From the NCBI GenBank assembly GCA_035710745.1, contig DASTCX010000025.1:1-64000 (forward strand): 64,000 nt of DNA. Reading direction: 5' to 3'. Of this stretch, positions 1 through 64,000 are shown piece after piece (position 1 is the first letter of the stretch; every line of letters starts with the position of its first letter). The stretch is from Candidatus Eremiobacteraceae bacterium (lineage in GTDB: Bacteria; Vulcanimicrobiota; Vulcanimicrobiia; Eremiobacterales; Eremiobacteraceae). A program made the translations under genes and the position numbers. Below the pieces are notes generated by a model, which saw only the letters and a program-made list of their open reading frames with translations, did not search any database and was not told where the DNA came from.

Positions 1-69
1 AGCGGTCGCACCGGCGTCAAGCTCGTGCAAAATCCCGATGATCTGCTGCTCGCTGAATCGCTTCTTCAT
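1..69 (-). CDS. IS3-family transposase orfA, N-terminal fragment (cut by window edge)
   Basis: Only the first 23 codons are present, beginning MKKRFSEQQIIGILHELDAG on the minus strand. This is the standard opening of the helix-turn-helix orfA of IS3-family transposases (MKK-R-F-S/T-E-x-Q-I-I). A good ribosome binding site, GGAGGAG, lies 7-8 bases upstream of the ATG. orfA normally supplies DNA binding and is joined to the DDE catalytic orfB by programmed -1 frameshifting; orfB would lie outside the window. Confidence 0.75.
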   Translation of the reverse strand, partial: MKKRFSEQQIIGILHELDAGATA

Positions 70-136
70 GGGCGTCTCCTCCAGGTGAGTACGCCCAGAA
101 AATCACAGTCTCATTCGGCCCGAGTCTCGGGGGTCA
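1..136 (-). mobile_element. IS3-family insertion sequence, one end only
   Basis: This is the terminal part of an insertion sequence that continues beyond the left edge of the window. It contains the first codons of a transposase orfA on the minus strand, and the non-coding end runs to about 136, where the sequence finishes in CTCGGGGGTCA. On the minus strand that end reads TGACCCCCGAG, a TG-starting terminus as expected for IS3-family elements. The other end and any target duplication lie outside the window, so the exact boundary is inferred. It is a different element from the complete IS at 810-1993, because the orfA start sequences differ. Confidence 0.6.
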
Positions 137-812
137 GCGCAATTGTCGTCTGGCCGAATTGATTGTAGCCTAATGGAGGCGGTTAGCGCACAAACCCTTC
201 TAGGCACTCCGCTGATCCACCATCATACTCGACCAGCAGAAAAAGGTGACGACCGCCACCTGCTAAGCCAAACACTACCGGCTGCGCTTACGAGGATCGC
301 GTGGCGATTCGGCAGGTCGATCTTAACACGGTACCTAGGTGCCGAATAGTCTTGGCAGATCTTGCCTCCGTCAAACGGGATGCAGGGAGGCCACGAAAGG
401 ACTTGCAGCGTCCGAGCGACGCGTTGAAGAGTTCGAACTCCGTGAATCGTTATCTCCACATATCGGTAGCTACCATCTGGCTCGTTTATGCGGACGACGG
501 GTATGCCCTGTTGCAAACCTACGAGTTCGATCCGCCCAGGATTGAGAGGCACGCCCGAGGTCTCTTCTTTAGACAGCACAATCGGTTTTATTCGCCCCTT
601 ATCGAGGACGCCTAGCCGCGATGCCTCACCACCTTCGGTATTCCAATAGTATGGTGGACGGTTCGGATAGTAAGCGACGTAAAGTTTTCCATCGGACCCC
701 TCGATCGCTGAGCGAGGATAAATGTCAAAATCGGGGATGAAGCGTGTGAGGCGGACAGTCGGACCAAGGTCAATATCGTCCAGCGCGAAGTTGGTCTTGA
801 CCCCGTTCTTGG

Positions 813-1685
813 TCAAGCGGGTTGGGTGATAAGCTGGCTTTCGAGCTCCGCCATCCGGGCCAGGGCAAAGGATTGCGGCGATCGTTGACCCAGCGATGAG
901 TGCGGGTGTTCGGCGTTGTAGTCTTGCCGCCATTTCGCAGCAGCACGTCGTGCGTCGTCGAGTGATTCGAAGTAGCTCGCGTTGAGTAGCTCGCGCCGTA
1001 GCATCGCATTGAGCGATTCGATAAACGCGTTGTCGGTCGGCTTCCCTGGGCGCGAATAATCCAATTGCACCGCGTTGTAGTATGCCCAGCGGTCCATCGC
1101 GAGTGCGGAGAACTCGCTGCCGTTGTCGCAGGTGATCCGTTGCGGCTTGCGTTCGAGCACGATACCGCGGAGGACCTCAACGACGTCGCTGCTCGTCCAG
1201 CGCGGTCGCACCTCCAGCGCCACGCACTCGCGCGTATGCGTATCGACGATCGCCAACAGCCGAATCGCGCGACCGTCAGCCAGCCGATCGTGGATGAAAT
1301 CCATGCTCCAGACCTCGTTCGGCCGGGTTGCCACGACACGTGCGCCCCGAAGGACCGCACACCGGCGCCGTCGTGGCCGCTTGCGTCGCAAACCCAGATC
1401 CGCCAAGCGATAGAGCCGGAAGACCCGCTTATGATTTGCGCAGATTCCGTCCATGCGCAGCCGCGCCGCGATGCGGCGGTACCCATAGTGCACTCGTCGC
1501 GACGCGATGTCCTTGATCTTGAGCGTCAGCGCTTCATCGAGCTGGAGACGCCGATGCCGGTAATACACCATGGCACGATTCGCCCGCATGAGCCAACACG
1601 CACGACGGCAACTGATCGAATAGCGCTCTTGAATCGAGCCGACGAGCTCGCGCTTGCGCGCCGGCTTCAGAGCTTTTTTGCGATC
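813..1685 (-). CDS. IS3-family transposase orfB (DDE catalytic subunit), expressed by -1 frameshift
   Basis: This frame is the -1 frame relative to orfA and encodes about 290 residues after the slippery site. It shows an HTH_21-like region (SRRVHYGYRRIAARLR) and then the rve integrase core with the DDE triad: Asp in VWSMDFIHD, Asp in ITCDNGSEF and Glu in DNAFIESLNAMLRRE. The tail HSSLGQRSPQSF is typical of IS3 OrfB. No independent start with a good RBS is evident, so production as an OrfAB fusion is likely. The 5' limit given is the approximate frameshift point, not a start codon. Confidence 0.85.
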   Translation of the reverse strand, partial: DRKKALKPARKRELVGSIQERYSISCRRACWLMRANRAMVYYRHRRLQLDEALTLKIKDIASRRVHYGYRRIAARLRMDGICANHKRVFRLYRLADLGLRRKRPRRRRCAVLRGARVVATRPNEVWSMDFIHDRLADGRAIRLLAIVDTHTRECVALEVRPRWTSSDVVEVLRGIVLERKPQRITCDNGSEFSALAMDRWAYYNAVQLDYSRPGKPTDNAFIESLNAMLRRELLNASYFESLDDARRAAAKWRQDYNAEHPHSSLGQRSPQSFALARMAELESQLITQPA

Positions 1686-1933
1686 ACGTCCTGCAGGATC
1701 TGGCGATCCAGACTCAGATCGGCGACCAGTTGCTTGAGCTTGCGGTTCTCTTCCCGCAAGACCCGCAGCTCGCGCACCTCGGGCACGCCGAGGCTGCCGT
1801 ACTTCTTGCGCCAGCGCAACATCGTGTTGACGTGAACGCCCAGACGACGCGCGACGTCGACCAGCGGCGTGCCGGCTTCGACTTCGCGCAGCGCGGCGGC
1901 GATCTGCGTATCGGTGGCCTGGTGACGAGGCAT
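1667..1933 (-). CDS. IS3-family transposase orfA (HTH subunit)
   Basis: This 88-residue protein starts MPRHQATDTQIAAALREVEA and has an HTH (DVARRLGVHVNTMLRWRKKY, residues ~25-44). A leucine-zipper-like region follows (VRELRVLREENRKLKQLVAD) and is used for multimerisation in IS3 OrfA proteins. It ends ..QDVIAKKL. Near its end the minus strand carries the A6G slippery run (1673-1679) on which IS3 elements shift -1 to make the OrfAB fusion transposase. A purine-rich RBS (GGGAGGAGG) precedes the ATG. Confidence 0.88.
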   Translation of the reverse strand: MPRHQATDTQIAAALREVEAGTPLVDVARRLGVHVNTMLRWRKKYGSLGVPEVRELRVLREENRKLKQLVADLSLDRQILQDVIAKKL

Positions 1934-2227
1934 GCTCGAGACCTCCTCCCGCGGCCGCCTTCACGGCCGCGAAATGGTGGTCCCGCTTGTCCACTTTGCG
2001 GGGGCTAGACCAAAGTGAAACGTCGGTCGAGTTGTGGGCGAGGGCGCCGCGATCGGTGTAGGCGGAGACAGATGCACGTGGTCGAACGCGAGCAATAGGA
2101 CGGCTATGCCGAGCGCAACCAATAGGAACGGCCTTGGATGCCAGGCCGGCTGGGTCAGCAATACAACTGCTCCGTCACTGGACAGTCGTGCACGGTCAGC
2201 GAGCACTTGGGGCAAGCGCTCGGGTAT

Positions 2228-3367
2228 TCAAATTCGTGCCGCTCTCCACCTGAGGATTGCGACGAGCATGCCGGCTACTGCGAGACCAATCAAAGCTTCA
2301 AGGTTGTAGGGAGTCGAATCAGCGGTATCTGCGGTCCCGATGCTAGGTACAAATAAGTTCGAAAAGACGATAGCGTAATGACGAAATGGGTTTAGGCCAT
2401 CGAGCGCGGGTTTGATCCAATCAAGAGGGCGTGGCAAGCCATATCCTATCGAGGAACCAATCATGAGTTCGACGACAACGATAACGCCAAGCACAACGAC
2501 AGCGGTCACGCGTCTCGCCGCGGTCGTCAACGCGAGCGTTACACCATAACATGCGAGCGTAATTGACCAAAGCAGACAAACCGAAACTATCTTTAGTCCA
2601 CTCACTTGCCCAGGCTCTATGCCCTTGAAAGGATAAGCAAAAACCGGGACCGACACAAGCAACAACCCAATCGAAGCGACGCCGAGCGTCAAGAGCATGA
2701 CGTCGATTCCGATCGCTGTCGCAACAAAAGCCGTCTTCCCGACCGGTCGTGTCCGCACGATCGATAAATGATTCGCGACATCGTCGCCCAAGCCTAACCC
2801 GATTACGACGCCGAAGAGCGCACACAGCAGCGACACAATTGCTAGAACTCCCGACAACGTCACGGTCCCGCCGAAAGCTTCCACCGCGTCAATTCGGAAT
2901 TCATCATGCCATTGAACGGGTCGCCCGTCCGGCGCCCTAATACTAATGAATTCTATTATGTTGCGATGACCGTTAGGGTAGACGACCACATGCTGGCGTG
3001 GAATGCGGAGACGTTCAACAAACGTGCCGACCGATGTGCGTTCCTTATACAGGTTGTTCTGTTCAAGGAGAGTATAGCTCGTATGATGCTCCGGTTGCGA
3101 CACCGGATAACTAGTAGGTTGAGCGACATGCCCCCACGGGAAAGCGGGCCAGCTCACCTCGGAATAATATACACCTGGCCAATAGCCCAGATCTAGAGTG
3201 ACCGACTCGCGGGAAGACGGCGGTCTGTAGTCAAGCGTGCGATGGAAAGAACCGTAAATAGTCACATTACCGAAAAATGACATCATCGCGAGAATGACGA
3301 CGATGCTACACGCAAGCCAGTAGAGAGCACGCACCGTGCGACGGACTTGCACGAAGTAAATCTTCAT
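2228..3367 (-). CDS. ABC transporter permease, ABC-2 type
   Basis: This 379-residue membrane protein has one N-terminal transmembrane segment (~13-32). A large extracytoplasmic loop of about 130 residues follows, rich in Tyr, Trp and Pro. About five further membrane segments come after it (e.g. LSGVLAIVSLLCALFGVVIG, VMLLTLGVASIGLLLVSVPV, VTAVVVLGVIVVVELMIG). This layout fits ABC-2-type permeases paired with YtrB-like ATPases. It lies 5 bp downstream of the ATPase gene, so the two are almost certainly one transporter. The substrate cannot be told; in Bacillus the related ytr operon responds to cell-wall-active antibiotics. Confidence 0.75.
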   Translation of the reverse strand: MKIYFVQVRRTVRALYWLACSIVVILAMMSFFGNVTIYGSFHRTLDYRPPSSRESVTLDLGYWPGVYYSEVSWPAFPWGHVAQPTSYPVSQPEHHTSYTLLEQNNLYKERTSVGTFVERLRIPRQHVVVYPNGHRNIIEFISIRAPDGRPVQWHDEFRIDAVEAFGGTVTLSGVLAIVSLLCALFGVVIGLGLGDDVANHLSIVRTRPVGKTAFVATAIGIDVMLLTLGVASIGLLLVSVPVFAYPFKGIEPGQVSGLKIVSVCLLWSITLACYGVTLALTTAARRVTAVVVLGVIVVVELMIGSSIGYGLPRPLDWIKPALDGLNPFRHYAIVFSNLFVPSIGTADTADSTPYNLEALIGLAVAGMLVAILRWRAARI

Positions 3368-3372
3368 GTAGC

Positions 3373-4209
3373 CTATCCGCTCAAGTCACTCGCAACGGCG
3401 TGCAGGTAAATGTCCTCAAGCGTGACGTCCAAGATACGAATGCTAGCGCCGTCTGCTTCGAGCTGGCTGCGGAGGGCATGTACGTCCTCGCCGTTAGTGT
3501 AGACGCGCCGGATCGCTTCTTCCGCTTCCCCGCCTCGGATTGCTTCGACGATCTTATGGCTCGCGAGGAGATCTTCAACCCGGCCGGACTCCACGATAAG
3601 CCCAGAATGTAGGATGGCTACGTTTTCCGCGACCCTCTCCATTTGGCCAACGTGATGAGAGCTCACCAGGACCGCGGCTCCGTCCGCCGCCGCGGCCACC
3701 ATTAGGTCTAGAGCGTGACGCTGCGAGCCTGGGTCGAGTCCGCTCATCGGTTCGTCGAGTACGATGATCGACGGGCGTACGCAGAAGGCGAGAACGAGAC
3801 TAAGAGCCGTCTGCTGCCCTTTTGACAGCGCTCGAACTTTCTTCGTAGGTGACAGTTGAAAGCGATCGAGAAGAGCGGCGGCGCGCCCGTGATCGTATGC
3901 CTTGAACTGTCCACGCGTCATATCAAGGTGGTCTCTGACGGTAAGCCATCCGTAGCATGCGGGCACATCCGGCACATATGCAAGCCGCTCAAACGTTTTG
4001 GGCGTTAGTGTTTCATTATTGATGAGAATGCGACCTGAGGTTGGCGTCGAAAGTCCAACAATACACCGAAGCGTCGTCGACTTGCCGGCGCCGTTGCTTC
4101 CGATGAGCGCGAAAATCGTTTCGAATGGAACGTCCAGGCTCAGTTGCCGGACTGCGACGGCGCGGCCATATGTTTTTGTGAGTCGATTTATCGCGATCGC
4201 CGCTGTCAT
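3373..4209 (-). CDS. ABC transporter ATP-binding protein (YtrB/CcmA-like)
   Basis: This 278-residue nucleotide-binding domain has Walker A GSNGAGKST (~38-46), a Q-loop region, a signature-like LSKGQQTALSL (canonical LSGGQ altered to LSKGQ), Walker B IIVLDEPMSGLDP and the switch histidine in VSSHH. It hydrolyses ATP for the permease encoded immediately downstream. Its ATG overlaps the stop of the upstream GntR regulator (ATGA), showing translational coupling. A C-terminal extension of about 60 residues follows the core, as is common in this subfamily. Confidence 0.9.
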   Translation of the reverse strand: MTAAIAINRLTKTYGRAVAVRQLSLDVPFETIFALIGSNGAGKSTTLRCIVGLSTPTSGRILINNETLTPKTFERLAYVPDVPACYGWLTVRDHLDMTRGQFKAYDHGRAAALLDRFQLSPTKKVRALSKGQQTALSLVLAFCVRPSIIVLDEPMSGLDPGSQRHALDLMVAAAADGAAVLVSSHHVGQMERVAENVAILHSGLIVESGRVEDLLASHKIVEAIRGGEAEEAIRRVYTNGEDVHALRSQLEADGASIRILDVTLEDIYLHAVASDLSG

Positions 4210-4616
4210 GCTGAAGTTCTATTCGAAGATGGCGTTGATCTTTCGACGTATGCCTCATCGACGGCGCGCTCAAATGTGGCGCGCAGCGCCCGTCGTGAGA
4301 TCCCGATGGACCTCGCCTCTCGGACAATCGTACCAAGTGTTTCGGCAGTTGACGTCATCAGCGACTCGCGAGCGCCACTTCTCGCCGCATCGTCCCTTAC
4401 GAACGTTCCCTTGCCCGGCACGGCTTTGATCAATCCCTCACGCTCGAGTTCACGATAAGCCCGAGCAACTGTGTTTGGATTGATGGTGAGTTCGATTGCG
4501 AGTTGCTTTGCGGTCGGCAGTTGATCGCCAGGGCCTAGTGCGCCGAGGGCGACTAGCCTCCGAACCTGCTGAACGATCTGCTGATAGATTGCGCCGGATT
4601 TGGGCGCAAGCGACAA
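4206..4616 (-). CDS. GntR-family transcriptional regulator, YtrA subfamily
   Basis: This 136-residue protein has an N-terminal winged helix (IYQQIVQQVRRLVALGAL, then TAKQLAIELTINPNTVARAY and REGLIKAVPGKGTFV) and a short all-helical C-terminal tail of ~60 residues. The small effector region and the position directly before an ABC-2 transporter define the YtrA subfamily, which usually represses its own operon. The start chosen is a TTG with a weak CTGGGG upstream; a slightly different start is possible. A likely operator lies just upstream at 4651-4680. Confidence 0.85.
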   Translation of the reverse strand: MSLAPKSGAIYQQIVQQVRRLVALGALGPGDQLPTAKQLAIELTINPNTVARAYRELEREGLIKAVPGKGTFVRDDAARSGARESLMTSTAETLGTIVREARSIGISRRALRATFERAVDEAYVERSTPSSNRTSA

Positions 4617-4650
4617 GAGCCCCAGGAAAACAACTCCATTCGCGGCGACA

Positions 4651-4680
4651 AATAGCTAAATAGCTAGGGGAATAGCTATT
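4651..4680 (-). promoter_or_regulatory. Probable GntR/YtrA operator (inverted repeat)
   Basis: The arms AATAGCTA (4651-4658) and TAGCTATT (4673-4680) are perfect inverted complements separated by 14 bases, with a further TAGCTA in the spacer. The site is AT-rich against GC-rich surroundings and lies 35-64 bases upstream of the regulator start, where a promoter would be. YtrA-type GntR proteins are known to bind palindromes in their own promoters, so autoregulation is inferred. Confidence 0.55.
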
Positions 4681-4804
4681 TTGATGGAGCATATCAGCCG
4701 GAGTCCAGGCCGTCAATCCCCCGCGCGTCGTGATCAGGGCCGAGGGTGGTGTCACGAACTGTCCGTTTTCGCCGCCTGCGCTATACCCCGGGACAGAAAG
4801 CGTC

Positions 4805-4862
4805 TTGACGAGATATTTCAAGTGGTTTATAATTAGGCGGTAAACCATTAGGAGATAAACCA
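4805..4862 (+). promoter_or_regulatory. marR promoter with overlapping TGGTTTA/TAAACCA operator
   Basis: A near-consensus sigma-70 promoter is visible: TTGACG (4805-4810), a 17-base spacer and TATAAT (4828-4833). TGGTTTA (4823-4829) overlaps the -10, and its complement TAAACCA occurs at 4841-4847 and again at 4856-4862, the last next to the RBS AGGAGA. The first pair forms an 11-base-spaced palindrome suited to a MarR dimer. Binding there would block polymerase and repress the marR-lolA-like-emrAB operon until a ligand releases the regulator. Confidence 0.7.
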
Positions 4863-4865
4863 AAT

Positions 4866-5435
4866 ATGACCCCCCGCGAACGCGAGACCCAGACGACGAA
4901 CCGGCCCTGCGAAGACCTCAAGGGACTACGGGACGGCATCGCCACTCACTGCAAGAACTTCGAGGCGGATTACGAGTCGGTTAACGCGATCGTCACGCTC
5001 AAGCGGACGTCGGCCGAGTTCGAGAACTTCGTCACGACGTATTTCAAACAATACGACCTCTCGCCGGGGCGCTTCAACGTCCTCATGTCGCTCTTCAGCT
5101 CACCGAACCACACGCGTTCGCTTTCCGATCTCGGCGACTATCTCGTCGTCACCCGTGCGAACATCACGGGCCTCGTCGACGGTCTCGTCGACGACGGCAT
5201 GCTTCTGCGCATCGACCACCCGGACGACCGTCGAGTCGTGCTCGCCGAGCTCACAGAGAAGGCGGTCAAGTTCCTCGACTGGTTCGTACCGATCCACCTA
5301 CGCAACATCAAACGTCTGACCGAGTGCTTCACGTCGGAAGAGAAGCGAGATTTCGTCGCCCTCCTCGACAAGCTTCGCGGTCACATGCAGCAACTCGCGC
5401 CGGAAAAGATGGAGTCGAAAGCCCAAGCGTCATGA
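4866..5435 (+). CDS. MarR-family transcriptional regulator
   Basis: This 189-residue protein carries a MarR winged-helix domain at about residues 40-165. The recognition helix is in NITGLVDGLVDDGML and the wing in IDHPDDRRVVLAELTEKA, with DDRR being the hallmark of the MarR wing. The N-terminus has an extra ~35 residues with two cysteines (PCEDLKG.., HCKNFE), which might sense oxidants or ligands, though this is inference. It heads an export operon whose next gene overlaps its stop codon. The operator in its own promoter suggests repression of a drug or metabolite efflux system. Confidence 0.9.
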   Translation: MTPRERETQTTNRPCEDLKGLRDGIATHCKNFEADYESVNAIVTLKRTSAEFENFVTTYFKQYDLSPGRFNVLMSLFSSPNHTRSLSDLGDYLVVTRANITGLVDGLVDDGMLLRIDHPDDRRVVLAELTEKAVKFLDWFVPIHLRNIKRLTECFTSEEKRDFVALLDKLRGHMQQLAPEKMESKAQAS

Positions 5436-6094
5436 AGACCCAGATCCTCGCAGCCGCCGCGGCGCTCGCGCTGACGGCAGCGGCAGCACCCGCGAACGCC
5501 GCGACGACGGCGCTCAGCGGCCAAAGCGTCAACGCAATCGTCACCCAGCTCGAGCAGCGCATGGACGCGGTGAGCGCGTATTCCGCGCACATCCGTCTCG
5601 CCGTTCAGTTGCACAGCTTCCCGTTCATCGCCGCGAACCTCGACGGCACGACGACCTACGAGAAGCCCGGCCACTACACGGTGACCTTCGACTCGCTTCC
5701 GAGCCTGGCGAGCGCGTTCCAGAAAGTCTCGGGAGACGTCGGCGACCCGGCCGCGTGGCAGCAAAAATATGCGATCGCGATCGATACGACCGTCCCGACG
5801 GCCCCGAATACGCTAGCGCTTCGTTTGACGGAAAAGAACAAGGGACAAGTGGACCACGCACTCGCGTTCGTCGATCTGGCGTCTCACACCGTGACCCGCA
5901 TGGAATGGTACTACGTCAACGGCGGCCGTATCGCGATGGACCAGCACTTCGCCCCGATCGACGGTGTCCTGCTGGTCGATTCGCAGGCCGCGGACATCGA
6001 CATGCCTGGGTATAAGGCGACTGCGAACGCGACGTTCGACGGCTATGCGGTTCACGTCGCGTCCGCCCTGCACACCGCTTCACTCACACGCTAA
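5432..6094 (+). CDS. Periplasmic LolA/LolB-like protein in the efflux operon
   Basis: The start ATG overlaps the marR stop (ATGA). The 220-residue product has a clear Sec signal peptide (MKTQILAAAAALALTAAAAP..ANA). The mature part has alternating beta-strand-like stretches (TYEKPGHYTVTF, RMEWYYVNGGRIAMDQHF, DGVLLVDSQAADIDMPGYKA) resembling outer-membrane lipoprotein carrier-type half-barrel proteins. Sequence identity to true LolA cannot be claimed. Its place between regulator and EmrA-type adaptor suggests it handles a lipophilic substrate of the pump or protects the envelope; this is inference. Confidence 0.5.
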   Translation: MKTQILAAAAALALTAAAAPANAATTALSGQSVNAIVTQLEQRMDAVSAYSAHIRLAVQLHSFPFIAANLDGTTTYEKPGHYTVTFDSLPSLASAFQKVSGDVGDPAAWQQKYAIAIDTTVPTAPNTLALRLTEKNKGQVDHALAFVDLASHTVTRMEWYYVNGGRIAMDQHFAPIDGVLLVDSQAADIDMPGYKATANATFDGYAVHVASALHTASLTR

Positions 6095-6130
6095 GCCTAC
6101 AACCGACTAGATCAGGAGCTATCATCGATC

Positions 6131-7423
6131 ATGTCCACGACGCAAGAACGCCTGCAAACCCCGCCGCACGAGGCGCCCGACGGATCGGTCGACGTCGCGA
6201 CGACGGGGCGCAAACGCCGCTTCCTGATCCCGATCGGGATCATCGTCGCGATCGTCGGCATCATCTTCGGCGTTCGCTATCTCATCTACGCGGCACATCA
6301 CGTCTCGACCGATGACGCGCAGATCGGGGGCGACATCACGACGATCTCTGCTCGCGTGAAGGGCCAAGTCGTCGGCGTCTACGTGCACGAGAATCAAGTC
6401 GTGCACAAGGGCGACAAACTGCTCAAGATCGACGATAGCGACTATCTCATCGCGATCGCGCAAGCAAAGGCCGCGCTCGCACAAGCGCTCGCAGCCCAAA
6501 AGGCCGCGGTGCAGGGCGTGCCTCTGCAGTCTGCGGTAACGGCGGCCCAAACCGCGCAAGCCGAAGCGGGCATCGCTCAGGCGAGCGGTCAGACGCAAGC
6601 CGCGAACGCCGGCGTCGTCGCCGCCGAAGGCAAGCTCGCCGCGGCGCAGGCGCAAGCGAATGCGGCGACGGCCGACGCGGTGAAGGCGCAGCACGACCTC
6701 GATCGCGCGAAGCAGCTCGTCGCCGAGGGAGCAATCCCGCGCTCGCAATGGGATGCCGCCCAGGCCGCGTACGACAACGCGATCGCGAACCAGCAGTCGG
6801 CGCAACACGACGTTTCCATCGCCCAAGCGGGTATCACGCAGGCGTCGGCCGCGGCGCAACAGGCGCAGGCCGGCATCGCCGCGGGCAATGCGCAGTTGCT
6901 TCAAGCGCAGACGGGCAACCAGACGACGGACATCAAGGTCTCACAAGCCCAGACCGCCAGCGCCCAGGTGACTGCCGCTCGCGCGGCGCTCGCATCGGCA
7001 GAGCTCCAGCTCTCGTACACGAACGTGACGGCACCTATCGACGGCGTCATCAGCAAGAAGTCGGTCGACGTCGGCGACATGCTGGCGGTCAGCCAGCCCG
7101 TCATGGCCATCGCGTCGACGAATGATCTCTACGTCGTGGCGAACCTCAAGGAGACGCAGATAACGAACGTCCGCGTCGGGCAACCGGTCGAGATCAAGGT
7201 CGACGCCTACCCAGGCCGCACGTTCACCGGTAAGGTGTTGAGCCTCTCGGCGGCGACCGGGGCGACGTTCGCACTCATCCCGCCGGACAACGCAAGCGGC
7301 AACTTCACAAAAGTCGTCCAGCGGCTCCCGGTGAGGACGAGCATCGACGCCTCATCCGACCCCGAGCACATGCTCAAACAGGGCTTGTCGGCCGAGATCT
7401 CCATCGACACGACGAACCACTAG
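6131..7423 (+). CDS. HlyD/EmrA-type membrane fusion protein
   Basis: This 430-residue adaptor has a cytoplasmic N-terminus, one membrane anchor (FLIPIGIIVAIVGIIFGVRY, ~32-51) and the first lipoyl half with STDDAQIGGDITTISARVKG. A long Ala/Gln-rich coiled-coil hairpin follows (~110-275), then the second lipoyl half (LSYTNVTAPIDGVISKKSVD) and a beta-barrel (VVANLKETQITNVRVGQPVE). These are the hallmarks of EmrA. Its start is 36 bp after the LolA-like gene and it precedes the DHA2 transporter by 31 bp, forming a two-part efflux pump with it. Confidence 0.9.
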   Translation: MSTTQERLQTPPHEAPDGSVDVATTGRKRRFLIPIGIIVAIVGIIFGVRYLIYAAHHVSTDDAQIGGDITTISARVKGQVVGVYVHENQVVHKGDKLLKIDDSDYLIAIAQAKAALAQALAAQKAAVQGVPLQSAVTAAQTAQAEAGIAQASGQTQAANAGVVAAEGKLAAAQAQANAATADAVKAQHDLDRAKQLVAEGAIPRSQWDAAQAAYDNAIANQQSAQHDVSIAQAGITQASAAAQQAQAGIAAGNAQLLQAQTGNQTTDIKVSQAQTASAQVTAARAALASAELQLSYTNVTAPIDGVISKKSVDVGDMLAVSQPVMAIASTNDLYVVANLKETQITNVRVGQPVEIKVDAYPGRTFTGKVLSLSAATGATFALIPPDNASGNFTKVVQRLPVRTSIDASSDPEHMLKQGLSAEISIDTTNH

Positions 7424-7454
7424 ACGCTCGCGACCATCGAGGATCCAAGAAGAC

Positions 7455-9092
7455 ATGGCTGTCCGTAGCGCCACGCTTGGCGCCCCGCGCCCCTCGACGA
7501 ACGGACACCGCAGCGCCGCGGCGCCCGCCAGGCCGGCACGCCGCATCGCGGGCAACAAATGGCTCGTCGCGCTGCCGGTCATGCTCGCTGCGCTCACCGC
7601 GGTGCTCGACGCGAGCATCGTCAACGTCGCGCTGCCGAACATGCAGTCGTCGTTCGGCTCGAGCGTCGACGAGATCGACTGGATCATCACCGGTTACCTC
7701 ATCAGCAACGTCATCGTCATCCCGGCGACGGGTTGGCTGTCAGGCAGGTTCGGCCTCACTCGCTACTTCATAGCGAGCCAAGCCGTGTTCCTCATCGGCT
7801 CCGTCCTTTGCGGTTTTTCGTGGAATTTGGGCTCGCTCGTGTTCTTCCGCGTCCTCCAAGGCATCGGCGGCGGCGCGATCTTGCCGGTGACGCTGACGAT
7901 CATGCTCGAAGCGTTCCCGCCCGAGGAACTGGGGATGGCCTCCGCGCTGTACGGCGTCGGCGCCGTGCTCGGTCCTGCCATCGGTCCGACGCTCGGCGGG
8001 TATCTCACCGACACGTTCTCGTGGCCCGCGATCTTCTTCATCAACGTGCCGCTCGTGACGCTCTCGATCGTCTTGACGCAGATGTTCGTCCACGAGACGG
8101 CGCCGCCGCAGGGCGCGGGCAAGGTCGATTTCGTCGGCCTCGCGAGCGTCGCGGTGTGGCTCGGCACGCTTCAAGTCGTGCTGCAGGAGGGCGAGAAGAA
8201 CGGCTGGTTCGAGTCGTCGTTCATCATCGGATTATCGCTGACGTCGCTCGTCGCGTTCGCGGTCTTCATCTATACGGAGCTGACCATCGAGCGGCCGCTC
8301 ATCAATATCCGGATCTTCAAGAATCGCGATTTCGCGGCTGGGTCGCTCGGCGGCGCGCTCATCGGTGCGACGCTGTTCGGATCGGTGTTCGTCATCCCGC
8401 TCTTCGCGGGCACGCTGCTCAACTACACCGCGTTCCAGATCGGCTTGCTCCTGCTGCCGACGGCGCTCGTCAGCCTTGTGCTCTTCCCCGTCGCGGGCAG
8501 ACTCTCGCAGCGGCTCGACCCGCGCATCATGATGGCGATCGGTGTGCTGCTCATGTTCTCCAGTATGGTCGGCAACGGCTTCCTGACGCTGCAGTACTCG
8601 TTCCAGCAGATCATGACGATCCAACTCATGCGCGGCGCTGCGCTGCCGTTCTTGTTCACGTCGCTCGGCCAGCTCGCGCTGACGAAACTACCGCCGCAAC
8701 AAAGAGCCGACGCATCGTCGCTCTACAACCTGACGCGGACGCTCGGCGGATCGATCGGCATCGCCATCATCGGCACGCTCATCGTCAACCGCGAGCGTTT
8801 CCACTTCGAGCGCTTCGGCGAGTCGGTGACGCAGTTCGCGGTGGCGACCCAACAGCGATTGCTCGGCCTCGGCAATGCCTTCGCGTCGCGTGGCGTGCCC
8901 GGCGTCCATGAGGCGGGGCAGCAGGCGAACGCCGCGCTCGCGGGCGCGCTGACGCAGCAGGCATACGTCTCGGCGTTCGACGATGCGTCGCTCGTGCTCG
9001 CCGGCGCCGCGATCGTCATGCTCGCACTCATCCCATTTTTCGACGTCAAGAAGCAGCCCCGTCAAACGCCCGCCCACGTCGCGGCGGACTAG
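7455..9092 (+). CDS. EmrB/QacA-type MFS efflux transporter (DHA2, 14 TM)
   Basis: This 545-residue polytopic protein has the DHA2 signatures: a first helix with LDASIVNVALPNMQSSFG, motif A region GWLSGRFGLTRYF, and the antiporter motif C region GAVLGPAIGPTLGGYL. About fourteen hydrophobic segments are visible. The family exports drugs, fatty acids or siderophores using the proton gradient. It is the last gene of the marR operon. The N-terminal ~30 residues are cytoplasmic and Arg/Pro-rich. The substrate is unknown. Confidence 0.92.
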   Translation: MAVRSATLGAPRPSTNGHRSAAAPARPARRIAGNKWLVALPVMLAALTAVLDASIVNVALPNMQSSFGSSVDEIDWIITGYLISNVIVIPATGWLSGRFGLTRYFIASQAVFLIGSVLCGFSWNLGSLVFFRVLQGIGGGAILPVTLTIMLEAFPPEELGMASALYGVGAVLGPAIGPTLGGYLTDTFSWPAIFFINVPLVTLSIVLTQMFVHETAPPQGAGKVDFVGLASVAVWLGTLQVVLQEGEKNGWFESSFIIGLSLTSLVAFAVFIYTELTIERPLINIRIFKNRDFAAGSLGGALIGATLFGSVFVIPLFAGTLLNYTAFQIGLLLLPTALVSLVLFPVAGRLSQRLDPRIMMAIGVLLMFSSMVGNGFLTLQYSFQQIMTIQLMRGAALPFLFTSLGQLALTKLPPQQRADASSLYNLTRTLGGSIGIAIIGTLIVNRERFHFERFGESVTQFAVATQQRLLGLGNAFASRGVPGVHEAGQQANAALAGALTQQAYVSAFDDASLVLAGAAIVMLALIPFFDVKKQPRQTPAHVAAD

Positions 9093-9170
9093 CGCGACGG
9101 GAAACACTCGCGGGCGTAGATAAGCGACGCTCCAGAGCCGGCATGACCCCGGTTCCATGGCAGGTTTTCG

Positions 9171-11837
9171 ATGGCGAATCTTCGACCATTCGTCGCCGCG
9201 GTTTTGACCGCGGCGTTAACCGGTTTGTCCGCAACAGCGGCGAACGCCGCGTCGCTCAACCAAACGGGCGCGATCCCATCAACGCTCTCTAACGGGCTGC
9301 GCATCATCGTCGTGCCGATGAAGCACACGCCGCTCGCCTCCGTCGGCGTGTACTACGACGTCGGCAGTGCCGACGCGCCCGCGTCCGACCCAGGCCTCGC
9401 GACTGCCGTCGCGGCGATGCTGACGACTCACGTGGCCGGCCTGAGCGGAACGCAGGTGACTGAATTGACGAGCGCGCTCGGCGGGGCATCGGGCGAGGTG
9501 TGGGGCACTAGAACGACTCTATACTATAACGAGGTCGCGCTATCGGACCTATCCGCCGCTCTTCGCATCGAAGCGGACCGTATGCTCGGGTTTGGAGCGT
9601 CGAACGACGATTGGAGCGTCGAGCGCTCGGTCTACGCTCAAGCTGCGTCGATGAACGAAGGGAATTTCAACGTACTGTGGCACAGCGGCATGCTCCACGC
9701 CTTGCAGCCGCGGTCTCCCATCGCGCGGGATAAGTGGACCTCAGAGTCGTTGTTGAACCGCGACTCTCTATCGGTCCTCGACCGCTTCCGTGCGACGTGG
9801 TTCACGCCGAGCAACGCGGTGATCATCGTCGCCGGCGGGGTCGATCCTCAGGCGATTCTCGCAGACATCCGTTCCGACTTCGGTTCGCTGCCCGGCGGCG
9901 CCGCTCCGAAGCATGCCGGCGATGACTTGACGCCGCCGCACGCAGCGAACATCCTTTTCAAACGGAATCTGGTCACGCGGCCCGCGTACGCGTGCGTCGA
10001 CGAGCCGGGCTCTTCGAGTCGCGACTTCGCAGCAGCGCAGATCCTCAACGACGTCGTCCAGTCGACCGATAGCGCGCTCTCCGAAATGCAGGAGTCGAGA
10101 AAAGCCCTCACCACGTCGTTCACACAGATTTTCGGCGACCGCGAGCTCACGATCATGTGCGCGCAGGCTGCCGTCGGGTTCGTCGAAAACAACAATTCGC
10201 TGGCCGACGCCTTGCGCGCCGTCCTCGCCTCGTACGCCGAGCACGGCGTTTCGGCCGCCGACGTCGCGGCTGCGGTCAAGTACGAACACGTGCAGCGCGT
10301 GATCCAAGACGCCGATCCGTACGCGACTATGGACGAGTGGGGCACGTACGTCGCCGCGCTCGGCTATTCGACGCCTGACGTGTACTTCGCGGCGATCGAC
10401 CGCGTGACGCCGGCCGACGTTGACCGCCTCGCGCGCGAAGTCTTCAGCCCGCGAACTATCGCTGTTGGAAGAGTCGTGCCGGCGCCGTCGGCGGCTCCGA
10501 CGACCGCGATCGCGCCGCCGTCGGCAACGGCTGCGCCAGGCACGGCGACGTTGCCGCAATGGGCCTCGGCGGTCGTTCGAGATGTCGACGGCTCGCTCGC
10601 AAACGCTCCAACGCCGAGCGAAACGACCCTAGCGAACGGCATCCGAGTCATCACGGTGAACCGGCCCGGCTCAGGCATTGTACAGGTTTTCGGTCGCGTG
10701 AAAGTGAGCCCGCAAGTCGAGGCGCCGCCCGGCGACGACGGCGTAGACCTCGTGCTCACTCACCTGTTCGCGGCCGGCCCCGCGGACATGAGCCATGAGG
10801 ATTTCGCACGCCGAATCGGGGCGCTCGGCGGACAAGAATCGGCGGGCGCAGATTTCAACCTTTCAATCCTCCCGGCAGATTTCGGTCGAGGGCTCGCGTT
10901 ACTCGCCGATGCGGAGCTGCACCCGTCGTTCGCCGGCCAGGAGTTCGGGCGCGCCAAGCTCGACGCGGTCGACGACGCCGCGGACCAGACGATGAGCCTC
11001 GGACGGTCCGTCCAGCAGTCGCTGTATGCCAACTTGTTGCCGCCCGGCGATCCGGCCGCACGCGTTGCGAGTCCGGTGTCGGTTTTCGTCCTGACAGCCC
11101 CCGAAGTTCGTTCCTATTACGAAGCCGCGTTTCGCCCCGAGCGGACGACGATCGTCGTCGTCGGGGACATCGCGCCTGCCGCTGCAGTCTCCGGCATCGA
11201 GAGGGCGTTCGGCATGTGGAGCGACGCCTCGACACCGGCTCCGCCCGACGACCTTCCTACGCTTCCCGAAAATACGGCCGCGCGCGTCGTGATGCCGGCG
11301 CACGTTGTCGGCATTCGGATCGTCGAACTTGGTGAGACAGTCGAAATGCGTCCGTCATCGGACGACTACGAAGCGTTCTCCGCGGGCATGGAGGTTCTCG
11401 GCGGAGACCTTTGGTCGAGCCGGTTGAGGCGCGATATCGTCGACAACCGGGGTTTGGCAGTGTCCGTCAAGCAGCAGGTCGACATCGAGACAAACCGCGC
11501 GACGCTCACGATTACGTACGTCTGTGCTCCGGTCAACTCGGTCAAGGTGCGTAACCTCATCACAAGCGACATTCGCGAGATCCAGACGACGCCGCTGACA
11601 GCCGACGAACTCGGCCGCGCGAAGGCGCTGCTCGTCCGTCAAGAGCTGCTGCAGATGGGCAGTCCGAAGGAACTCGCGCAGCAATATCTCGGCTTCGCCG
11701 GTCTCGGTTTGCCGCTCGACGAGCCGGCGCTACGTGCGGCTCGCTATCTAGGCCTCACTCCGCGAGAGGTGATGCTTTCGCTTGCGGCCAGGCTGCGCGC
11801 CGACGGGTTTGTCGACGTCGAGTTCGGCACACAGTAG
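9171..11837 (+). CDS. Secreted M16-family protein lacking both zinc-binding motifs (pseudo-peptidase)
   Basis: This 888-residue protein has a signal peptide (MANLRPFVAAVLTAALTGLS..ANA). Two M16 halves follow: the first opens with STLSNGLRIIVVPMKHTP, the second with ETTLANGIRVITVNRPGSG at about residue 483. Active M16 enzymes have HxxEH after a GLAH-type turn. Here the equivalent is DPGLATAVAAMLTTH (~73-87), with no histidine or glutamate at the needed places. The downstream Glu is also absent (VERSVYAQAASM). The second half (DLVLTHLFAAG) lacks it too. The product is probably a binding or chaperone-like protein. It stands alone after the efflux operon. Confidence 0.85.
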   Translation: MANLRPFVAAVLTAALTGLSATAANAASLNQTGAIPSTLSNGLRIIVVPMKHTPLASVGVYYDVGSADAPASDPGLATAVAAMLTTHVAGLSGTQVTELTSALGGASGEVWGTRTTLYYNEVALSDLSAALRIEADRMLGFGASNDDWSVERSVYAQAASMNEGNFNVLWHSGMLHALQPRSPIARDKWTSESLLNRDSLSVLDRFRATWFTPSNAVIIVAGGVDPQAILADIRSDFGSLPGGAAPKHAGDDLTPPHAANILFKRNLVTRPAYACVDEPGSSSRDFAAAQILNDVVQSTDSALSEMQESRKALTTSFTQIFGDRELTIMCAQAAVGFVENNNSLADALRAVLASYAEHGVSAADVAAAVKYEHVQRVIQDADPYATMDEWGTYVAALGYSTPDVYFAAIDRVTPADVDRLAREVFSPRTIAVGRVVPAPSAAPTTAIAPPSATAAPGTATLPQWASAVVRDVDGSLANAPTPSETTLANGIRVITVNRPGSGIVQVFGRVKVSPQVEAPPGDDGVDLVLTHLFAAGPADMSHEDFARRIGALGGQESAGADFNLSILPADFGRGLALLADAELHPSFAGQEFGRAKLDAVDDAADQTMSLGRSVQQSLYANLLPPGDPAARVASPVSVFVLTAPEVRSYYEAAFRPERTTIVVVGDIAPAAAVSGIERAFGMWSDASTPAPPDDLPTLPENTAARVVMPAHVVGIRIVELGETVEMRPSSDDYEAFSAGMEVLGGDLWSSRLRRDIVDNRGLAVSVKQQVDIETNRATLTITYVCAPVNSVKVRNLITSDIREIQTTPLTADELGRAKALLVRQELLQMGSPKELAQQYLGFAGLGLPLDEPALRAARYLGLTPREVMLSLAARLRADGFVDVEFGTQ

Positions 11838-11840
11838 TAG

Positions 11841-11938
11841 GCCGAGCGAAGCTCGGCTGCACTCAAATGTGGTATGCCGAGCGAAGCTCGGCTAAGATGG
11901 ATGGACCGCGGCGGTCGAGATGAATCTCGACCGCTCCC
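11841..11938. repeat. Cluster of two class II palindromes and one class I REP palindrome
   Basis: GCCGAGCGAAGCTCGGC occurs at 11841-11857 and 11876-11892. A class I element (CCGCGGCGGTCGAG, ATGAAT, CTCGACCGCTCC) spans 11905-11938, and a half-copy AAGTCGACCGCTTC follows at ~11951-11964. The cluster sits between convergent genes (M16-like and TPR protein), where REP hairpins typically protect or end transcripts. Exact inverted complementarity of the stems is directly visible. Confidence 0.9.
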
Positions 11939-11967
11939 TTTTTGTCCGTAAAGTCGACCGCTTCATT

Positions 11968-13503
11968 CTATTGCGTTTGTTCGCGCGCGCGAATCGTCTG
12001 CAGGAAGTACGCGGTCCGCGCCGGGGCGCCGCTAGCGGCCGCCGCAGCCGAAAGATCGCGCTCGGCAGACGGCACGTTGGCGACCAAGATGTCGATCATC
12101 CCTGCCGTGAACAACGCGGACCCGGAAGACGGCGCCATCTCAACGGCGTGCTGCGCATCCGCGTACGCCGTCGAGTCATCACCGACGGCCACATCGGCGA
12201 CGGCCTGTGCGACATAGACCGCCGCCGGCCCGCCTCTGCCCGCCGCCTGCGCGAAGAACGGTCGCGAGCCCGCCTGGTCACCTCGTTGCTGCGCGTTGAT
12301 ACCTGCGAGGTAGGGACCGCGCCAGTCGGTGCTCGCACGAGTGGTGGCTGCCGAGAACGCCGCGGCCGCGATCGTGAAGTGATGCGAGAGCATCGCGGCC
12401 GTTCCGGCCGAAAGTATCTGATCGATGGTGCCCTTGCTGATCGTCGCTTGCATACGGGCGACGGATTCCGTCGGATCGGCGAATGGGAGCTCGCCGCCGA
12501 AACCTGGATCGCTCGCCACGTCGAATAGGTAGCCTTTTGCGTCCGGCGCGAGGTCGGCGATCGACTGCGGAAGTCGTGCGATGGGTGTAGGCGTCGGAGT
12601 CGGTGACGGCGACGGGGGTGGCGTCACGACGGGCTTCACGTGCACGAGAGCCGGCTTTTTCGTCGGCTTCGCGGTCGGAGATGCGAGTGGCGTCGGAGTC
12701 GGCGACGGTGGCGCGATCTGCGCGATAGGCAGCGGCGTGGGCGAAGGTGTTAGCGACGGCGCTGCCGTGGGAGTGGGAGATGCAAGCGGAGACGCCGAGG
12801 CCGACGGCGATGGCGATGCTGATGGATGGGCCGTCGCCTGTGTGCCCGGGTTCGACGATCCGAGCCGCTTGTTGAGGGCGACCATCGTCGCTTGCGCCTC
12901 GGCGGTCCGGCCGAGCGATTCTAGCGCTTGGATCTTGCCGTCGATCGCGGGCTGATACGTCGGCGACCGCTTGAGCTCGGTGTTGAAATCGGAAAGCGCG
13001 GCCTCCGGCAGATGTTCGTTCAGCTCGACGACGGCGAGATCGTAGTGAAGGAACTGCGTGTCGGGAACGAGCGCGAGCGCCGCCCGCAACTGCGCATCAG
13101 CCTCAGAATATTTCTTCTGCCGCGCGTACAGCTGCCCGAGCGCGACGTAGTTCCAACCGTTGCGCGCGTCGGCAGCCTCGCCGAGCTCGTAATCGTGCTT
13201 GGCGGTCGCATCGTCGCCGGCCGCCACCGCGATATTGCCCGCGTGATTGTCGATCGTCGCGTCGGACGAACTCGTCGCGACGACGCCCTGCGCGAGCTTG
13301 TTCGCGCCGGCCGTGTCGCCCGAATCGAGCGCCGCTTGCGCGTCGTCGATATTGGGCGTTTCCGTCGCGTGCGGAAATGCCGCGATGATGCGATCGTGGA
13401 TCGCCTGGCCGCCCGGGATGTACGCCATCGCCAGCGCGGCGATGCAGATGATGAGTGCGGCCAAGGCCACCCATCCGAGGATACGTTCGATCGTTTGGGC
13501 CAC
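11968..13503 (-). CDS. Membrane-anchored tetratricopeptide-repeat protein with Pro/Ser/Thr linker
   Basis: This 511-residue protein has one N-terminal membrane segment (LGWVALAALIICIAALAMAY, ~9-28). TPR-like helical repeats follow at ~55-210 (e.g. YVALGQLYARQKKYSEADAQ, LAVVELNEHLPEAALSDF). A low-complexity Pro/Ser/Thr/Ala linker of about 100 residues (~220-320) leads to a second helical domain rich in Ala. It is probably a periplasmic scaffold tethered to the inner membrane. The linker has the look of an extended spacer through the cell wall layer. Partners are unknown; the neighbouring genes are not obviously related. Confidence 0.75.
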   Translation of the reverse strand: MAQTIERILGWVALAALIICIAALAMAYIPGGQAIHDRIIAAFPHATETPNIDDAQAALDSGDTAGANKLAQGVVATSSSDATIDNHAGNIAVAAGDDATAKHDYELGEAADARNGWNYVALGQLYARQKKYSEADAQLRAALALVPDTQFLHYDLAVVELNEHLPEAALSDFNTELKRSPTYQPAIDGKIQALESLGRTAEAQATMVALNKRLGSSNPGTQATAHPSASPSPSASASPLASPTPTAAPSLTPSPTPLPIAQIAPPSPTPTPLASPTAKPTKKPALVHVKPVVTPPPSPSPTPTPTPIARLPQSIADLAPDAKGYLFDVASDPGFGGELPFADPTESVARMQATISKGTIDQILSAGTAAMLSHHFTIAAAAFSAATTRASTDWRGPYLAGINAQQRGDQAGSRPFFAQAAGRGGPAAVYVAQAVADVAVGDDSTAYADAQHAVEMAPSSGSALFTAGMIDILVANVPSAERDLSAAAAASGAPARTAYFLQTIRAREQTQ

Positions 13504-13564
13504 GGGATGTTCTTCCCGTTTTCGGGAAGTTTGTCATGCGTTTACGAGAACGGAGCAATTCTAC

Positions 13565-14398
13565 ATGCGCATCGTCATCGGGCTCGAAGATACGTTCGGC
13601 GACATCGTCGGCAAGGCGTCGGCGGGTCACAAGACGTCGGCGGAAGCGCTCGCGTCGCGAACCGGCATCGCGTCGGCACGGTTGAAAGCGCTGATCGGCG
13701 ATCAACAAAAGCCGACCGAGGACGAGTCGCGCAAGATCGCCGCGGCGCTCGAGCTCAACGCCGACAAGCTCGTCGATAGCGGGCTCGAACGCTGGAAGCC
13801 CGAGACGCGCGACCTCGACGCGAGATTCGGCCACCAGATCAACGAGCCGTATCCGAGCAACGGTTACTTCATCATCGATGCCGACGAACGCGTCGCGGCG
13901 TTCGTCGATCCCGGGGGAAGCCCGGAGAATATCATCTCGACGCTGCGCAAGAGTCCCGTGTCCGTGCGCTACATCTTGTTGACGCACAAGCACAAGGATC
14001 ACGTCGACGCCCTCTCCGACGTTCGCCGTGCGTTTCCCGAGGCGCGCGTCGTGATCCATCGCAACGACGCGCCGGCTGTCGGATCGCCTGCTGAAGGGGC
14101 GATCGGAATCGACGACGGCGGTACGCTGCCGTTCGGCAAGAGCGAGATCAGGCTGCTCTACACCCCAGGACATACGGACGGCTCGTCGTGCTTCATATAC
14201 GGCGGCGGCGTGTTCACCGGCGATACGCTTTTCGCCGGTTCGGTCGGTAGGCTGTTCGGCGACCGATTCGGTTACTCGGACCTCATGCATTCGGTGTCGA
14301 AGAAGATCTTCGCGCTGCCCGACGAGACGGTCGTCTTCCCGGGGCACGGCCCGCCGAGCACGATCGGTGAGGAGAAGGCGCACAACCCGTTCTTCTAA
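13565..14398 (+). CDS. XRE-type HTH fused to metallo-beta-lactamase-fold hydrolase
   Basis: This 277-residue protein begins MRIVIGLEDTFGDIV. Residues ~20-70 form a small HTH (SAEALASRTGIASARLKALI, then KIAAALELNADKLV). The remainder is a metallo-beta-lactamase fold with THKHKDHVDAL (motif HxHxDH), TPGHTDGSSC, a GDTLF aspartate and FPGHGPPS, all the metal ligands of glyoxalase II-like hydrolases. The HTH may act in DNA binding or just in dimerisation. The start was chosen because the protein's domain begins there; the reading frame stays open far upstream, antisense to the TPR gene. Confidence 0.82.
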   Translation: MRIVIGLEDTFGDIVGKASAGHKTSAEALASRTGIASARLKALIGDQQKPTEDESRKIAAALELNADKLVDSGLERWKPETRDLDARFGHQINEPYPSNGYFIIDADERVAAFVDPGGSPENIISTLRKSPVSVRYILLTHKHKDHVDALSDVRRAFPEARVVIHRNDAPAVGSPAEGAIGIDDGGTLPFGKSEIRLLYTPGHTDGSSCFIYGGGVFTGDTLFAGSVGRLFGDRFGYSDLMHSVSKKIFALPDETVVFPGHGPPSTIGEEKAHNPFF

Positions 14399-14490
14399 CC
14401 GAGCTCTCATTGCGCAGCGATATCGGCGTGCGTCCCTCGCATCGAACCCGGAGAGGCGGCGTTTGCGGACGCACCGAATCTACGGCGTCT

Positions 14491-15408
14491 ATGCTTCGAT
14501 CATCGTCCGTCCGTTCTATCGTTGCGATGGCGCTTGTCGCTGCCGCGTCGTCTGCTCTCGTGGCGTCTTGCAGCTCGAACGCCGGGTTCGGCGGTGCGCC
14601 GCCGTATCCGGGCGCGCCGAATCCCACGCCGTACCAGGGCAACGGTGCGACGCCGTTCGGGGGCGGGTCCCCCGGCGCGACGGAGCCGCCCGACACGCCG
14701 CTCACGGTCGACAGCGCGAGCGCGCGTTTCGCGTACGACGCCTATGCGGCCGATCCGGTGAAGGCACCGCGCCTCGTCGAAGTGACGTTCGCGTTGGGCA
14801 ACCAGGATGAGACGCCGATGCCCGTCGCCGATCTCGCGGTCGCAGCTGACAAGGGCACGCCGACTCACGTGAAGCTATCGCTTCAAGCGCTGCCGAATCA
14901 AGATACGGTCGAGACGCTCGTCGCGATCGCCGGCCCGAAGGATCCGTCGAAAACGAAACAGCTCTCGCTCACGTTCGGCGACGGCAAGGGCACGATGCTC
15001 GCCGCCGACACGATCGATTTTCCGACCGATGCCGATCCGGTCATCACCCCGCTCGACAGCAAGCGGCCCGCCGGCGGCCTCACGATCGACGACGTTGCGG
15101 TCACGTCGATCGCGGCACCCGGCAGCGGCCTTCACTACGATGTGACGTTTTCCGCGACGAACGCGAGCAAGAACGATATGTCGATCGCCGCTTTCGTCAT
15201 CACGCCGCCGACGAACGATACCGACAAGGTCGCATCGCCTGTCAAGGTCGCGGTCCCCATCAAGATCCCAGCGCGCACCGAGATGGCGGCGATCAGCATC
15301 GTCATGACCTACTCGGGCAAATCGAAGGCGTTGCCGAGCGGCAAGTACGAAGTGGACGCATCGGACGGCAAGTCGACCATTGCGCAAGCCAACGGCCCGC
15401 TGCTTTAG
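14491..15408 (+). CDS. Predicted lipoprotein of unknown function
   Basis: This 305-residue protein starts MLRSSSVRSIVAMALVAAAS and has a lipobox ending in LVASC, predicting lipid attachment at Cys ~27. A Gly/Pro-rich linker (~30-70) is followed by two beta-rich segments, with strands such as FAYDAYA, LKLVEVTF-like and VTSIAAPGSGLHYDVTFSAT, which suggest Ig/CARDB-like folds. The start is set by the signal peptide. It lies 12 bp upstream of the ETF-QO gene and may be co-transcribed with it. No family is recognised. Confidence 0.65.
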   Translation: MLRSSSVRSIVAMALVAAASSALVASCSSNAGFGGAPPYPGAPNPTPYQGNGATPFGGGSPGATEPPDTPLTVDSASARFAYDAYAADPVKAPRLVEVTFALGNQDETPMPVADLAVAADKGTPTHVKLSLQALPNQDTVETLVAIAGPKDPSKTKQLSLTFGDGKGTMLAADTIDFPTDADPVITPLDSKRPAGGLTIDDVAVTSIAAPGSGLHYDVTFSATNASKNDMSIAAFVITPPTNDTDKVASPVKVAVPIKIPARTEMAAISIVMTYSGKSKALPSGKYEVDASDGKSTIAQANGPLL

Positions 15409-15420
15409 GCATCGATCAGG

Positions 15421-17157
15421 GTGGCGCGCGAACGAGACACGCTTGAAGTAGACGTCCTTTTCGTCGGCGCCGGACCAGCCAGCCTCGGCGGCGCCATCCG
15501 CCTCGCGCAGCTCTACGCAGCCCACAACGAGGCGGTAAAAGCCGGAACCAAGCCCGGGCCGGAGCTGTCGGCCGAGAACATCCTCGTCATCGACAAAGCG
15601 GCGGCGATCGGCGATCACGGGATCTCCGGCGCGGTGCTCGATCCGCGCAGCTTAAAGGAGCTCCTCGGCGACTTCCTCGCAGCGGGCTGCCCTGTGGAAG
15701 CGCCCGTTTCGAGCGACGCGCTGTGGTTCATGAGCAAGGGGGGCCACATCGCGGCGCCGATCATCCCGCCGCCGATGAACAATCGCGGCAAATACGTCGC
15801 GAGCCTCAACAAAATCGTCAAATGGATGGCGTCCGTCGCGGAAGGCCTCGGCGTGCAAGTCTACCCCGAGTTCCCAGGACAAGAACTGCTATGGGATGGC
15901 GAGCGCGTCACCGGCGTGCGCATCGGCGACAAAGGGCTCGACAAAGAAGGCAATCCGAAACCCAACTACGAGCCGGGCGCAGATCTCGTCGCGAAAGTCA
16001 CGGTCCTCGGCGAAGGCCCGCGCGGCACGCTCGCAAAGCAGCTGGAAAAACGGCTCCCAATCACGTCGGGCAAGAATCCGCAGGTCTACGCGATCGGCAT
16101 CAAAGAGCTGTGGCAGATGCCGGCAGGATCGACGCCAGCGGGGCAGGTCATCCACACCCTCGGCGCTCCGCTCGACGACGCGACGTTCGGCGGCGGCTTC
16201 ATCTATTCGATGGCGAACGACATCTGGGACGTCGGCTACGTCGTCGGCCTCGACTACAAGAACCCTCAGCTCGAACCGCATGCCGAATTCCAGAAGTTCA
16301 AGCAACACCCGAGCGTCTCGAGGCTCATCGGCGGAGGCACGATGATCCGCTACGGCGCGAAAGCGATCCCGGAAGGCGGCTGGTGGGCGATGCCGCGCCC
16401 GTACGCCGACGGCGTCGTCCTCGTCGGCGACTCGGCCGGAACGCTCAACCCGCTCAAGTTGAAGGGGATACACCTGGCGATCAAGTCGGGAATGCTCGCG
16501 GCGGAAACGCTCTACGAAGCGGTCGTCGCCGGCGATTCATCGAGCGCGCGCCTTGCTACCTACGAAAAGCGGATGGCGGACTCGTGGATGCGCGACGAGC
16601 TATACGCGGCCCGCAATTTCCACCAAGGCTTCGACCGGGGCCGGCTCTTCGGCATGCTCAACGTTGGTCTCGGACTCGTGACCGGCGGACGCGGCTTCGG
16701 TTACGCGGATCGGTTGAACGGCGTCGCCGGCTACGCGCGCATGGAGAAGCTCGTCGACTACTTCGGCCGCGACGTACCCGGCTTCGAGCGGCCGACGTAC
16801 GACGGCAAGCTGACGTTCAACAAGCTCGACGACGTATTCAAAAGCGGCACGCATCACGAAGAGAACGCGCCCTGCCATCTCAAGGTGCACGATACGACGG
16901 TGTGCGCGACTCGATGCGCGGAAGAGTTCGGCAACCCGTGCGAGCACTTCTGCCCGGCGAACGTCTACGAGATGGTGCCCCGCTCGGCCGGCTCACCGGA
17001 ACTCACCCTCGCGGGCTTCAAGGACTCGGGCAAACGCCTGCAGATCAATTTCGCGAATTGCGTGCACTGCAAGACGTGCGACATCATGGACCCGTATCAG
17101 ATCATCGATTGGGTGCCGCCCGAAGGCGGCGGCGGCCCGGTCTATACGGGCTTGTAA
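15421..17157 (+). CDS. Electron-transfer flavoprotein:ubiquinone oxidoreductase
   Basis: This 578-residue GTG-start protein moves electrons from reduced ETF to the quinone pool. It has an N-terminal FAD site (VLFVGAGPASLGGAIRLAQL), the conserved GFIYSMANDIWDVGYVVGLD region, a second FAD contact (VVLVGDSAGTLNPLKLKGIH) and a C-terminal 4Fe-4S ferredoxin-like part. The cluster cysteines are in CEHFCPANVYE and NCVHCKTCDIMDPYQIIDW. Length and domain order match bacterial and mitochondrial ETF-QO. The etfAB partner genes are not in the window. Confidence 0.95.
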   Translation: MARERDTLEVDVLFVGAGPASLGGAIRLAQLYAAHNEAVKAGTKPGPELSAENILVIDKAAAIGDHGISGAVLDPRSLKELLGDFLAAGCPVEAPVSSDALWFMSKGGHIAAPIIPPPMNNRGKYVASLNKIVKWMASVAEGLGVQVYPEFPGQELLWDGERVTGVRIGDKGLDKEGNPKPNYEPGADLVAKVTVLGEGPRGTLAKQLEKRLPITSGKNPQVYAIGIKELWQMPAGSTPAGQVIHTLGAPLDDATFGGGFIYSMANDIWDVGYVVGLDYKNPQLEPHAEFQKFKQHPSVSRLIGGGTMIRYGAKAIPEGGWWAMPRPYADGVVLVGDSAGTLNPLKLKGIHLAIKSGMLAAETLYEAVVAGDSSSARLATYEKRMADSWMRDELYAARNFHQGFDRGRLFGMLNVGLGLVTGGRGFGYADRLNGVAGYARMEKLVDYFGRDVPGFERPTYDGKLTFNKLDDVFKSGTHHEENAPCHLKVHDTTVCATRCAEEFGNPCEHFCPANVYEMVPRSAGSPELTLAGFKDSGKRLQINFANCVHCKTCDIMDPYQIIDWVPPEGGGGPVYTGL

Positions 17158-17180
17158 GCGAAAGATAACGAGCTTGCCCT

Positions 17181-17269
17181 GTAGCGGTCGAGCTTTAGCT
17201 CGACCGCCGCGGCCTTTCCGCTTAACCTGTGTTCTGTAGCGGTCGAGCTTTAGCTCGACCGCCGCGGCC
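17181..17269 (+). repeat. Two class I REP palindromes, forward orientation, left of RAYT
   Basis: Identical 34-base elements, GTAGCGGTCGAGCTTTAGCT followed by CGACCGCCGCGGCC, lie at 17181-17214 and 17236-17269. Each folds into a hairpin with stem AGCGGTCGAG/CTCGACCGC. Together with the inverted copies at 17777-17923 they bracket the tyrosine transposase gene. Confidence 0.95.
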
Positions 17270-25259: not shown

Positions 25260-26768
25260 TCAACGCTTCCGGCGCGACGCGAAAAGCAAGATCCCCACGA
25301 ACACGGTTGCTCCGATTGCGAACGCTAGTCCTTTGGCGTCGACGTGAGCGTCGTCATCTTCGTCGAGCCGAGGCGGCGTCGCCGGGTCGTCTAGAAATTC
25401 CATGATGTGCTCGACGCTCGGGCCGTTCGCGCGCCGCGACGCCGCCGCGAGCTGGATCTGGCATCCCGGGTTCGCGGTGATCAGACGCTCCGCTCCGACC
25501 GCTTTCGCCGCCGCGATCATCCGGTCTGCGAGCGCGTCGGCCATCGCCGGGTGCGTTAGGTTGTAGACTCCCGCACTGCCGCAGCAGCGGTCGGCTCCCT
25601 CGAGCTCGACGCGCTCGTATCCGGGCACGGCGTCGATCGCGCGCCTGGGTTGGTCGACGACGCGTTGCGCCTGAGCGAGATGGCAAGGATCCTGGTAAGC
25701 GACGCGCGTTGTATGATCTTGTAGCGGTCGAGCTGATATGTGGTCATGTAGCGGTCGAGCTTTAGCTCGACCGGAGACGGCCTCACCTGAACGGCCGCGG
25801 CGGTCGACGTGAACGTCGACCGCTACATCGGTCAGCCCGGTCGCGTCGACGAGCTCTGTCGCATCGCGGACGCGCGACGCGAAATTCACGGCGCGATCGT
25901 GCCACTGTGGGTCACTCTCGAGGAGGTGACCGTACTCTTTCATCGCGGCGCCGCAGCCGGCGGCGTTGACCGCTATATGATCGGCTCCCGATCGCTCGAA
26001 AGCCGCGATCGTCGCGCGCGCCATCTCCCGCGCTCGATCCTTGAGGCCGGCGTGAAGATGGAGCGCGCCGCAGCAGGCCTGACCCTCGGGCACTTCCACA
26101 TCCCAGCCGCTGTGCGCAAGGACGCGAACCGTCGATCGATCGATGTCGCCGAACATCGCGCCCATGACGCAGCCTGCGAAGAGCGCGACGCTGCCGCGCG
26201 ACGTCGTGCCGACCGCGTGATACGTCTGTCCGTTCGCGACGAACGGCGCGCCGCGCGGCGACGGGAGCAGCGCATCGAGACGTTCGAGACCGAGTGCGCG
26301 AAGCGCGCCGCTCGCTCGAAGGAGCCGGCGGATTCCAAGGCGCTGCGCGAGCCCGGCCGCGTAGGCCGCGAAGCGCAAGATCCGTCCGTCGGCGAAAAGC
26401 GCCTCGTAGACCGCCTGCAAAAGCGGCGCCAGGAGTGCGTTGTCGGGGCGCTTGGCGATCTGCGCCCTCGCGTCTTCGAGCAGCGCTCCGTAACGCACGC
26501 CGGATGGACACGCCGGCTCGCAGCTGCGGCAGCCGAGACATTCGCTCATCTGGGCGGTGAAGGTCGGATCGTCGAGCGGCAGCTTCCCTTCGAGAACGCC
26601 GGCGATGAGCCCGATCCGGCCGCGCGGTGAGGACCGCTCGTCGAGCGTCAGCCTGTACGTCGGACAGACGGGCAGACAGAACCCGCACTTGATGCATGTG
26701 TTGACGATCGCGTCCGAAGGGACGTCGGGCGCGACGAACCCGGGATCACCCATCGGTGTTTGGCCCAT
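25260..26768 (-). CDS. glcF: Glycolate oxidase iron-sulfur subunit, GlcF
   Basis: This 502-residue subunit passes electrons from glycolate oxidation to the respiratory chain. Two 4Fe-4S motifs stand at the N-terminus (NTCIKCGFCLPVCPTYRL and SECLGCRSCEPACPSGVRYG). Two CCG domains follow (GCVMGAMFGDIDRSTVRVLA..QACCGALH, and DPCHLAQAQ..DRCCGSAGVYNL). A cluster of REP repeats (25721-25826) lies in frame within the second CCG region, adding about 43 residues rich in Arg just before VAYQDPCHL. The C-terminus has an extra membrane segment (AFAIGATVFVGILLFASRRK). The start is ATG 26768, overlapping the end of glcE. Confidence 0.9.
   Translation of the reverse strand: MGQTPMGDPGFVAPDVPSDAIVNTCIKCGFCLPVCPTYRLTLDERSSPRGRIGLIAGVLEGKLPLDDPTFTAQMSECLGCRSCEPACPSGVRYGALLEDARAQIAKRPDNALLAPLLQAVYEALFADGRILRFAAYAAGLAQRLGIRRLLRASGALRALGLERLDALLPSPRGAPFVANGQTYHAVGTTSRGSVALFAGCVMGAMFGDIDRSTVRVLAHSGWDVEVPEGQACCGALHLHAGLKDRAREMARATIAAFERSGADHIAVNAAGCGAAMKEYGHLLESDPQWHDRAVNFASRVRDATELVDATGLTDVAVDVHVDRRGRSGEAVSGRAKARPLHDHISARPLQDHTTRVAYQDPCHLAQAQRVVDQPRRAIDAVPGYERVELEGADRCCGSAGVYNLTHPAMADALADRMIAAAKAVGAERLITANPGCQIQLAAASRRANGPSVEHIMEFLDDPATPPRLDEDDDAHVDAKGLAFAIGATVFVGILLFASRRKR
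25721..25826. repeat. Class I REP cluster inside glcF
   Basis: Three class I units are visible: a truncated copy at 25721-25734, a copy at 25748-25774 (GTAGCGGTCGAGCTTTAGCT then CGACCGG) and a full inverted copy at 25793-25826. The cluster lies entirely within the glcF reading frame and does not break it. All three are near-identical to the REPs beside the RAYT gene. Confidence 0.92.
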
Positions 26769-27948
26769 CGGCGAACGGCGCTCCCGACAATACCCCTGTC
26801 GGGTCGAACTGCGACCTGAGCAGCCGCATGAGGCGCGCACCCGCCGGCGGACGTCCGTGCAGGATGAGCCTCGATCGCGTTGCGAGCGGACATCGTGTGA
26901 CGCGCAGGGTCACCATCTCGGTGAGCTCTCGCTCGAGTTTGACGATCTCGTCGGACCGATCTGCGCACTCGACACTGAGCTCCGCCGTGCCGCAGCCGGC
27001 GTCGACGGACCATACAGGTCCGAAGCGCATCGATTGTGCGATCGCAGCCGCGCGCTCGATGTCCGCGGCGACCCGCGACTGCGTCGACACGATGCGAAAC
27101 GTCGCCGTGCGATCGCCGAACGGGGCAGCCATGAAGTCGCGCCACTCTGCATTGACATCGCTTTCGCCTTCAACCGATTCGCGTTCGGTCGCGCCGTGGC
27201 GCATCGCGATGGCGCGCGCCTCCGCTCGCAAGCGCTTCGCGTCGGCTGTGTGACCTTCGCAACCGACGACGACTGTGCTGTCCGAGCGCGCGTGGACGGC
27301 GGCAAACGGCAGCCTCGTATCGACGATCGCGGACGCGGCGGCGAGTGCTTCGCCGGAGTGTGCGAGCGCGAACTCGGTAACCGTTTGCGCCGCCGGCACC
27401 GGCGCGAGTTTGAAGTTGAGCGAGCCGATGACGCCGAGCGCCCCCACGGAACCGTGGAGCATCCGCGTCAGATCGTAGCCGGAGACGTTCTTGACGACCA
27501 TGCCCCCGGTTTTCACGACGTGTCCATCGGGCTGCGCGAAGCGCGCGCCGATGAGATAGTCGCGTAGCGTGCCGAGCCCGAGCCGTCGCGGTCCGGCTGC
27601 GCCGAAAGCGATCATTCCGCCGATCGTCGCGCGATCGGGCGTCTCGACGTCGATCGGCAAGCGGCTGCGATGCCGCGCGAGAAGGTCGCGAAAGTCGGCT
27701 ATCCGCATGCCTGCTTCGACAGAGATCGTCATATCGTCGGGTGTGTGTTCGACGACGTTTCTCAGCTCGGTCGTGTGAAGGACGATGTTCGGCCCGCGCG
27801 TCGAGCGTCCGAGCGCCAGATGTGTGCCGCCGCCGATCGCGGTGACGGTCAAGCCGCTGGCGACGGCGTCGGCAAGGATCTGCGCCACCTCCGCGATCGT
27901 CGCGGGTCGAGCGTCCTTCGAGGGCTGCATCGAAGCGATCAGATCCAT
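26746..27948 (-). CDS. glcE: Glycolate oxidase FAD-binding subunit, GlcE
   Basis: This 400-residue FAD-binding PCMH-type protein starts MDLIASMQPSKDARPATIAE. The FAD region runs LTVTAIGGGTHLALG.. RATIGGMIAFGAAGPRR.. VVKTGGMVVKNVSGYDLTRM, the classic GlcE pattern (VKNVSGYDL). The C-terminal part has less conserved sequence. It overlaps glcD at its start (10 bases) and glcF at its end (23 bases), so the three subunits are translationally coupled. Confidence 0.92.
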   Translation of the reverse strand: MDLIASMQPSKDARPATIAEVAQILADAVASGLTVTAIGGGTHLALGRSTRGPNIVLHTTELRNVVEHTPDDMTISVEAGMRIADFRDLLARHRSRLPIDVETPDRATIGGMIAFGAAGPRRLGLGTLRDYLIGARFAQPDGHVVKTGGMVVKNVSGYDLTRMLHGSVGALGVIGSLNFKLAPVPAAQTVTEFALAHSGEALAAASAIVDTRLPFAAVHARSDSTVVVGCEGHTADAKRLRAEARAIAMRHGATERESVEGESDVNAEWRDFMAAPFGDRTATFRIVSTQSRVAADIERAAAIAQSMRFGPVWSVDAGCGTAELSVECADRSDEIVKLERELTEMVTLRVTRCPLATRSRLILHGRPPAGARLMRLLRSQFDPTGVLSGAPFADGPNTDG

Positions 27949-29393
27949 GCGCCGGATTCCGTGGCGCGCATCACCGAGTCCGCCGCGAGCTCGAGCAATT
28001 CCCCGCAACGGCGATTCGACGGGAATATCTTGTCCGGATTGAACAGCAGGGTCGGATTGAAGCAGCCCTTCACCTTTGCCATCGCAGCGAGGTCGTCCAC
28101 GCTGAAGATGAGGTCGAGCGCGTCGCGCTTTTCGAGCCCTATGCCATGTTCGCCCGAGACCGTACCGCCGAGATCGACGCAGGCGTGGAGAATCGCGGTG
28201 CCGGCTTCGACGACGCGCTTCACTTCTTCCGTGTCGCGGCGGTCGAACATGATGTTCGGGTGGAGGTTGCCGTCGCCGGCATGGAAGACGTTCGCGTTCT
28301 TGACCCGGTAGTGGCCTGCGATTTCCGTGACGCTTGCCAACGCCTCCGGCAAACGCGAGCGGGGTACGACGGCATCTTGTATGTAGAAGTTCGGCGCCAT
28401 GCGTCCGAATGCGGCTGCCGCGCCCTTGCGCCCCGACCACAGCGCATCGCGCTCGACTTGCGTGACCGCTTCGCGCACCGATGAGGCGCCGTGTTCGCGG
28501 CATGTCGTCGTCACGGCAGCCAGGCGATCGTCGATGCCGTCCGCGAGCCCGTCGACTTCGATGAGCAAAACGGCGCCGCAATCGAGCGGATAACCGACGC
28601 GAAACGCCGATTCGACCGCGACGATCGCGAGGTGATCCATCATCTCGAGCGCTGTCGGAGCAAGACCGCGTGCGACGATCGCGCTGACGCTGCGGCAGGC
28701 CGCGTCGATCGTGTCGAACGCCGCGAGCGCCACGCGCACCGCCTCGGGCACCGGCGTGAGGCGCACGACGATCTCGGTGACGATCGCGAGCGTACCCTCC
28801 GAGCCCGTGATGAGCGCCGCGAGATCGAATCCCGACTCGTCCGGCGTGCTTGTGACGGTCAAGACGGTCCCGTCCGGCATGACGCAGGTCAGGCCGAGCA
28901 CGTGATCGGTCGTCGTGCCGTATGCGAGACAGTGCGGGCCGCCGGCGTTGCACGCGACGTTTCCGCCGATCGTCGAGATGCGCTGGCTCGACGGATCGGG
29001 CGCGTAGAAGAATCCGTGCGGGCGCGTTATCTCGCTGAGATCGAGATTGATGACGCCGGGCTGCACGACCGCGCGCCGATCGGCGTAGTCGACGTGGAGG
29101 ATGCGGTTCATCCGGGTCGTCGAGATCGTTATGCCGCCGCGCGTCGTCAGCGAACCGCCGCACAAACCGGTGCCGGAACCGCGCGGCACGATCGGAAATC
29201 CGTTGCGCGCCGCCGCTTTGACGACGTCGACGACTTGGCTAGTCGTCGTCGGCAGGACGACGAAGTCGGGCGGCGGCGTGTGGCTCGGAAGCGCGGCCTC
29301 GTACGCGAACGTCGAGCGGCCGCCCGGATCATCGATGAGCCCGACTGGCCCCACGGCGGCGAGCAGTTCGTCGCGCAGCGACATTTGGCGCAA
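27939..29393 (-). CDS. glcD: Glycolate oxidase catalytic subunit GlcD (FAD-linked oxidase)
   Basis: This 484-residue flavoprotein oxidises glycolate or a related 2-hydroxy acid. FAD-binding motifs include FPIVPRGSGTGLCGGSLTTR, PDPSSQRISTIGGNVACNAG and GSEGTLAIVTEIVVRL. The C-terminal FAD-oxidase domain ends with the conserved HAGDGNLHPNIMFDRRDTEE and GTVSGEHGIGLEKRD. Length and motifs match GlcD/D-lactate dehydrogenase-like enzymes. It heads the minus-strand glcDEF operon, divergent from nadA; the 54-bp gap must hold both promoters. Confidence 0.93.
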   Translation of the reverse strand: MRQMSLRDELLAAVGPVGLIDDPGGRSTFAYEAALPSHTPPPDFVVLPTTTSQVVDVVKAAARNGFPIVPRGSGTGLCGGSLTTRGGITISTTRMNRILHVDYADRRAVVQPGVINLDLSEITRPHGFFYAPDPSSQRISTIGGNVACNAGGPHCLAYGTTTDHVLGLTCVMPDGTVLTVTSTPDESGFDLAALITGSEGTLAIVTEIVVRLTPVPEAVRVALAAFDTIDAACRSVSAIVARGLAPTALEMMDHLAIVAVESAFRVGYPLDCGAVLLIEVDGLADGIDDRLAAVTTTCREHGASSVREAVTQVERDALWSGRKGAAAAFGRMAPNFYIQDAVVPRSRLPEALASVTEIAGHYRVKNANVFHAGDGNLHPNIMFDRRDTEEVKRVVEAGTAILHACVDLGGTVSGEHGIGLEKRDALDLIFSVDDLAAMAKVKGCFNPTLLFNPDKIFPSNRRCGELLELAADSVMRATESGAWI

Positions 29394-29447
29394 CTTGCAG
29401 GGGGCCGCGAGGCCTTCCTACCGCGGTCCGTCGAACCTCACCTTACT

Positions 29448-30410
29448 ATGGCGATAGCGTTGCCGACCGACGACGGCACGACCGAACGCCGGATCACCCC
29501 CGAATTGCGTTCTCTCCAAGCGCGCATCCGCGACCTCGCGAAGCGGAAGAACGCGGTCATCCTCGCGCACATCTATCAACGGCTCGAAGTGCAAGAGATC
29601 GCCGACTTCATCGGCGACAGCCTCAACCTGAGCCGCGAGGCGCAGAAGACGAAAGCCGATATGATCGTGTTCTGCGGCGTCCATTTCATGGCGGAGACAG
29701 CGAAGCTGCTTAATCCGACGCGCACCGTGCTGCTTCCGGACATGAAAGCGGGCTGCGGTATGGCCGACATGATCACCGGCGACATGGCGCGCGCCTTCCG
29801 GGCGAAGCATCCGGGTCTACCGCTCGTCTCGTACGTCAACACGTACGCCGAGGTGAAAGCCGAATCCGATATCTGCTGCACGTCGACGAACGCCGTCAGG
29901 ATCGTGCAGTCGCTGCCCGATCACGAAGTGCTTTTCGCACCCGATAAGTTCTTGGGAGCGTACGTTCAAAAGCACACGCCGGACAAGAAGCTGATCTGCT
30001 GGGACGGCTATTGCCCGACGCACTTCGTCATCCGGCCCGAGATGGTTCTCGCGCGCAAGCAGTTGTCACCGAATGCGCTCGTGCTCGCGCATCCTGAGTG
30101 CTCGCCGGAAGTGCTCGAGCTCGCCGACTTCGTCGGAAGCACGCAAGCGATGATGGATTACGCCGGCAAGAGCACGCAACGCGAGTTCATCATCCTCACC
30201 GAAGCCGGTCTGCTCCTTCGGCTCAAGGATCTCTATCCGGAGAAGCGCTTCTACTCGATCGCCCCATGCCCGCATTGCCCGTACATGAAGTTCGTCGAGC
30301 TCGAGAAAGTGCTCGCATGCCTCGAGGGCGACCTCAACCCGATCGAGATCCCGACGGAGACGATGATCCGCGCGCGCTCGAGCATCGAGCGCATGGTCTC
30401 CGTTGTCTGA
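29448..30410 (+). CDS. nadA: Quinolinate synthase NadA
   Basis: This 320-residue 4Fe-4S enzyme condenses iminoaspartate with dihydroxyacetone phosphate to make quinolinate. It has the signatures NAVILAHIYQRLEVQEIADF, GVHFMAETAKLLNP and the three cluster cysteines in DMKAGCGMADM, AHPECSPEV and IAPCPHCPYMK. The start is ATG 29448 because the frame upstream is antisense to glcD. It begins the nadA-nadB-nadC cluster; a class I REP lies between nadA and nadB. Confidence 0.95.
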   Translation: MAIALPTDDGTTERRITPELRSLQARIRDLAKRKNAVILAHIYQRLEVQEIADFIGDSLNLSREAQKTKADMIVFCGVHFMAETAKLLNPTRTVLLPDMKAGCGMADMITGDMARAFRAKHPGLPLVSYVNTYAEVKAESDICCTSTNAVRIVQSLPDHEVLFAPDKFLGAYVQKHTPDKKLICWDGYCPTHFVIRPEMVLARKQLSPNALVLAHPECSPEVLELADFVGSTQAMMDYAGKSTQREFIILTEAGLLLRLKDLYPEKRFYSIAPCPHCPYMKFVELEKVLACLEGDLNPIEIPTETMIRARSSIERMVSVV

Positions 30411-30437
30411 CGCCGGAATCTCTGCAATGAGTGTCGG

Positions 30438-30471
30438 GGAGCGGTCGAGATTTATCTCGACCGCCGCGGTC
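30438..30471 (+). repeat. Class I REP palindrome between nadA and nadB
   Basis: GGAGCGGTCGAGATTTATCT followed by CGACCGCCGCGGTC; the inner bases ATTTAT replace CTTTAG but the stem stays complementary. It ends 10 bases before the nadB start, so it would form a hairpin right at the initiation region. Confidence 0.92.
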
Positions 30472-30481
30472 TTGCGATAAG

Positions 30482-32041
30482 ATGATCCGCACGGATGTGC
30501 TCGTCATCGGGTCGGGAGCGGCAGGGCTGCTGCTCGCGCTCCGCTGCGCGTCGCAAGGTCAGTCTGTCGCGCTCGCGACCAAGGGCACGATCGAAGAATC
30601 GAACACCGCTTGGGCGCAAGGCGGCGTCGCGGCCGCGCTCGACCTCGAAGAAGACTCTCCGCTCGCGCATTTCCAAGACACGCTTGTCGCCGGCGCCGGC
30701 CTGTGCGATGAACGCGCCGCGGCGATCGTCGCCGCTGAAGCGCCGCAGCGAGTCGACGAATTGCTCAGGTTGGGCGTCGCCTTCGATCTCGGATCGGGCG
30801 GCGCGCTCGATCTTACGAAGGAAGCGGCGCATAGCGCAAAGCGCGTCGCTCACGCCGCCGACGCGACGGGCCGTGCCATCTCGAACACGCTCGCCTCGCG
30901 CGCCCTTCGCCACCCGAACATCAGCGTTCTCGAACGATCGATCGCGGTCGAGCTCATCGTCGATTCCGACGGATGCCATGGCGCGTGGCTGCTCGTCGAC
31001 GGGCGTCTCGTTTCAGTGCTCGCATCGGCAGCGACCACGCTCGCAACCGGCGGAAGCGGACGCATCTTCGCCCGGACGACGAACCCGCCCGGCGCGACCG
31101 CCGACGGCCTTCACCTCGCGCTCGCCGCCGGCGGCCGGCTCGCCGATCTCGAATTCACGCAATTCCATCCCACCGCACTCGCCGTTGCGGGCGCCCCGGC
31201 GCTCCTCGTCTCCGAGGCTGCGCGAGGCGAGGGCGGCATCATCATCGATGCGAAGGGGCGGCGTTTTTGTTTCGATGCCGACCCGCGCGGTGAGCTCGCG
31301 CCGCGCGACATCGTCGCTCGCGCGATCTACCGCCAGCTGCAAACCGACCCGGCCGGCGGCGTCTGGCTCGACCTCAAGCCGATCGGTACTCCCGAAGCCA
31401 TCCGCTCCCGCTTCCCGAATATCGCCGCCGCATGCGCGCGCTTCGGCATCGACATCGGCGCATCGCCTATTCCGGTCTCGCCCGCCGCTCACTATCATAT
31501 GGGCGGGGTCCTCACCGATCTGTGGGGCCGTACGGCCGTGGATTCGCTCTATGCGATCGGCGAATGCGCGTGCACCGGGTTGCACGGTGCAAATCGTCTC
31601 GCGAGTAATTCGCTCGCCGAGTGTCTCGTCTTCGCGTCGCGCGCCGCCGAAGATATCGCGAAGACGATGAGCAGCGACTTCGATGAAGCTCGCGCGACTT
31701 CGCCTCCGGCTTTCGTCGAGGCGTGTGACGACGTCGAAAAGGTCCGCACGCTTGCGTGGAATGCCGCTGGTCTCATCCGCGACGGCACAGAACTTCGTCG
31801 CGCCGCCGATGCGATGTCCGCGATTCCGCTCGTCCGACGCCCGCTCGACCGCAGTGCGCTCGAGGCGCGAAGCATTTTGACGGCGGCGACGCACGTCGCG
31901 AAGGCCGCGCTCATCCGCGAAGAGAGCCGTGGGAGTCAATATCGCTCGGACTATCCGGAGCGCGACGATGCGCACTGGCGCGCGCGAATCGTGTGGAGCT
32001 CCGGCGGCCAGACGCTCATGCCGGTCGAGGTCCCCGCTTGA
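30482..32041 (+). CDS. nadB: L-aspartate oxidase NadB
   Basis: This 519-residue flavoprotein oxidises L-aspartate to iminoaspartate, the NadA substrate. It shows the Rossmann FAD site (DVLVIGSGAAGLLLALRCAS) and the succinate-dehydrogenase-like regions NTAWAQGGVAAALD, LEFTQFHPTALAVAG, SEAARGEGGIIID, AHYHMGGVLTDLWGRT and GECACTGLHGANRLASNSLA. A C-terminal helical domain closes the protein. The ATG has little RBS, being directly after a REP hairpin. Its TGA overlaps the nadC ATG by one base. Confidence 0.95.
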   Translation: MIRTDVLVIGSGAAGLLLALRCASQGQSVALATKGTIEESNTAWAQGGVAAALDLEEDSPLAHFQDTLVAGAGLCDERAAAIVAAEAPQRVDELLRLGVAFDLGSGGALDLTKEAAHSAKRVAHAADATGRAISNTLASRALRHPNISVLERSIAVELIVDSDGCHGAWLLVDGRLVSVLASAATTLATGGSGRIFARTTNPPGATADGLHLALAAGGRLADLEFTQFHPTALAVAGAPALLVSEAARGEGGIIIDAKGRRFCFDADPRGELAPRDIVARAIYRQLQTDPAGGVWLDLKPIGTPEAIRSRFPNIAAACARFGIDIGASPIPVSPAAHYHMGGVLTDLWGRTAVDSLYAIGECACTGLHGANRLASNSLAECLVFASRAAEDIAKTMSSDFDEARATSPPAFVEACDDVEKVRTLAWNAAGLIRDGTELRRAADAMSAIPLVRRPLDRSALEARSILTAATHVAKAALIREESRGSQYRSDYPERDDAHWRARIVWSSGGQTLMPVEVPA

Positions 32042-32961
32042 TGGCGGACGTCAGTATGCGCAGCGGCAGGCATCCTTTTCTCACGTCCGAGCCGTTCGTT
32101 CCCATGGATGCATCTGCGGCCACGATGTTCGACACGATCATCAAGAGCGCTCTCGCCGAGGACGTCGGTTCGGGCGACATCACGTCGCGTGCGGTCGTCG
32201 ACGCGGAAGCACGTTGGAGCGGCCGCATCGTCGCGCGTGCGGCGGGTGTCGTGGCTGGCCTCGGCATCGCCGCGCGGACCTTCGCGCTCGTCGATCCGTC
32301 GACGAAGGTCGAGCTGGCCGTCGCCGACGGATCGAAAGTCGATGCCGGTTCGGTGCTCGCGAATGTCAACGGAGGGGCGCGAAGTCTGCTGACGGCCGAG
32401 CGAGTCGCGTTGAATTTCCTTGGCAGACTCTCGGGTATCGCGACCCTCACGCGTCGCTACGTCGATGCGACCGCGGGCACGAGCACCAAGATCACCGACA
32501 CGCGCAAGACGACACCAGGATTGCGCGCTCTCGAACGCTATGCCGTTCGCGCGGGCGGGGGCGTCAACCATCGATTCGGGCTCGCGGACGCGGTACTCGT
32601 CAAGGACAATCACATCGCGGCGGTCGGGTCGGTGAAGGAAGCGGTGCACCATGCACGGGCTGGAGTCGGTCCGGGTGTCGTCGTGGAGATAGAATGCGAT
32701 CGCCTCGACCAGGTCTCCGAAGCGCTCGAGGCAGGCGCCGATTCGGTCTTGCTCGATAACATGGACGCGGTGACGATGCGAAAGGCCGTCGATCTTGCGC
32801 GCGGCAAGGCGATCGTCGAGGCGTCCGGCGGTATGACGCTCGAACGCGTCGCGGAAACGGCGGCTGCGGGGGTCGATGTCATCTCGGTCGGTGCATTGAC
32901 GCACAGCGCACCGGCGCTCGACGTGGCGCTCGATTTCGACGCGGCTCGCGGCAGAGGTTGA
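32041..32961 (+). CDS. nadC: Nicotinate-nucleotide pyrophosphorylase NadC (quinolinate phosphoribosyltransferase)
   Basis: This 306-residue enzyme turns quinolinate and PRPP into nicotinate mononucleotide. Characteristic segments are EDVGSGDITSRAV, ERVALNFLGRLSGIATLT, ITDTRKTTPGLRALERYAVR, GGGVNHRFGLADAVLVKDNH and VEIECDRLDQVSEAL. The active-site Lys/Arg residues in DTRKT and VKDNH are present. The start overlaps nadB; an internal Met at 32104 would remove an unconserved N-terminus. It completes de novo NAD synthesis from aspartate. Confidence 0.95.
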   Translation: MADVSMRSGRHPFLTSEPFVPMDASAATMFDTIIKSALAEDVGSGDITSRAVVDAEARWSGRIVARAAGVVAGLGIAARTFALVDPSTKVELAVADGSKVDAGSVLANVNGGARSLLTAERVALNFLGRLSGIATLTRRYVDATAGTSTKITDTRKTTPGLRALERYAVRAGGGVNHRFGLADAVLVKDNHIAAVGSVKEAVHHARAGVGPGVVVEIECDRLDQVSEALEAGADSVLLDNMDAVTMRKAVDLARGKAIVEASGGMTLERVAETAAAGVDVISVGALTHSAPALDVALDFDAARGRG

Positions 32962-32963
32962 CG

Positions 32964-33350
32964 ATGGACGAGAAGAACGCCGAGCGGCAAAAGGATTGGG
33001 TCAACGCGCATATGGGGCGGTCGTCGAAGGAGACCGCGCATCGGCTCCTGACGACCGATCAGCCGCGACCGCCCGAGGATGCACCGATCTTGCACCTGCG
33101 GGGCGTCCGCGCGCGGTGCGTCGCGGGCGGGGCGTCGAACTTCTGGATCGTCAAATCCGAGGCGGCGGAGCCCGTCCTGGACGGCGACTTTCCGTTGACC
33201 GGAATGTCGCCGACGGCGCTCTTCGTCCAAGTGCCGCGCTTCAATTACCTGCCGTACGCCGTGCGCCGGGCTGACCTCACTCCGGATAACCATACGATTT
33301 CGGGCGACACGGCGCCGCTCGAGGCGGCGATGCGGGAGGTCTACGGATAA
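32964..33350 (+). CDS. Conserved-looking hypothetical protein after nadC
   Basis: The start ATG lies 2 bases after the nadC stop, so this is probably part of the nad operon. The 128-residue product is soluble, with a charged N-terminus (MDEKNAERQKDWVNAHMGR) and a middle beta-like region (ILHLRGVRARCVAGGASNFW, GMSPTALFVQVPRFNYLP). I do not recognise the family and no catalytic motif stands out. A single Cys is present. Confidence 0.6.
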   Translation: MDEKNAERQKDWVNAHMGRSSKETAHRLLTTDQPRPPEDAPILHLRGVRARCVAGGASNFWIVKSEAAEPVLDGDFPLTGMSPTALFVQVPRFNYLPYAVRRADLTPDNHTISGDTAPLEAAMREVYG

Positions 33351-33426
33351 CCCCCGAAACGCCACGCCAGGACCAACCACGCGTTGGCGCGCGCGTCCGA
33401 ACACCGGTTGTGCACAGGAGGCGTTC

Positions 33427-33822
33427 GTGAGCAAACCCATCGAGCCCGAACACGTCTTGCTCGAATTTTATACCATCTGCTCGTTCCAACCTGATCCCGA
33501 ACCGGCGTCGCAGCCACTTCCCCTCTTCGTCCTGGGGTACCGTGAAGGCAGCGAGCCGGTTTTCGTTTGGCTCGTCGACAAGAATCATTTCGACGGGTCG
33601 CGCCTCACAAGAGATTCCTACTGGCTGCATGCGCTCGGCAATCTCGAGGAGTACTTCTTCAAGAAGCTCTCCAAGTGCGTCGCTGAGGAAGGTTGCGTGC
33701 GGGGCGGCATCGAGCTGCTCGTCTCGACGTATCAGAAGCAGTTATCGTTCTCGCCGCTGACGCCGGTCGCCGATCACGCCTTTGGGCTGCGGCGCGCCGA
33801 GCCGGAGCTCGCGACCGCCTGA
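33427..33822 (+). CDS. Hypothetical protein
   Basis: This GTG-start, 131-residue soluble protein has several aromatic, alternating segments (HVLLEFYTICSFQPDPEP, LPLFVLGYREGSEPVFVWLV) and a helical middle (SYWLHALGNLEEYFFKKLSK). An AGGAGG-like RBS (CAGGAGGCG) precedes it, which supports the start. It contains three cysteines. No family is recognised. It lies between the nad cluster and hflX and ends just before a class I REP. Confidence 0.6.
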   Translation: MSKPIEPEHVLLEFYTICSFQPDPEPASQPLPLFVLGYREGSEPVFVWLVDKNHFDGSRLTRDSYWLHALGNLEEYFFKKLSKCVAEEGCVRGGIELLVSTYQKQLSFSPLTPVADHAFGLRRAEPELATA

Positions 33823-33841
33823 TCTGCTGGCTTCGAAAACC

Positions 33842-33875
33842 GTCCTGCGGTCGACCCTGAAGGTCGACCGCTTCG
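33842..33875 (-). repeat. Class I REP palindrome (diverged) upstream of hflX
   Basis: GTCCTGCGGTCGACCCTGAAGGTCGACCGCTTC: the stem TGCGGTCGACC/GGTCGACCGC is kept while the outer CCGCGG is decayed to CCTGCGG. It is followed by TTTTT and may also act as a terminator for the preceding gene. Confidence 0.8.
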
Positions 33876-33899
33876 TTTTTAGCAAATGGCGCTGATCGT

Positions 33900-34985
33900 A
33901 TGGCACGTCTTCATAGCACCGCGCCCGCGAGACCGCGCGCACTTCTCGTCGGGGTCGATACCGGCGAAGATCGCGCCCTCTTCGACGTCGAGATGGATGA
34001 GCTCGACGCGCTCGCTCGTGCGAGCGGCATCGAGCCCGTCGGCCGCATGGTTCAGCGTCGCCCGGCGGTCGATCCGTCGACGCTCATCGGTTCGGGCAAG
34101 GTGGCCGACGTCATCGAGGCGGCGACGCAGTCGAAAGCCGAACTCGTCGTCACTCTCAACGCGCTGCGCCCCCGCCAGCGCACCGCTCTTGAAAAGGCCC
34201 TCGGCGATTCGATCGCCGTCACCGACCGTACCGTCGTCATCCTCGACATCTTCGCGCAGCACGCGCGGACGAACGAGGGCAAGCTCCAAGTCGAGCTCGC
34301 GCAGTTGCGCCATCGCGCTGCGAACCTCATCGGGGCGCGCGATTCGCTGTCGCGGCTCGGCGGCGGCGTCGGCACGCGGGGGCCTGGCGAAACGAAGCTC
34401 GAGACGGATAGACGCAAGATCCGCCTTCGCATATCGCACCTCGAAGGGCAGCTCAAAGAAGTAAGCCTGCGGCGACGCGAGCAGCGGCGCAGTCGCGAAG
34501 GAACGCCGCTCATCGCCCTGGTCGGTTACACGAATGCGGGGAAGTCGTCGCTACTCAACGCGCTGACCTCCGGCCGCGACGCACTAGTCGCTGATCAGCC
34601 ATTTGCAACGCTCGACCCGACCCTTCGCAAGCTCCGCTTCGACGATGGTGATGAAGTCGTGCTCGCGGATACGGTCGGCTTCATCAGCGATCTGCCGAAG
34701 GAGTTGCTCAACGCATTTCGAGCGACACTCGAAGAGGTGACGAGTGCGACGCTGTTGCTTCACGTGATCGATGCGAGCAATCCGTTCTGGGAGCGTCAGC
34801 GTGAATCGGTCGAGGCGATCCTCGAGCAGTTGGGCGCAGCGGAAAAGCCGACGGTCATCGTTTGGAACAAGACGGACATCGCTGAAGCCGTGCATCCGCA
34901 CGAAGGCATCGCGGTATCGGCGAAGACCGGAAAGGGTCTGCGCGAACTGAAGGTCACGCTCGCACGCGAGATCACCAAGACGTAA
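33900..34985 (+). CDS. hflX: Ribosome-associated GTPase HflX
   Basis: This 361-residue GTPase splits or rescues stalled ribosomes under stress. The N-terminal HflX domain carries IGSGKVADVIEAA, DRTVVILDIFAQHARTNEGK and LGGGVGTRGPGETKLETDRR. The G domain shows GYTNAGKSS (G1), DTVGFISDLPKEL (G3) and NKTD (G4). It is shorter than E. coli HflX (426), lacking the long C-terminal tail, as is usual in many phyla. It is monocistronic, bounded by a REP upstream and a strong hairpin terminator downstream. Confidence 0.95.
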   Translation: MARLHSTAPARPRALLVGVDTGEDRALFDVEMDELDALARASGIEPVGRMVQRRPAVDPSTLIGSGKVADVIEAATQSKAELVVTLNALRPRQRTALEKALGDSIAVTDRTVVILDIFAQHARTNEGKLQVELAQLRHRAANLIGARDSLSRLGGGVGTRGPGETKLETDRRKIRLRISHLEGQLKEVSLRRREQRRSREGTPLIALVGYTNAGKSSLLNALTSGRDALVADQPFATLDPTLRKLRFDDGDEVVLADTVGFISDLPKELLNAFRATLEEVTSATLLLHVIDASNPFWERQRESVEAILEQLGAAEKPTVIVWNKTDIAEAVHPHEGIAVSAKTGKGLRELKVTLAREITKT

Positions 34986-34988
34986 TGA

Positions 34989-35032
34989 CGTGCGGTGCGC
35001 CCACTCAACGTGGGCAGCTACCGCACGCTTTT
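34989..35032. terminator. Bidirectional intrinsic terminator between hflX and DUF1697 gene
   Basis: The outer stem CGTGCGGT (34989-34996) pairs with ACCGCACG (35020-35027). The inner GCCCAC/GTGGGC pair extends it with a TCAAC loop, and CTTTT follows on the plus strand. It lies between convergent genes; the plus side clearly serves hflX, while on the minus strand the U-tract is poor. Confidence 0.8.
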
Positions 35033-35595
35033 CACGTTGCCATTTCGAGCAGCTTTGAAACGGTGTTCCAATTGCGCACGGTAGCGCCCACTCCGAGCAT
35101 GCGCTCGAATGTCGTCGCGAGCTTGGAACGGCCAAACCCATCGGGACAATAGAGGTATAGCTCTTTCGCAATGTGATGGAACCGGTCTCGGCCCCAGTCG
35201 ACGGCTGCGAGCGCCTTCACGCGTTCCGCCTTCGGACTCTCTACGAGGAATGCGACGCTTAGACGCGCTGTTTCGACCTTTTCCTTGAGGAACGGGTTCT
35301 TCGCGGCGACTCCAGCGAGCTCACGTCCTGATCGGACGACGACGCCCACCGGCTTGCCGAGCTCGCGCTGCAGCCGGGCGGCAAGTTTGGCTGCGCACAT
35401 CTGTGCGCTATCCGCAGCCGAGAAGACGACGTTGCCGCTTTGTATGTACGTCTGTACGCCTTCAAACGCACAGGATGCGCAAAGCTTGCGCAGACGCTCC
35501 ATACTCATCTGCGTGTTCCCCACGTTGATCCCGCGGATCAGCGCGACGTACTTCGTGGAGTTCACGAACGCTTGCACCGCAACCCGGGGTAGCAT
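35032..35595 (-). CDS. DUF1697 family protein
   Basis: This 187-residue protein has the DUF1697 pattern: TKYVALIRGINVGNTQMSME near the start, FEGVQTYIQSGNVVFSA in the middle and LYLYCPDGFGRSKLATTFER near the end. Its function is unknown; the family is widespread and stand-alone. The first ~13 residues (MLPRVAVQAFVNS) precede the conserved start YVALLRGINVG, so a downstream start is possible. Confidence 0.85.
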   Translation of the reverse strand: MLPRVAVQAFVNSTKYVALIRGINVGNTQMSMERLRKLCASCAFEGVQTYIQSGNVVFSAADSAQMCAAKLAARLQRELGKPVGVVVRSGRELAGVAAKNPFLKEKVETARLSVAFLVESPKAERVKALAAVDWGRDRFHHIAKELYLYCPDGFGRSKLATTFERMLGVGATVRNWNTVSKLLEMAT

Positions 35596-35672
35596 TTCAT
35601 ACGAAAGTCATCTCGGGAGCGCCTTCGCACTACTTTCGTCATTCGTTCGCGTTCGCCGTGTATACTATCCAC

Positions 35673-36362
35673 ATGTTCAGCTTGAGATTGATTTTCGTCA
35701 TGTCGCTAAGCGCCCTTTGCGCGATCGCGGCGGCTTGTTCGCCGTCGCAGCCAGTCACGAGTGCACCCGCTATCGTGTCGCTGGAACCAACGGGAGCGCT
35801 CGCACCGGATATCCGCATTCCCCTTCAACCCGGCGACCAGATCGGCGTCAATACGTTTCCGGACGGGGACACGTCGAGCGGCGGTCAAGGTCAGAAGATC
35901 GACAATCTCCTCGAATGCCACGGGTTCATCAACCAGACGTTCCACATCCACACGCACCTCAGCATCTTCGACCCGACGGGTACGCAGATCATGGTACCGT
36001 GGGGTATCGGCCTCGTGCCGCCATGGACGTTCGACCGAGACAATGACGAGATCGCGACTGCGATGTGCGGTTACAACCTGCACACGCATGACCGGTCCGG
36101 AGTCATCCATGACGAAGCGAAGACGAATCTCAACCTGACGCTCGGGCAGTTCTTCGATGTCTGGGGCATGCCGCTGTCGAGTTCGAACGTCGCCGGCTAC
36201 ACAGGCACCGTTTGGGTGAAGGTCGTCGTTCCCGGGAACAACATGCCGTGGAGCAACTCGATCGACCCGCGCACCATCCTGCTGAGCGATGACGAACAGA
36301 TCACGCTGGCGGTCGCCAACAAGGTGAAGAATCCACCCATCTACGACATGTCGAAGTTCTAA
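35673..36362 (+). CDS. Histidine-rich predicted lipoprotein (unknown conserved type)
   Basis: This 229-residue protein has a lipoprotein signal (MFSLRLIFVMSLSALCAIAA, then C). The mature part contains TFHIHTHLSIFDPTG, GYNLHTHDRSGVIHDEA and LTLGQFFDVWGMPLSS. The repeated HxH pairs suggest a bound metal, perhaps copper, outside the cytoplasm; this is inference. I recall similar HTHD..GVIH..LGQFFDVWG proteins in other phyla, but no named family. A TATACT box ends 6 bases before this ATG, so the mRNA may be leaderless. A GTG at 35658 is an alternative start. Confidence 0.65.
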   Translation: MFSLRLIFVMSLSALCAIAAACSPSQPVTSAPAIVSLEPTGALAPDIRIPLQPGDQIGVNTFPDGDTSSGGQGQKIDNLLECHGFINQTFHIHTHLSIFDPTGTQIMVPWGIGLVPPWTFDRDNDEIATAMCGYNLHTHDRSGVIHDEAKTNLNLTLGQFFDVWGMPLSSSNVAGYTGTVWVKVVVPGNNMPWSNSIDPRTILLSDDEQITLAVANKVKNPPIYDMSKF

Positions 36363-36365
36363 AGC

Positions 36366-36968
36366 TCAACGGCGTCTAGTCTTGTCGGCGCGGCGTTTGG
36401 GACCGGGAAGCGTCACGCCTTCACGTTTGAGCAGCTCCCGTTTTCGTTCGATGCCGCTCGATCCGTACGATCCGATCGTTCCGTCCGCTGCGATGACCCG
36501 GTGGCAAGGGACGAGCAGCCACAGCGGATTCTTGGCCATCGCGCTCGCCGCGGCGCGGACCGCAAGCGGCCTGCGCGCTTCTCGCGCGAGCCACGAATAC
36601 GGGCGAGTCTGTCCGCGCGGGATGCGCATCGCTGCGGCGAGCACTTCTTGGAAATATTCCGATGCCCACGACAAGTCGATCGGCACGTCGACGTCGCGAG
36701 CGCCCCTCGATGCTTCGACGAGCGATGAGCGGATGAGCGCCGGCACGGGTTTGGCCACGAGCCGCATCTTGAGGCGCTTTTCGATGTCCGCGACGTCGAC
36801 GTCCGCGTCGTCGACGAAAGCGATGCCGGCATGCGTCCATGCGACCCGTAAGCGATGCTTGCCCACGGCCACCTCGCCCGTCGATCCGCTGCGCCGATAT
36901 TCGCGTGCGACCGTTCGTTTCGTCTTCGAACGGCCGCGGCGGTCGACCGTTGAGGTCGACCGCTCCAT
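36366..36968 (-). CDS. Methylated-DNA--protein-cysteine S-methyltransferase (Ogt/AGT type)
   Basis: This protein of about 200 residues repairs O6-alkylguanine by suicidal transfer to Cys. The active site PCHRVIAADGTIGSYGSS is complete, with the preceding helix-turn-helix YFQEVLAAAMRIPRGQTRPY and Asn/Arg hinge (KNPLWLLVPCHR). The N-terminal domain is short. The first 13 residues (MERSTSTVDRRGR) are encoded by a class I REP, so the authentic start may be an internal GTG (TVARE or GEVAVGKHRL). The ORF upstream of the REP is antisense to the DmpA gene. Confidence 0.85.
   Translation of the reverse strand: MERSTSTVDRRGRSKTKRTVAREYRRSGSTGEVAVGKHRLRVAWTHAGIAFVDDADVDVADIEKRLKMRLVAKPVPALIRSSLVEASRGARDVDVPIDLSWASEYFQEVLAAAMRIPRGQTRPYSWLAREARRPLAVRAAASAMAKNPLWLLVPCHRVIAADGTIGSYGSSGIERKRELLKREGVTLPGPKRRADKTRRR
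36932..36966 (-). repeat. Class I REP at the 5' end of the alkyltransferase gene
   Basis: GGCCGCGGCGGTCGACCGTT followed by GAGGTCGACCGCTCC. The stem GCGGTCGACC/GGTCGACCGC is complete. The ATG used as start of the alkyltransferase ORF (36966-36968) abuts the repeat edge, so the repeat is translated or lies in its leader. Confidence 0.9.
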
Positions 36969-36985
36969 CTTACCTATGCGACGGG

Positions 36986-38146
36986 TCAACGACCGTATTT
37001 CTTCATGATCTTCAGCAGCCGGTCGTGCGGCAGGCCGTAGACCATGTCGCCGTCGCGGCCGACCATCGTCTGCCCGGCGAGCAGCGCGTTGATGACCGCT
37101 TCTTCGGTCGCATCCTCGGTCGCGTAGAACACCGGATCGATGTGGTATTGATCGAGGTCGGTGACGCTGAACGTTCGCGCCTCCGGATAGTGCGGCACGA
37201 CGTTCGCTGTCGAAAACGCGATGATGAGATCGCCGCTGCCCGTCATGGCGTCCGCGCCGGTGCGAGCGAGGCCCAATGCCGCGCGCCTCACCAAACGATC
37301 GAGCTGGTCGTGAACGAGCGGCGCGTTCGTCGCGATGACGATGATGACGGAACCGTTTCCATCGGGACCGGCTTTCGGCATGATGTCCGGGATGTTCGCG
37401 CCGACCGGTACGCCGTCGATCATGAGCTGACGCCGTCTTCCCGTGTTCGTGTTGACGAGGACTCCGACCGTGTAACCGCCGTCTTGTTGGGCAAGTACGC
37501 GCGATGCCGTGCCGATGCCGCCTTTGAACGAGAACGATAGCATGCCGGTGCCAGCGCCGACGCCGCCTTGCGCGATCGGGCCACCCGTCGCGCCGTCGAG
37601 CGCTTTCACGGCGTCCTCCGCGGTCGCGTGCCTGCCTTGGATATCGTTGAGGAACTCGTCGTCGCATTCAGCGACGACCGGCAACGGCACGTCGTCAGTG
37701 ATGCCGATCCCGCTGTTGTGCTCGATCATCCACGAGACGACGCCGTCATCGACGCGCCCGACCGACAATGTGTCGGTGAGCAAGACCGGCACTTCCATCC
37801 AGCCGGCTTCATTGACCCACGTCGTGCCCGTCATCTCGCCGTTGCCGTTGAGCGCCCAAGCGGCGGCGAAGACCTTCTTATGCCACACGTCGGCCCGCGG
37901 GATCACCGCCGTGACGCCCGTTCGCACGGGGCCGACGCCGGGCACGAGTTTGCCGGATCCCTCGATGTGCGTCACTTGCCCGACGAGAACGCCGGCGACG
38001 TCGGTGATAGCATCGTAGCGCCCGGGTGAGAGGGTGCCGATGTGGATCCCGAGCGCCGGCGCTTTGACGTACGGACCGCTCGAGTCGTAGTGCGATAGCG
38101 GCAATGTCGCGGCAGCGACGAGCACGGCGATAGGCAGGCTGTTCAT
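36986..38146 (-). CDS. P1-family peptidase (DmpA/L-aminopeptidase-D-esterase), probably exported
   Basis: This 386-residue N-terminal-nucleophile hydrolase has a short signal-like start (MNSLPIAVLVAAATLPLS). The conserved DmpA features follow: IGTLSPGRYDAITDVAGVLVG, TGVTAVIPR, SGIGITDDVPLPVVAECDDE and GGVGAGTGMLSFSFKGGIGT, then ASRVL. The last is the region of the autoproteolytic cleavage that exposes the nucleophile. VLVNTNTGRRRQLMIDGVPVG and an ATNAPL segment complete the fold. It cuts N-terminal amino acids or beta-peptides. The gene lies 17 bp upstream of the alkyltransferase on the same strand. Confidence 0.87.
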   Translation of the reverse strand: MNSLPIAVLVAAATLPLSHYDSSGPYVKAPALGIHIGTLSPGRYDAITDVAGVLVGQVTHIEGSGKLVPGVGPVRTGVTAVIPRADVWHKKVFAAAWALNGNGEMTGTTWVNEAGWMEVPVLLTDTLSVGRVDDGVVSWMIEHNSGIGITDDVPLPVVAECDDEFLNDIQGRHATAEDAVKALDGATGGPIAQGGVGAGTGMLSFSFKGGIGTASRVLAQQDGGYTVGVLVNTNTGRRRQLMIDGVPVGANIPDIMPKAGPDGNGSVIIVIATNAPLVHDQLDRLVRRAALGLARTGADAMTGSGDLIIAFSTANVVPHYPEARTFSVTDLDQYHIDPVFYATEDATEEAVINALLAGQTMVGRDGDMVYGLPHDRLLKIMKKYGR

Positions 38147-38242
38147 GGCGGCCGCAGTTCGTTGCCGCTTAGCCGCGTGCCTCGCGTTTGCGTTGACGAG
38201 AGGGGCTGTAACGCATGATTGGTCGAATGCGTTTTACTGTTG

Positions 38243-39334
38243 ATGCGGCGAAGACGGTTTGTCATCGGACTCGGCGCGACGGGCGCTTTCATGCTTTTCG
38301 GAAAGCGGAGCGCCGTTGCGTCAGCCGCGGGGGCGCGCCCGATCCGAGTCCGCCTTTTCTCGGGCTACGATCTGCGCAGCGCCGTTATCGGCGGCGTCCG
38401 CGTCGATGGTTCGTCCAAGCCGACCGTCGTTTCGCAATCCTCCGGTCCGGTAGACGTCGTAGCGACCACGACTGACGGCAGCGTCATCGAGCGCAATTAC
38501 GCGGGTACGATACTATCGGCGACGGTTGACGGCGACCTCGTCGTCTACAACGACGTCGACGTCGAATCGTACGTCGCGTCGGTCATGGCGTCGGAGATCA
38601 GTTCGAGCTGGCAGTCTGAGGCGCTCAAAGCGCAAGCCATCGCGATCCGAACCTACGGGCTGCGGCGCATGAAGCATACGCGCCCGGCGTCGTACGATGT
38701 CACCGATGACACGACGAACCAGGTCTATCACGGCGTCGACGCGATCGTCGGATCGCTGCGCACGGCTGCCAGCGCGACTGCCGGGCTGGTCGTGATGTCC
38801 GGCGGTGTGCCTGCGGATGTCTGGTATCACTCTGCGTGCGGCGGCCATACGGCATCATCGAGCGAAATCACGGGCGAGCCGGCACCGCCGTATCTTCAGG
38901 GGTATCCCGACAGTGACGGTGGCGGCCATGCCTATTGCGCTGCTTCGCCCTACTATTCTTGGCGCAACTCGCTGCCCGCAAGCGCTCTCGCGAGCGTGGC
39001 CGGGGTTGACGCGTTGTCGTCGATCGCTATCTCGCAGCGCTGGCCCGATGGACGCGTGAAGACCGTGCACGTCGTCAGTTCGAGCGGCGCCGCTCAGGAT
39101 ATCGATGGCCACCACTTCTACTCTCGAGCGACCGCCGTGCTCGGTTACAAGGTGGTGCCGAGTTCGTTCTTCGATATCGCATCGTCGGGCGGCGGCTATA
39201 CGCTGAGCGGCCACGGTGTCGGCCATGGCGTCGGCATGTGCCAGTGGGGCGCGCAAGGCAGAGCGCTCGCCGGCCAAAACGCCGCTGCGATCATCGGCGC
39301 CTACTTCCCTGGCACGACAATCCAACAGTTGTAG
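38243..39334 (+). CDS. SpoIID/LytB-domain protein, putative lytic glycan enzyme
   Basis: This 363-residue protein starts MRRRRFVIGLGATGAFMLFG, a Tat-like twin-arginine signal. The SpoIID domain shows NDVDVESYVASVMASEISSS, EALKAQAIAIRTYGLRRM, VWYHSACGGHTASSSE and the closing SGHGVGHGVGMCQWGAQGRA. The glutamate in ASEIS corresponds to the catalytic Glu of SpoIID lytic transglycosylases, which act on denuded peptidoglycan. SpoIID proteins also occur in non-spore-formers, so it does not prove sporulation. It is followed by two class I REPs. Confidence 0.9.
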   Translation: MRRRRFVIGLGATGAFMLFGKRSAVASAAGARPIRVRLFSGYDLRSAVIGGVRVDGSSKPTVVSQSSGPVDVVATTTDGSVIERNYAGTILSATVDGDLVVYNDVDVESYVASVMASEISSSWQSEALKAQAIAIRTYGLRRMKHTRPASYDVTDDTTNQVYHGVDAIVGSLRTAASATAGLVVMSGGVPADVWYHSACGGHTASSSEITGEPAPPYLQGYPDSDGGGHAYCAASPYYSWRNSLPASALASVAGVDALSSIAISQRWPDGRVKTVHVVSSSGAAQDIDGHHFYSRATAVLGYKVVPSSFFDIASSGGGYTLSGHGVGHGVGMCQWGAQGRALAGQNAAAIIGAYFPGTTIQQL

Positions 39335-39412
39335 CGGTCGAGCTTTAGCTCGACCGAGTACGACCTTTCAGTTGGAAGGCCGCGGCGGTCGACCGTAAAG
39401 GTCGACCGCTCC
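39331..39412. repeat. Two class I REPs, opposite orientation (BIME-like)
   Basis: A forward copy GTAGCGGTCGAGCTTTAGCT + CGACCGAG at 39331-39357 and an inverted copy (GGCCGCGGCGGTCGACCGTA + AAGGTCGACCGCTCC) at 39378-39412. The pair begins just at the stop of the SpoIID gene, between convergent genes. Confidence 0.92.
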
Positions 39413-39433
39413 ATTGTCTTGGACGCTCTTCGC

Positions 39434-41068
39434 TCACATGCGTGCGATGCGGGCGAGGATATCGTCCTCGCCGGCCCAGATCGCATCGAGTCCTTGCTGC
39501 CAGTCGTCGACGAGGAATGCGTACACGACGACGCCATGATGCGCGGTTTCGACGTAGCCCGCGAGTCCGCTTGCGCCTTCTATATATCCATCTTTGCCGC
39601 GGACGCGGCCTAGAACGTCGGGCGCAAGGGGGCGATAGCGTACTGTACCGTCAAGAGCGACGCGCGGTAAGAGCGCGGCCTCTGCCTGTGCGTCCGACCC
39701 CCGCAGCATCGAACGCAGCGCGGCCGCGAGGGTAGCGGCGGTGACGTAGTCGGCCGCCGAAAGTCCGGATCCGTCGACCAGTGCATTGCGTGGATCGTCG
39801 GCACCGATCGATGCGAGGAACGAGTGCTCGGCAGCAAGTCCTCCGTCGAGCGTGCCCGTTCCCGACGCGTTCGCTCCGACGGCTCGCAGGAGCTGCTCGG
39901 CGATGTGGTTGTCGCTGTCGCGCGCCATCTGCTGGACGATCGACGCGACCGGCCGAGAGCGGTGCGCCCATAGCGTCGTCGATGCACCGGCAGGTGCTTT
40001 GCCGGTCGTCGCGTCGCCGGCGACCGCGACGCCGCCGGAATATGCGAGCGAGCGCAGCACGGTCGCCGCGACCGCTGTCGGTTTTGCGATCGACCGCCAG
40101 TATTTCTGAGGTGCGCCGTACGGGATCTGGCCCGAAAGCGCATAGCCCGAGCCGTCCGGCAACGGATCGATGCGCAGTGTGTTGTCGGCATATTCTGAGA
40201 CCGAGCGGACTCCGCCGACGATCTTGCCGGCCGCACCCGGCGGGTCGACCTGGATCGTCGCGAGACCGCCGTCCGGATCGGGCGTGAGCGTGAACTGCAC
40301 GGCGCCGTTGTCGATCGTGATCGCGCTCGGCGGCGCGGCCCAACCGTATTCGAGGTCTTCCGCATCCCACGTCTTGTTGACCGCGTCGGGGCCGTAGAGC
40401 GATCCATCCGAAACGACAGCGCCGCTGACGACGCCGATGCCCTCATCTTTTAGTCGATGAACGGCGCCGCGCAGATCGTCCGTCGCGAGTTCCGGGTCGC
40501 CGCCGCCGACAAGATAAAGGTCGCCGTCGAGCGTGCCGTCGCGGATGGCGCCGTCGGTGACGATCTCGGTCTCGAAACGATGTGTGGGTCCGAGATCGTG
40601 AAGCGCAGTCGCCGCGACGACCACTTTGAGCGTCGACGCGGGGACGAGCGGTACGTGCGCGTCGTGTTCGTAGAGAATATGTCCGGTGCGCGCGTCCACG
40701 ATGACCGCGCCCGTCGTCGCGGGAAAAGCCGCGCCGTTAAGGATCGGTGCGGCGGCACGGACGACCTTCGACTTGTCGGCATCGCTCCACGCCGACCCAT
40801 GCCGGACGAAGGCGCTCGTGAATGGCGGTGCGGTCGGAATCGTAGGCGTCGGAGCGGCGCTCGGTGCGATGCCGTGCATCGACCGCAGTGCGCGGACGCC
40901 GAAGGTGACGACGGCGATGACGACGATGAGGGCAAGGACGAGTCGAAGGCGATGCGCGATGATGCGACGACGCCGCCTGCGCGCAATGCTGCGCGGCACG
41001 TTGCGCAGCGGAACGTATCTAGGCGGACGACCTGCCACTCGTGTCTTCCCACCACTCCGGTCGCTCAT
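39434..41068 (-). CDS. dacB: D-alanyl-D-alanine carboxypeptidase/endopeptidase PBP4 (S13), membrane-anchored paralog
   Basis: This 544-residue protein has an Arg-rich cytoplasmic start, one membrane segment (LRLVLALIVVIAVVTFGVRA, ~41-60) and an Ala/Pro/Thr spacer. The S13 domain then carries PLVPASTLKVVVAATAL (SxxK), GDLYLVGGGDPELATDDLRG, MARDSDNHIAEQLLRA (SxN) and RVRGKDGYIEGASGLAGYV (KDG in place of K(T/S)G). It is a paralog of the enzyme at 23023-24477, which has a cleavable signal instead. The N-terminus overlaps the glycosylase gene by 50 bases, so a later start is possible. Confidence 0.88.
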   Translation of the reverse strand: MSDRSGGKTRVAGRPPRYVPLRNVPRSIARRRRRRIIAHRLRLVLALIVVIAVVTFGVRALRSMHGIAPSAAPTPTIPTAPPFTSAFVRHGSAWSDADKSKVVRAAAPILNGAAFPATTGAVIVDARTGHILYEHDAHVPLVPASTLKVVVAATALHDLGPTHRFETEIVTDGAIRDGTLDGDLYLVGGGDPELATDDLRGAVHRLKDEGIGVVSGAVVSDGSLYGPDAVNKTWDAEDLEYGWAAPPSAITIDNGAVQFTLTPDPDGGLATIQVDPPGAAGKIVGGVRSVSEYADNTLRIDPLPDGSGYALSGQIPYGAPQKYWRSIAKPTAVAATVLRSLAYSGGVAVAGDATTGKAPAGASTTLWAHRSRPVASIVQQMARDSDNHIAEQLLRAVGANASGTGTLDGGLAAEHSFLASIGADDPRNALVDGSGLSAADYVTAATLAAALRSMLRGSDAQAEAALLPRVALDGTVRYRPLAPDVLGRVRGKDGYIEGASGLAGYVETAHHGVVVYAFLVDDWQQGLDAIWAGEDDILARIARM

Positions 41069-41972
41069 CCCAGCGCGAGAACCAGTAGACGAGCGACTGC
41101 CACTTGCCGAATTGGGCGAACCTGCGTCTGATCTGCTTCTCCGTCGGTCGCTTGCCGCGGAACCATTCGCGCTTCGCGTACGCGATAGTCGCCGAGTCGA
41201 CGGAGATGTGATCGTACCGTCCGAGCAGGTTCATGAGATAGTGCGCGGACGACTTGCCTATGCCCTTGATGCCGGTGAGCGCTTTGAAAAGCTCGTCGAG
41301 CTCCATGCCGCTCGTATCGGCATCGAGTTGGTCGAGGTCGATGTCGCCCGTCTTCACGCGCTTGGCAAGCTCGACGATGTACGGCGACCGATAGCCGGCG
41401 CGCACCTTATCGCGCAAGAATCGTTCGCCCTTGTGCGCGACCTGATCCGGGGTCGGCCACGCGCGCAGCGTCGGGTCGGACGGACAAGGATCACCCAGAT
41501 CCGCGAGGCGGTTGATCATGACGACCGCCTGCTTCCACACGACGTTCGTGCCCAATATCGTCTTGACGACGTCTTCCCAGAGCGACGAGGCGCGCATGAG
41601 TCTCCCCGCTCCGGCACGTCGTGCGTCCTTGAGCTCCGGTAGCTTGCTCGCGAGCGCGTAGAAACCGTCGAGGCGCTCGTCGAGGTGAAGCATCGACCTC
41701 GCGCGCCGCGCCATCTCGTCGGCGACACCGGGATCGCGGGCGCCGTCGCCTGTCGTCGTGACGAGCACATCGCGATACGTCTTGCGAGCCGAAGCGTCTT
41801 CGGTCATCTCGACGAGAAAGATGCGTCCGTCATGCAGGCGTTCGACACGCTGGAGCGTGCGCCGGTCATGGAGCCATCGAAAAGGACGTGTTTGGTACCA
41901 GCCGTGACAGATGACCGTGGGAAATAGCCCGAACGGTTTTTTGACGGTGACGCGGACGGTTGCGGATTCCAA
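41019..41972 (-). CDS. HhH-GPD base-excision DNA glycosylase (AlkA/Nth superfamily)
   Basis: This 317-residue protein has the helix-hairpin-helix LTGIKGIGKSSAHYLMNLLG followed by the GPD aspartate in RYDHISVDSATIAYA. An N-terminal beta domain (ATVRVTVKKPFGLFPTVICH) and the helical segment EDVVKTILGTNVVWKQAVVM (motif for the first half of the glycosylase fold) come before it. It lacks the C-terminal 4Fe-4S cysteines of Nth. The likely role is removal of alkylated or oxidised bases; the substrate is not certain. Confidence 0.8.
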   Translation of the reverse strand: MESATVRVTVKKPFGLFPTVICHGWYQTRPFRWLHDRRTLQRVERLHDGRIFLVEMTEDASARKTYRDVLVTTTGDGARDPGVADEMARRARSMLHLDERLDGFYALASKLPELKDARRAGAGRLMRASSLWEDVVKTILGTNVVWKQAVVMINRLADLGDPCPSDPTLRAWPTPDQVAHKGERFLRDKVRAGYRSPYIVELAKRVKTGDIDLDQLDADTSGMELDELFKALTGIKGIGKSSAHYLMNLLGRYDHISVDSATIAYAKREWFRGKRPTEKQIRRRFAQFGKWQSLVYWFSRWDERPEWWEDTSGRSSA

Positions 41973-42057
41973 GAGCAGGCGGATTCTTTCGCGACTTCAA
42001 GGCAAAGCGAAACGTCGTGCACGCCTAAGACGCAACGGAAGCGATTCCCTCTTTGCC

Positions 42058-43539
42058 CTACAATATGTCGTCTTGGAACTCGTAGTCGAGATGGAACACG
42101 CGCATCGGAAAATACGCCGTGTCATGACGCGGCGCGAATTTCGTCTTCATCGCCGCGGTAAGCGCGGCGTTGTCGAGGTCCTCACTCTTCGATGATGATA
42201 CGACGAGCGCCCCAGCGACGGCGCCGGAATCGTTGACGACGACGTCGATGCCGACTCCCCCGGTGACGTCGGCTGCGAGACTTGCTGCCGGATATAAAGG
42301 GTACGACTCGACGAGCGGCGCTTCGAAGCGGCGCGTCTCGACGCGAACGGTCGGCATCGGAAACTTGAGAACGCGTGGGAGCGCACCGGCCGCATCCGGC
42401 CGATCGATGAGCTCGTAGTACGTGCCGCATTGCTGTTGGCTGCCATCAGCATATTTCACGCTTGCGACCCAAAACTTGAGCGGATCGTCTCCTGTCCATG
42501 GCATCGTGGCGGTGATTCCTGCCTCCCCTTCCTTGTCGAGCGGCGGAACCGTGATGGAGTCCCACGGCACGATCACGGTTGCGAGGCCAGCATCGTAGAA
42601 CTCGACGGTGGCCGAGACGATGTCTACACGCTTCGCCGTGAAGCTCATCTCGTACCAATCGGGTCCCCCTTTTGGCCCAACGTTGACGAGCACCATTTTC
42701 GTTACGTTGAGGGGACAACTCGGTTTCGGCGGCGATAGCGCAGGACCGCCGTCCACGCGGAACGTGTAGACGATGAGGTAGTCCAGAGAAATCGCGACTC
42801 CATCTCTCGTCGCGGGCTTGAATGTCGAGCGCTGTGCGGCATCGAGCGCGGCAAGATCGATGTCATCGTCCTGCGACGACTCCCAGATCATTGCGCGCGA
42901 AGTCTGGCCGTCGGGCGCGACCGTGATGCGTATGGTGACGTCTCCTTGCACGCCCGCATCTCTCTCGGCGGCCGGATACGTCGGCTCAACTCTGTTCTTG
43001 AAACTGGCGTCCGTCAAGGTATGATCGATGGTCGAAGTGGTGGCGATGGCACCATTGAACGGATGTTTCTGCGCGTTGAGCACTTCAAACCCCCACGGAT
43101 TATTGTCAGTCGCGTTGAGTTCGACTTGTTGGCCGACGCACGGCGCCGGACTCTGACCAGGTGCCGGCGACACCGCGTCGACCGATGCGGCGACGATGTC
43201 GGCCTTTCGCCGGTCGAACGCGCCGAATGCGCTCGGCACGTCGCCCTTGTACGCCGGTTGCTTAATCGTCACGTCGGTCCACGGCAGCTTGAAGGAGCTC
43301 CCATTGGACAGCTTGACTGACAGCTCTGCGTTCGTTCCGGTTTGAGGGTCGCCATTCAATCGCACGGCATACGAAACGAAGTCGTGCGCGGAAGATTGCG
43401 CACCGAAGACGACCGACCGCAGCTGAAGAGAGCAATCGGCGGCTGTCGCCCGGATCGGCACAAGACTGAGTGCGACCACCACTGCGGCGATGATCATCCG
43501 CACCGATGCGCCCATACGGTAGTTAGATATCTTGCTCAC
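42058..43539 (-). CDS. Secreted protein with two TonB-type C-terminal domains
   Basis: This 493-residue protein has a signal peptide (MIIAAVVVALSLVPIRATAA, preceded by ~14 residues). Two TonB_C-like modules are visible: VEPTYPAAERDAGVQGDVTI with FKPATRDG in the middle (~190-265), and YPLYPAASLAADVTGGVGID with AAMKTKFAPRHD at the end (~410-490). Between them lies a beta-rich region with paired cysteines. There is no TonB-like membrane anchor, so it is a stand-alone periplasmic protein. Its start overlaps the stop of the upstream small gene, so the two are coupled. Confidence 0.75.
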   Translation of the reverse strand: MSKISNYRMGASVRMIIAAVVVALSLVPIRATAADCSLQLRSVVFGAQSSAHDFVSYAVRLNGDPQTGTNAELSVKLSNGSSFKLPWTDVTIKQPAYKGDVPSAFGAFDRRKADIVAASVDAVSPAPGQSPAPCVGQQVELNATDNNPWGFEVLNAQKHPFNGAIATTSTIDHTLTDASFKNRVEPTYPAAERDAGVQGDVTIRITVAPDGQTSRAMIWESSQDDDIDLAALDAAQRSTFKPATRDGVAISLDYLIVYTFRVDGGPALSPPKPSCPLNVTKMVLVNVGPKGGPDWYEMSFTAKRVDIVSATVEFYDAGLATVIVPWDSITVPPLDKEGEAGITATMPWTGDDPLKFWVASVKYADGSQQQCGTYYELIDRPDAAGALPRVLKFPMPTVRVETRRFEAPLVESYPLYPAASLAADVTGGVGIDVVVNDSGAVAGALVVSSSKSEDLDNAALTAAMKTKFAPRHDTAYFPMRVFHLDYEFQDDIL

Positions 43540-43814
43540 GGCACGATGACCGGTGACGACCTGTGATGCGTCACGACTTCGTCGAGCTTCGTATCCGGTG
43601 CGGAGTTGCCGTGGATCACGAACTCCGCTCCCGTCACATCCGGCTCGACGTCAAGCGTGACGCGATACATCGTCTCCTTGCCGGACAGCCCGTGACCGGC
43701 GGCCGAAAACGCGGCTATCGAAGCCGAACATTCCTCGGCCCGCGAAGTCTGCGGTGAGAGCGCTAGTGCCAATGCGACGAAGGCGATGGATGATAGCAGC
43801 GATCTTACAAGCAC
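43536..43814 (-). CDS. Small secreted protein upstream of the TonB-domain protein
   Basis: From the GTG at 43814 (RBS GAGGAG 6 bases upstream) this gene encodes 92 residues. The signal peptide is LLSSIAFVALALALSPQTSR, followed by a beta-like mature part (ETMYRVTLDVEPDVTGAEFV). Its mature N-terminus resembles that of the downstream protein (both have SxLQ/SIAxx after a Cys-containing start), so it may be a truncated paralog of that protein's first domain; this is inference. It overlaps the downstream start by 4 bases. Confidence 0.55.
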   Translation of the reverse strand: MLVRSLLSSIAFVALALALSPQTSRAEECSASIAAFSAAGHGLSGKETMYRVTLDVEPDVTGAEFVIHGNSAPDTKLDEVVTHHRSSPVIVP

Positions 43815-43872
43815 CTGATGCTCCTCGATGCGAGCGCAGGCGCTCGCGAACACCTCCGGGAATCACCGACGC

Positions 43873-44865
43873 GTGACGACGGCCGCCGCTTCGACAGAAA
43901 GCGAACGGAAAGGAATCGACCTCGCGAAGCGCGTTCTCAACGGAGACTGGCGCGCACTCGCACGCTCCATTTCGCTCATCGAGAACGACGACCCCGCTGC
44001 CGCCGCGCTCGTCGCGATGCTCTACCCGAGGACCGGTCACGCGCAGGTCATCGGCGTCACGGGACCACCCGGCGCCGGGAAAAGCACGCTCGTCGACGTC
44101 CTCGCCGCGCTCATACGTAAGGAAGAGCGGACGGTCGGTATCGTCGCTGTCGATCCATCGAGTCCGTTCACCGGCGGCGCGGTGCTCGGCGACCGTGTTC
44201 GGATGCAGCGTCACGCCGGCGATCCCGGCGTCTTCATCAGAAGCATGGCTTCACGCCGCAGCGCCGGCGGCCTCGCTCCGGCGACGCGCGACGTCGTCCG
44301 CGCACTCGATGCGTTCGGCCGCGACATTATCCTCGTCGAGACGGTCGGCGTCGGCCAGATCGAGCTCGAGATCATGAAGGTCGCCGACACCGTCGTCGTC
44401 GTGACCGTTCCCGGCCTCGGTGACGGCGTCCAGACGATCAAAGCCGGCCTGCTCGAGATCGCCGACTGCTTCGTCGTCAACATGGCCGATAGGCCGGGCG
44501 CGCATCAGACGGTCGCGGACCTTAAGATCATGCTGACGCTCGGCGGCGCCGAGGAGCGGCGACGCCGCTGGAAGCCGCCCGTCCTAGAGACGATCGCGAC
44601 CGAAGGCGTCGGCATCGACAAGCTCTGGATCGCATGTCAGCAGCACCATCAAGTGCTCGAGGCCGACGAACGGATGGGGCGCTCGCACGACCGCCTTCGC
44701 GATGAAGTGGTCGAGGCGGTGCAGCGCCGGATAGGCGCCTACGTCGCCGGGCAATTGTCGAGCGACGGCTCAATGGAGCCCGTCCTCGCGGCGGTGCTGC
44801 GCCGCGAAATCGATCCGCGCGCGGCCGCCGATCGCATCGTCGCTCAGCATCTCAAAGCGGAATAA
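43873..44865 (+). CDS. MeaB/ArgK-type P-loop GTPase (methylmalonyl-CoA mutase chaperone family)
   Basis: This protein of ~330 residues has Walker A GVTGPPGAGKSTLVDVLAAL, switch regions RSMASRRSAGGLAPAT, a Walker B-like ILVETVGVGQIELEIM and the base-recognition motif VVNMADRPGAHQTV. The last has Met where the family has Lys (NKAD). A helical dimerisation arm ends the protein. MeaB protects adenosylcobalamin-dependent mutases, yet no mutase gene is present in the window. The start may be GTG 43873 or the ATG 45 bases upstream; neither has a strong RBS. Confidence 0.87.
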   Translation: MTTAAASTESERKGIDLAKRVLNGDWRALARSISLIENDDPAAAALVAMLYPRTGHAQVIGVTGPPGAGKSTLVDVLAALIRKEERTVGIVAVDPSSPFTGGAVLGDRVRMQRHAGDPGVFIRSMASRRSAGGLAPATRDVVRALDAFGRDIILVETVGVGQIELEIMKVADTVVVVTVPGLGDGVQTIKAGLLEIADCFVVNMADRPGAHQTVADLKIMLTLGGAEERRRRWKPPVLETIATEGVGIDKLWIACQQHHQVLEADERMGRSHDRLRDEVVEAVQRRIGAYVAGQLSSDGSMEPVLAAVLRREIDPRAAADRIVAQHLKAE

Positions 44866-44886
44866 AGAAGCCTCGCGAACTGCTTA

Positions 44887-44920
44887 GGCCGCGGCGGTCG
44901 AGCTAAAGCTCGACCGCTAC
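44887..44920 (-). repeat. Class I REP downstream of the MeaB gene
   Basis: GGCCGCGGCGGTCGAGCTAA followed by AGCTCGACCGCTAC, an exact copy of the inverted elements right of the RAYT gene. It lies 21 bases after the MeaB stop. Confidence 0.95.
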
Positions 44921-45077
44921 AGGAGCCATGTGTTCCGCTAGGCGGAAAGATGATTCCACCGGGCAACATTGGTAATAAAGTTTCACGCGCATTACTAGTG
45001 GATAGAATAAACTTACCTTAGAGCGCCGCGACCTATCCGGCGACTGAATCCAAGGCACCAAGAGAGCGAGGGCGACC

Positions 45078-45254
45078 ATGGACAGGACGAAGATACAAAA
45101 CGACGAGTTGACCGACGCCGACGTCTTACGCGTCGATCCGGTGCACGAATACGAGCGGCGCTACCACATGCGCGAAGTCTCGGAAAGCATACTGTCGCGC
45201 GTGGGCGACGATTCGGATCCGCGAGTCGCTCAGGGACGGCCGACCGGTCCCTGA
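45078..45254 (+). CDS. Small acidic protein gene, 58 residues, with own terminator
   Basis: ATG 45078 is preceded by GAGCGAGGGCGACC (RBS GCGAGGG). The product begins MDRTKIQNDELTDADVLRVD and ends RVAQGRPTGP. It is highly charged (VHEYERRYHMREVSESILSR) with no cysteine or membrane segment and is predicted mostly helical. Upstream is an AT-rich stretch with TAGAAT (45003-45008) as a possible -10. A perfect 13-bp hairpin terminator follows 23 bases after the stop. Independent promoter, RBS and terminator make it a convincing stand-alone gene of unknown role. Confidence 0.65.
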   Translation: MDRTKIQNDELTDADVLRVDPVHEYERRYHMREVSESILSRVGDDSDPRVAQGRPTGP

Positions 45255-45277
45255 CATCTGTAACGGTGGTCCTCAAA

Positions 45278-45315
45278 GACGCGCCGAGCACGGACTGCTC
45301 GGCGCGTCGCTATTT
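45278..45315 (+). terminator. Strong intrinsic terminator of the 58-residue gene
   Basis: GACGCGCCGAGCA (45278-45290) pairs perfectly with TGCTCGGCGCGTC (45296-45308) around the loop CGGAC, then GCTATTTTC follows. It is the longest perfect hairpin I noted in the window, and also lies just beyond the 3' end of the convergent beta-CASP gene. Confidence 0.85.
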
Positions 45316-45336
45316 TCTGCTGTCCACCGAGGCCGA

Positions 45337-46710
45337 TCAGATCGTGACGGTTTTGCCTTGCACCGCCGGCTGAGCATTGAGGCCGTATTGCGCGCTTATC
45401 GCCTTGGCAAGCGAAGCCGCCGCGGGCGGATCAGCGTGGACGATGTAGACGTCCGGCTTGCTATGGAACTCGCCGAACCATCGGAGCAGCTCTGAGCGAT
45501 CGGCGTGCGCCGAGAATCCGTCGATGTGCGCTATCTGCGCGTTAACGTCGACCGGCACGCCGAACACCTTTACTTGCTTAGGGCCGCCGAGGAGCACCCG
45601 TCCGAGCGTGCCCGGTCCTTGGAAGCCGACGAAGCACACGGTGTCGTTCGCACGCGGAAGTCTGTTGCGCAGATAGTGGAGCACGCGCCCGCCGTTCGCC
45701 ATGCCGCTCGAAGAGATGACGATCGCGTCGCTCTTGATGTCGTTGATCTTCATCGAATCGGCCGCGCTCTGCGTGTTCGTGACGCCTTGCGCGCCGAGAC
45801 TCGTGTCCTTTGGCCCGAACCGTTCCTTAGGATTGAAGCGCATCGCTTCGGGATGACGCTCCATGATCGCATCGGCTTCGATGCCCATCGGGCTATCGAC
45901 ATAGACCTTCACCGCCGGAATCGCGGACGACCGTTGCAGCTGACCGATCGCGTAAAGTATCTCTTGCGTGCGCCCGACCGCGAATGACGGAATGACCAGC
46001 ACACCATGGCGCGCCATCGCCGCGACGATGACTTCGCCCAGGTCCGCTTGCGGATCGCTCGCCGGATGTAAGCGGTCGCCGTACGTCGACTCGCACAGCA
46101 CGACATCGCTTTCGGCGATCGGCGACGGATCGCATAGGAGCGGGCGGCCATACCGTCCGAGGTCGCCTGTGAACGTGAGCTTGCGAGTGTCGAACCAGAA
46201 CTCGGTGATCGCCGAACCGAGGATATGGCCGGCGTCGACGAGTCGGAAGCGGCAGCCGGCGATGTCCGGACGCATCTCACCGTACTCGACGGGACGGAAA
46301 GCTGCAGTCACCTTCGCGACGTCGTCGGCCGTGTAGAGCGCCTTCGTGTGAAGACCGCGGTCCGGGTGCTTGGCAGCGCGAAGCGCCTCTTCTTCTTGCA
46401 GGTGCGCGGAGTCGCGCAGGACGAGCCCGGCGACTTCCGCGGTCGCCGCCGTGCAATAGATCGGTCCTTTGAATCCTTGCTGCGCGAGTGCCGGCAGATA
46501 TCCGCAATGATCGAGATGACCGTGCGACAGGACGACCGCGTCGAGATGTTTCGGATCGACCGGAGGCGGCGTCCAGTTGCGCTCCTCGAGCTCGCGCAAA
46601 CCCTGGAACATGCCGCAGTCGAGCAGCACGCGTGCACCCGAGTCGGTCTCGAGCAGATGCTTGCTGCCGGTGACGACGCCGGCGGCACCGTAGAACGTCA
46701 GTCGCGCCAT
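45337..46710 (-). CDS. Beta-CASP metallo-beta-lactamase RNA nuclease (CPSF/Ysh1-like)
   Basis: This 457-residue enzyme opens with RLTFYGAAGVVTGSKHLLET and has metal motifs LDCGMFQG, LSHGHLDHCGYLPAL (HxHxDH), VDAGHILGSAITEF and LTFTGDLGRYGRPLL. The beta-CASP part shows CESTYGDRLH, GVLVIPSFAVGRTQEILYAI, VISSSGMANGGRVLHYLRN and GFSAHADRSELLRW. This matches bacterial homologues of the CPSF-73 mRNA nuclease, probably acting in RNA processing. The downstream TIGR00725-like gene lies only 3 bp upstream on the same strand. Confidence 0.92.
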   Translation of the reverse strand: MARLTFYGAAGVVTGSKHLLETDSGARVLLDCGMFQGLRELEERNWTPPPVDPKHLDAVVLSHGHLDHCGYLPALAQQGFKGPIYCTAATAEVAGLVLRDSAHLQEEEALRAAKHPDRGLHTKALYTADDVAKVTAAFRPVEYGEMRPDIAGCRFRLVDAGHILGSAITEFWFDTRKLTFTGDLGRYGRPLLCDPSPIAESDVVLCESTYGDRLHPASDPQADLGEVIVAAMARHGVLVIPSFAVGRTQEILYAIGQLQRSSAIPAVKVYVDSPMGIEADAIMERHPEAMRFNPKERFGPKDTSLGAQGVTNTQSAADSMKINDIKSDAIVISSSGMANGGRVLHYLRNRLPRANDTVCFVGFQGPGTLGRVLLGGPKQVKVFGVPVDVNAQIAHIDGFSAHADRSELLRWFGEFHSKPDVYIVHADPPAAASLAKAISAQYGLNAQPAVQGKTVTI

Positions 46711-46713
46711 CGG

Positions 46714-47409
46714 CTACGCTCCAGCCGAGTCGGCGACGAACGTCGACGGCCTGCGGAAGTGACCCGCGCGATATTGCTCGATGCAGAGCGTCACGAGGCG
46801 CTCGGGATCCTTTTCGAACAAGAGCTGCGACCCGGTCTGCTTGCCGAGCTTCGGCACGATCGTGTCGAGCTGGTCGGCCATCCCGCCCGATCCGGCGAGC
46901 ACGCCGATGAGCTTGCCTTCGTCGAACGCGATGCAGAATTCGCCGAGCGTACCCGAGCGGCCGCCGGCGATGATGACGATATCCGATGAATGGATGTTGT
47001 GCACTTCGCGGCCCATGAGACCGCTGCCGGTGTAGATGATGACGTCGTAGGCATCGACCGGTGATTCGTATTTCTTCACGTGCTCGCTGCGAGACAGCGC
47101 CGGTGAGATGCCGACCGACAGACCGCCGGCATCGCGCGTTCCGCGCGCGCTGTCGTACGGCAGACCCGGACACGCGCCGGTGATGAGCACGCAGCCCGCC
47201 TTTGCGACTGCGACGCCGAGCTGATAACAACGTTCGCGCACTTCAGGATCGAGCTCGCCGCCGGCGGAACCCATGATGCCGATGCTGCGGACGGTCGGGT
47301 CGCTTTCGGGGTCGTACGTCGGATCCGCATCGGGCGCGACGTCACCGGAATAGGGACGCAGCTCTTGACGCGCGGGGTTATCACCGTCTGAATACGTCTT
47401 ATTCGACAT
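46714..47409 (-). CDS. TIGR00725/LOG-like Rossmann protein (SLOG superfamily)
   Basis: This 231-residue protein has the GSAGGELDPEVRERCYQLG region and the nucleotide-binding VLITGACPGLPYDSARGTRD. The LOG-type motif is IIAGGRSGTLGEFCIAFDEG (GGxxGTxxE). LOG enzymes release cytokinins from nucleotides; TIGR00725 members are of unknown role and may bind nucleotides. The ATG at 47409 (MSNKTYSDGD) was chosen because it has a proper N-terminus. Its start is divergent from typA. Confidence 0.82.
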   Translation of the reverse strand: MSNKTYSDGDNPARQELRPYSGDVAPDADPTYDPESDPTVRSIGIMGSAGGELDPEVRERCYQLGVAVAKAGCVLITGACPGLPYDSARGTRDAGGLSVGISPALSRSEHVKKYESPVDAYDVIIYTGSGLMGREVHNIHSSDIVIIAGGRSGTLGEFCIAFDEGKLIGVLAGSGGMADQLDTIVPKLGKQTGSQLLFEKDPERLVTLCIEQYRAGHFRRPSTFVADSAGA

Positions 47410-47467
47410 GCGGCCCGGTTCGCGCCGGACCAGGCTTCTCCCCGCGCACGTCGTAGCAGTCAACGAT

Positions 47468-49297
47468 ATGCGCATCCGCTCCGATATCCGCAACATCGCG
47501 ATCGTCGCACACGTCGATCACGGCAAGACGACGCTCGTCGATGCGATGCTGCGGCAAGCCGGCATATTCCGCGACCCGTCGCAGGCGGGCGAGCTCATCA
47601 TGGATGTCAACCCGATCGAGCGCGAGCGCGGCATCACGATTCTCGCGAAGAACACCGGCATCGATTGGGCCGGCTACAAGATCAATATCGTCGACACGCC
47701 CGGGCACGCGGATTTCGGCGGTGAGGTCGAGCGCGTGCTCCAGATGGTCAACGGTGTGCTGCTGCTTGTCGACGCCGGAGAAGGGCCGTTGCCGCAGACG
47801 CGCTTCGTCTTGCGCAAGGCGCTCGAGCAAGATCTGCCGGTCGTGTGCGTCATCAACAAGATCGATCGCAAAGACGCGCGGCCCAAAGAAGTCCTCGATG
47901 AAGTGTTGGCGCTCTTCATTGACATCGGGTGTCAGGATCATCAGCTCGATTTCCCGGTCTTGTATGCGGTCGGGCGCGAGGGAACCGCGACGACCGACCT
48001 CGCTGTTCCCGGCACGGATCTCAAACCGCTGATGGACGCGATCCTCGAGCACGTCCCCGAGCCGCCCGGCGACGACGAGGGCCCGTTCCAGATGCTCGTC
48101 TCGAACATCGATCACAACGACTACGTCGGGCGGATCGCCGTCGGCCGCATATTCCGGGGCAAAGTGCACCCTGGCGATGCGATCGTCCGGCTCGGGCACG
48201 AGCTGCGGACCGATCATCGCGTCACGAAGATATTCGAATTCTACGGTCTGCAGCGCCGCGAACTGAGCGAAGCGAAAGCCGGCGACATCATCGCGCTTTC
48301 GGGAGTCGAAGGCGTCAATATCGCCGAGACGCTCGCGGATGCCACGTCGCCGGAGGCGGTCGACGCGGTGCTCGTCGACGAACCGACGGTCGTCGTCGAT
48401 TTCGTCGTGAACGCAAGTCCCTTCGCCGGGCGCGAAGGCAAGTATCTGACGAGCCGTCACATCAAGGAACGGCTCGAGCGCGAGCTCGAGAGCAACGTCG
48501 CGTTGCGCGTGACGCCGACCGCGTCGCCCGACACGTTCTCCGTGTCCGGACGCGGCGAGCTCCACCTCACCGTGCTCATCGAGACGATGCGGCGCGAAGG
48601 CTACGAACTCGCCGTCTCCAAACCGCAAGTCGTCGTCGTCGAGCGAGACGGCGTCAAGATGGAACCGGTCGAGTACGTCGTCGTCGACGTCGCCGACGAG
48701 TATTCCGGCGCCGCGATAGAGGCGCTCGGTCGCCGGCGCGCGACGATGCTCAACATGCTCCAGTACGGTTCGCGCCGGCGTCTCGAGTACACGATGCCGA
48801 CCCGCGCCATCTTCGGCTTGCGCAACGAGCTCATGACGTTGACGCGCGGCACCGCGATCATCAACCACACGTACTACGACCATCAACCGCTCGCGGGCGA
48901 CATCCCGCACCGTAATGTCGGCGCGCTCGTGAGCGCGGAGACGGGCGTGGCGACGGCCTACGCCCTTGACAACTTGCTCCCGCGCGGTACGTTCTTCATC
49001 TTCCCGCAGACCGAGGTCTACGAAGGCATGGTCGTCGGTCGTGCGAAGACGGAGGACGACGTCCTCGTCAACGTCTGCAAGGCCAAGAAGCTGACGAATA
49101 TGCGCGCGTCAGGCTCGGACGATGCGCCCAATCTGCCGCCGCCTGAGCTCATGTCGCTCGAACGAGCGCTCGAGTTCATCGAAGACGACGAGCTCATGGA
49201 AGTGACGCCGAAATCGATCCGTCTGCGCAAGCGCTTGCTGACGGACGACGCGCGTCGCAAGAGAAAGATCTCCACCCGCCAACGCGCAGTCCTCTAG
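47468..49297 (+). CDS. typA: Ribosome-associated translational GTPase TypA/BipA
   Basis: This 609-residue GTPase starts [20 protein letters not shown] and has the G motifs GKTTL, the switch I region [29 protein letters not shown] and NKIDR. Domain II carries [18 protein letters not shown]. The EF-G-like domains and the TypA-specific C-terminus ([20 protein letters not shown]) are complete. It assists 50S assembly and growth under stress. Length is as expected (~610). The ATG at 47468 has a CACGTCGTAGCAGTC leader without an obvious SD. Confidence 0.96.
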
Positions 49298-49321
49298 TTG
49301 CGGTCAAACGAAAATAATAAT

Positions 49322-49403
49322 GGAGCGGTCGACCTTTACGGTCGACCGCCGACAATCTTAATGGGTGAGACCGCGGCGGTCGACGATAAACGTCGACCGC
49401 TCC
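49322..49403. repeat. Two class I REPs after typA
   Basis: GGAGCGGTCGACCTTTACGG + TCGACCGCCGA at 49322-49352 and the inverted copy (ACCGCGGCGGTCGACGATAA + ACGTCGACCGCTCC) at 49370-49403. The pair lies between convergent typA and cupin genes. Confidence 0.92.
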
Positions 49404-49416
49404 CTTTCATACCCGT

Positions 49417-49905
49417 TTACTCTTCGCCGTCGTAGTAGTCGAGCGACTGCGGCGAGCTCGCGCGCACGATGGTGTCGCCGGGAATGGCCAGTGCCCACTT
49501 GCCGCTATCGGGATAGTAGCACGTCTCGTTGAACGGATTGTCCGCCACCATATAGAGGATCAAGTCGACATCGCCATCGTTGCCGACGACGTGCGCCTCT
49601 CCCGGTTTGAAGATGAATGCATCGCCTTGGACGATCGGCGTGGTTCCGCCATCGTCGCGCACGTAGCCGCTGCCTGTGATCACGTGGTAGAACTCCCATT
49701 GGTGCGAATGGGAATGATACGGCCACGGTAGCTTGCCGGGCGGAATGCGCTGGATCTCGACGTCGAACGGATGGCACTTGAAGGGATCGGTCGATTTCGG
49801 ATCGCGGCCGAGCGCTTCGGAGACCTGCTTGCCCGCGCCGGCGAACTTGCCTGAAGGCGACGACCACGTCAGCTCTTCAAGGCCGTTCGTGTTGACCTTT
49901 TTCAT
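49417..49905 (-). CDS. Cupin-domain protein
   Basis: This 162-residue single-domain cupin has motif 1 PYHSHSHQWEFYHVITGSGY with metal ligands His, His and Glu, and motif 2 in FKPGEAHVVGNDGDVDLIL with the last His. The role is metal-dependent; the substrate is unknown. It is 3 bp downstream of the VOC gene, so the two make a pair that may act on one small molecule. Confidence 0.85.
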   Translation of the reverse strand: MKKVNTNGLEELTWSSPSGKFAGAGKQVSEALGRDPKSTDPFKCHPFDVEIQRIPPGKLPWPYHSHSHQWEFYHVITGSGYVRDDGGTTPIVQGDAFIFKPGEAHVVGNDGDVDLILYMVADNPFNETCYYPDSGKWALAIPGDTIVRASSPQSLDYYDGEE

Positions 49906-49908
49906 AGG

Positions 49909-50310
49909 TTACGCGCCTTGGTAGACCACCTCGATGCGCAAGCCGCTCGGATCGCGCACCCATAAGGCATAGTAGTCTTCGCCGTACTCCGGCACGACGG
50001 CGGGCTCGTCGTCGATCTCCGCACCGAGCTCGTCGAGCAGCTTGGCACATTCGTCGACTTTCGCGCGCGAATCGGCGTTGAGCGCGAGGTGGTCGAAGCC
50101 GACGCGCCGCTCCGGCTCCCAAAGATCGTCGGCCGTGCTCTTGGCCTTGACGATGATGATCTCGAAGCCTTCGCGCTGATAGCCGAAGCTGTCGTCTTTC
50201 TCGAACACCGAGTCGAAGCCCAGTGCGGGCAGAAGCGCGCCGTAGAACTTCTTCGCGACGTTGAACGCGTCGGTGCCTATCTGCAGATGGTGGATCGGAT
50301 GGACTGGCAT
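49909..50310 (-). CDS. VOC/glyoxalase-fold protein
   Basis: This 133-residue protein has the beta-alpha-beta-beta-beta pattern of vicinal-oxygen-chelate enzymes: PIHHLQIGTDAFNVAKKFYG at the start, FEIIIVKAKSTADDLWEP, DHLALNADSRAKVDECAKLL and YYALWVRDPSGLRIEVVYQG at the end. The metal ligands may be the His in HHLQIG, the His in FDHLALN and the Glu in RIEVVY. The reaction is unknown. It starts the two-gene VOC-cupin unit. Confidence 0.88.
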   Translation of the reverse strand: MPVHPIHHLQIGTDAFNVAKKFYGALLPALGFDSVFEKDDSFGYQREGFEIIIVKAKSTADDLWEPERRVGFDHLALNADSRAKVDECAKLLDELGAEIDDEPAVVPEYGEDYYALWVRDPSGLRIEVVYQGA

Positions 50311-50475
50311 TCGCTTCCTTACGCTCGGTACGCCGTGTACAACAAGACAGCATCGCGGCGGCTCACGCGGCCACGTCTGCGCTAGTTGCGACGCGCCGTT
50401 CGCCCGTTTCCTGCCGGGTTAGGCCACATTTGCGGACATCGCTCGACGCTCGGCCGCAAAGGCAAGGAAGCCGAC

Positions 50476-50985
50476 GTGCACCAACGACTGCCGATGACGA
50501 TCGAGCGATACGCACACTCGTTGTGGCCGAATCACTTGCTCGACGCGATCGGCGCAGGTGCAGCGCAGTACGGCCTATATCTTTGTCTCGCGCTTTTCTG
50601 CGTCGCATGGTTTCGGTCGCGTCCGCGCGGTGCCGTGATACCGTTTATCGTCTGCGCCGCGCTGGCCGCCGGTCTGGTCTACGTCGCAGGCCTCGTGCAC
50701 GAAGAGCCGAGGCCGTTCGTCGTGCTCGGGGTGGCGCCGCTGATACCGCATGGAACGGACAACGCGTTCCCATCGGACCACTCAGCAGCGGCCGCGTACG
50801 CAGCGACGCTTGCCCTGTTCGTGGATCCGCCGGTGGGAGCTGCCGCGTGGCTGGTGACCGTCGCGCTCGGAGCGGGCCGCGTCTATTGCCTGCTCCACAC
50901 GCCGCTCGACGTCGTCGCCGGCTGGGTGATCGGCGGTGTACCTGCCGCTGTCGCAGTGATCTGGTGGAGGCGAGTCCGACGATAG
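50476..50985 (+). CDS. PAP2-family membrane phosphatase
   Basis: This 169-residue protein has several membrane segments and the PAP2 motifs LVHEEPRPFV (KxxxxxxRP-like), FPSDHSAAAAYAAT (PSGH-like, with SDH) and AGRVYCLLHTPLDVVAGWVI (SRxxxxxHxxxD-like). Such enzymes dephosphorylate undecaprenyl diphosphate or phosphatidic acid. An AAGGAAG RBS 5 bases before GTG 50476 supports that start over the ATG 18 bases on. The stop codon overlaps a class II palindrome. Confidence 0.85.
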   Translation: MHQRLPMTIERYAHSLWPNHLLDAIGAGAAQYGLYLCLALFCVAWFRSRPRGAVIPFIVCAALAAGLVYVAGLVHEEPRPFVVLGVAPLIPHGTDNAFPSDHSAAAAYAATLALFVDPPVGAAAWLVTVALGAGRVYCLLHTPLDVVAGWVIGGVPAAVAVIWWRRVRR

Positions 50986-51001
50986 CCGAGCTTCGCTCGG
51001 C
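50985..51001. repeat. Class II palindrome between PAP2 and sufU
   Basis: GCCGAGCTTCGCTCGGC, preceded by ATA and followed by ATACCACATCATTT. The extended flank is shared (in reverse) with the copy at 11876-11892 (AAATGTGGTAT before it), showing a conserved tail TACCACAT. It sits between convergent genes and could end both transcripts. Confidence 0.88.
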
Positions 51002-51013
51002 ATACCACATCAT

Positions 51014-51409
51014 TTAGTCGTCGGCGTATTTGAGCGCGAGCGCTTGCTTGAGGACCTTGAGCCCCAGGAGCGCACATTTCAGCCGCGCGGCTGAAATCGA
51101 AATCCCGAGATTCTCCAACACGGCCTCTTTGCCGATCGCGTCGATCTCGTCGATCCTCTTGCCCTTGATGCTCTCCGTCAGCAGTGATGCCGACGCCTGC
51201 GAGATCGCGCAGCCTCTGCCCTTGAACTTGACGTCTTCGACGACGCCGTCGTGGATGCGCAAGTCCATGCGGATCTTGTCGCCGCATAGCGGATTGAGAT
51301 CCTCGAACGAGGCATCGGGTTGTTCGAGCGTGCCGGCGTTGCGCGGATTGCGATAGTGGTCGAGGATGAAGTCGCGATAAAGCGAGTCCATTCCGGAGAA
51401 GTCGTTCAT
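51014..51409 (-). CDS. sufU: Fe-S cluster scaffold/zinc-transfer protein SufU
   Basis: This 131-residue IscU-like protein has the three expected cysteines: NPLCGDKIRMDL (Cys42), KGRGCAISQASASLLTES (Cys67) and RLKCALLGLKVLKQAL (Cys112). The 18-22 residue insert between the second and third is of the SufU (Gram-positive) kind. It receives sulfur from SufS. The start ATG overlaps the sufS stop. The ATG at 51391 (MDSLYRDF) is the more conserved start and may be the real one. Confidence 0.93.
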   Translation of the reverse strand: MNDFSGMDSLYRDFILDHYRNPRNAGTLEQPDASFEDLNPLCGDKIRMDLRIHDGVVEDVKFKGRGCAISQASASLLTESIKGKRIDEIDAIGKEAVLENLGISISAARLKCALLGLKVLKQALALKYADD

Positions 51410-52665
51410 GCGATCTTGAAGATCGCCTTCGCCTTCTCGATCCCCGCGATGAGCGCGTCGACTTCGGCCGGCGTGTTGTAGAGGTAGAACGAGGCGCGCG
51501 CCGTCGCCGGCACGTCGAGCCGTTCCATGAGCGGCTGGTTGCAGTGGTGACCGGCGCGGACGCAGATGCCTTCGCTGTCGAGGATCGTCGCGAGGTCGTG
51601 CGCGTGGATGTCGCCGACCGTCAGCGAAATGACTCCGGTGCGGTGCTCCATGCCCGGCCCGTACAGTTTGACGTTCGACACGTCGCGCAAGCGCTTGAGC
51701 GCGTATTCGGCCAACTCCAGCTCGTAGCGATGGATGCGGTCCATACCGATCGCCGTCAAGTAGTCGACGGCTGCGCCGAAGCCCACCGCTTCTGCGATGG
51801 CCGGCGTGCCGGCTTCGAACCGCGCGGGAATGCCTGCGTACGTCGACGACTCGAGGCGCACGACGCCGATCATACCGCCGCCCGCCATGAACGGCGGCAT
51901 CGCTTCGAGCAGCTCGCGGCGGCCCCAGAGGATGCCGACACCCGTCGGCCCGAGCATCTTGTGCGCGGAGAACGCGACGAAATCGCTCCCCCAAGCGGCG
52001 ACGTCGACGGGCATGCGCGGCACCGCTTGGCACGCATCGACGACGCTGACCGCTCCGGCCGCGCGCGCGCGCGCAGACAGGAACGCGACATCGTTGACCG
52101 TCCCAAGCGTATTGCTCACCGCCGTGAACGCGAAGAGTTTCGCACCGTCGAGCAGCCGGTCGAGATCGCGCAGATCGAGCAATCCGTCGTCCGTCACGCG
52201 GACGAAGCGGAGCGTCGCACCCGTTTGCTGCGCAAGTATCTGCCAGGGCACGAGATTGGAGTGATGCTCCATCTCCGTGACGACGATCGCATCGCCGCGA
52301 CGGATATTCGTCCGGCCCCATGAGTACGCGACGAGGTTGATGCCCTCGGTCGCGTTGCGGACGTAGATGCATTCCTCGACCTCGCGCGCGCCGATGAAGC
52401 GTGCGATCTTCCGACGCGCCTCTTCGTACGCTTCGGTCGCGAGCTCGCTGATATGGTAGACTCCGCGATGGATGTTCGCGTGATAGCGCCGATAGTAGTC
52501 GTCCATCGCGTCGATGACTTGGATGGGCTTTTGCGACGAAGCAGCGCTATCGAGGAAGACGAGCGGCTTGCCGTGCGGGCGCTCTTTGAGGATGGGGAAC
52601 TCGGAGCGGATGCGCGCGACGTCGGTCTGCGTCAGCGTCGGTGTCGAGGAAGGTGCCAACGCCAC
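51406..52665 (-). CDS. sufS: Cysteine desulfurase SufS
   Basis: This 419-residue PLP enzyme releases sulfur from cysteine as persulfide. It shows FLDSAASSQKPIQVIDAM, IVVTEMEHHSNLVPWQ, the PLP lysine in FVAFSAHKMLGPTGVG and the catalytic Cys in GICVRAGHHCNQPLM. Length and motifs are those of group II desulfurases that work with SufU or SufE. It overlaps sufU and lies 2 bp after the Rieske gene. Confidence 0.96.
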   Translation of the reverse strand: MALAPSSTPTLTQTDVARIRSEFPILKERPHGKPLVFLDSAASSQKPIQVIDAMDDYYRRYHANIHRGVYHISELATEAYEEARRKIARFIGAREVEECIYVRNATEGINLVAYSWGRTNIRRGDAIVVTEMEHHSNLVPWQILAQQTGATLRFVRVTDDGLLDLRDLDRLLDGAKLFAFTAVSNTLGTVNDVAFLSARARAAGAVSVVDACQAVPRMPVDVAAWGSDFVAFSAHKMLGPTGVGILWGRRELLEAMPPFMAGGGMIGVVRLESSTYAGIPARFEAGTPAIAEAVGFGAAVDYLTAIGMDRIHRYELELAEYALKRLRDVSNVKLYGPGMEHRTGVISLTVGDIHAHDLATILDSEGICVRAGHHCNQPLMERLDVPATARASFYLYNTPAEVDALIAGIEKAKAIFKIA

Positions 52666-52667
52666 GA

Positions 52668-52988
52668 TCAGACCTCCACCGAGATCGAGCCGTCGTCCGC
52701 AACGGAAACCTTATAAGAACGCACGGGCCGAACCGCTGGTAGGCGAGTCGGCCTACCGGTCGTCACGTCGAAGCGCGCACCGTGGCGCGGACATTCGATC
52801 TCTTGACCGATGAGCTCGCCCTGGTCGAGCGGACCGCGGTCGTGGGTGCACTCGTCGTCGATCGCATAGAACTTGCCGTCGTAGTTGCACAAAGCGATGC
52901 GGCGGCCGCCGGCTTCGACGACTTTCACCGTGCCGACGGGCACGTCTTCAACGCGGGCGACCGCGACGAGTTCGGCCACGAAGGTCAA
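52668..52988 (-). CDS. Rieske-type 2Fe-2S ferredoxin in the suf operon
   Basis: This 106-residue protein has the two Rieske motifs DDECTHDRGPLDQG (CxH) and CPRHGARFDVTTGRP (CxxH). It resembles the ferredoxin components of dioxygenases or nitrite reductase small subunits. Its position between sufD and sufS, overlapping sufD, suggests it supplies electrons for cluster assembly or is itself a client. The start ATG at 52988 overlaps the sufD stop. Confidence 0.92.
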   Translation of the reverse strand: MTFVAELVAVARVEDVPVGTVKVVEAGGRRIALCNYDGKFYAIDDECTHDRGPLDQGELIGQEIECPRHGARFDVTTGRPTRLPAVRPVRSYKVSVADDGSISVEV

Positions 52989-54205
52989 TGCGCTCCAAGC
53001 CGCTCGACATGCGGTGCGACCATCTTCGCGAGACCTGCCGTCACTCGCTCGTCACCGACCTTGTGGAAGACCTCCTGGAAAAACCCTTCGACGATCAAGC
53101 GCGACGCGGTATCCGTGTCGAGCCCGCGGCTGCGCAGATAGAAGAGCTGCTCGTCATCGACCGGTCCTATCGTCGCGCCGTGCGTGCAGCGCGCGACGTC
53201 GTCGATGAGGATCTCGAGCTTCGGCTCGGTATCGGCGCGCGCGCCTTCGGCCAAGAGAAGATTGCGATTCGCCTGGTATGCCTCGCTACGCGGTGCGTCT
53301 TTGCCGATCGAGATGGTGCCGGTGTAGGTCGAATGCGAGCGGTCGTCGAGCGCGCTCTTGAAGAGCAGATCGCTGCGCGTGTCCGGCGCCCGGTGGCCCT
53401 GAAGCGTGTGGAAATCGAATTGCTGGTCGCCTTCGCCGAACACGAGCCCGAGCATGTCGCTCTCGGCGCCTTGCCCGACAAGCTCGACCTCGACGTCAGC
53501 GCGTGACACGCGGCCGCCCATGGCAAAATTCAGCATGACGAGTTTGGCGTCGCGCCCGACACGTGCACGTTGATGCGACATCGAAACGGACCGGCGATCG
53601 TCGTCCTGGACATGTGCGTACGTGAGGTGAGCCCCATCGCCCACGATCAAGTCGACGACCGAAGGCACGGGCAAACCCCCGTCCGAGTGGGTGTCAACCA
53701 GAGACAGTCTTGCGTCCTTGCCCAGTACCACGAGTAGCCGCGGGTACGGTCCGCCCATCCAGCCGAGTCGCACGGGCTCCGAGACCTCGACGCCATCGGG
53801 CACGTATACGAAACTGCCGATTTTCCACGCGGCTTCAGCAAGCGCGGAATACTTGCCGATGCTCAGACCGGCGTGTACGTGCGACCATGCTTCTCTGACG
53901 ACGTTTTCGAAACGACCGAGCCCTTCGACGCGAAGCTGTCCAACGACAACGCCATGTTGAACATCGACATCGGCCAACGTTTTCCAGCCAGGACTCGCCG
54001 GCTGCGGCGGCACGAATTCAAATGCCAGGCCGGAAAGGTCGGTACGCCTCCAACCTTCGGAGCGCTCCGTCGGAGACGGCAGCGACTGGAAGCGATCGAA
54101 CGCAGCGAGCCGATTTTCGAGCAGCCACGCAGGTTCTTTGTCCGCGGCCGACGCGGCCTCGATCGCCGTTCGATCGAGCGTATGCTTCGAGACAGTCTGC
54201 GCCAC
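52985..54205 (-). CDS. sufD: Fe-S assembly scaffold subunit SufD
   Basis: This 406-residue partner of SufB and SufC has a beta-helix core with ARVGRDAKLVMLNFAMGG, QQFDFHTLQGHRAPDTRSDL, SHSTYTGTISIGKDAPRSEA and the C-terminal CTHGATIGPVDDEQLFYLRS, the usual SufD signature (C/H near the SufB interface). The N-terminal half is less conserved. It starts 3 bp after sufB. Confidence 0.94.
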   Translation of the reverse strand: MAQTVSKHTLDRTAIEAASAADKEPAWLLENRLAAFDRFQSLPSPTERSEGWRRTDLSGLAFEFVPPQPASPGWKTLADVDVQHGVVVGQLRVEGLGRFENVVREAWSHVHAGLSIGKYSALAEAAWKIGSFVYVPDGVEVSEPVRLGWMGGPYPRLLVVLGKDARLSLVDTHSDGGLPVPSVVDLIVGDGAHLTYAHVQDDDRRSVSMSHQRARVGRDAKLVMLNFAMGGRVSRADVEVELVGQGAESDMLGLVFGEGDQQFDFHTLQGHRAPDTRSDLLFKSALDDRSHSTYTGTISIGKDAPRSEAYQANRNLLLAEGARADTEPKLEILIDDVARCTHGATIGPVDDEQLFYLRSRGLDTDTASRLIVEGFFQEVFHKVGDERVTAGLAKMVAPHVERLGAH

Positions 54206-54208
54206 GCT

Positions 54209-55621
54209 CTAACCGACCGAGCCTTCCATTTCGAGCGCGATGAGCCGGTTGAGCTCGACCGCGTACTCCATCGGCAATTCCTTGACGAACGGCTCGAAGA
54301 AACCGTTGACGATCATCGTCGTCGCCTCGACTTCGGTGAGACCGCGGCTCATGACGTAGAAGAGCTGCTCCTCGCCGACTTTCGAGACGGTCGCCTCATG
54401 CTCGATGCGAACGTCCTTCTCGTCGATCTCCATCGTCGGATACGTGTCCGAGCGCGACTCCGCGTCCATGAGGAGTGCGTCGCAGCGCACGTTGGACTTG
54501 ACGCCGTGGCAGCCTTCATAGACCTTTACGAGACCGCGGTACGTCGTGCGGCCGCCGCCCTTGCTCACCGACTTGCTCGTGATGATCGACGTCGTGTCAG
54601 GCGCTGCGTGTACCATCTTCGAGCCGGCGTCCTGATGCTGACCGTTCGCCGCGTAAGCGATCGAAAGGACTTCGCCCTTCGCGCCTTCTCCCATGAGGTA
54701 GACCGATGGGTACTTCATCGTCAGCTTCGAGCCGATGTTGCCGTCGACCCATTCGACGTGCGCGTTCTTCTGCGCGAGCGCGCGCTTCGTCACGAGGTTG
54801 AAGATGTTCTTGTACCAGTTCTGGATCGTCGTGTAGCGGATGTGCGCGCCTTCCTTGGCGATGAGCTCGACGACCGCCGAGTGCAGCGAGTTGCTCGAAT
54901 ACGTCGGCGCCGTGCACCCTTCGATGTAGTGGACGAACGAGCCGGGCTCGGCGATGATGAGCGTCCGCTCGAACTGGCCCATACTCTCGGCGTTGATGCG
55001 GAAGTACGCCTGGAGCGGCACCGACACGTGGACGCCCGGAGGCACCCAGATGAACGAGCCGCCCGACCACACCGCTGAGTTGAGCGCCGAAAACTTGTTG
55101 TCCGCAGGCGGGATGACCGTCGCGAAGTGCTCGCGGACGATGTCTTCATGCTCTCGCAAACCGGTGTCCATATCGGAGAAGAACACGCCTTGCTCTTCGA
55201 GGTCCTTGCGGATCGAGTGGTAGACGACTTCCGAGTCGTACTGCGCGGTGACGCCCCCCAAGAACTTGCGCTCGGCTTCAGGGATGCCGAGACGGTCGAA
55301 CGTCCGCTTGATGTCCTCGGGAACTTCTTCCCACGTCTTGCCCTCGACGTCGGACGCGCGCATATAATAGAAGATGTCATCGAAGTGGATCTCGCCGAGC
55401 AAGTCGAGATTCGCCCACGGTGGCATTTGCTTCGCGAAGAAGATATCGAGCGACTTGTGGCGGAACTCGCGCATCCACTGCGGCTCGTTCTTCATCACCG
55501 AGATCTGCTCGACGATGTCGTGATCGATGCCCTTGCGCGCCTTGAACGCGTAGCTCGCTGTTTGGTCGTGGAACCCGTAGCGGTAGTCTTTGTCGACGAG
55601 TTCCGTCTGCTTGATGGCCAT
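54209..55621 (-). CDS. sufB: Fe-S assembly scaffold subunit SufB
   Basis: This 470-residue scaffold has [77 protein letters not shown] and [20 protein letters not shown], all standard SufB blocks. The Cys in EGCTAP and the Cys in [19 protein letters not shown] are candidate sulfur acceptors. Start ATG 55621, 7 bp after sufC. Length is typical. Confidence 0.96.
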
Positions 55622-55628
55622 GAAAACT

Positions 55629-56390
55629 TTAGGCCCCCACGAGATCTTTGGTGAACGGGTCGTATCCGCCGCTTTCGAGCCGCTCTGCAAGCTCGAAGCC
55701 GCCCTCTTGGACGATCTGACCCTTGACGAGGACGTGCACGACGTCCGGCTTGACGTAGTTGAGGATGCGCTGGTAGTGGGTGATGAGCAACACCGCATGC
55801 TCGGGCGAACGATATGCCTCGATGCCCGCAGCGATGACCTTGAGCGCGTCGATGTCGAGACCGGAATCGGTCTCGTCGAGGATCGCGAGCGTCGGCTTGA
55901 GGACGAGCATCTGCATCATCTCGAGCCGCTTCTTCTCGCCTCCGGAGAAACCGTCGTTGACGTAGCGGCCGAGCACGGCCGGATCCATCTTGAGGCGCTT
56001 CGTCGCGTCGTCGAGCAGCGATTTGAATTTCGCCGGCGTCAGCGGCGCCGCGCCTTTGTGGCGCGCCATGAGCGTGTTGCGCATGAAGTTCGCGACGCTG
56101 ACTCCCGGAACGGACGAGGGATACTGGAAGCACAGGAACATGCCGGCGAGCGACCGCGCGTCGGGCGACATCTCCAGGATGTCGCGACCTTCGAAGCGCG
56201 CGACGCCGCGCGTGATGCGGTACTTCGGATGCCCCATGAGCGCCAGAGAAAGCGAGCTCTTGCCGGACCCATTCGGGCCCATGAGCGCATGGACGGACCC
56301 ACGCTCGATCGTCAGGTCGATGCCGCGGATGATTTCCGTCTCGCCGACGCTCACGTGAAGGTCTTTGAGCTCGAGGATCAGGTCTGCCAT
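55629..56390 (-). CDS. sufC: Fe-S assembly ATPase SufC
   Basis: This 253-residue ABC-type ATPase drives the SufBCD complex. Walker A is [10 protein letters not shown], the signature is [12 protein letters not shown], Walker B is [16 protein letters not shown] and the switch His is in LITHYQR. The LDETDSGLD sequence is diagnostic for SufC. A strong GAGAGGAACG RBS precedes ATG 56390. It is the first gene of the minus-strand suf operon, opposite to the usual sufB-first order. Confidence 0.96.
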
Positions 56391-56436
56391 CGTTCCTCTC
56401 AAAAGCCGGGACACTCGGCCCGGCGGCTGGTCTCCT

Positions 56437-56517
56437 TATATCTTACGTTATATCTTACGTTTGTTCGGCCGAGATAGTCAAGATTACTGTTGATTATCTT
56501 TGTCACTCTGGTATACT
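56437..56517. promoter_or_regulatory. Divergent sufC / sufR promoter region with tandem and inverted repeats
   Basis: For sufC (minus) a -35 TTGACT (56481-56476) is followed after 18 bases by TAAGAT (56457-56452). For sufR (plus) a -35 TTGATT (56490-56495) is followed after 16 bases by TATACT (56512-56517). A perfect 12-bp tandem duplication, TATATCTTACGT twice (56437-56460), overlaps the sufC -10. AAGAT-N11-ATCTT (56480-56500) overlaps both -35 boxes. These are good candidates for SufR binding sites. Confidence 0.6.
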
Positions 56518-56530
56518 TTAAACACAAGAT

Positions 56531-57193
56531 ATGCGCGAGGACGCCTTTTTCCAGACCACCCGCGGCCGGGTGCTAGAATCGCTCAAACGACGGGGCGGAT
56601 CGACTGCCGCCGAGCTCGCTGCCGAGCACGGCTTGACCGTCAATGGCGTCCGCCAGCACCTGAGCCGTCTCGAGAGCGAGGGCCTGATCGCGGAAGGCCA
56701 GACGCGGCGCGGCCGAACGAAACCGAGCGTCGTCTATTCCGTGACGCACGCCGGTGAGCGCCTCTTCCCGCAGCGCTACGACGTTCTCCTGAACGCCGTT
56801 CTTCACGAGCTCCAGCTCGAGGACGGGAACGATCGGATCACCGCGCTCTTCAAACGTATCGGCGAACGCTCGGCACGGAAATACGCCGGACGATTCGAAG
56901 GCAAAGCGTTACCCGAGCGCGTCGATGAAGTGACGAAGATATTGCGCGAGCAAGGCGTCGTGGCGGATTGCACGCAGGAAGAAGGCGGTTACGTCATCCG
57001 CGAGCACAATTGCCCGTTCAAAGAGACTGCCGGCGCGCACCCGCAAGTGTGCACGGTCGTCCACACGCTCATGAGCGAAGTGCTGCCGGCGAAGGCGGAG
57101 CAGCGCAGCTCGATCGCCAAAGGCGACGCCGTCTGCGAGTTCCACATACCTTCAGGCAACGACGCATCCGGAGAATCATATGGACTTTCCTAA
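56531..57193 (+). CDS. sufR: SufR-type Fe-S-sensing transcriptional repressor
   Basis: This 220-residue regulator has an N-terminal winged helix (GSTAAELAAEHGLTVNGVRQ, LSRLESEGLIAEGQTRRGRT). A C-terminal part carries cysteines in VADCTQEEGGYVIREHNCPF, HPQVCTVVH and DAVCEFHI. Four spaced Cys residues match SufR proteins, which hold an Fe-S cluster and repress suf when clusters are plentiful. It is divergent from sufC and overlaps the NifU-like gene by 14 bases. The ATG lies 13 bases after the likely -10, leaving a very short leader. Confidence 0.88.
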   Translation: MREDAFFQTTRGRVLESLKRRGGSTAAELAAEHGLTVNGVRQHLSRLESEGLIAEGQTRRGRTKPSVVYSVTHAGERLFPQRYDVLLNAVLHELQLEDGNDRITALFKRIGERSARKYAGRFEGKALPERVDEVTKILREQGVVADCTQEEGGYVIREHNCPFKETAGAHPQVCTVVHTLMSEVLPAKAEQRSSIAKGDAVCEFHIPSGNDASGESYGLS

Positions 57194-57587
57194 ATTCCAA
57201 GAGCTCGTCACGAACCGCGCCGGCTTCGCGCAGATGCCCGATCCGACGGCCACGGGCGAGTACTTCTCCGACTCATGCGGCGACATGTACACGTTCTATC
57301 TCAAGATCGATCCGCCCGGTCATATCAAAGACATCTCGTACTTCACGACCGGTTGCGGGTTTGGCGTCGCCACGGCTGCGATCGTCACGGAGTTAGCGAA
57401 GGGCAAGACGGTCGACGAAGCCGCTTCGATCACCGAGGCCGATATAGAAGGCTATCTCGGAGGATACCCGGAGCGCAAGAAAGACTATCCGACGCGCGTT
57501 TTGGAAGCGCTGCACGTCGCGATTGATAACTATCGCAAGGCCGCTGCTCCGACGACTGCGGCAGAAAGTTTCGCCAAGCTCGACTAG
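57180..57587 (+). CDS. NifU/IscU N-terminal-like protein lacking the third cysteine
   Basis: This 135-residue protein has EYFSDSCGDMYTFYLKI (Cys33) and YFTTGCGFGVATAAIVTELA (Cys59). The usual ladder KGKTVDEAASITEADIEGYL follows, then GGYPERKKDYPTRVLEALHV where the third Cys of IscU/NifU should be, but His and Ala are found there instead. It is therefore a scaffold relative with two of three ligands, perhaps a carrier or trafficking protein. Its position after sufR ties it to cluster biogenesis. The start overlaps the sufR end. Confidence 0.82.
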   Translation: MDFPKFQELVTNRAGFAQMPDPTATGEYFSDSCGDMYTFYLKIDPPGHIKDISYFTTGCGFGVATAAIVTELAKGKTVDEAASITEADIEGYLGGYPERKKDYPTRVLEALHVAIDNYRKAAAPTTAAESFAKLD

Positions 57588-57779
57588 AGCGCAAACCCCT
57601 TTTCCGCGATAATCTCCGTGTCATACACATGCCACGTTGTATGAAACGTCGCACGCTTCGCTCACACGTTTGTTCTTCACCGTAACAATTAAGGTTAGCG
57701 TGGTGTAATCTTTATACGAGAACCAAACGGTTCACGCCAACGTTACAACTTCAGCGAGCGCTAAGCTCGCCCACATAAA
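57588..57779. other. Intergenic 192 bp before a STAS gene
   Basis: No open reading frame is supported. The AT-richer section ~57680-57735 (CGTAACAATTAAGGTTAGCG.., ..CTTTATACGAG) may hold a promoter, but no consensus pair is clear. GCGAGCGCTAAGCTCGC (57753-57769) forms a small hairpin only 10 bases before the STAS start, which otherwise has no RBS. Confidence 0.4.
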
Positions 57780-58184
57780 ATGGCAATGGACATGCAACAA
57801 CTCGAACATAGCGCAGCTGGTCGTAAACGCGGACGCCGTCGTGTCATTCCGACGGATCAGATCCTCGTCGGCGAGCGCCTCGACGCACAATCGGCAAAAC
57901 GTTTCGCGCGCTCGATGTCGAGACTCGTCGAATCAGGCTCGCGCGATTGCATCATCGATCTCTCGAAGACCGAAGCGGTCGATTCGTCGGGCTTCGGCTC
58001 GCTCATCGCCGCCGTCCGCAAGATCGGCGACATCGGCGGTGTCGTCGCGATCGTCTGCAGCAACACTACCGTCCGCCGGCTATTCGAAGTCGCCGGCCTC
58101 ACCCGTTTCGTCCCGGTCGTCCCCCGCATCGAAGACGCGCGCCTGCTCCTGAGCGCAAGCGCCCGAGCCGCGCTCGCCTCGTAG
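57780..58184 (+). CDS. STAS-domain protein (anti-sigma-factor antagonist type)
   Basis: This 134-residue protein has an Arg/Lys-rich N-terminus and a STAS domain with the phosphorylation-site segment CIIDLSKTEAVDSSGFGSLI. SSG here corresponds to the regulatory Ser of SpoIIAA/RsbV. AVRKIGDIGGVVAIVCSNTT and LFEVAGLTRFVPVVPRIEDA complete the fold. It would bind or be phosphorylated by an anti-sigma kinase, but none is encoded nearby. A second STAS gene lies at 62846. Confidence 0.85.
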   Translation: MAMDMQQLEHSAAGRKRGRRRVIPTDQILVGERLDAQSAKRFARSMSRLVESGSRDCIIDLSKTEAVDSSGFGSLIAAVRKIGDIGGVVAIVCSNTTVRRLFEVAGLTRFVPVVPRIEDARLLLSASARAALAS

Positions 58185-58197
58185 CGAGCGGTCCGCC

Positions 58198-58368
58198 ATG
58201 GCCACCGGCATCAAGATATTCCCGAGCCTCGAAGAAGCGCAGGCTGCCGGATTCACGCTCTACGAAAAGCGGCCCGACGGCTTTCTCGTGCGCCGCGACG
58301 ACGGCCATTCGTTCGCGCTCGCGCTCGTTATCACCGAACCGCCGGCCGACGAGAAACCGCAAGAATAG
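58198..58368 (+). CDS. Tiny unknown protein, 56 residues, downstream of STAS gene
   Basis: ATG 58198 opens 14 bases after the STAS stop, with GAGCGGT as a weak RBS. The product reads MATGIKIFPSLEEAQAAGFT .. LYEKRPDGFLVRRDDG, a strand-helix-hairpin look, and ends in ADEKPQE. A perfect hairpin terminator with a T-run follows 30 bases after the stop, so the two genes end together. No family is recognised. The regular codon use and tight placement make it likely real. Confidence 0.6.
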   Translation: MATGIKIFPSLEEAQAAGFTLYEKRPDGFLVRRDDGHSFALALVITEPPADEKPQE

Positions 58369-58398
58369 TTCGTTCGACTTCGCCACCCGTACCCGCAA

Positions 58399-58432
58399 AT
58401 CGCACGCGCCAAGGCGCGTGCGATCGTTTTTT
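58399..58432 (+). terminator. Intrinsic terminator after the STAS pair
   Basis: ATCGCACGCGCC (58399-58410) and GGCGCGTGCGAT (58413-58424) are perfect complements around AA (the apical pair must open), followed by CGTTTTTT (58425-58432). The T-run overlaps the stop codon of the convergent gene. Confidence 0.9.
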
Positions 58433-59498
58433 ATTGGGCGAACGCGATGCCGCTCGGCAGCGTTCCAAGAACGAGCTTGCGATTGGGCCCGAGAATGGTC
58501 CCTCCGTTCTTTTGATTGGCTTGCATCAAATAGAGATCGCCGGTCGTCGGGTCAAACGCAGCGCCGAGGAATCTCGTCCTATCACCCGCCCTGCCTAGCT
58601 GCTGCCCCAAAGTGAACGGCGGCTCCAAGCTGACGGAATAGGCTTCTTGGTTGCAGCAGCCGCGTACGACCACGACGGCTTCGTTGGTCGCTGGATCGGT
58701 GCCGAGAAAGAAAGCTGCCGGACGACAGCAGTGGTGTAGACCCACCTCTTCCTTCGATATGATCGAATCGGTCGATGCATCGATGGCGATAATCGTTTGC
58801 TGCCGGGTCCCGGCTAGGACATATAAACCGTCCGAACTCGCCACTAAACTGATCGGGTCGCAGTTGTTTTGCTGGCGGCATTTCCCAGCCGCAATACTCT
58901 TACGTTGTATTCCCGTGACCGTATCGATGACCGCGATGCTGTTCGTGTCCGGCTCGCCGACGTAGAGCCGATGAAACGCTGCCGAATAGGCGATACCGCT
59001 CGTACTGGCACCGACGTCGATGGTCTTGACGACCGCCTTTTGTACTGTGGAGATCTCGGATACGAAATTGCTGCTAAAGCCGCCCGCGGCGTAGATGCGA
59101 TCGCCCCGGCCGGCGGTCGCGCCACCACCTACGGTGTCCGGCACGGAGATTGTGCCGGCTAGTCTGTTGCCTGCAACGTTGAAGATGATGAGCGACGTCC
59201 CCGAGTGCGATTCGAGGTAGGCGAGAGGTCTATTCGGATCGATGAGTACTCCGGTAATCTGGTCGCCGACGTCGAAAATGTTCTTGATTGTAAGGCTGGC
59301 CGGGTCGACCGCGGCGATGGCGCTCAATGCGGGGAGCGTGACCACCAGCTCGGGCGATGGACTCGGGGCCGGGGCTCCTCGGACCGATCGTTCAAGAACC
59401 GTTACGGGGCGGACCGCCGTCGTCGCGGAACATCCGACGACCAAAATTGCAAGGACCGCGGCTACTGACAACAGCACCGATGATGAGAACGGACGCAT
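58431..59498 (-). CDS. Lipoprotein with YVTN-type beta-propeller repeats
   Basis: This 355-residue protein has a lipoprotein signal (LLSVAAVLAILVVG followed by Cys, residue ~23). The mature part is made of propeller blades: LSAIAAVDPASLTIKNIF, GVLIDPNRPLAYLESHSG, GIAYSAAFHRLYVGEPDTNS and LVASSDGLYVLAGTRQQT. Two Cys clusters (KCRQQNNC, LHHCCRP, RGCCNQE) are unusual and could bind a metal. The function is unknown; such proteins often act as binding platforms or quinoprotein-like folds. Confidence 0.7.
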   Translation of the reverse strand: MRPFSSSVLLSVAAVLAILVVGCSATTAVRPVTVLERSVRGAPAPSPSPELVVTLPALSAIAAVDPASLTIKNIFDVGDQITGVLIDPNRPLAYLESHSGTSLIIFNVAGNRLAGTISVPDTVGGGATAGRGDRIYAAGGFSSNFVSEISTVQKAVVKTIDVGASTSGIAYSAAFHRLYVGEPDTNSIAVIDTVTGIQRKSIAAGKCRQQNNCDPISLVASSDGLYVLAGTRQQTIIAIDASTDSIISKEEVGLHHCCRPAAFFLGTDPATNEAVVVVRGCCNQEAYSVSLEPPFTLGQQLGRAGDRTRFLGAAFDPTTGDLYLMQANQKNGGTILGPNRKLVLGTLPSGIAFAQ

Positions 59499-59584
59499 GG
59501 CAGTATCTCCCGCAAGCGAGCTTTGGGCCGCGGTTCTTCGGAAAGGCGGTTTGGGCTCCTTCGGTCAGAGATGTCTTGACGCGA

Positions 59585-59977
59585 CTAGCAAGCGCTTCTT
59601 TGGTTCGGTGTCGAGACGCGCGTCTCTAATCGTCCGGCTGGACCGGCGAGAATCTCGCCAGTCGTCGGATCGACAACGTAGTCCGGCATGTTGATCACAG
59701 ATGAGGCCATGAAGCCACGCCCGCCGCTGCATAGCTGGTCCTGTCTGATCTCGAACACAGCCACTCCACCCTCGTAAGGCATCCAACGAACGCCGGGTCT
59801 TTCGTCAATGGGCAACCGAGCGACGATCGCTGACACGATGCCTCGAAGGCGAGGCGTGAGATGCTGTGTTGCAAAATCGCTTTTCGTCGGGCGCAAGAAG
59901 TGCGGCCAGATGTGCTCGACGCTTGGCTGCGGAGTCTTGTGCGAATCTCGTTCGCTCGCAGGCATGCCTTTGACCAC
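59585..59977 (-). CDS. Hypothetical protein
   Basis: This ORF encodes up to 130 residues, with a second Met at position 5. A middle section (PRLRGIVSAIVARLPIDERP, GVRWMPYEGGVAVFEIRQDQ) looks like real protein, followed by NMPDYVVDPTTGEILAGPAG. No signal peptide or known motif. The gene stands 68 bp from the HD-GYP protein's end, same strand. Whether it is expressed is uncertain. Confidence 0.4.
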   Translation of the reverse strand: MVKGMPASERDSHKTPQPSVEHIWPHFLRPTKSDFATQHLTPRLRGIVSAIVARLPIDERPGVRWMPYEGGVAVFEIRQDQLCSGGRGFMASSVINMPDYVVDPTTGEILAGPAGRLETRVSTPNQRSAC

Positions 59978-60044
59978 ACCGCCTGGTGCGACAGGGACGG
60001 GAGAAAATGCGCAGCTTGCCGGACGCGTCGTGGTTGCGCAACGG

Positions 60045-62657
60045 CTATCTTGCCGCGTCTTTTCCGTGAAGCGTCTCGAGGGAGCGCCCGAAGATTTTGA
60101 CGAGTGCCGGATCGTAAGCGGTGCCGGCTTGGCGTTCGATCTCGCGCAACGCGGCTTCCGATGAAACCGCGCGCCTGTGCGGACGATCGTTCGTCAGCGC
60201 GACGTACGAATCGATGATCGCGAGCACCCGCGCCACGAGCGGGATCTTCGCGCCGATGAGCTTTTCCGGATAGCCGCTGCCGTCGAAGCGCTCGTGGTGG
60301 CAGGCGACGGCTTCTGCGACCGGCTCGCAACCCGCCATCATCCGCAGGATGTTCGCCCCGACGGCCGTGTGCGTCTTGACAAGCTCGTACTCGTCTTCCG
60401 TCAGCCGGCCGGGCTTGCCGAAGACCGAGCGCGGGATCGTGATCTCGCCGAGGTCGAGCAGAGCGGCTGATTGCAGCAGGGTGTCGCGATCGGTCTCGTC
60501 GAGTCCGGCGACGCGAGCGAACGCCGCGGCCAAGCGGTTGCAATCGACCATGTGCGTCCGCGCGTACGAACCGCTATTCGCGATCGCCGCGACGAGCCCG
60601 GCGAAAGGACCGATGTTCCCCTCGAGCATTCTGATCGCTTCCGGCGGCGGGGTCGGCGCCGCAGCCGCGCGCTTCTTCGTGTAGAGCGATGCATCGGCGG
60701 CTTGGATGAGATCTTCGCGGCGCTCCGCATCATCGGGGAAGACCGCGACGCCGATCGAGAGGTCGATCGGCACCGTCCGCCCTTCTTCGATCTCGAACGG
60801 ACGGCGGTTCACCTCGGCGATGAGGCGCCCCGCGAACGTCCACGCGGCATCGTCGTCCGTGTCAGGGAGGATCGCGCAGAATTCGTCACCGCCGTAGCGG
60901 CCGACGACGTCGGTCTCGCGAGCGATGCGTCGCAGCGCGCTGGCCACCGTCGTCAGGACGCGATCGCCGGTCGGGTGGCCGTACGTGTCGTTGAAATGCT
61001 TGAAGTTATCGATGTCGATCATGAGCAGTGCGAGGCGCCCGTCGCTCCGCTGTGCGCGCTTGAGCTCGACCATCAGACGCTCTTGGATGCCGCGATGGTG
61101 GAAAAGCTCGGTGAGCGGGTCGTGATCGGCGAGGACGCGCGCGTGCTCGTAGAGACGCGCGTTCTGAACGGCGACCGCCGACTGCTCCGCGATCGCGCCG
61201 AGCAGCTGCATATGCCGTTCGGTATACATGCCCGGCTCGTACGACTGGGCAGAGATAGCGCCGATGACTTTGCCGCCGACGATCATCGGCACCGCGACGA
61301 CCGACTGCACGGTCGTCGGGCCCGAGCCGATCGGCTGGTTCGTCAGCTGGTCGCGTTCGGCGGCGTTGCGGACGCGGATCGGCTTGCCCGCGGCCATGAC
61401 CATGCCGACGATCGTACCGGTCGTCGAGAATTTCTCGGGCTCGAACACCTTTTCGCCTTCGACGAGGTACTCGAGGCGGACCGAGTCGCCTTCGCCGCTG
61501 TCGAGCGCGACGAAGAACAGCGGCGCGTCGATGACGCGCTTCACCTGGCTGTGGATCTTCGAGAAGACGCGGTGTAGATCGAGCTCCGATGAGACCGCGT
61601 TGGCGACTTCGACGAGCAGGTTGAGGTCCTCGGCGCGGCGCGTGCTCTCCAAGAGGTTCTTCGAATTCTCGATGGCGACCGCGAGCTGTTCCGAGATAGC
61701 GACGAAGATGTCGCAATCGGTCTCGCTGTACGCCCGGGCGCGGTTGCTCTGCACGGACAGGACGCCAAGCACGCGGTCGGCGAGCTTCATCGGCACGATG
61801 AGCGCCGACGCAGGGTTCAGCGCGTCGCCGAGCGTCACCGAACGGACGCGATCCCAATCCTCGGGCTGTCGGATGATGACGGGCCGGCCGGTGCGCATGA
61901 CCTCACCGGATACGGTGTTCGTCGGCATGCGGATACGCTCGTTGTTGATTCGGCCGAATTCGGCGTTGTAGTGGATCTCGAGCGCCTCTTCATCTTCGGT
62001 GCGAAGCGCGGCGAAGAAGATCGACGCGTCCATGACGCGGCCGATGAGCGTGTGGAAGCGGCGGAACAATTCATCGAGGTCGAACTCGCGCGCGAGTACG
62101 CGTGCAGTCTCGAGGAGCAGCGACAGCGAGCGCGCTTGGACTTCGCGATACGCGTCGTCGCGCAGCAGCGTCAGATGTTGTGCGACGAGGGTCGACAGCA
62201 TCGTGACGTCGTCGGCCGCGTCGCCGGAGAATGCGACGTCCGCTTGCGCGAGGATGAATCCGACGTGCCGGCCGCCACACCACAACGGCGCGACGAGCGC
62301 ATGCGCGAGCCTGCCGACGGTGCTCGAACCGTTCGTGACGGATGCGCGGCGGATCGGTTCGACAGTCGGCAAGAGCGTCGGCTGCTGGCACCCGAGCGCG
62401 ACGGCGAGCGTCTGCGCGTCGAGCGGTTCCGGCATCGGCTCGGCGAGATCGGCGTGATATTCGAAACGGACGGGGCTCGATTCGTTCGCGTCGAGCGTCG
62501 CGATCGTCAGACGGCGGACGTCCTGCTCGGACAGGATGCGATGCACCGCGGCGAATGCTTCGCCGCCGCGTTGACGCGCGAAGACGTCGGCCATGCGGAC
62601 ATGCACGGAACCGGCCCTCGGCCGCTCCCGCGCGGAGCGCACACCCGGGTTTTCCAC
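60045..62657 (-). CDS. Triple-GAF, GGDEF and degenerate HD-GYP signalling protein
   Basis: This 870-residue protein (GTG start; ATG 62594 is an alternative) has three GAF-like sensor regions (~25-185, ~195-345, ~350-500). The GGDEF domain carries DIDNFKHFNDTYGHPTGD, RYGGDEFCAILPDTD and an inhibitory-site RETD five residues before GGDEF, so it should make cyclic-di-GMP. The C-terminus is HD-GYP-like with CHHERFDGSGYP, but the HD doublet is replaced: SAALLDLGEITIPRSVFGKP has no His where LLHDIGKI is usual. The output may be a cyclase with a binding-only HD-GYP. It is divergent from a STAS gene. Confidence 0.85.
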   Translation of the reverse strand: MENPGVRSARERPRAGSVHVRMADVFARQRGGEAFAAVHRILSEQDVRRLTIATLDANESSPVRFEYHADLAEPMPEPLDAQTLAVALGCQQPTLLPTVEPIRRASVTNGSSTVGRLAHALVAPLWCGGRHVGFILAQADVAFSGDAADDVTMLSTLVAQHLTLLRDDAYREVQARSLSLLLETARVLAREFDLDELFRRFHTLIGRVMDASIFFAALRTEDEEALEIHYNAEFGRINNERIRMPTNTVSGEVMRTGRPVIIRQPEDWDRVRSVTLGDALNPASALIVPMKLADRVLGVLSVQSNRARAYSETDCDIFVAISEQLAVAIENSKNLLESTRRAEDLNLLVEVANAVSSELDLHRVFSKIHSQVKRVIDAPLFFVALDSGEGDSVRLEYLVEGEKVFEPEKFSTTGTIVGMVMAAGKPIRVRNAAERDQLTNQPIGSGPTTVQSVVAVPMIVGGKVIGAISAQSYEPGMYTERHMQLLGAIAEQSAVAVQNARLYEHARVLADHDPLTELFHHRGIQERLMVELKRAQRSDGRLALLMIDIDNFKHFNDTYGHPTGDRVLTTVASALRRIARETDVVGRYGGDEFCAILPDTDDDAAWTFAGRLIAEVNRRPFEIEEGRTVPIDLSIGVAVFPDDAERREDLIQAADASLYTKKRAAAAPTPPPEAIRMLEGNIGPFAGLVAAIANSGSYARTHMVDCNRLAAAFARVAGLDETDRDTLLQSAALLDLGEITIPRSVFGKPGRLTEDEYELVKTHTAVGANILRMMAGCEPVAEAVACHHERFDGSGYPEKLIGAKIPLVARVLAIIDSYVALTNDRPHRRAVSSEAALREIERQAGTAYDPALVKIFGRSLETLHGKDAAR

Positions 62658-62745
62658 TGTCTCTGGCTCGCCTCTCTTGTCGACCGCGGTCCCTCGCTTG
62701 GATTATCGGCACGGTCGACGCCCCGGTTGCACTTTACGTGATGTC

Positions 62746-62779
62746 CGTCACACTTTGACCAGCGTCACACTCTGGACCA
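62746..62779. repeat. Tandem 17-bp direct repeat between the signalling gene and STAS gene
   Basis: CGTCACACTTTGACCAG (62746-62762) is followed directly by CGTCACACTCTGGACCA (62763-62779), sharing 12 of 17 positions, including the first nine. The repeat lies in the 188-bp region between divergent genes and may be an operator for a regulator acting on one or both. Confidence 0.5.
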
Positions 62780-62845
62780 TGAGGTCGTTTGCCGTCACGG
62801 TGGGACCACCGTCGGGTCCTACGAGCAGGACGGTCGAACAAGCGT

Positions 62846-63223
62846 ATGCAGACACGGGATAAATTCGATTCCGCACTTCGCAGCATCAAGATGCCTGCGA
62901 CGGAATCGTCGCGTTCGCCGGTAGCGATCATCGACGTCGGAACGCGGCTCGACTATCGCGCGGCGGAGCGGATGAAGCGCCGTTTCAAGCAATTCGCGGC
63001 CGACGGCCGCCATCGCCACATCGTCGATCTATCGCAGACGAGTGCGCTCGACTCAGCCGGACTGGCCGGTTTGATCTCGGCGTTGCGCGCGGTCCGCGAC
63101 AACGGCGGTTCGGTCGACCTCGTCGTCAAGTCCGGCAATGTCACGCGCATCCTCGAGCTCACCTCGGTCACGCGGGCGTTCAGGGTCCACCCTTCATTGC
63201 AAGAGGCGCTCGCCGCCGTCTAG
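62846..63223 (+). CDS. STAS-domain protein (anti-sigma-factor antagonist type)
   Basis: This 125-residue protein has the STAS core VAIIDVGTRLDYRAAERMKR, RHIVDLSQTSALDSAGLAGL (conserved DSAG Ser) and SVDLVVKSGNVTRILELTSV. It resembles the protein at 57780 in the second half. The start may also be ATG 62891. Being divergent from a cyclic-di-GMP protein, it may belong to the same stress-signalling circuit; no kinase or sigma factor is adjacent. Confidence 0.85.
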   Translation: MQTRDKFDSALRSIKMPATESSRSPVAIIDVGTRLDYRAAERMKRRFKQFAADGRHRHIVDLSQTSALDSAGLAGLISALRAVRDNGGSVDLVVKSGNVTRILELTSVTRAFRVHPSLQEALAAV

Positions 63224-63639
63224 TCCGCCTGCGGCGCGCGATACGTCGGGCCGCACGTCATCGGCGCATCCGGCCGGAAATCGCGCCACACCGACTCGAT
63301 CTCGACCTCGAACGTGGAACGACCGTCGTGCGCGGCCCTTGGCGGCTTCGTCATGCGTCCTTTTATGGTATAGGCTGCCCCATCGAGGACGTACCAGAGC
63401 GACATGGCTTTGCGCGCGATCAGATTCGAGCATGTCGTGCTCTCTGCGGCGAGTGCGATGCGAAGGCGCTTGTCGTCGATAGGTGAGATCTCGGCGGTTG
63501 AAAGAACGGCGAAGCGGATAGAGCCGTCTTCGTCGATCGTGCCTAGGATGACGGCAGTCGCCGCCTCACCGGACCTGGGCCGATGGCCGAGCTCCAGGCC
63601 GACGGGTGCCGGAAGGCGGTCCCCGACGTGGTCCGACAC
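63220..63639 (-). CDS. Putative FMN-binding split-barrel protein (PPOX-like)
   Basis: This 139-residue protein runs GEAATAVILGTIDEDGSIRF, then AVLSTAEISPIDDKRLRIAL and SNLIARKAMSLWYVLDGAAY, as in pyridoxamine-phosphate-oxidase-like split barrels (first strands handling flavin). The C-terminus is STFEVEIESVWRDFRPDAPM. Assignment is from pattern only. Its stop overlaps that of the STAS gene by 4 bases. Confidence 0.45.
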   Translation of the reverse strand: MSDHVGDRLPAPVGLELGHRPRSGEAATAVILGTIDEDGSIRFAVLSTAEISPIDDKRLRIALAAESTTCSNLIARKAMSLWYVLDGAAYTIKGRMTKPPRAAHDGRSTFEVEIESVWRDFRPDAPMTCGPTYRAPQAD

Positions 63640-63707
63640 GGCCGGATCAACGCCTCGCTGCGCGGGCGGGCGTGTTGCAGCTGCCGCCTGATGCCGAATA
63701 TATATGT

Positions 63708-63902
63708 ATGCAACGCTCGATCATGTTCTGCAACGAGTGCGGCACGCGGCTCGAAGAAGAGGACCGCTTGTGCTCCTGCTGCGGCACCGACGCGAGCGAG
63801 GCCAACTCGATCAAACTGCTGCGGCGGACGCCGCCGCGCAAGGGCAAACGCGACGGCTTCGAAGAGGCCAAAGACGAGGACTTCTTCGAGCTGCTCATCT
63901 AG
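63708..63902 (+). CDS. Small zinc-ribbon protein, 64 residues
   Basis: The product starts MQRSIMFCNECGTRLEEEDR and contains a second CxxC (LCSCCGTD), so CNEC and CSCC form a zinc ribbon of the DUF/zinc-ribbon_2 kind. A charged tail follows (TPPRKGKRDGFEEAKDEDFF). The Met five codons later is an alternative start. Its stop overlaps that of the partial minus-strand gene. Confidence 0.7.
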   Translation: MQRSIMFCNECGTRLEEEDRLCSCCGTDASEANSIKLLRRTPPRKGKRDGFEEAKDEDFFELLI

Positions 63903-64000
63903 GCGTCGCCCTTTTGCCGCGTGAAGCGTTCGAGCACGTACTGCGCGATCTGCTTCGCCGCAGCCGATGAGAAAAACCCGAACTGGCGCGGAGACGTCGT
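63899..64000 (-). CDS. C-terminal end of an unknown protein (cut by window edge)
   Basis: The last 33 codons of a minus-strand gene are present, reading TTSPRQFGFFSSAAAKQIAQ and ending in FTRQKGDA. The amphipathic helix (AAAKQIAQYVLERFTRQ) has no recognisable motif. The reading frame is open to the window edge and the stop is at 63899-63901. Not enough is visible to assign a family. Confidence 0.5.
   Translation of the reverse strand, partial: TTSPRQFGFFSSAAAKQIAQYVLERFTRQKGDA

Follow-up and report, generated by a model that had tools for sequence, protein, structure and literature searches.

REP and REPIN-RAYT systems in Pseudomonas and E. coli consist of many short palindromes, mostly intergenic, that flank a REP-associated Y1 transposase. 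These REPs are described as extragenic, with coding copies exceptional. GTAG and CGTC REPs have also been reported inside ORFs of known proteins in many species, including tRNA synthetases, and the GTAG-headed hairpin units occur singly, as dimers or in clusters, in families associated with RAYT genes (PMC3733652). Repeat clusters in Thauera and R. conorii encode 43-82 aa, and such insertions may be neutral, lying in flexible linkers or loops (PMC3733652). Rickettsia palindromic elements (RPE-1, RPE-4 and RPE-6) are found in frame in functional protein-coding genes; of these, RPE-4 and RPE-6 are CGTC-type repeats, a type for which no transposase association was reported (cited in PMC3733652). 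That readable palindromes can supply new protein segments, as the initial annotation of the present locus proposed, is therefore already published, both for the Rickettsia elements and for GTAG and CGTC REPs (PMC3733652). Searching the literature on Eremiobacterota for REPs or RAYTs returned nothing relevant, and no paper on the present case was found.

The window analysed here is a 64,000-nt stretch of a Candidatus Eremiobacteraceae bacterium genome (contig DASTCX010000025.1, positions 1 to 64,000). It contains a REP cluster within a glcF-like gene, and the features that bear on its origin are the following.

17363 to 17686, plus strand: RAYT (Y1_Tnp transposase, PF01797, E=4.8e-10)
25260 to 26753, minus strand: glcF-like gene for the iron-sulfur subunit of glycolate oxidase; its 497-aa product, counted from the ATG at 26753, carries two CCG domains as well as 4Fe-4S motifs
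25710 to 25829, minus strand: coding segment DVAVDVHVDRRGRSGEAVSGRAKARPLHDHISARPLQDHT, 40 codons, missing from homologues, net gain of 33 residues
25721 to 25826, no strand assigned: REP cluster within glcF, made of a half unit, a full unit and an inverted full unit, seen in the sequence and as repeats D6, I1 and I15
25721 to 25734, plus strand: half REP unit GTAGCGGTCGAGCT, GTAG head and left arm only, 27 bp to the next unit head
25748 to 25773, plus strand: full REP unit GTAG+CGGTCGAGCTTTAGCTCGACCG, giving GRAKARPL in the glcF frame
25801 to 25826, minus strand: variant-type full REP unit, GTAGCGGTCGACGTTCACGTCGACCG, giving VAVDVHVD in the glcF frame

The host gene is named glcF-like because NF008434 is its best match and because it follows glcD- and glcE-like ORFs. 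In a profile search, the match to NF008434 (E=4.7e-73, 246.5 bits) falls under the curated cut-off of 333, so the family score itself is not reached, and Pfam CCG is matched in two stretches (E=3.3e-34). The order on the minus strand is a glcD-like and a glcE-like ORF, then glcF, then a cpdA-like phosphodiesterase ORF, where the names glcD, glcE and cpdA are given by resemblance, without a family search. The window belongs to an Eremiobacterota MAG; among named relatives, 'Candidatus Eremiobacteria bacterium isolate CRAIB_MAG119' is the nearest as judged from GlcF.

The repeats display the properties by which GTAG REPs are recognized. Full units begin with a GTAG head that stays unpaired and continue as a short, imperfect palindrome, within the 20-40 bp typical of the superfamily, and the consensus GTAG+CGGTCGAGCTTTAGCTCGACCG is found in most of the at least 82 occurrences listed, with variants that alter both arms in pairs. 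Copy number is high: the core TGTAGCGGTCGA has 192 exact copies in the 2.97 Mb genome, against none for the reversed (uncomplemented) control pattern, and with as many as 2 mismatches allowed the window alone gives 38 matches where 8.7 are expected. Exact copies within glcF lie at 25720 (+), 25747 (+) and 25816 (-). Among 113 clusters of this genome, the flanking genes, as judged by codon score, are convergent in 49, codirectional in 56 and divergent in 8, in line with the convergent or unidirectional setting usual for GTAG REPs. Furthermore, REPs flank the RAYT on both sides (17180 and 17235 upstream; 17800 and 17861, both with the exact core, downstream), as in the Pseudomonas and E. coli systems with their numerous short palindromes, and the window RAYT is, from this arrangement, the likely mobiliser of the family. 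A second PF01797 gene lies on contig C31. The copy numbers and unit anatomy uphold the identification of REPs within glcF in the initial annotation. Its count of three units is correct as to the presence of a cluster and has to be amended as to its content, which is two full units in opposite orientations and one half unit.

Beyond this genome, 138 exact core copies occur in the sister species G001 (JANWLL010000045.1), a MAG and the only same-genus genome compared, and no more than 7 in each of 59 further relatives except one. The exception, G004, belongs to the same family and another genus; its genome, 97% complete, has 45 exact copies and gave no match to the window RAYT at E<=0.001.

Within GlcF, the REP cluster coincides with an extra protein segment. 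The distance from CGAAMKEYG to ADRCCGSAG is 78-95 residues in 44 homologues (87 in 29 of these; the set includes a few duplicates between collections), compared with 120 residues in GlcF here and 147 in the sister, and nine further homologues agree with the short linker. The counterpart of the insert in homologues is a short linker such as AIGISPELGRLD, immediately ahead of the VAYQDPCHL stretch in the second CCG domain, which is where the insertion had been placed from the outset. The proposed alignment with homologues thus detected no equally long segment in any of the 44, which lack REPs at this site. The added length was first put at about 43 residues; an extra segment is indeed present, and the net gain is 33 (120 against a modal 87), with about 40 residues that look new because some 6-7 old linker residues were replaced. 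The description of the insert as Arg-rich was overstated, as its composition is mixed (6 R, 5 D, 5 A, 5 V and 4 H among 40 residues). Its frame, as originally claimed, stays open across the whole cluster, and it is the only one of the six frames that does so. The tryptic peptides expected from the insert are DATELVDATGLTDVAVDVHVDR, SGEAVSGR and ARPLHDHISARPLQDHTTR.

A whole REP unit thus lies in frame in the ORF of a known protein and is missing from its homologues, as in the intragenic GTAG REPs of PMC3733652, with which this cluster also shares the GTAG hairpin units and the RAYT association. The glcF cluster is a real instance of this published phenomenon in a new phylum. It differs from the earlier cases in its host phylum, Eremiobacterota, in its REP sequence and in its targets, glcF, gltX and purD, and goes beyond them in that conservation between two species and an in-frame change of length are documented. 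The likeness to the Rickettsia elements, palindromic repeats in frame within functional genes, is one of kind only, and RPE-1 is longer than the REPs here. Compared with the extragenic REPs of Pseudomonas and E. coli, those in glcF are coding.

A mobile-type repeat in the middle of a gene might mean that glcF is broken, as a pseudogene, a split gene or an assembly artefact, the more so since several contig ends in this genome coincide with REPs. However, the sister MAG has the same cluster in its glcF, within flanking coding DNA that is 87% identical, which rules out the sequencing or assembly error that the initial annotation had allowed for. The conserved Cys motifs are intact on both sides of the insert, and comparison of the flanking parts of the gene with the sister gives dN 0.048, dS 0.51 and dN/dS of about 0.09 (0.085 upstream of the insert, 0.12 downstream). 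Judged from these substitutions, glcF is under purifying selection outside the insert. A pseudogene or frameshift is rejected on the dN/dS values and the intact motifs, and damage to glcF in any form is extremely unlikely. The contig ends in question lie at C1:129-238, C2:7303-7314 of 7329, C3:209942 of 209978, C4:311618 of 311762 and C8:15 of this genome (G000); contigs that end at REP clusters suggest that REPs probably break the assembly.

The reading that best fits these data, to which we assign a probability of about 0.8, is that a GTAG REP cluster, of a family probably dispersed by the RAYT of this window, entered glcF in the ancestor of the genus and now encodes a loop between domains that is predicted to be disordered and tolerated. 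The RAYT, or its ancestor, would have placed the cluster where the two CCG domains join, in a single event that preceded the separation of the two species. Most such insertions would break the gene; here the cluster would have entered in the one orientation and frame without stops, and glcF would have survived because the length and frame of the insert fitted. Translation of the REP DNA would then yield a disordered loop between the domains, near-neutral for the enzyme and tolerated between the CCG domains, whose length would later have changed in whole codons through the 27-bp and 66-bp repeats seen in the sister. In that species the cluster is 81 nt (27 residues) longer, in frame, with unit heads spaced 27 bp and 66 bp, and the half unit is repeated in three copies at 27-bp spacing.

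An AlphaFold2 model built from 22 aligned sequences has pLDDT <50 over residues 308-345, whereas most of both CCG domains reaches about 90 or more, and the best PDB fold matches of the model are LutA, EtfD and the heterodisulfide reductase subunit HdrB, as expected of CCG proteins. On this model, the insert is most likely a disordered loop that protrudes between the domains. The predicted disorder and the variable length of the insert favor tolerance over function, and a tolerated selfish insertion is the most likely nature of the segment. Against near-neutrality, the linker is of nearly constant length in other homologues, and the site is therefore not obviously permissive.

The added peptide might instead have been co-opted, for instance into a GlcF loop that binds a partner or has a regulatory role, given that both species have kept the insert and that GltX and PurD contain a peptide similar to the one in GlcF. 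Yet the two sister species differ in its length by 27 residues, it is predicted to be disordered, and the residues between the REPs evolve faster than the remaining protein: the non-REP parts of the insert have 5 changes at 30 first and second codon positions, compared with 44 at 902 in the flanks (p=0.017). Moreover, GlcF, GltX and PurD have no obvious common feature, and the peptide they share is partly due to the small number of open REP frames. Co-option is accordingly very unlikely.

The recurrence of this peptide emerged from a survey by codon score of 122 REP-like clusters in this genome, where the first 100 of the 192 REP sites were covered, and 57 in the sister. Most of the sites surveyed were convergent or codirectional, and among them glcF, gltX and purD were the only in-frame cases left. 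In gltX (L069 710-2272 on G000:C4; L121 in the sister), a REP lies in frame between two CxC pairs in both species and is read as AVDPGRAKARPLQD. In purD (L225 / L197 on G000:C22; L196 / L151 in the sister), both species again have an in-frame REP, and the segment is VVSGRAEARPLQDTDVGTRALN here; the sister has VAAVDVEARPLQVG, which differs in length by 10 residues and keeps the frame. The REP segments of gltX and purD are missing in relatives from other genera, and the corresponding loops of both proteins vary in length regardless. Two further sites that are open in the top-scoring frame, L067:2344 and L155:1185, were set aside because each is a lone core match that forms no palindrome. The candidates in L219-L232 were discarded as open frames flanked, on one side or both, by poor coding scores.

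Full units of the common type in all three genes read GRA(K/E)ARPL here, on the same strand and in the same frame, with the peptide type GRA[K/E]ARPLQD. A GRAKARPLQD-type frame may fit proteins repeatedly, with the copies kept by selection on the palindrome, as RNA or DNA, and not on the peptide; if so, a REP would be maintained within core metabolic genes. We regard this as improbable. A single isolated unit has 3 of its 6 frames open, and the recurrence of the same frame in all three insertions is therefore no more than suggestive.

The REP arms themselves also count against near-neutrality. Between the two species, the arms in glcF differ at 2 of 73 positions and the flanks at 176 of 1353 (13%; p=0.006), a post hoc comparison in that the arms were picked after the alignment had been inspected, and one based on few sites. 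This is less change than pure DNA neutrality would give. Conservation at third codon positions over the whole 40-codon insert showed no effect (10/40 against 132/451, p=0.72). The palindrome could be kept as nucleic acid, either as an mRNA hairpin that slows ribosomes or protects the message, or as a DNA site maintained through RAYT or gene conversion, with the peptide as a by-product. Besides the nearly unchanged arms in glcF, about 40 nt around the gltX REP are identical between species, and the RNA of the glcF insert forms strong hairpins more stable than shuffled sequences (z=-3.7). No T-run suggestive of termination is present in the sequence at these hairpins. At intergenic sites, swaps of unit type alter both arms and preserve the palindrome, which fits conversion. 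However, the longer RNA segment of the sister folds less distinctly (z=-2.2) and differently, and the left arm of the purD REP is GGTCGAGCTGAAGCTC in one species and GGTCGACGTTGAAGCTC in the other, so the palindrome is not strictly kept. With the few sites of a post hoc test added to these points, maintenance as nucleic acid is a tentative and rather unlikely alternative to a tolerated insertion. The near-identity of the arms could reflect selection on the hairpin, conversion from other copies or chance.

The swapped intergenic sites are the orthologous pairs L155 / L065 and L170 / window 44910, where both arms have changed jointly; this pattern suggests conversion between REP copies.

As a tolerated insertion, the glcF cluster extends translated REPs, with translation predicted from the open frame, to Eremiobacterota. 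With two species to compare, the insert, its whole-codon growth and the selection acting on its host gene are all readable at this locus, which also provides a natural test of tolerance between domains of an iron-sulfur CCG protein. REP DNA of this kind may also be mistaken by annotators for lineage-specific 'domains'.

The C-terminus of GlcF (window 25260-25340) has a predicted transmembrane-type helix and a basic tail, AFAIGATVFVGILLFASRRKR. A comparable tail is missing from the other homologues examined and is found in the GlcF of the sister and of G005, where, as here, it is possibly a membrane tether.
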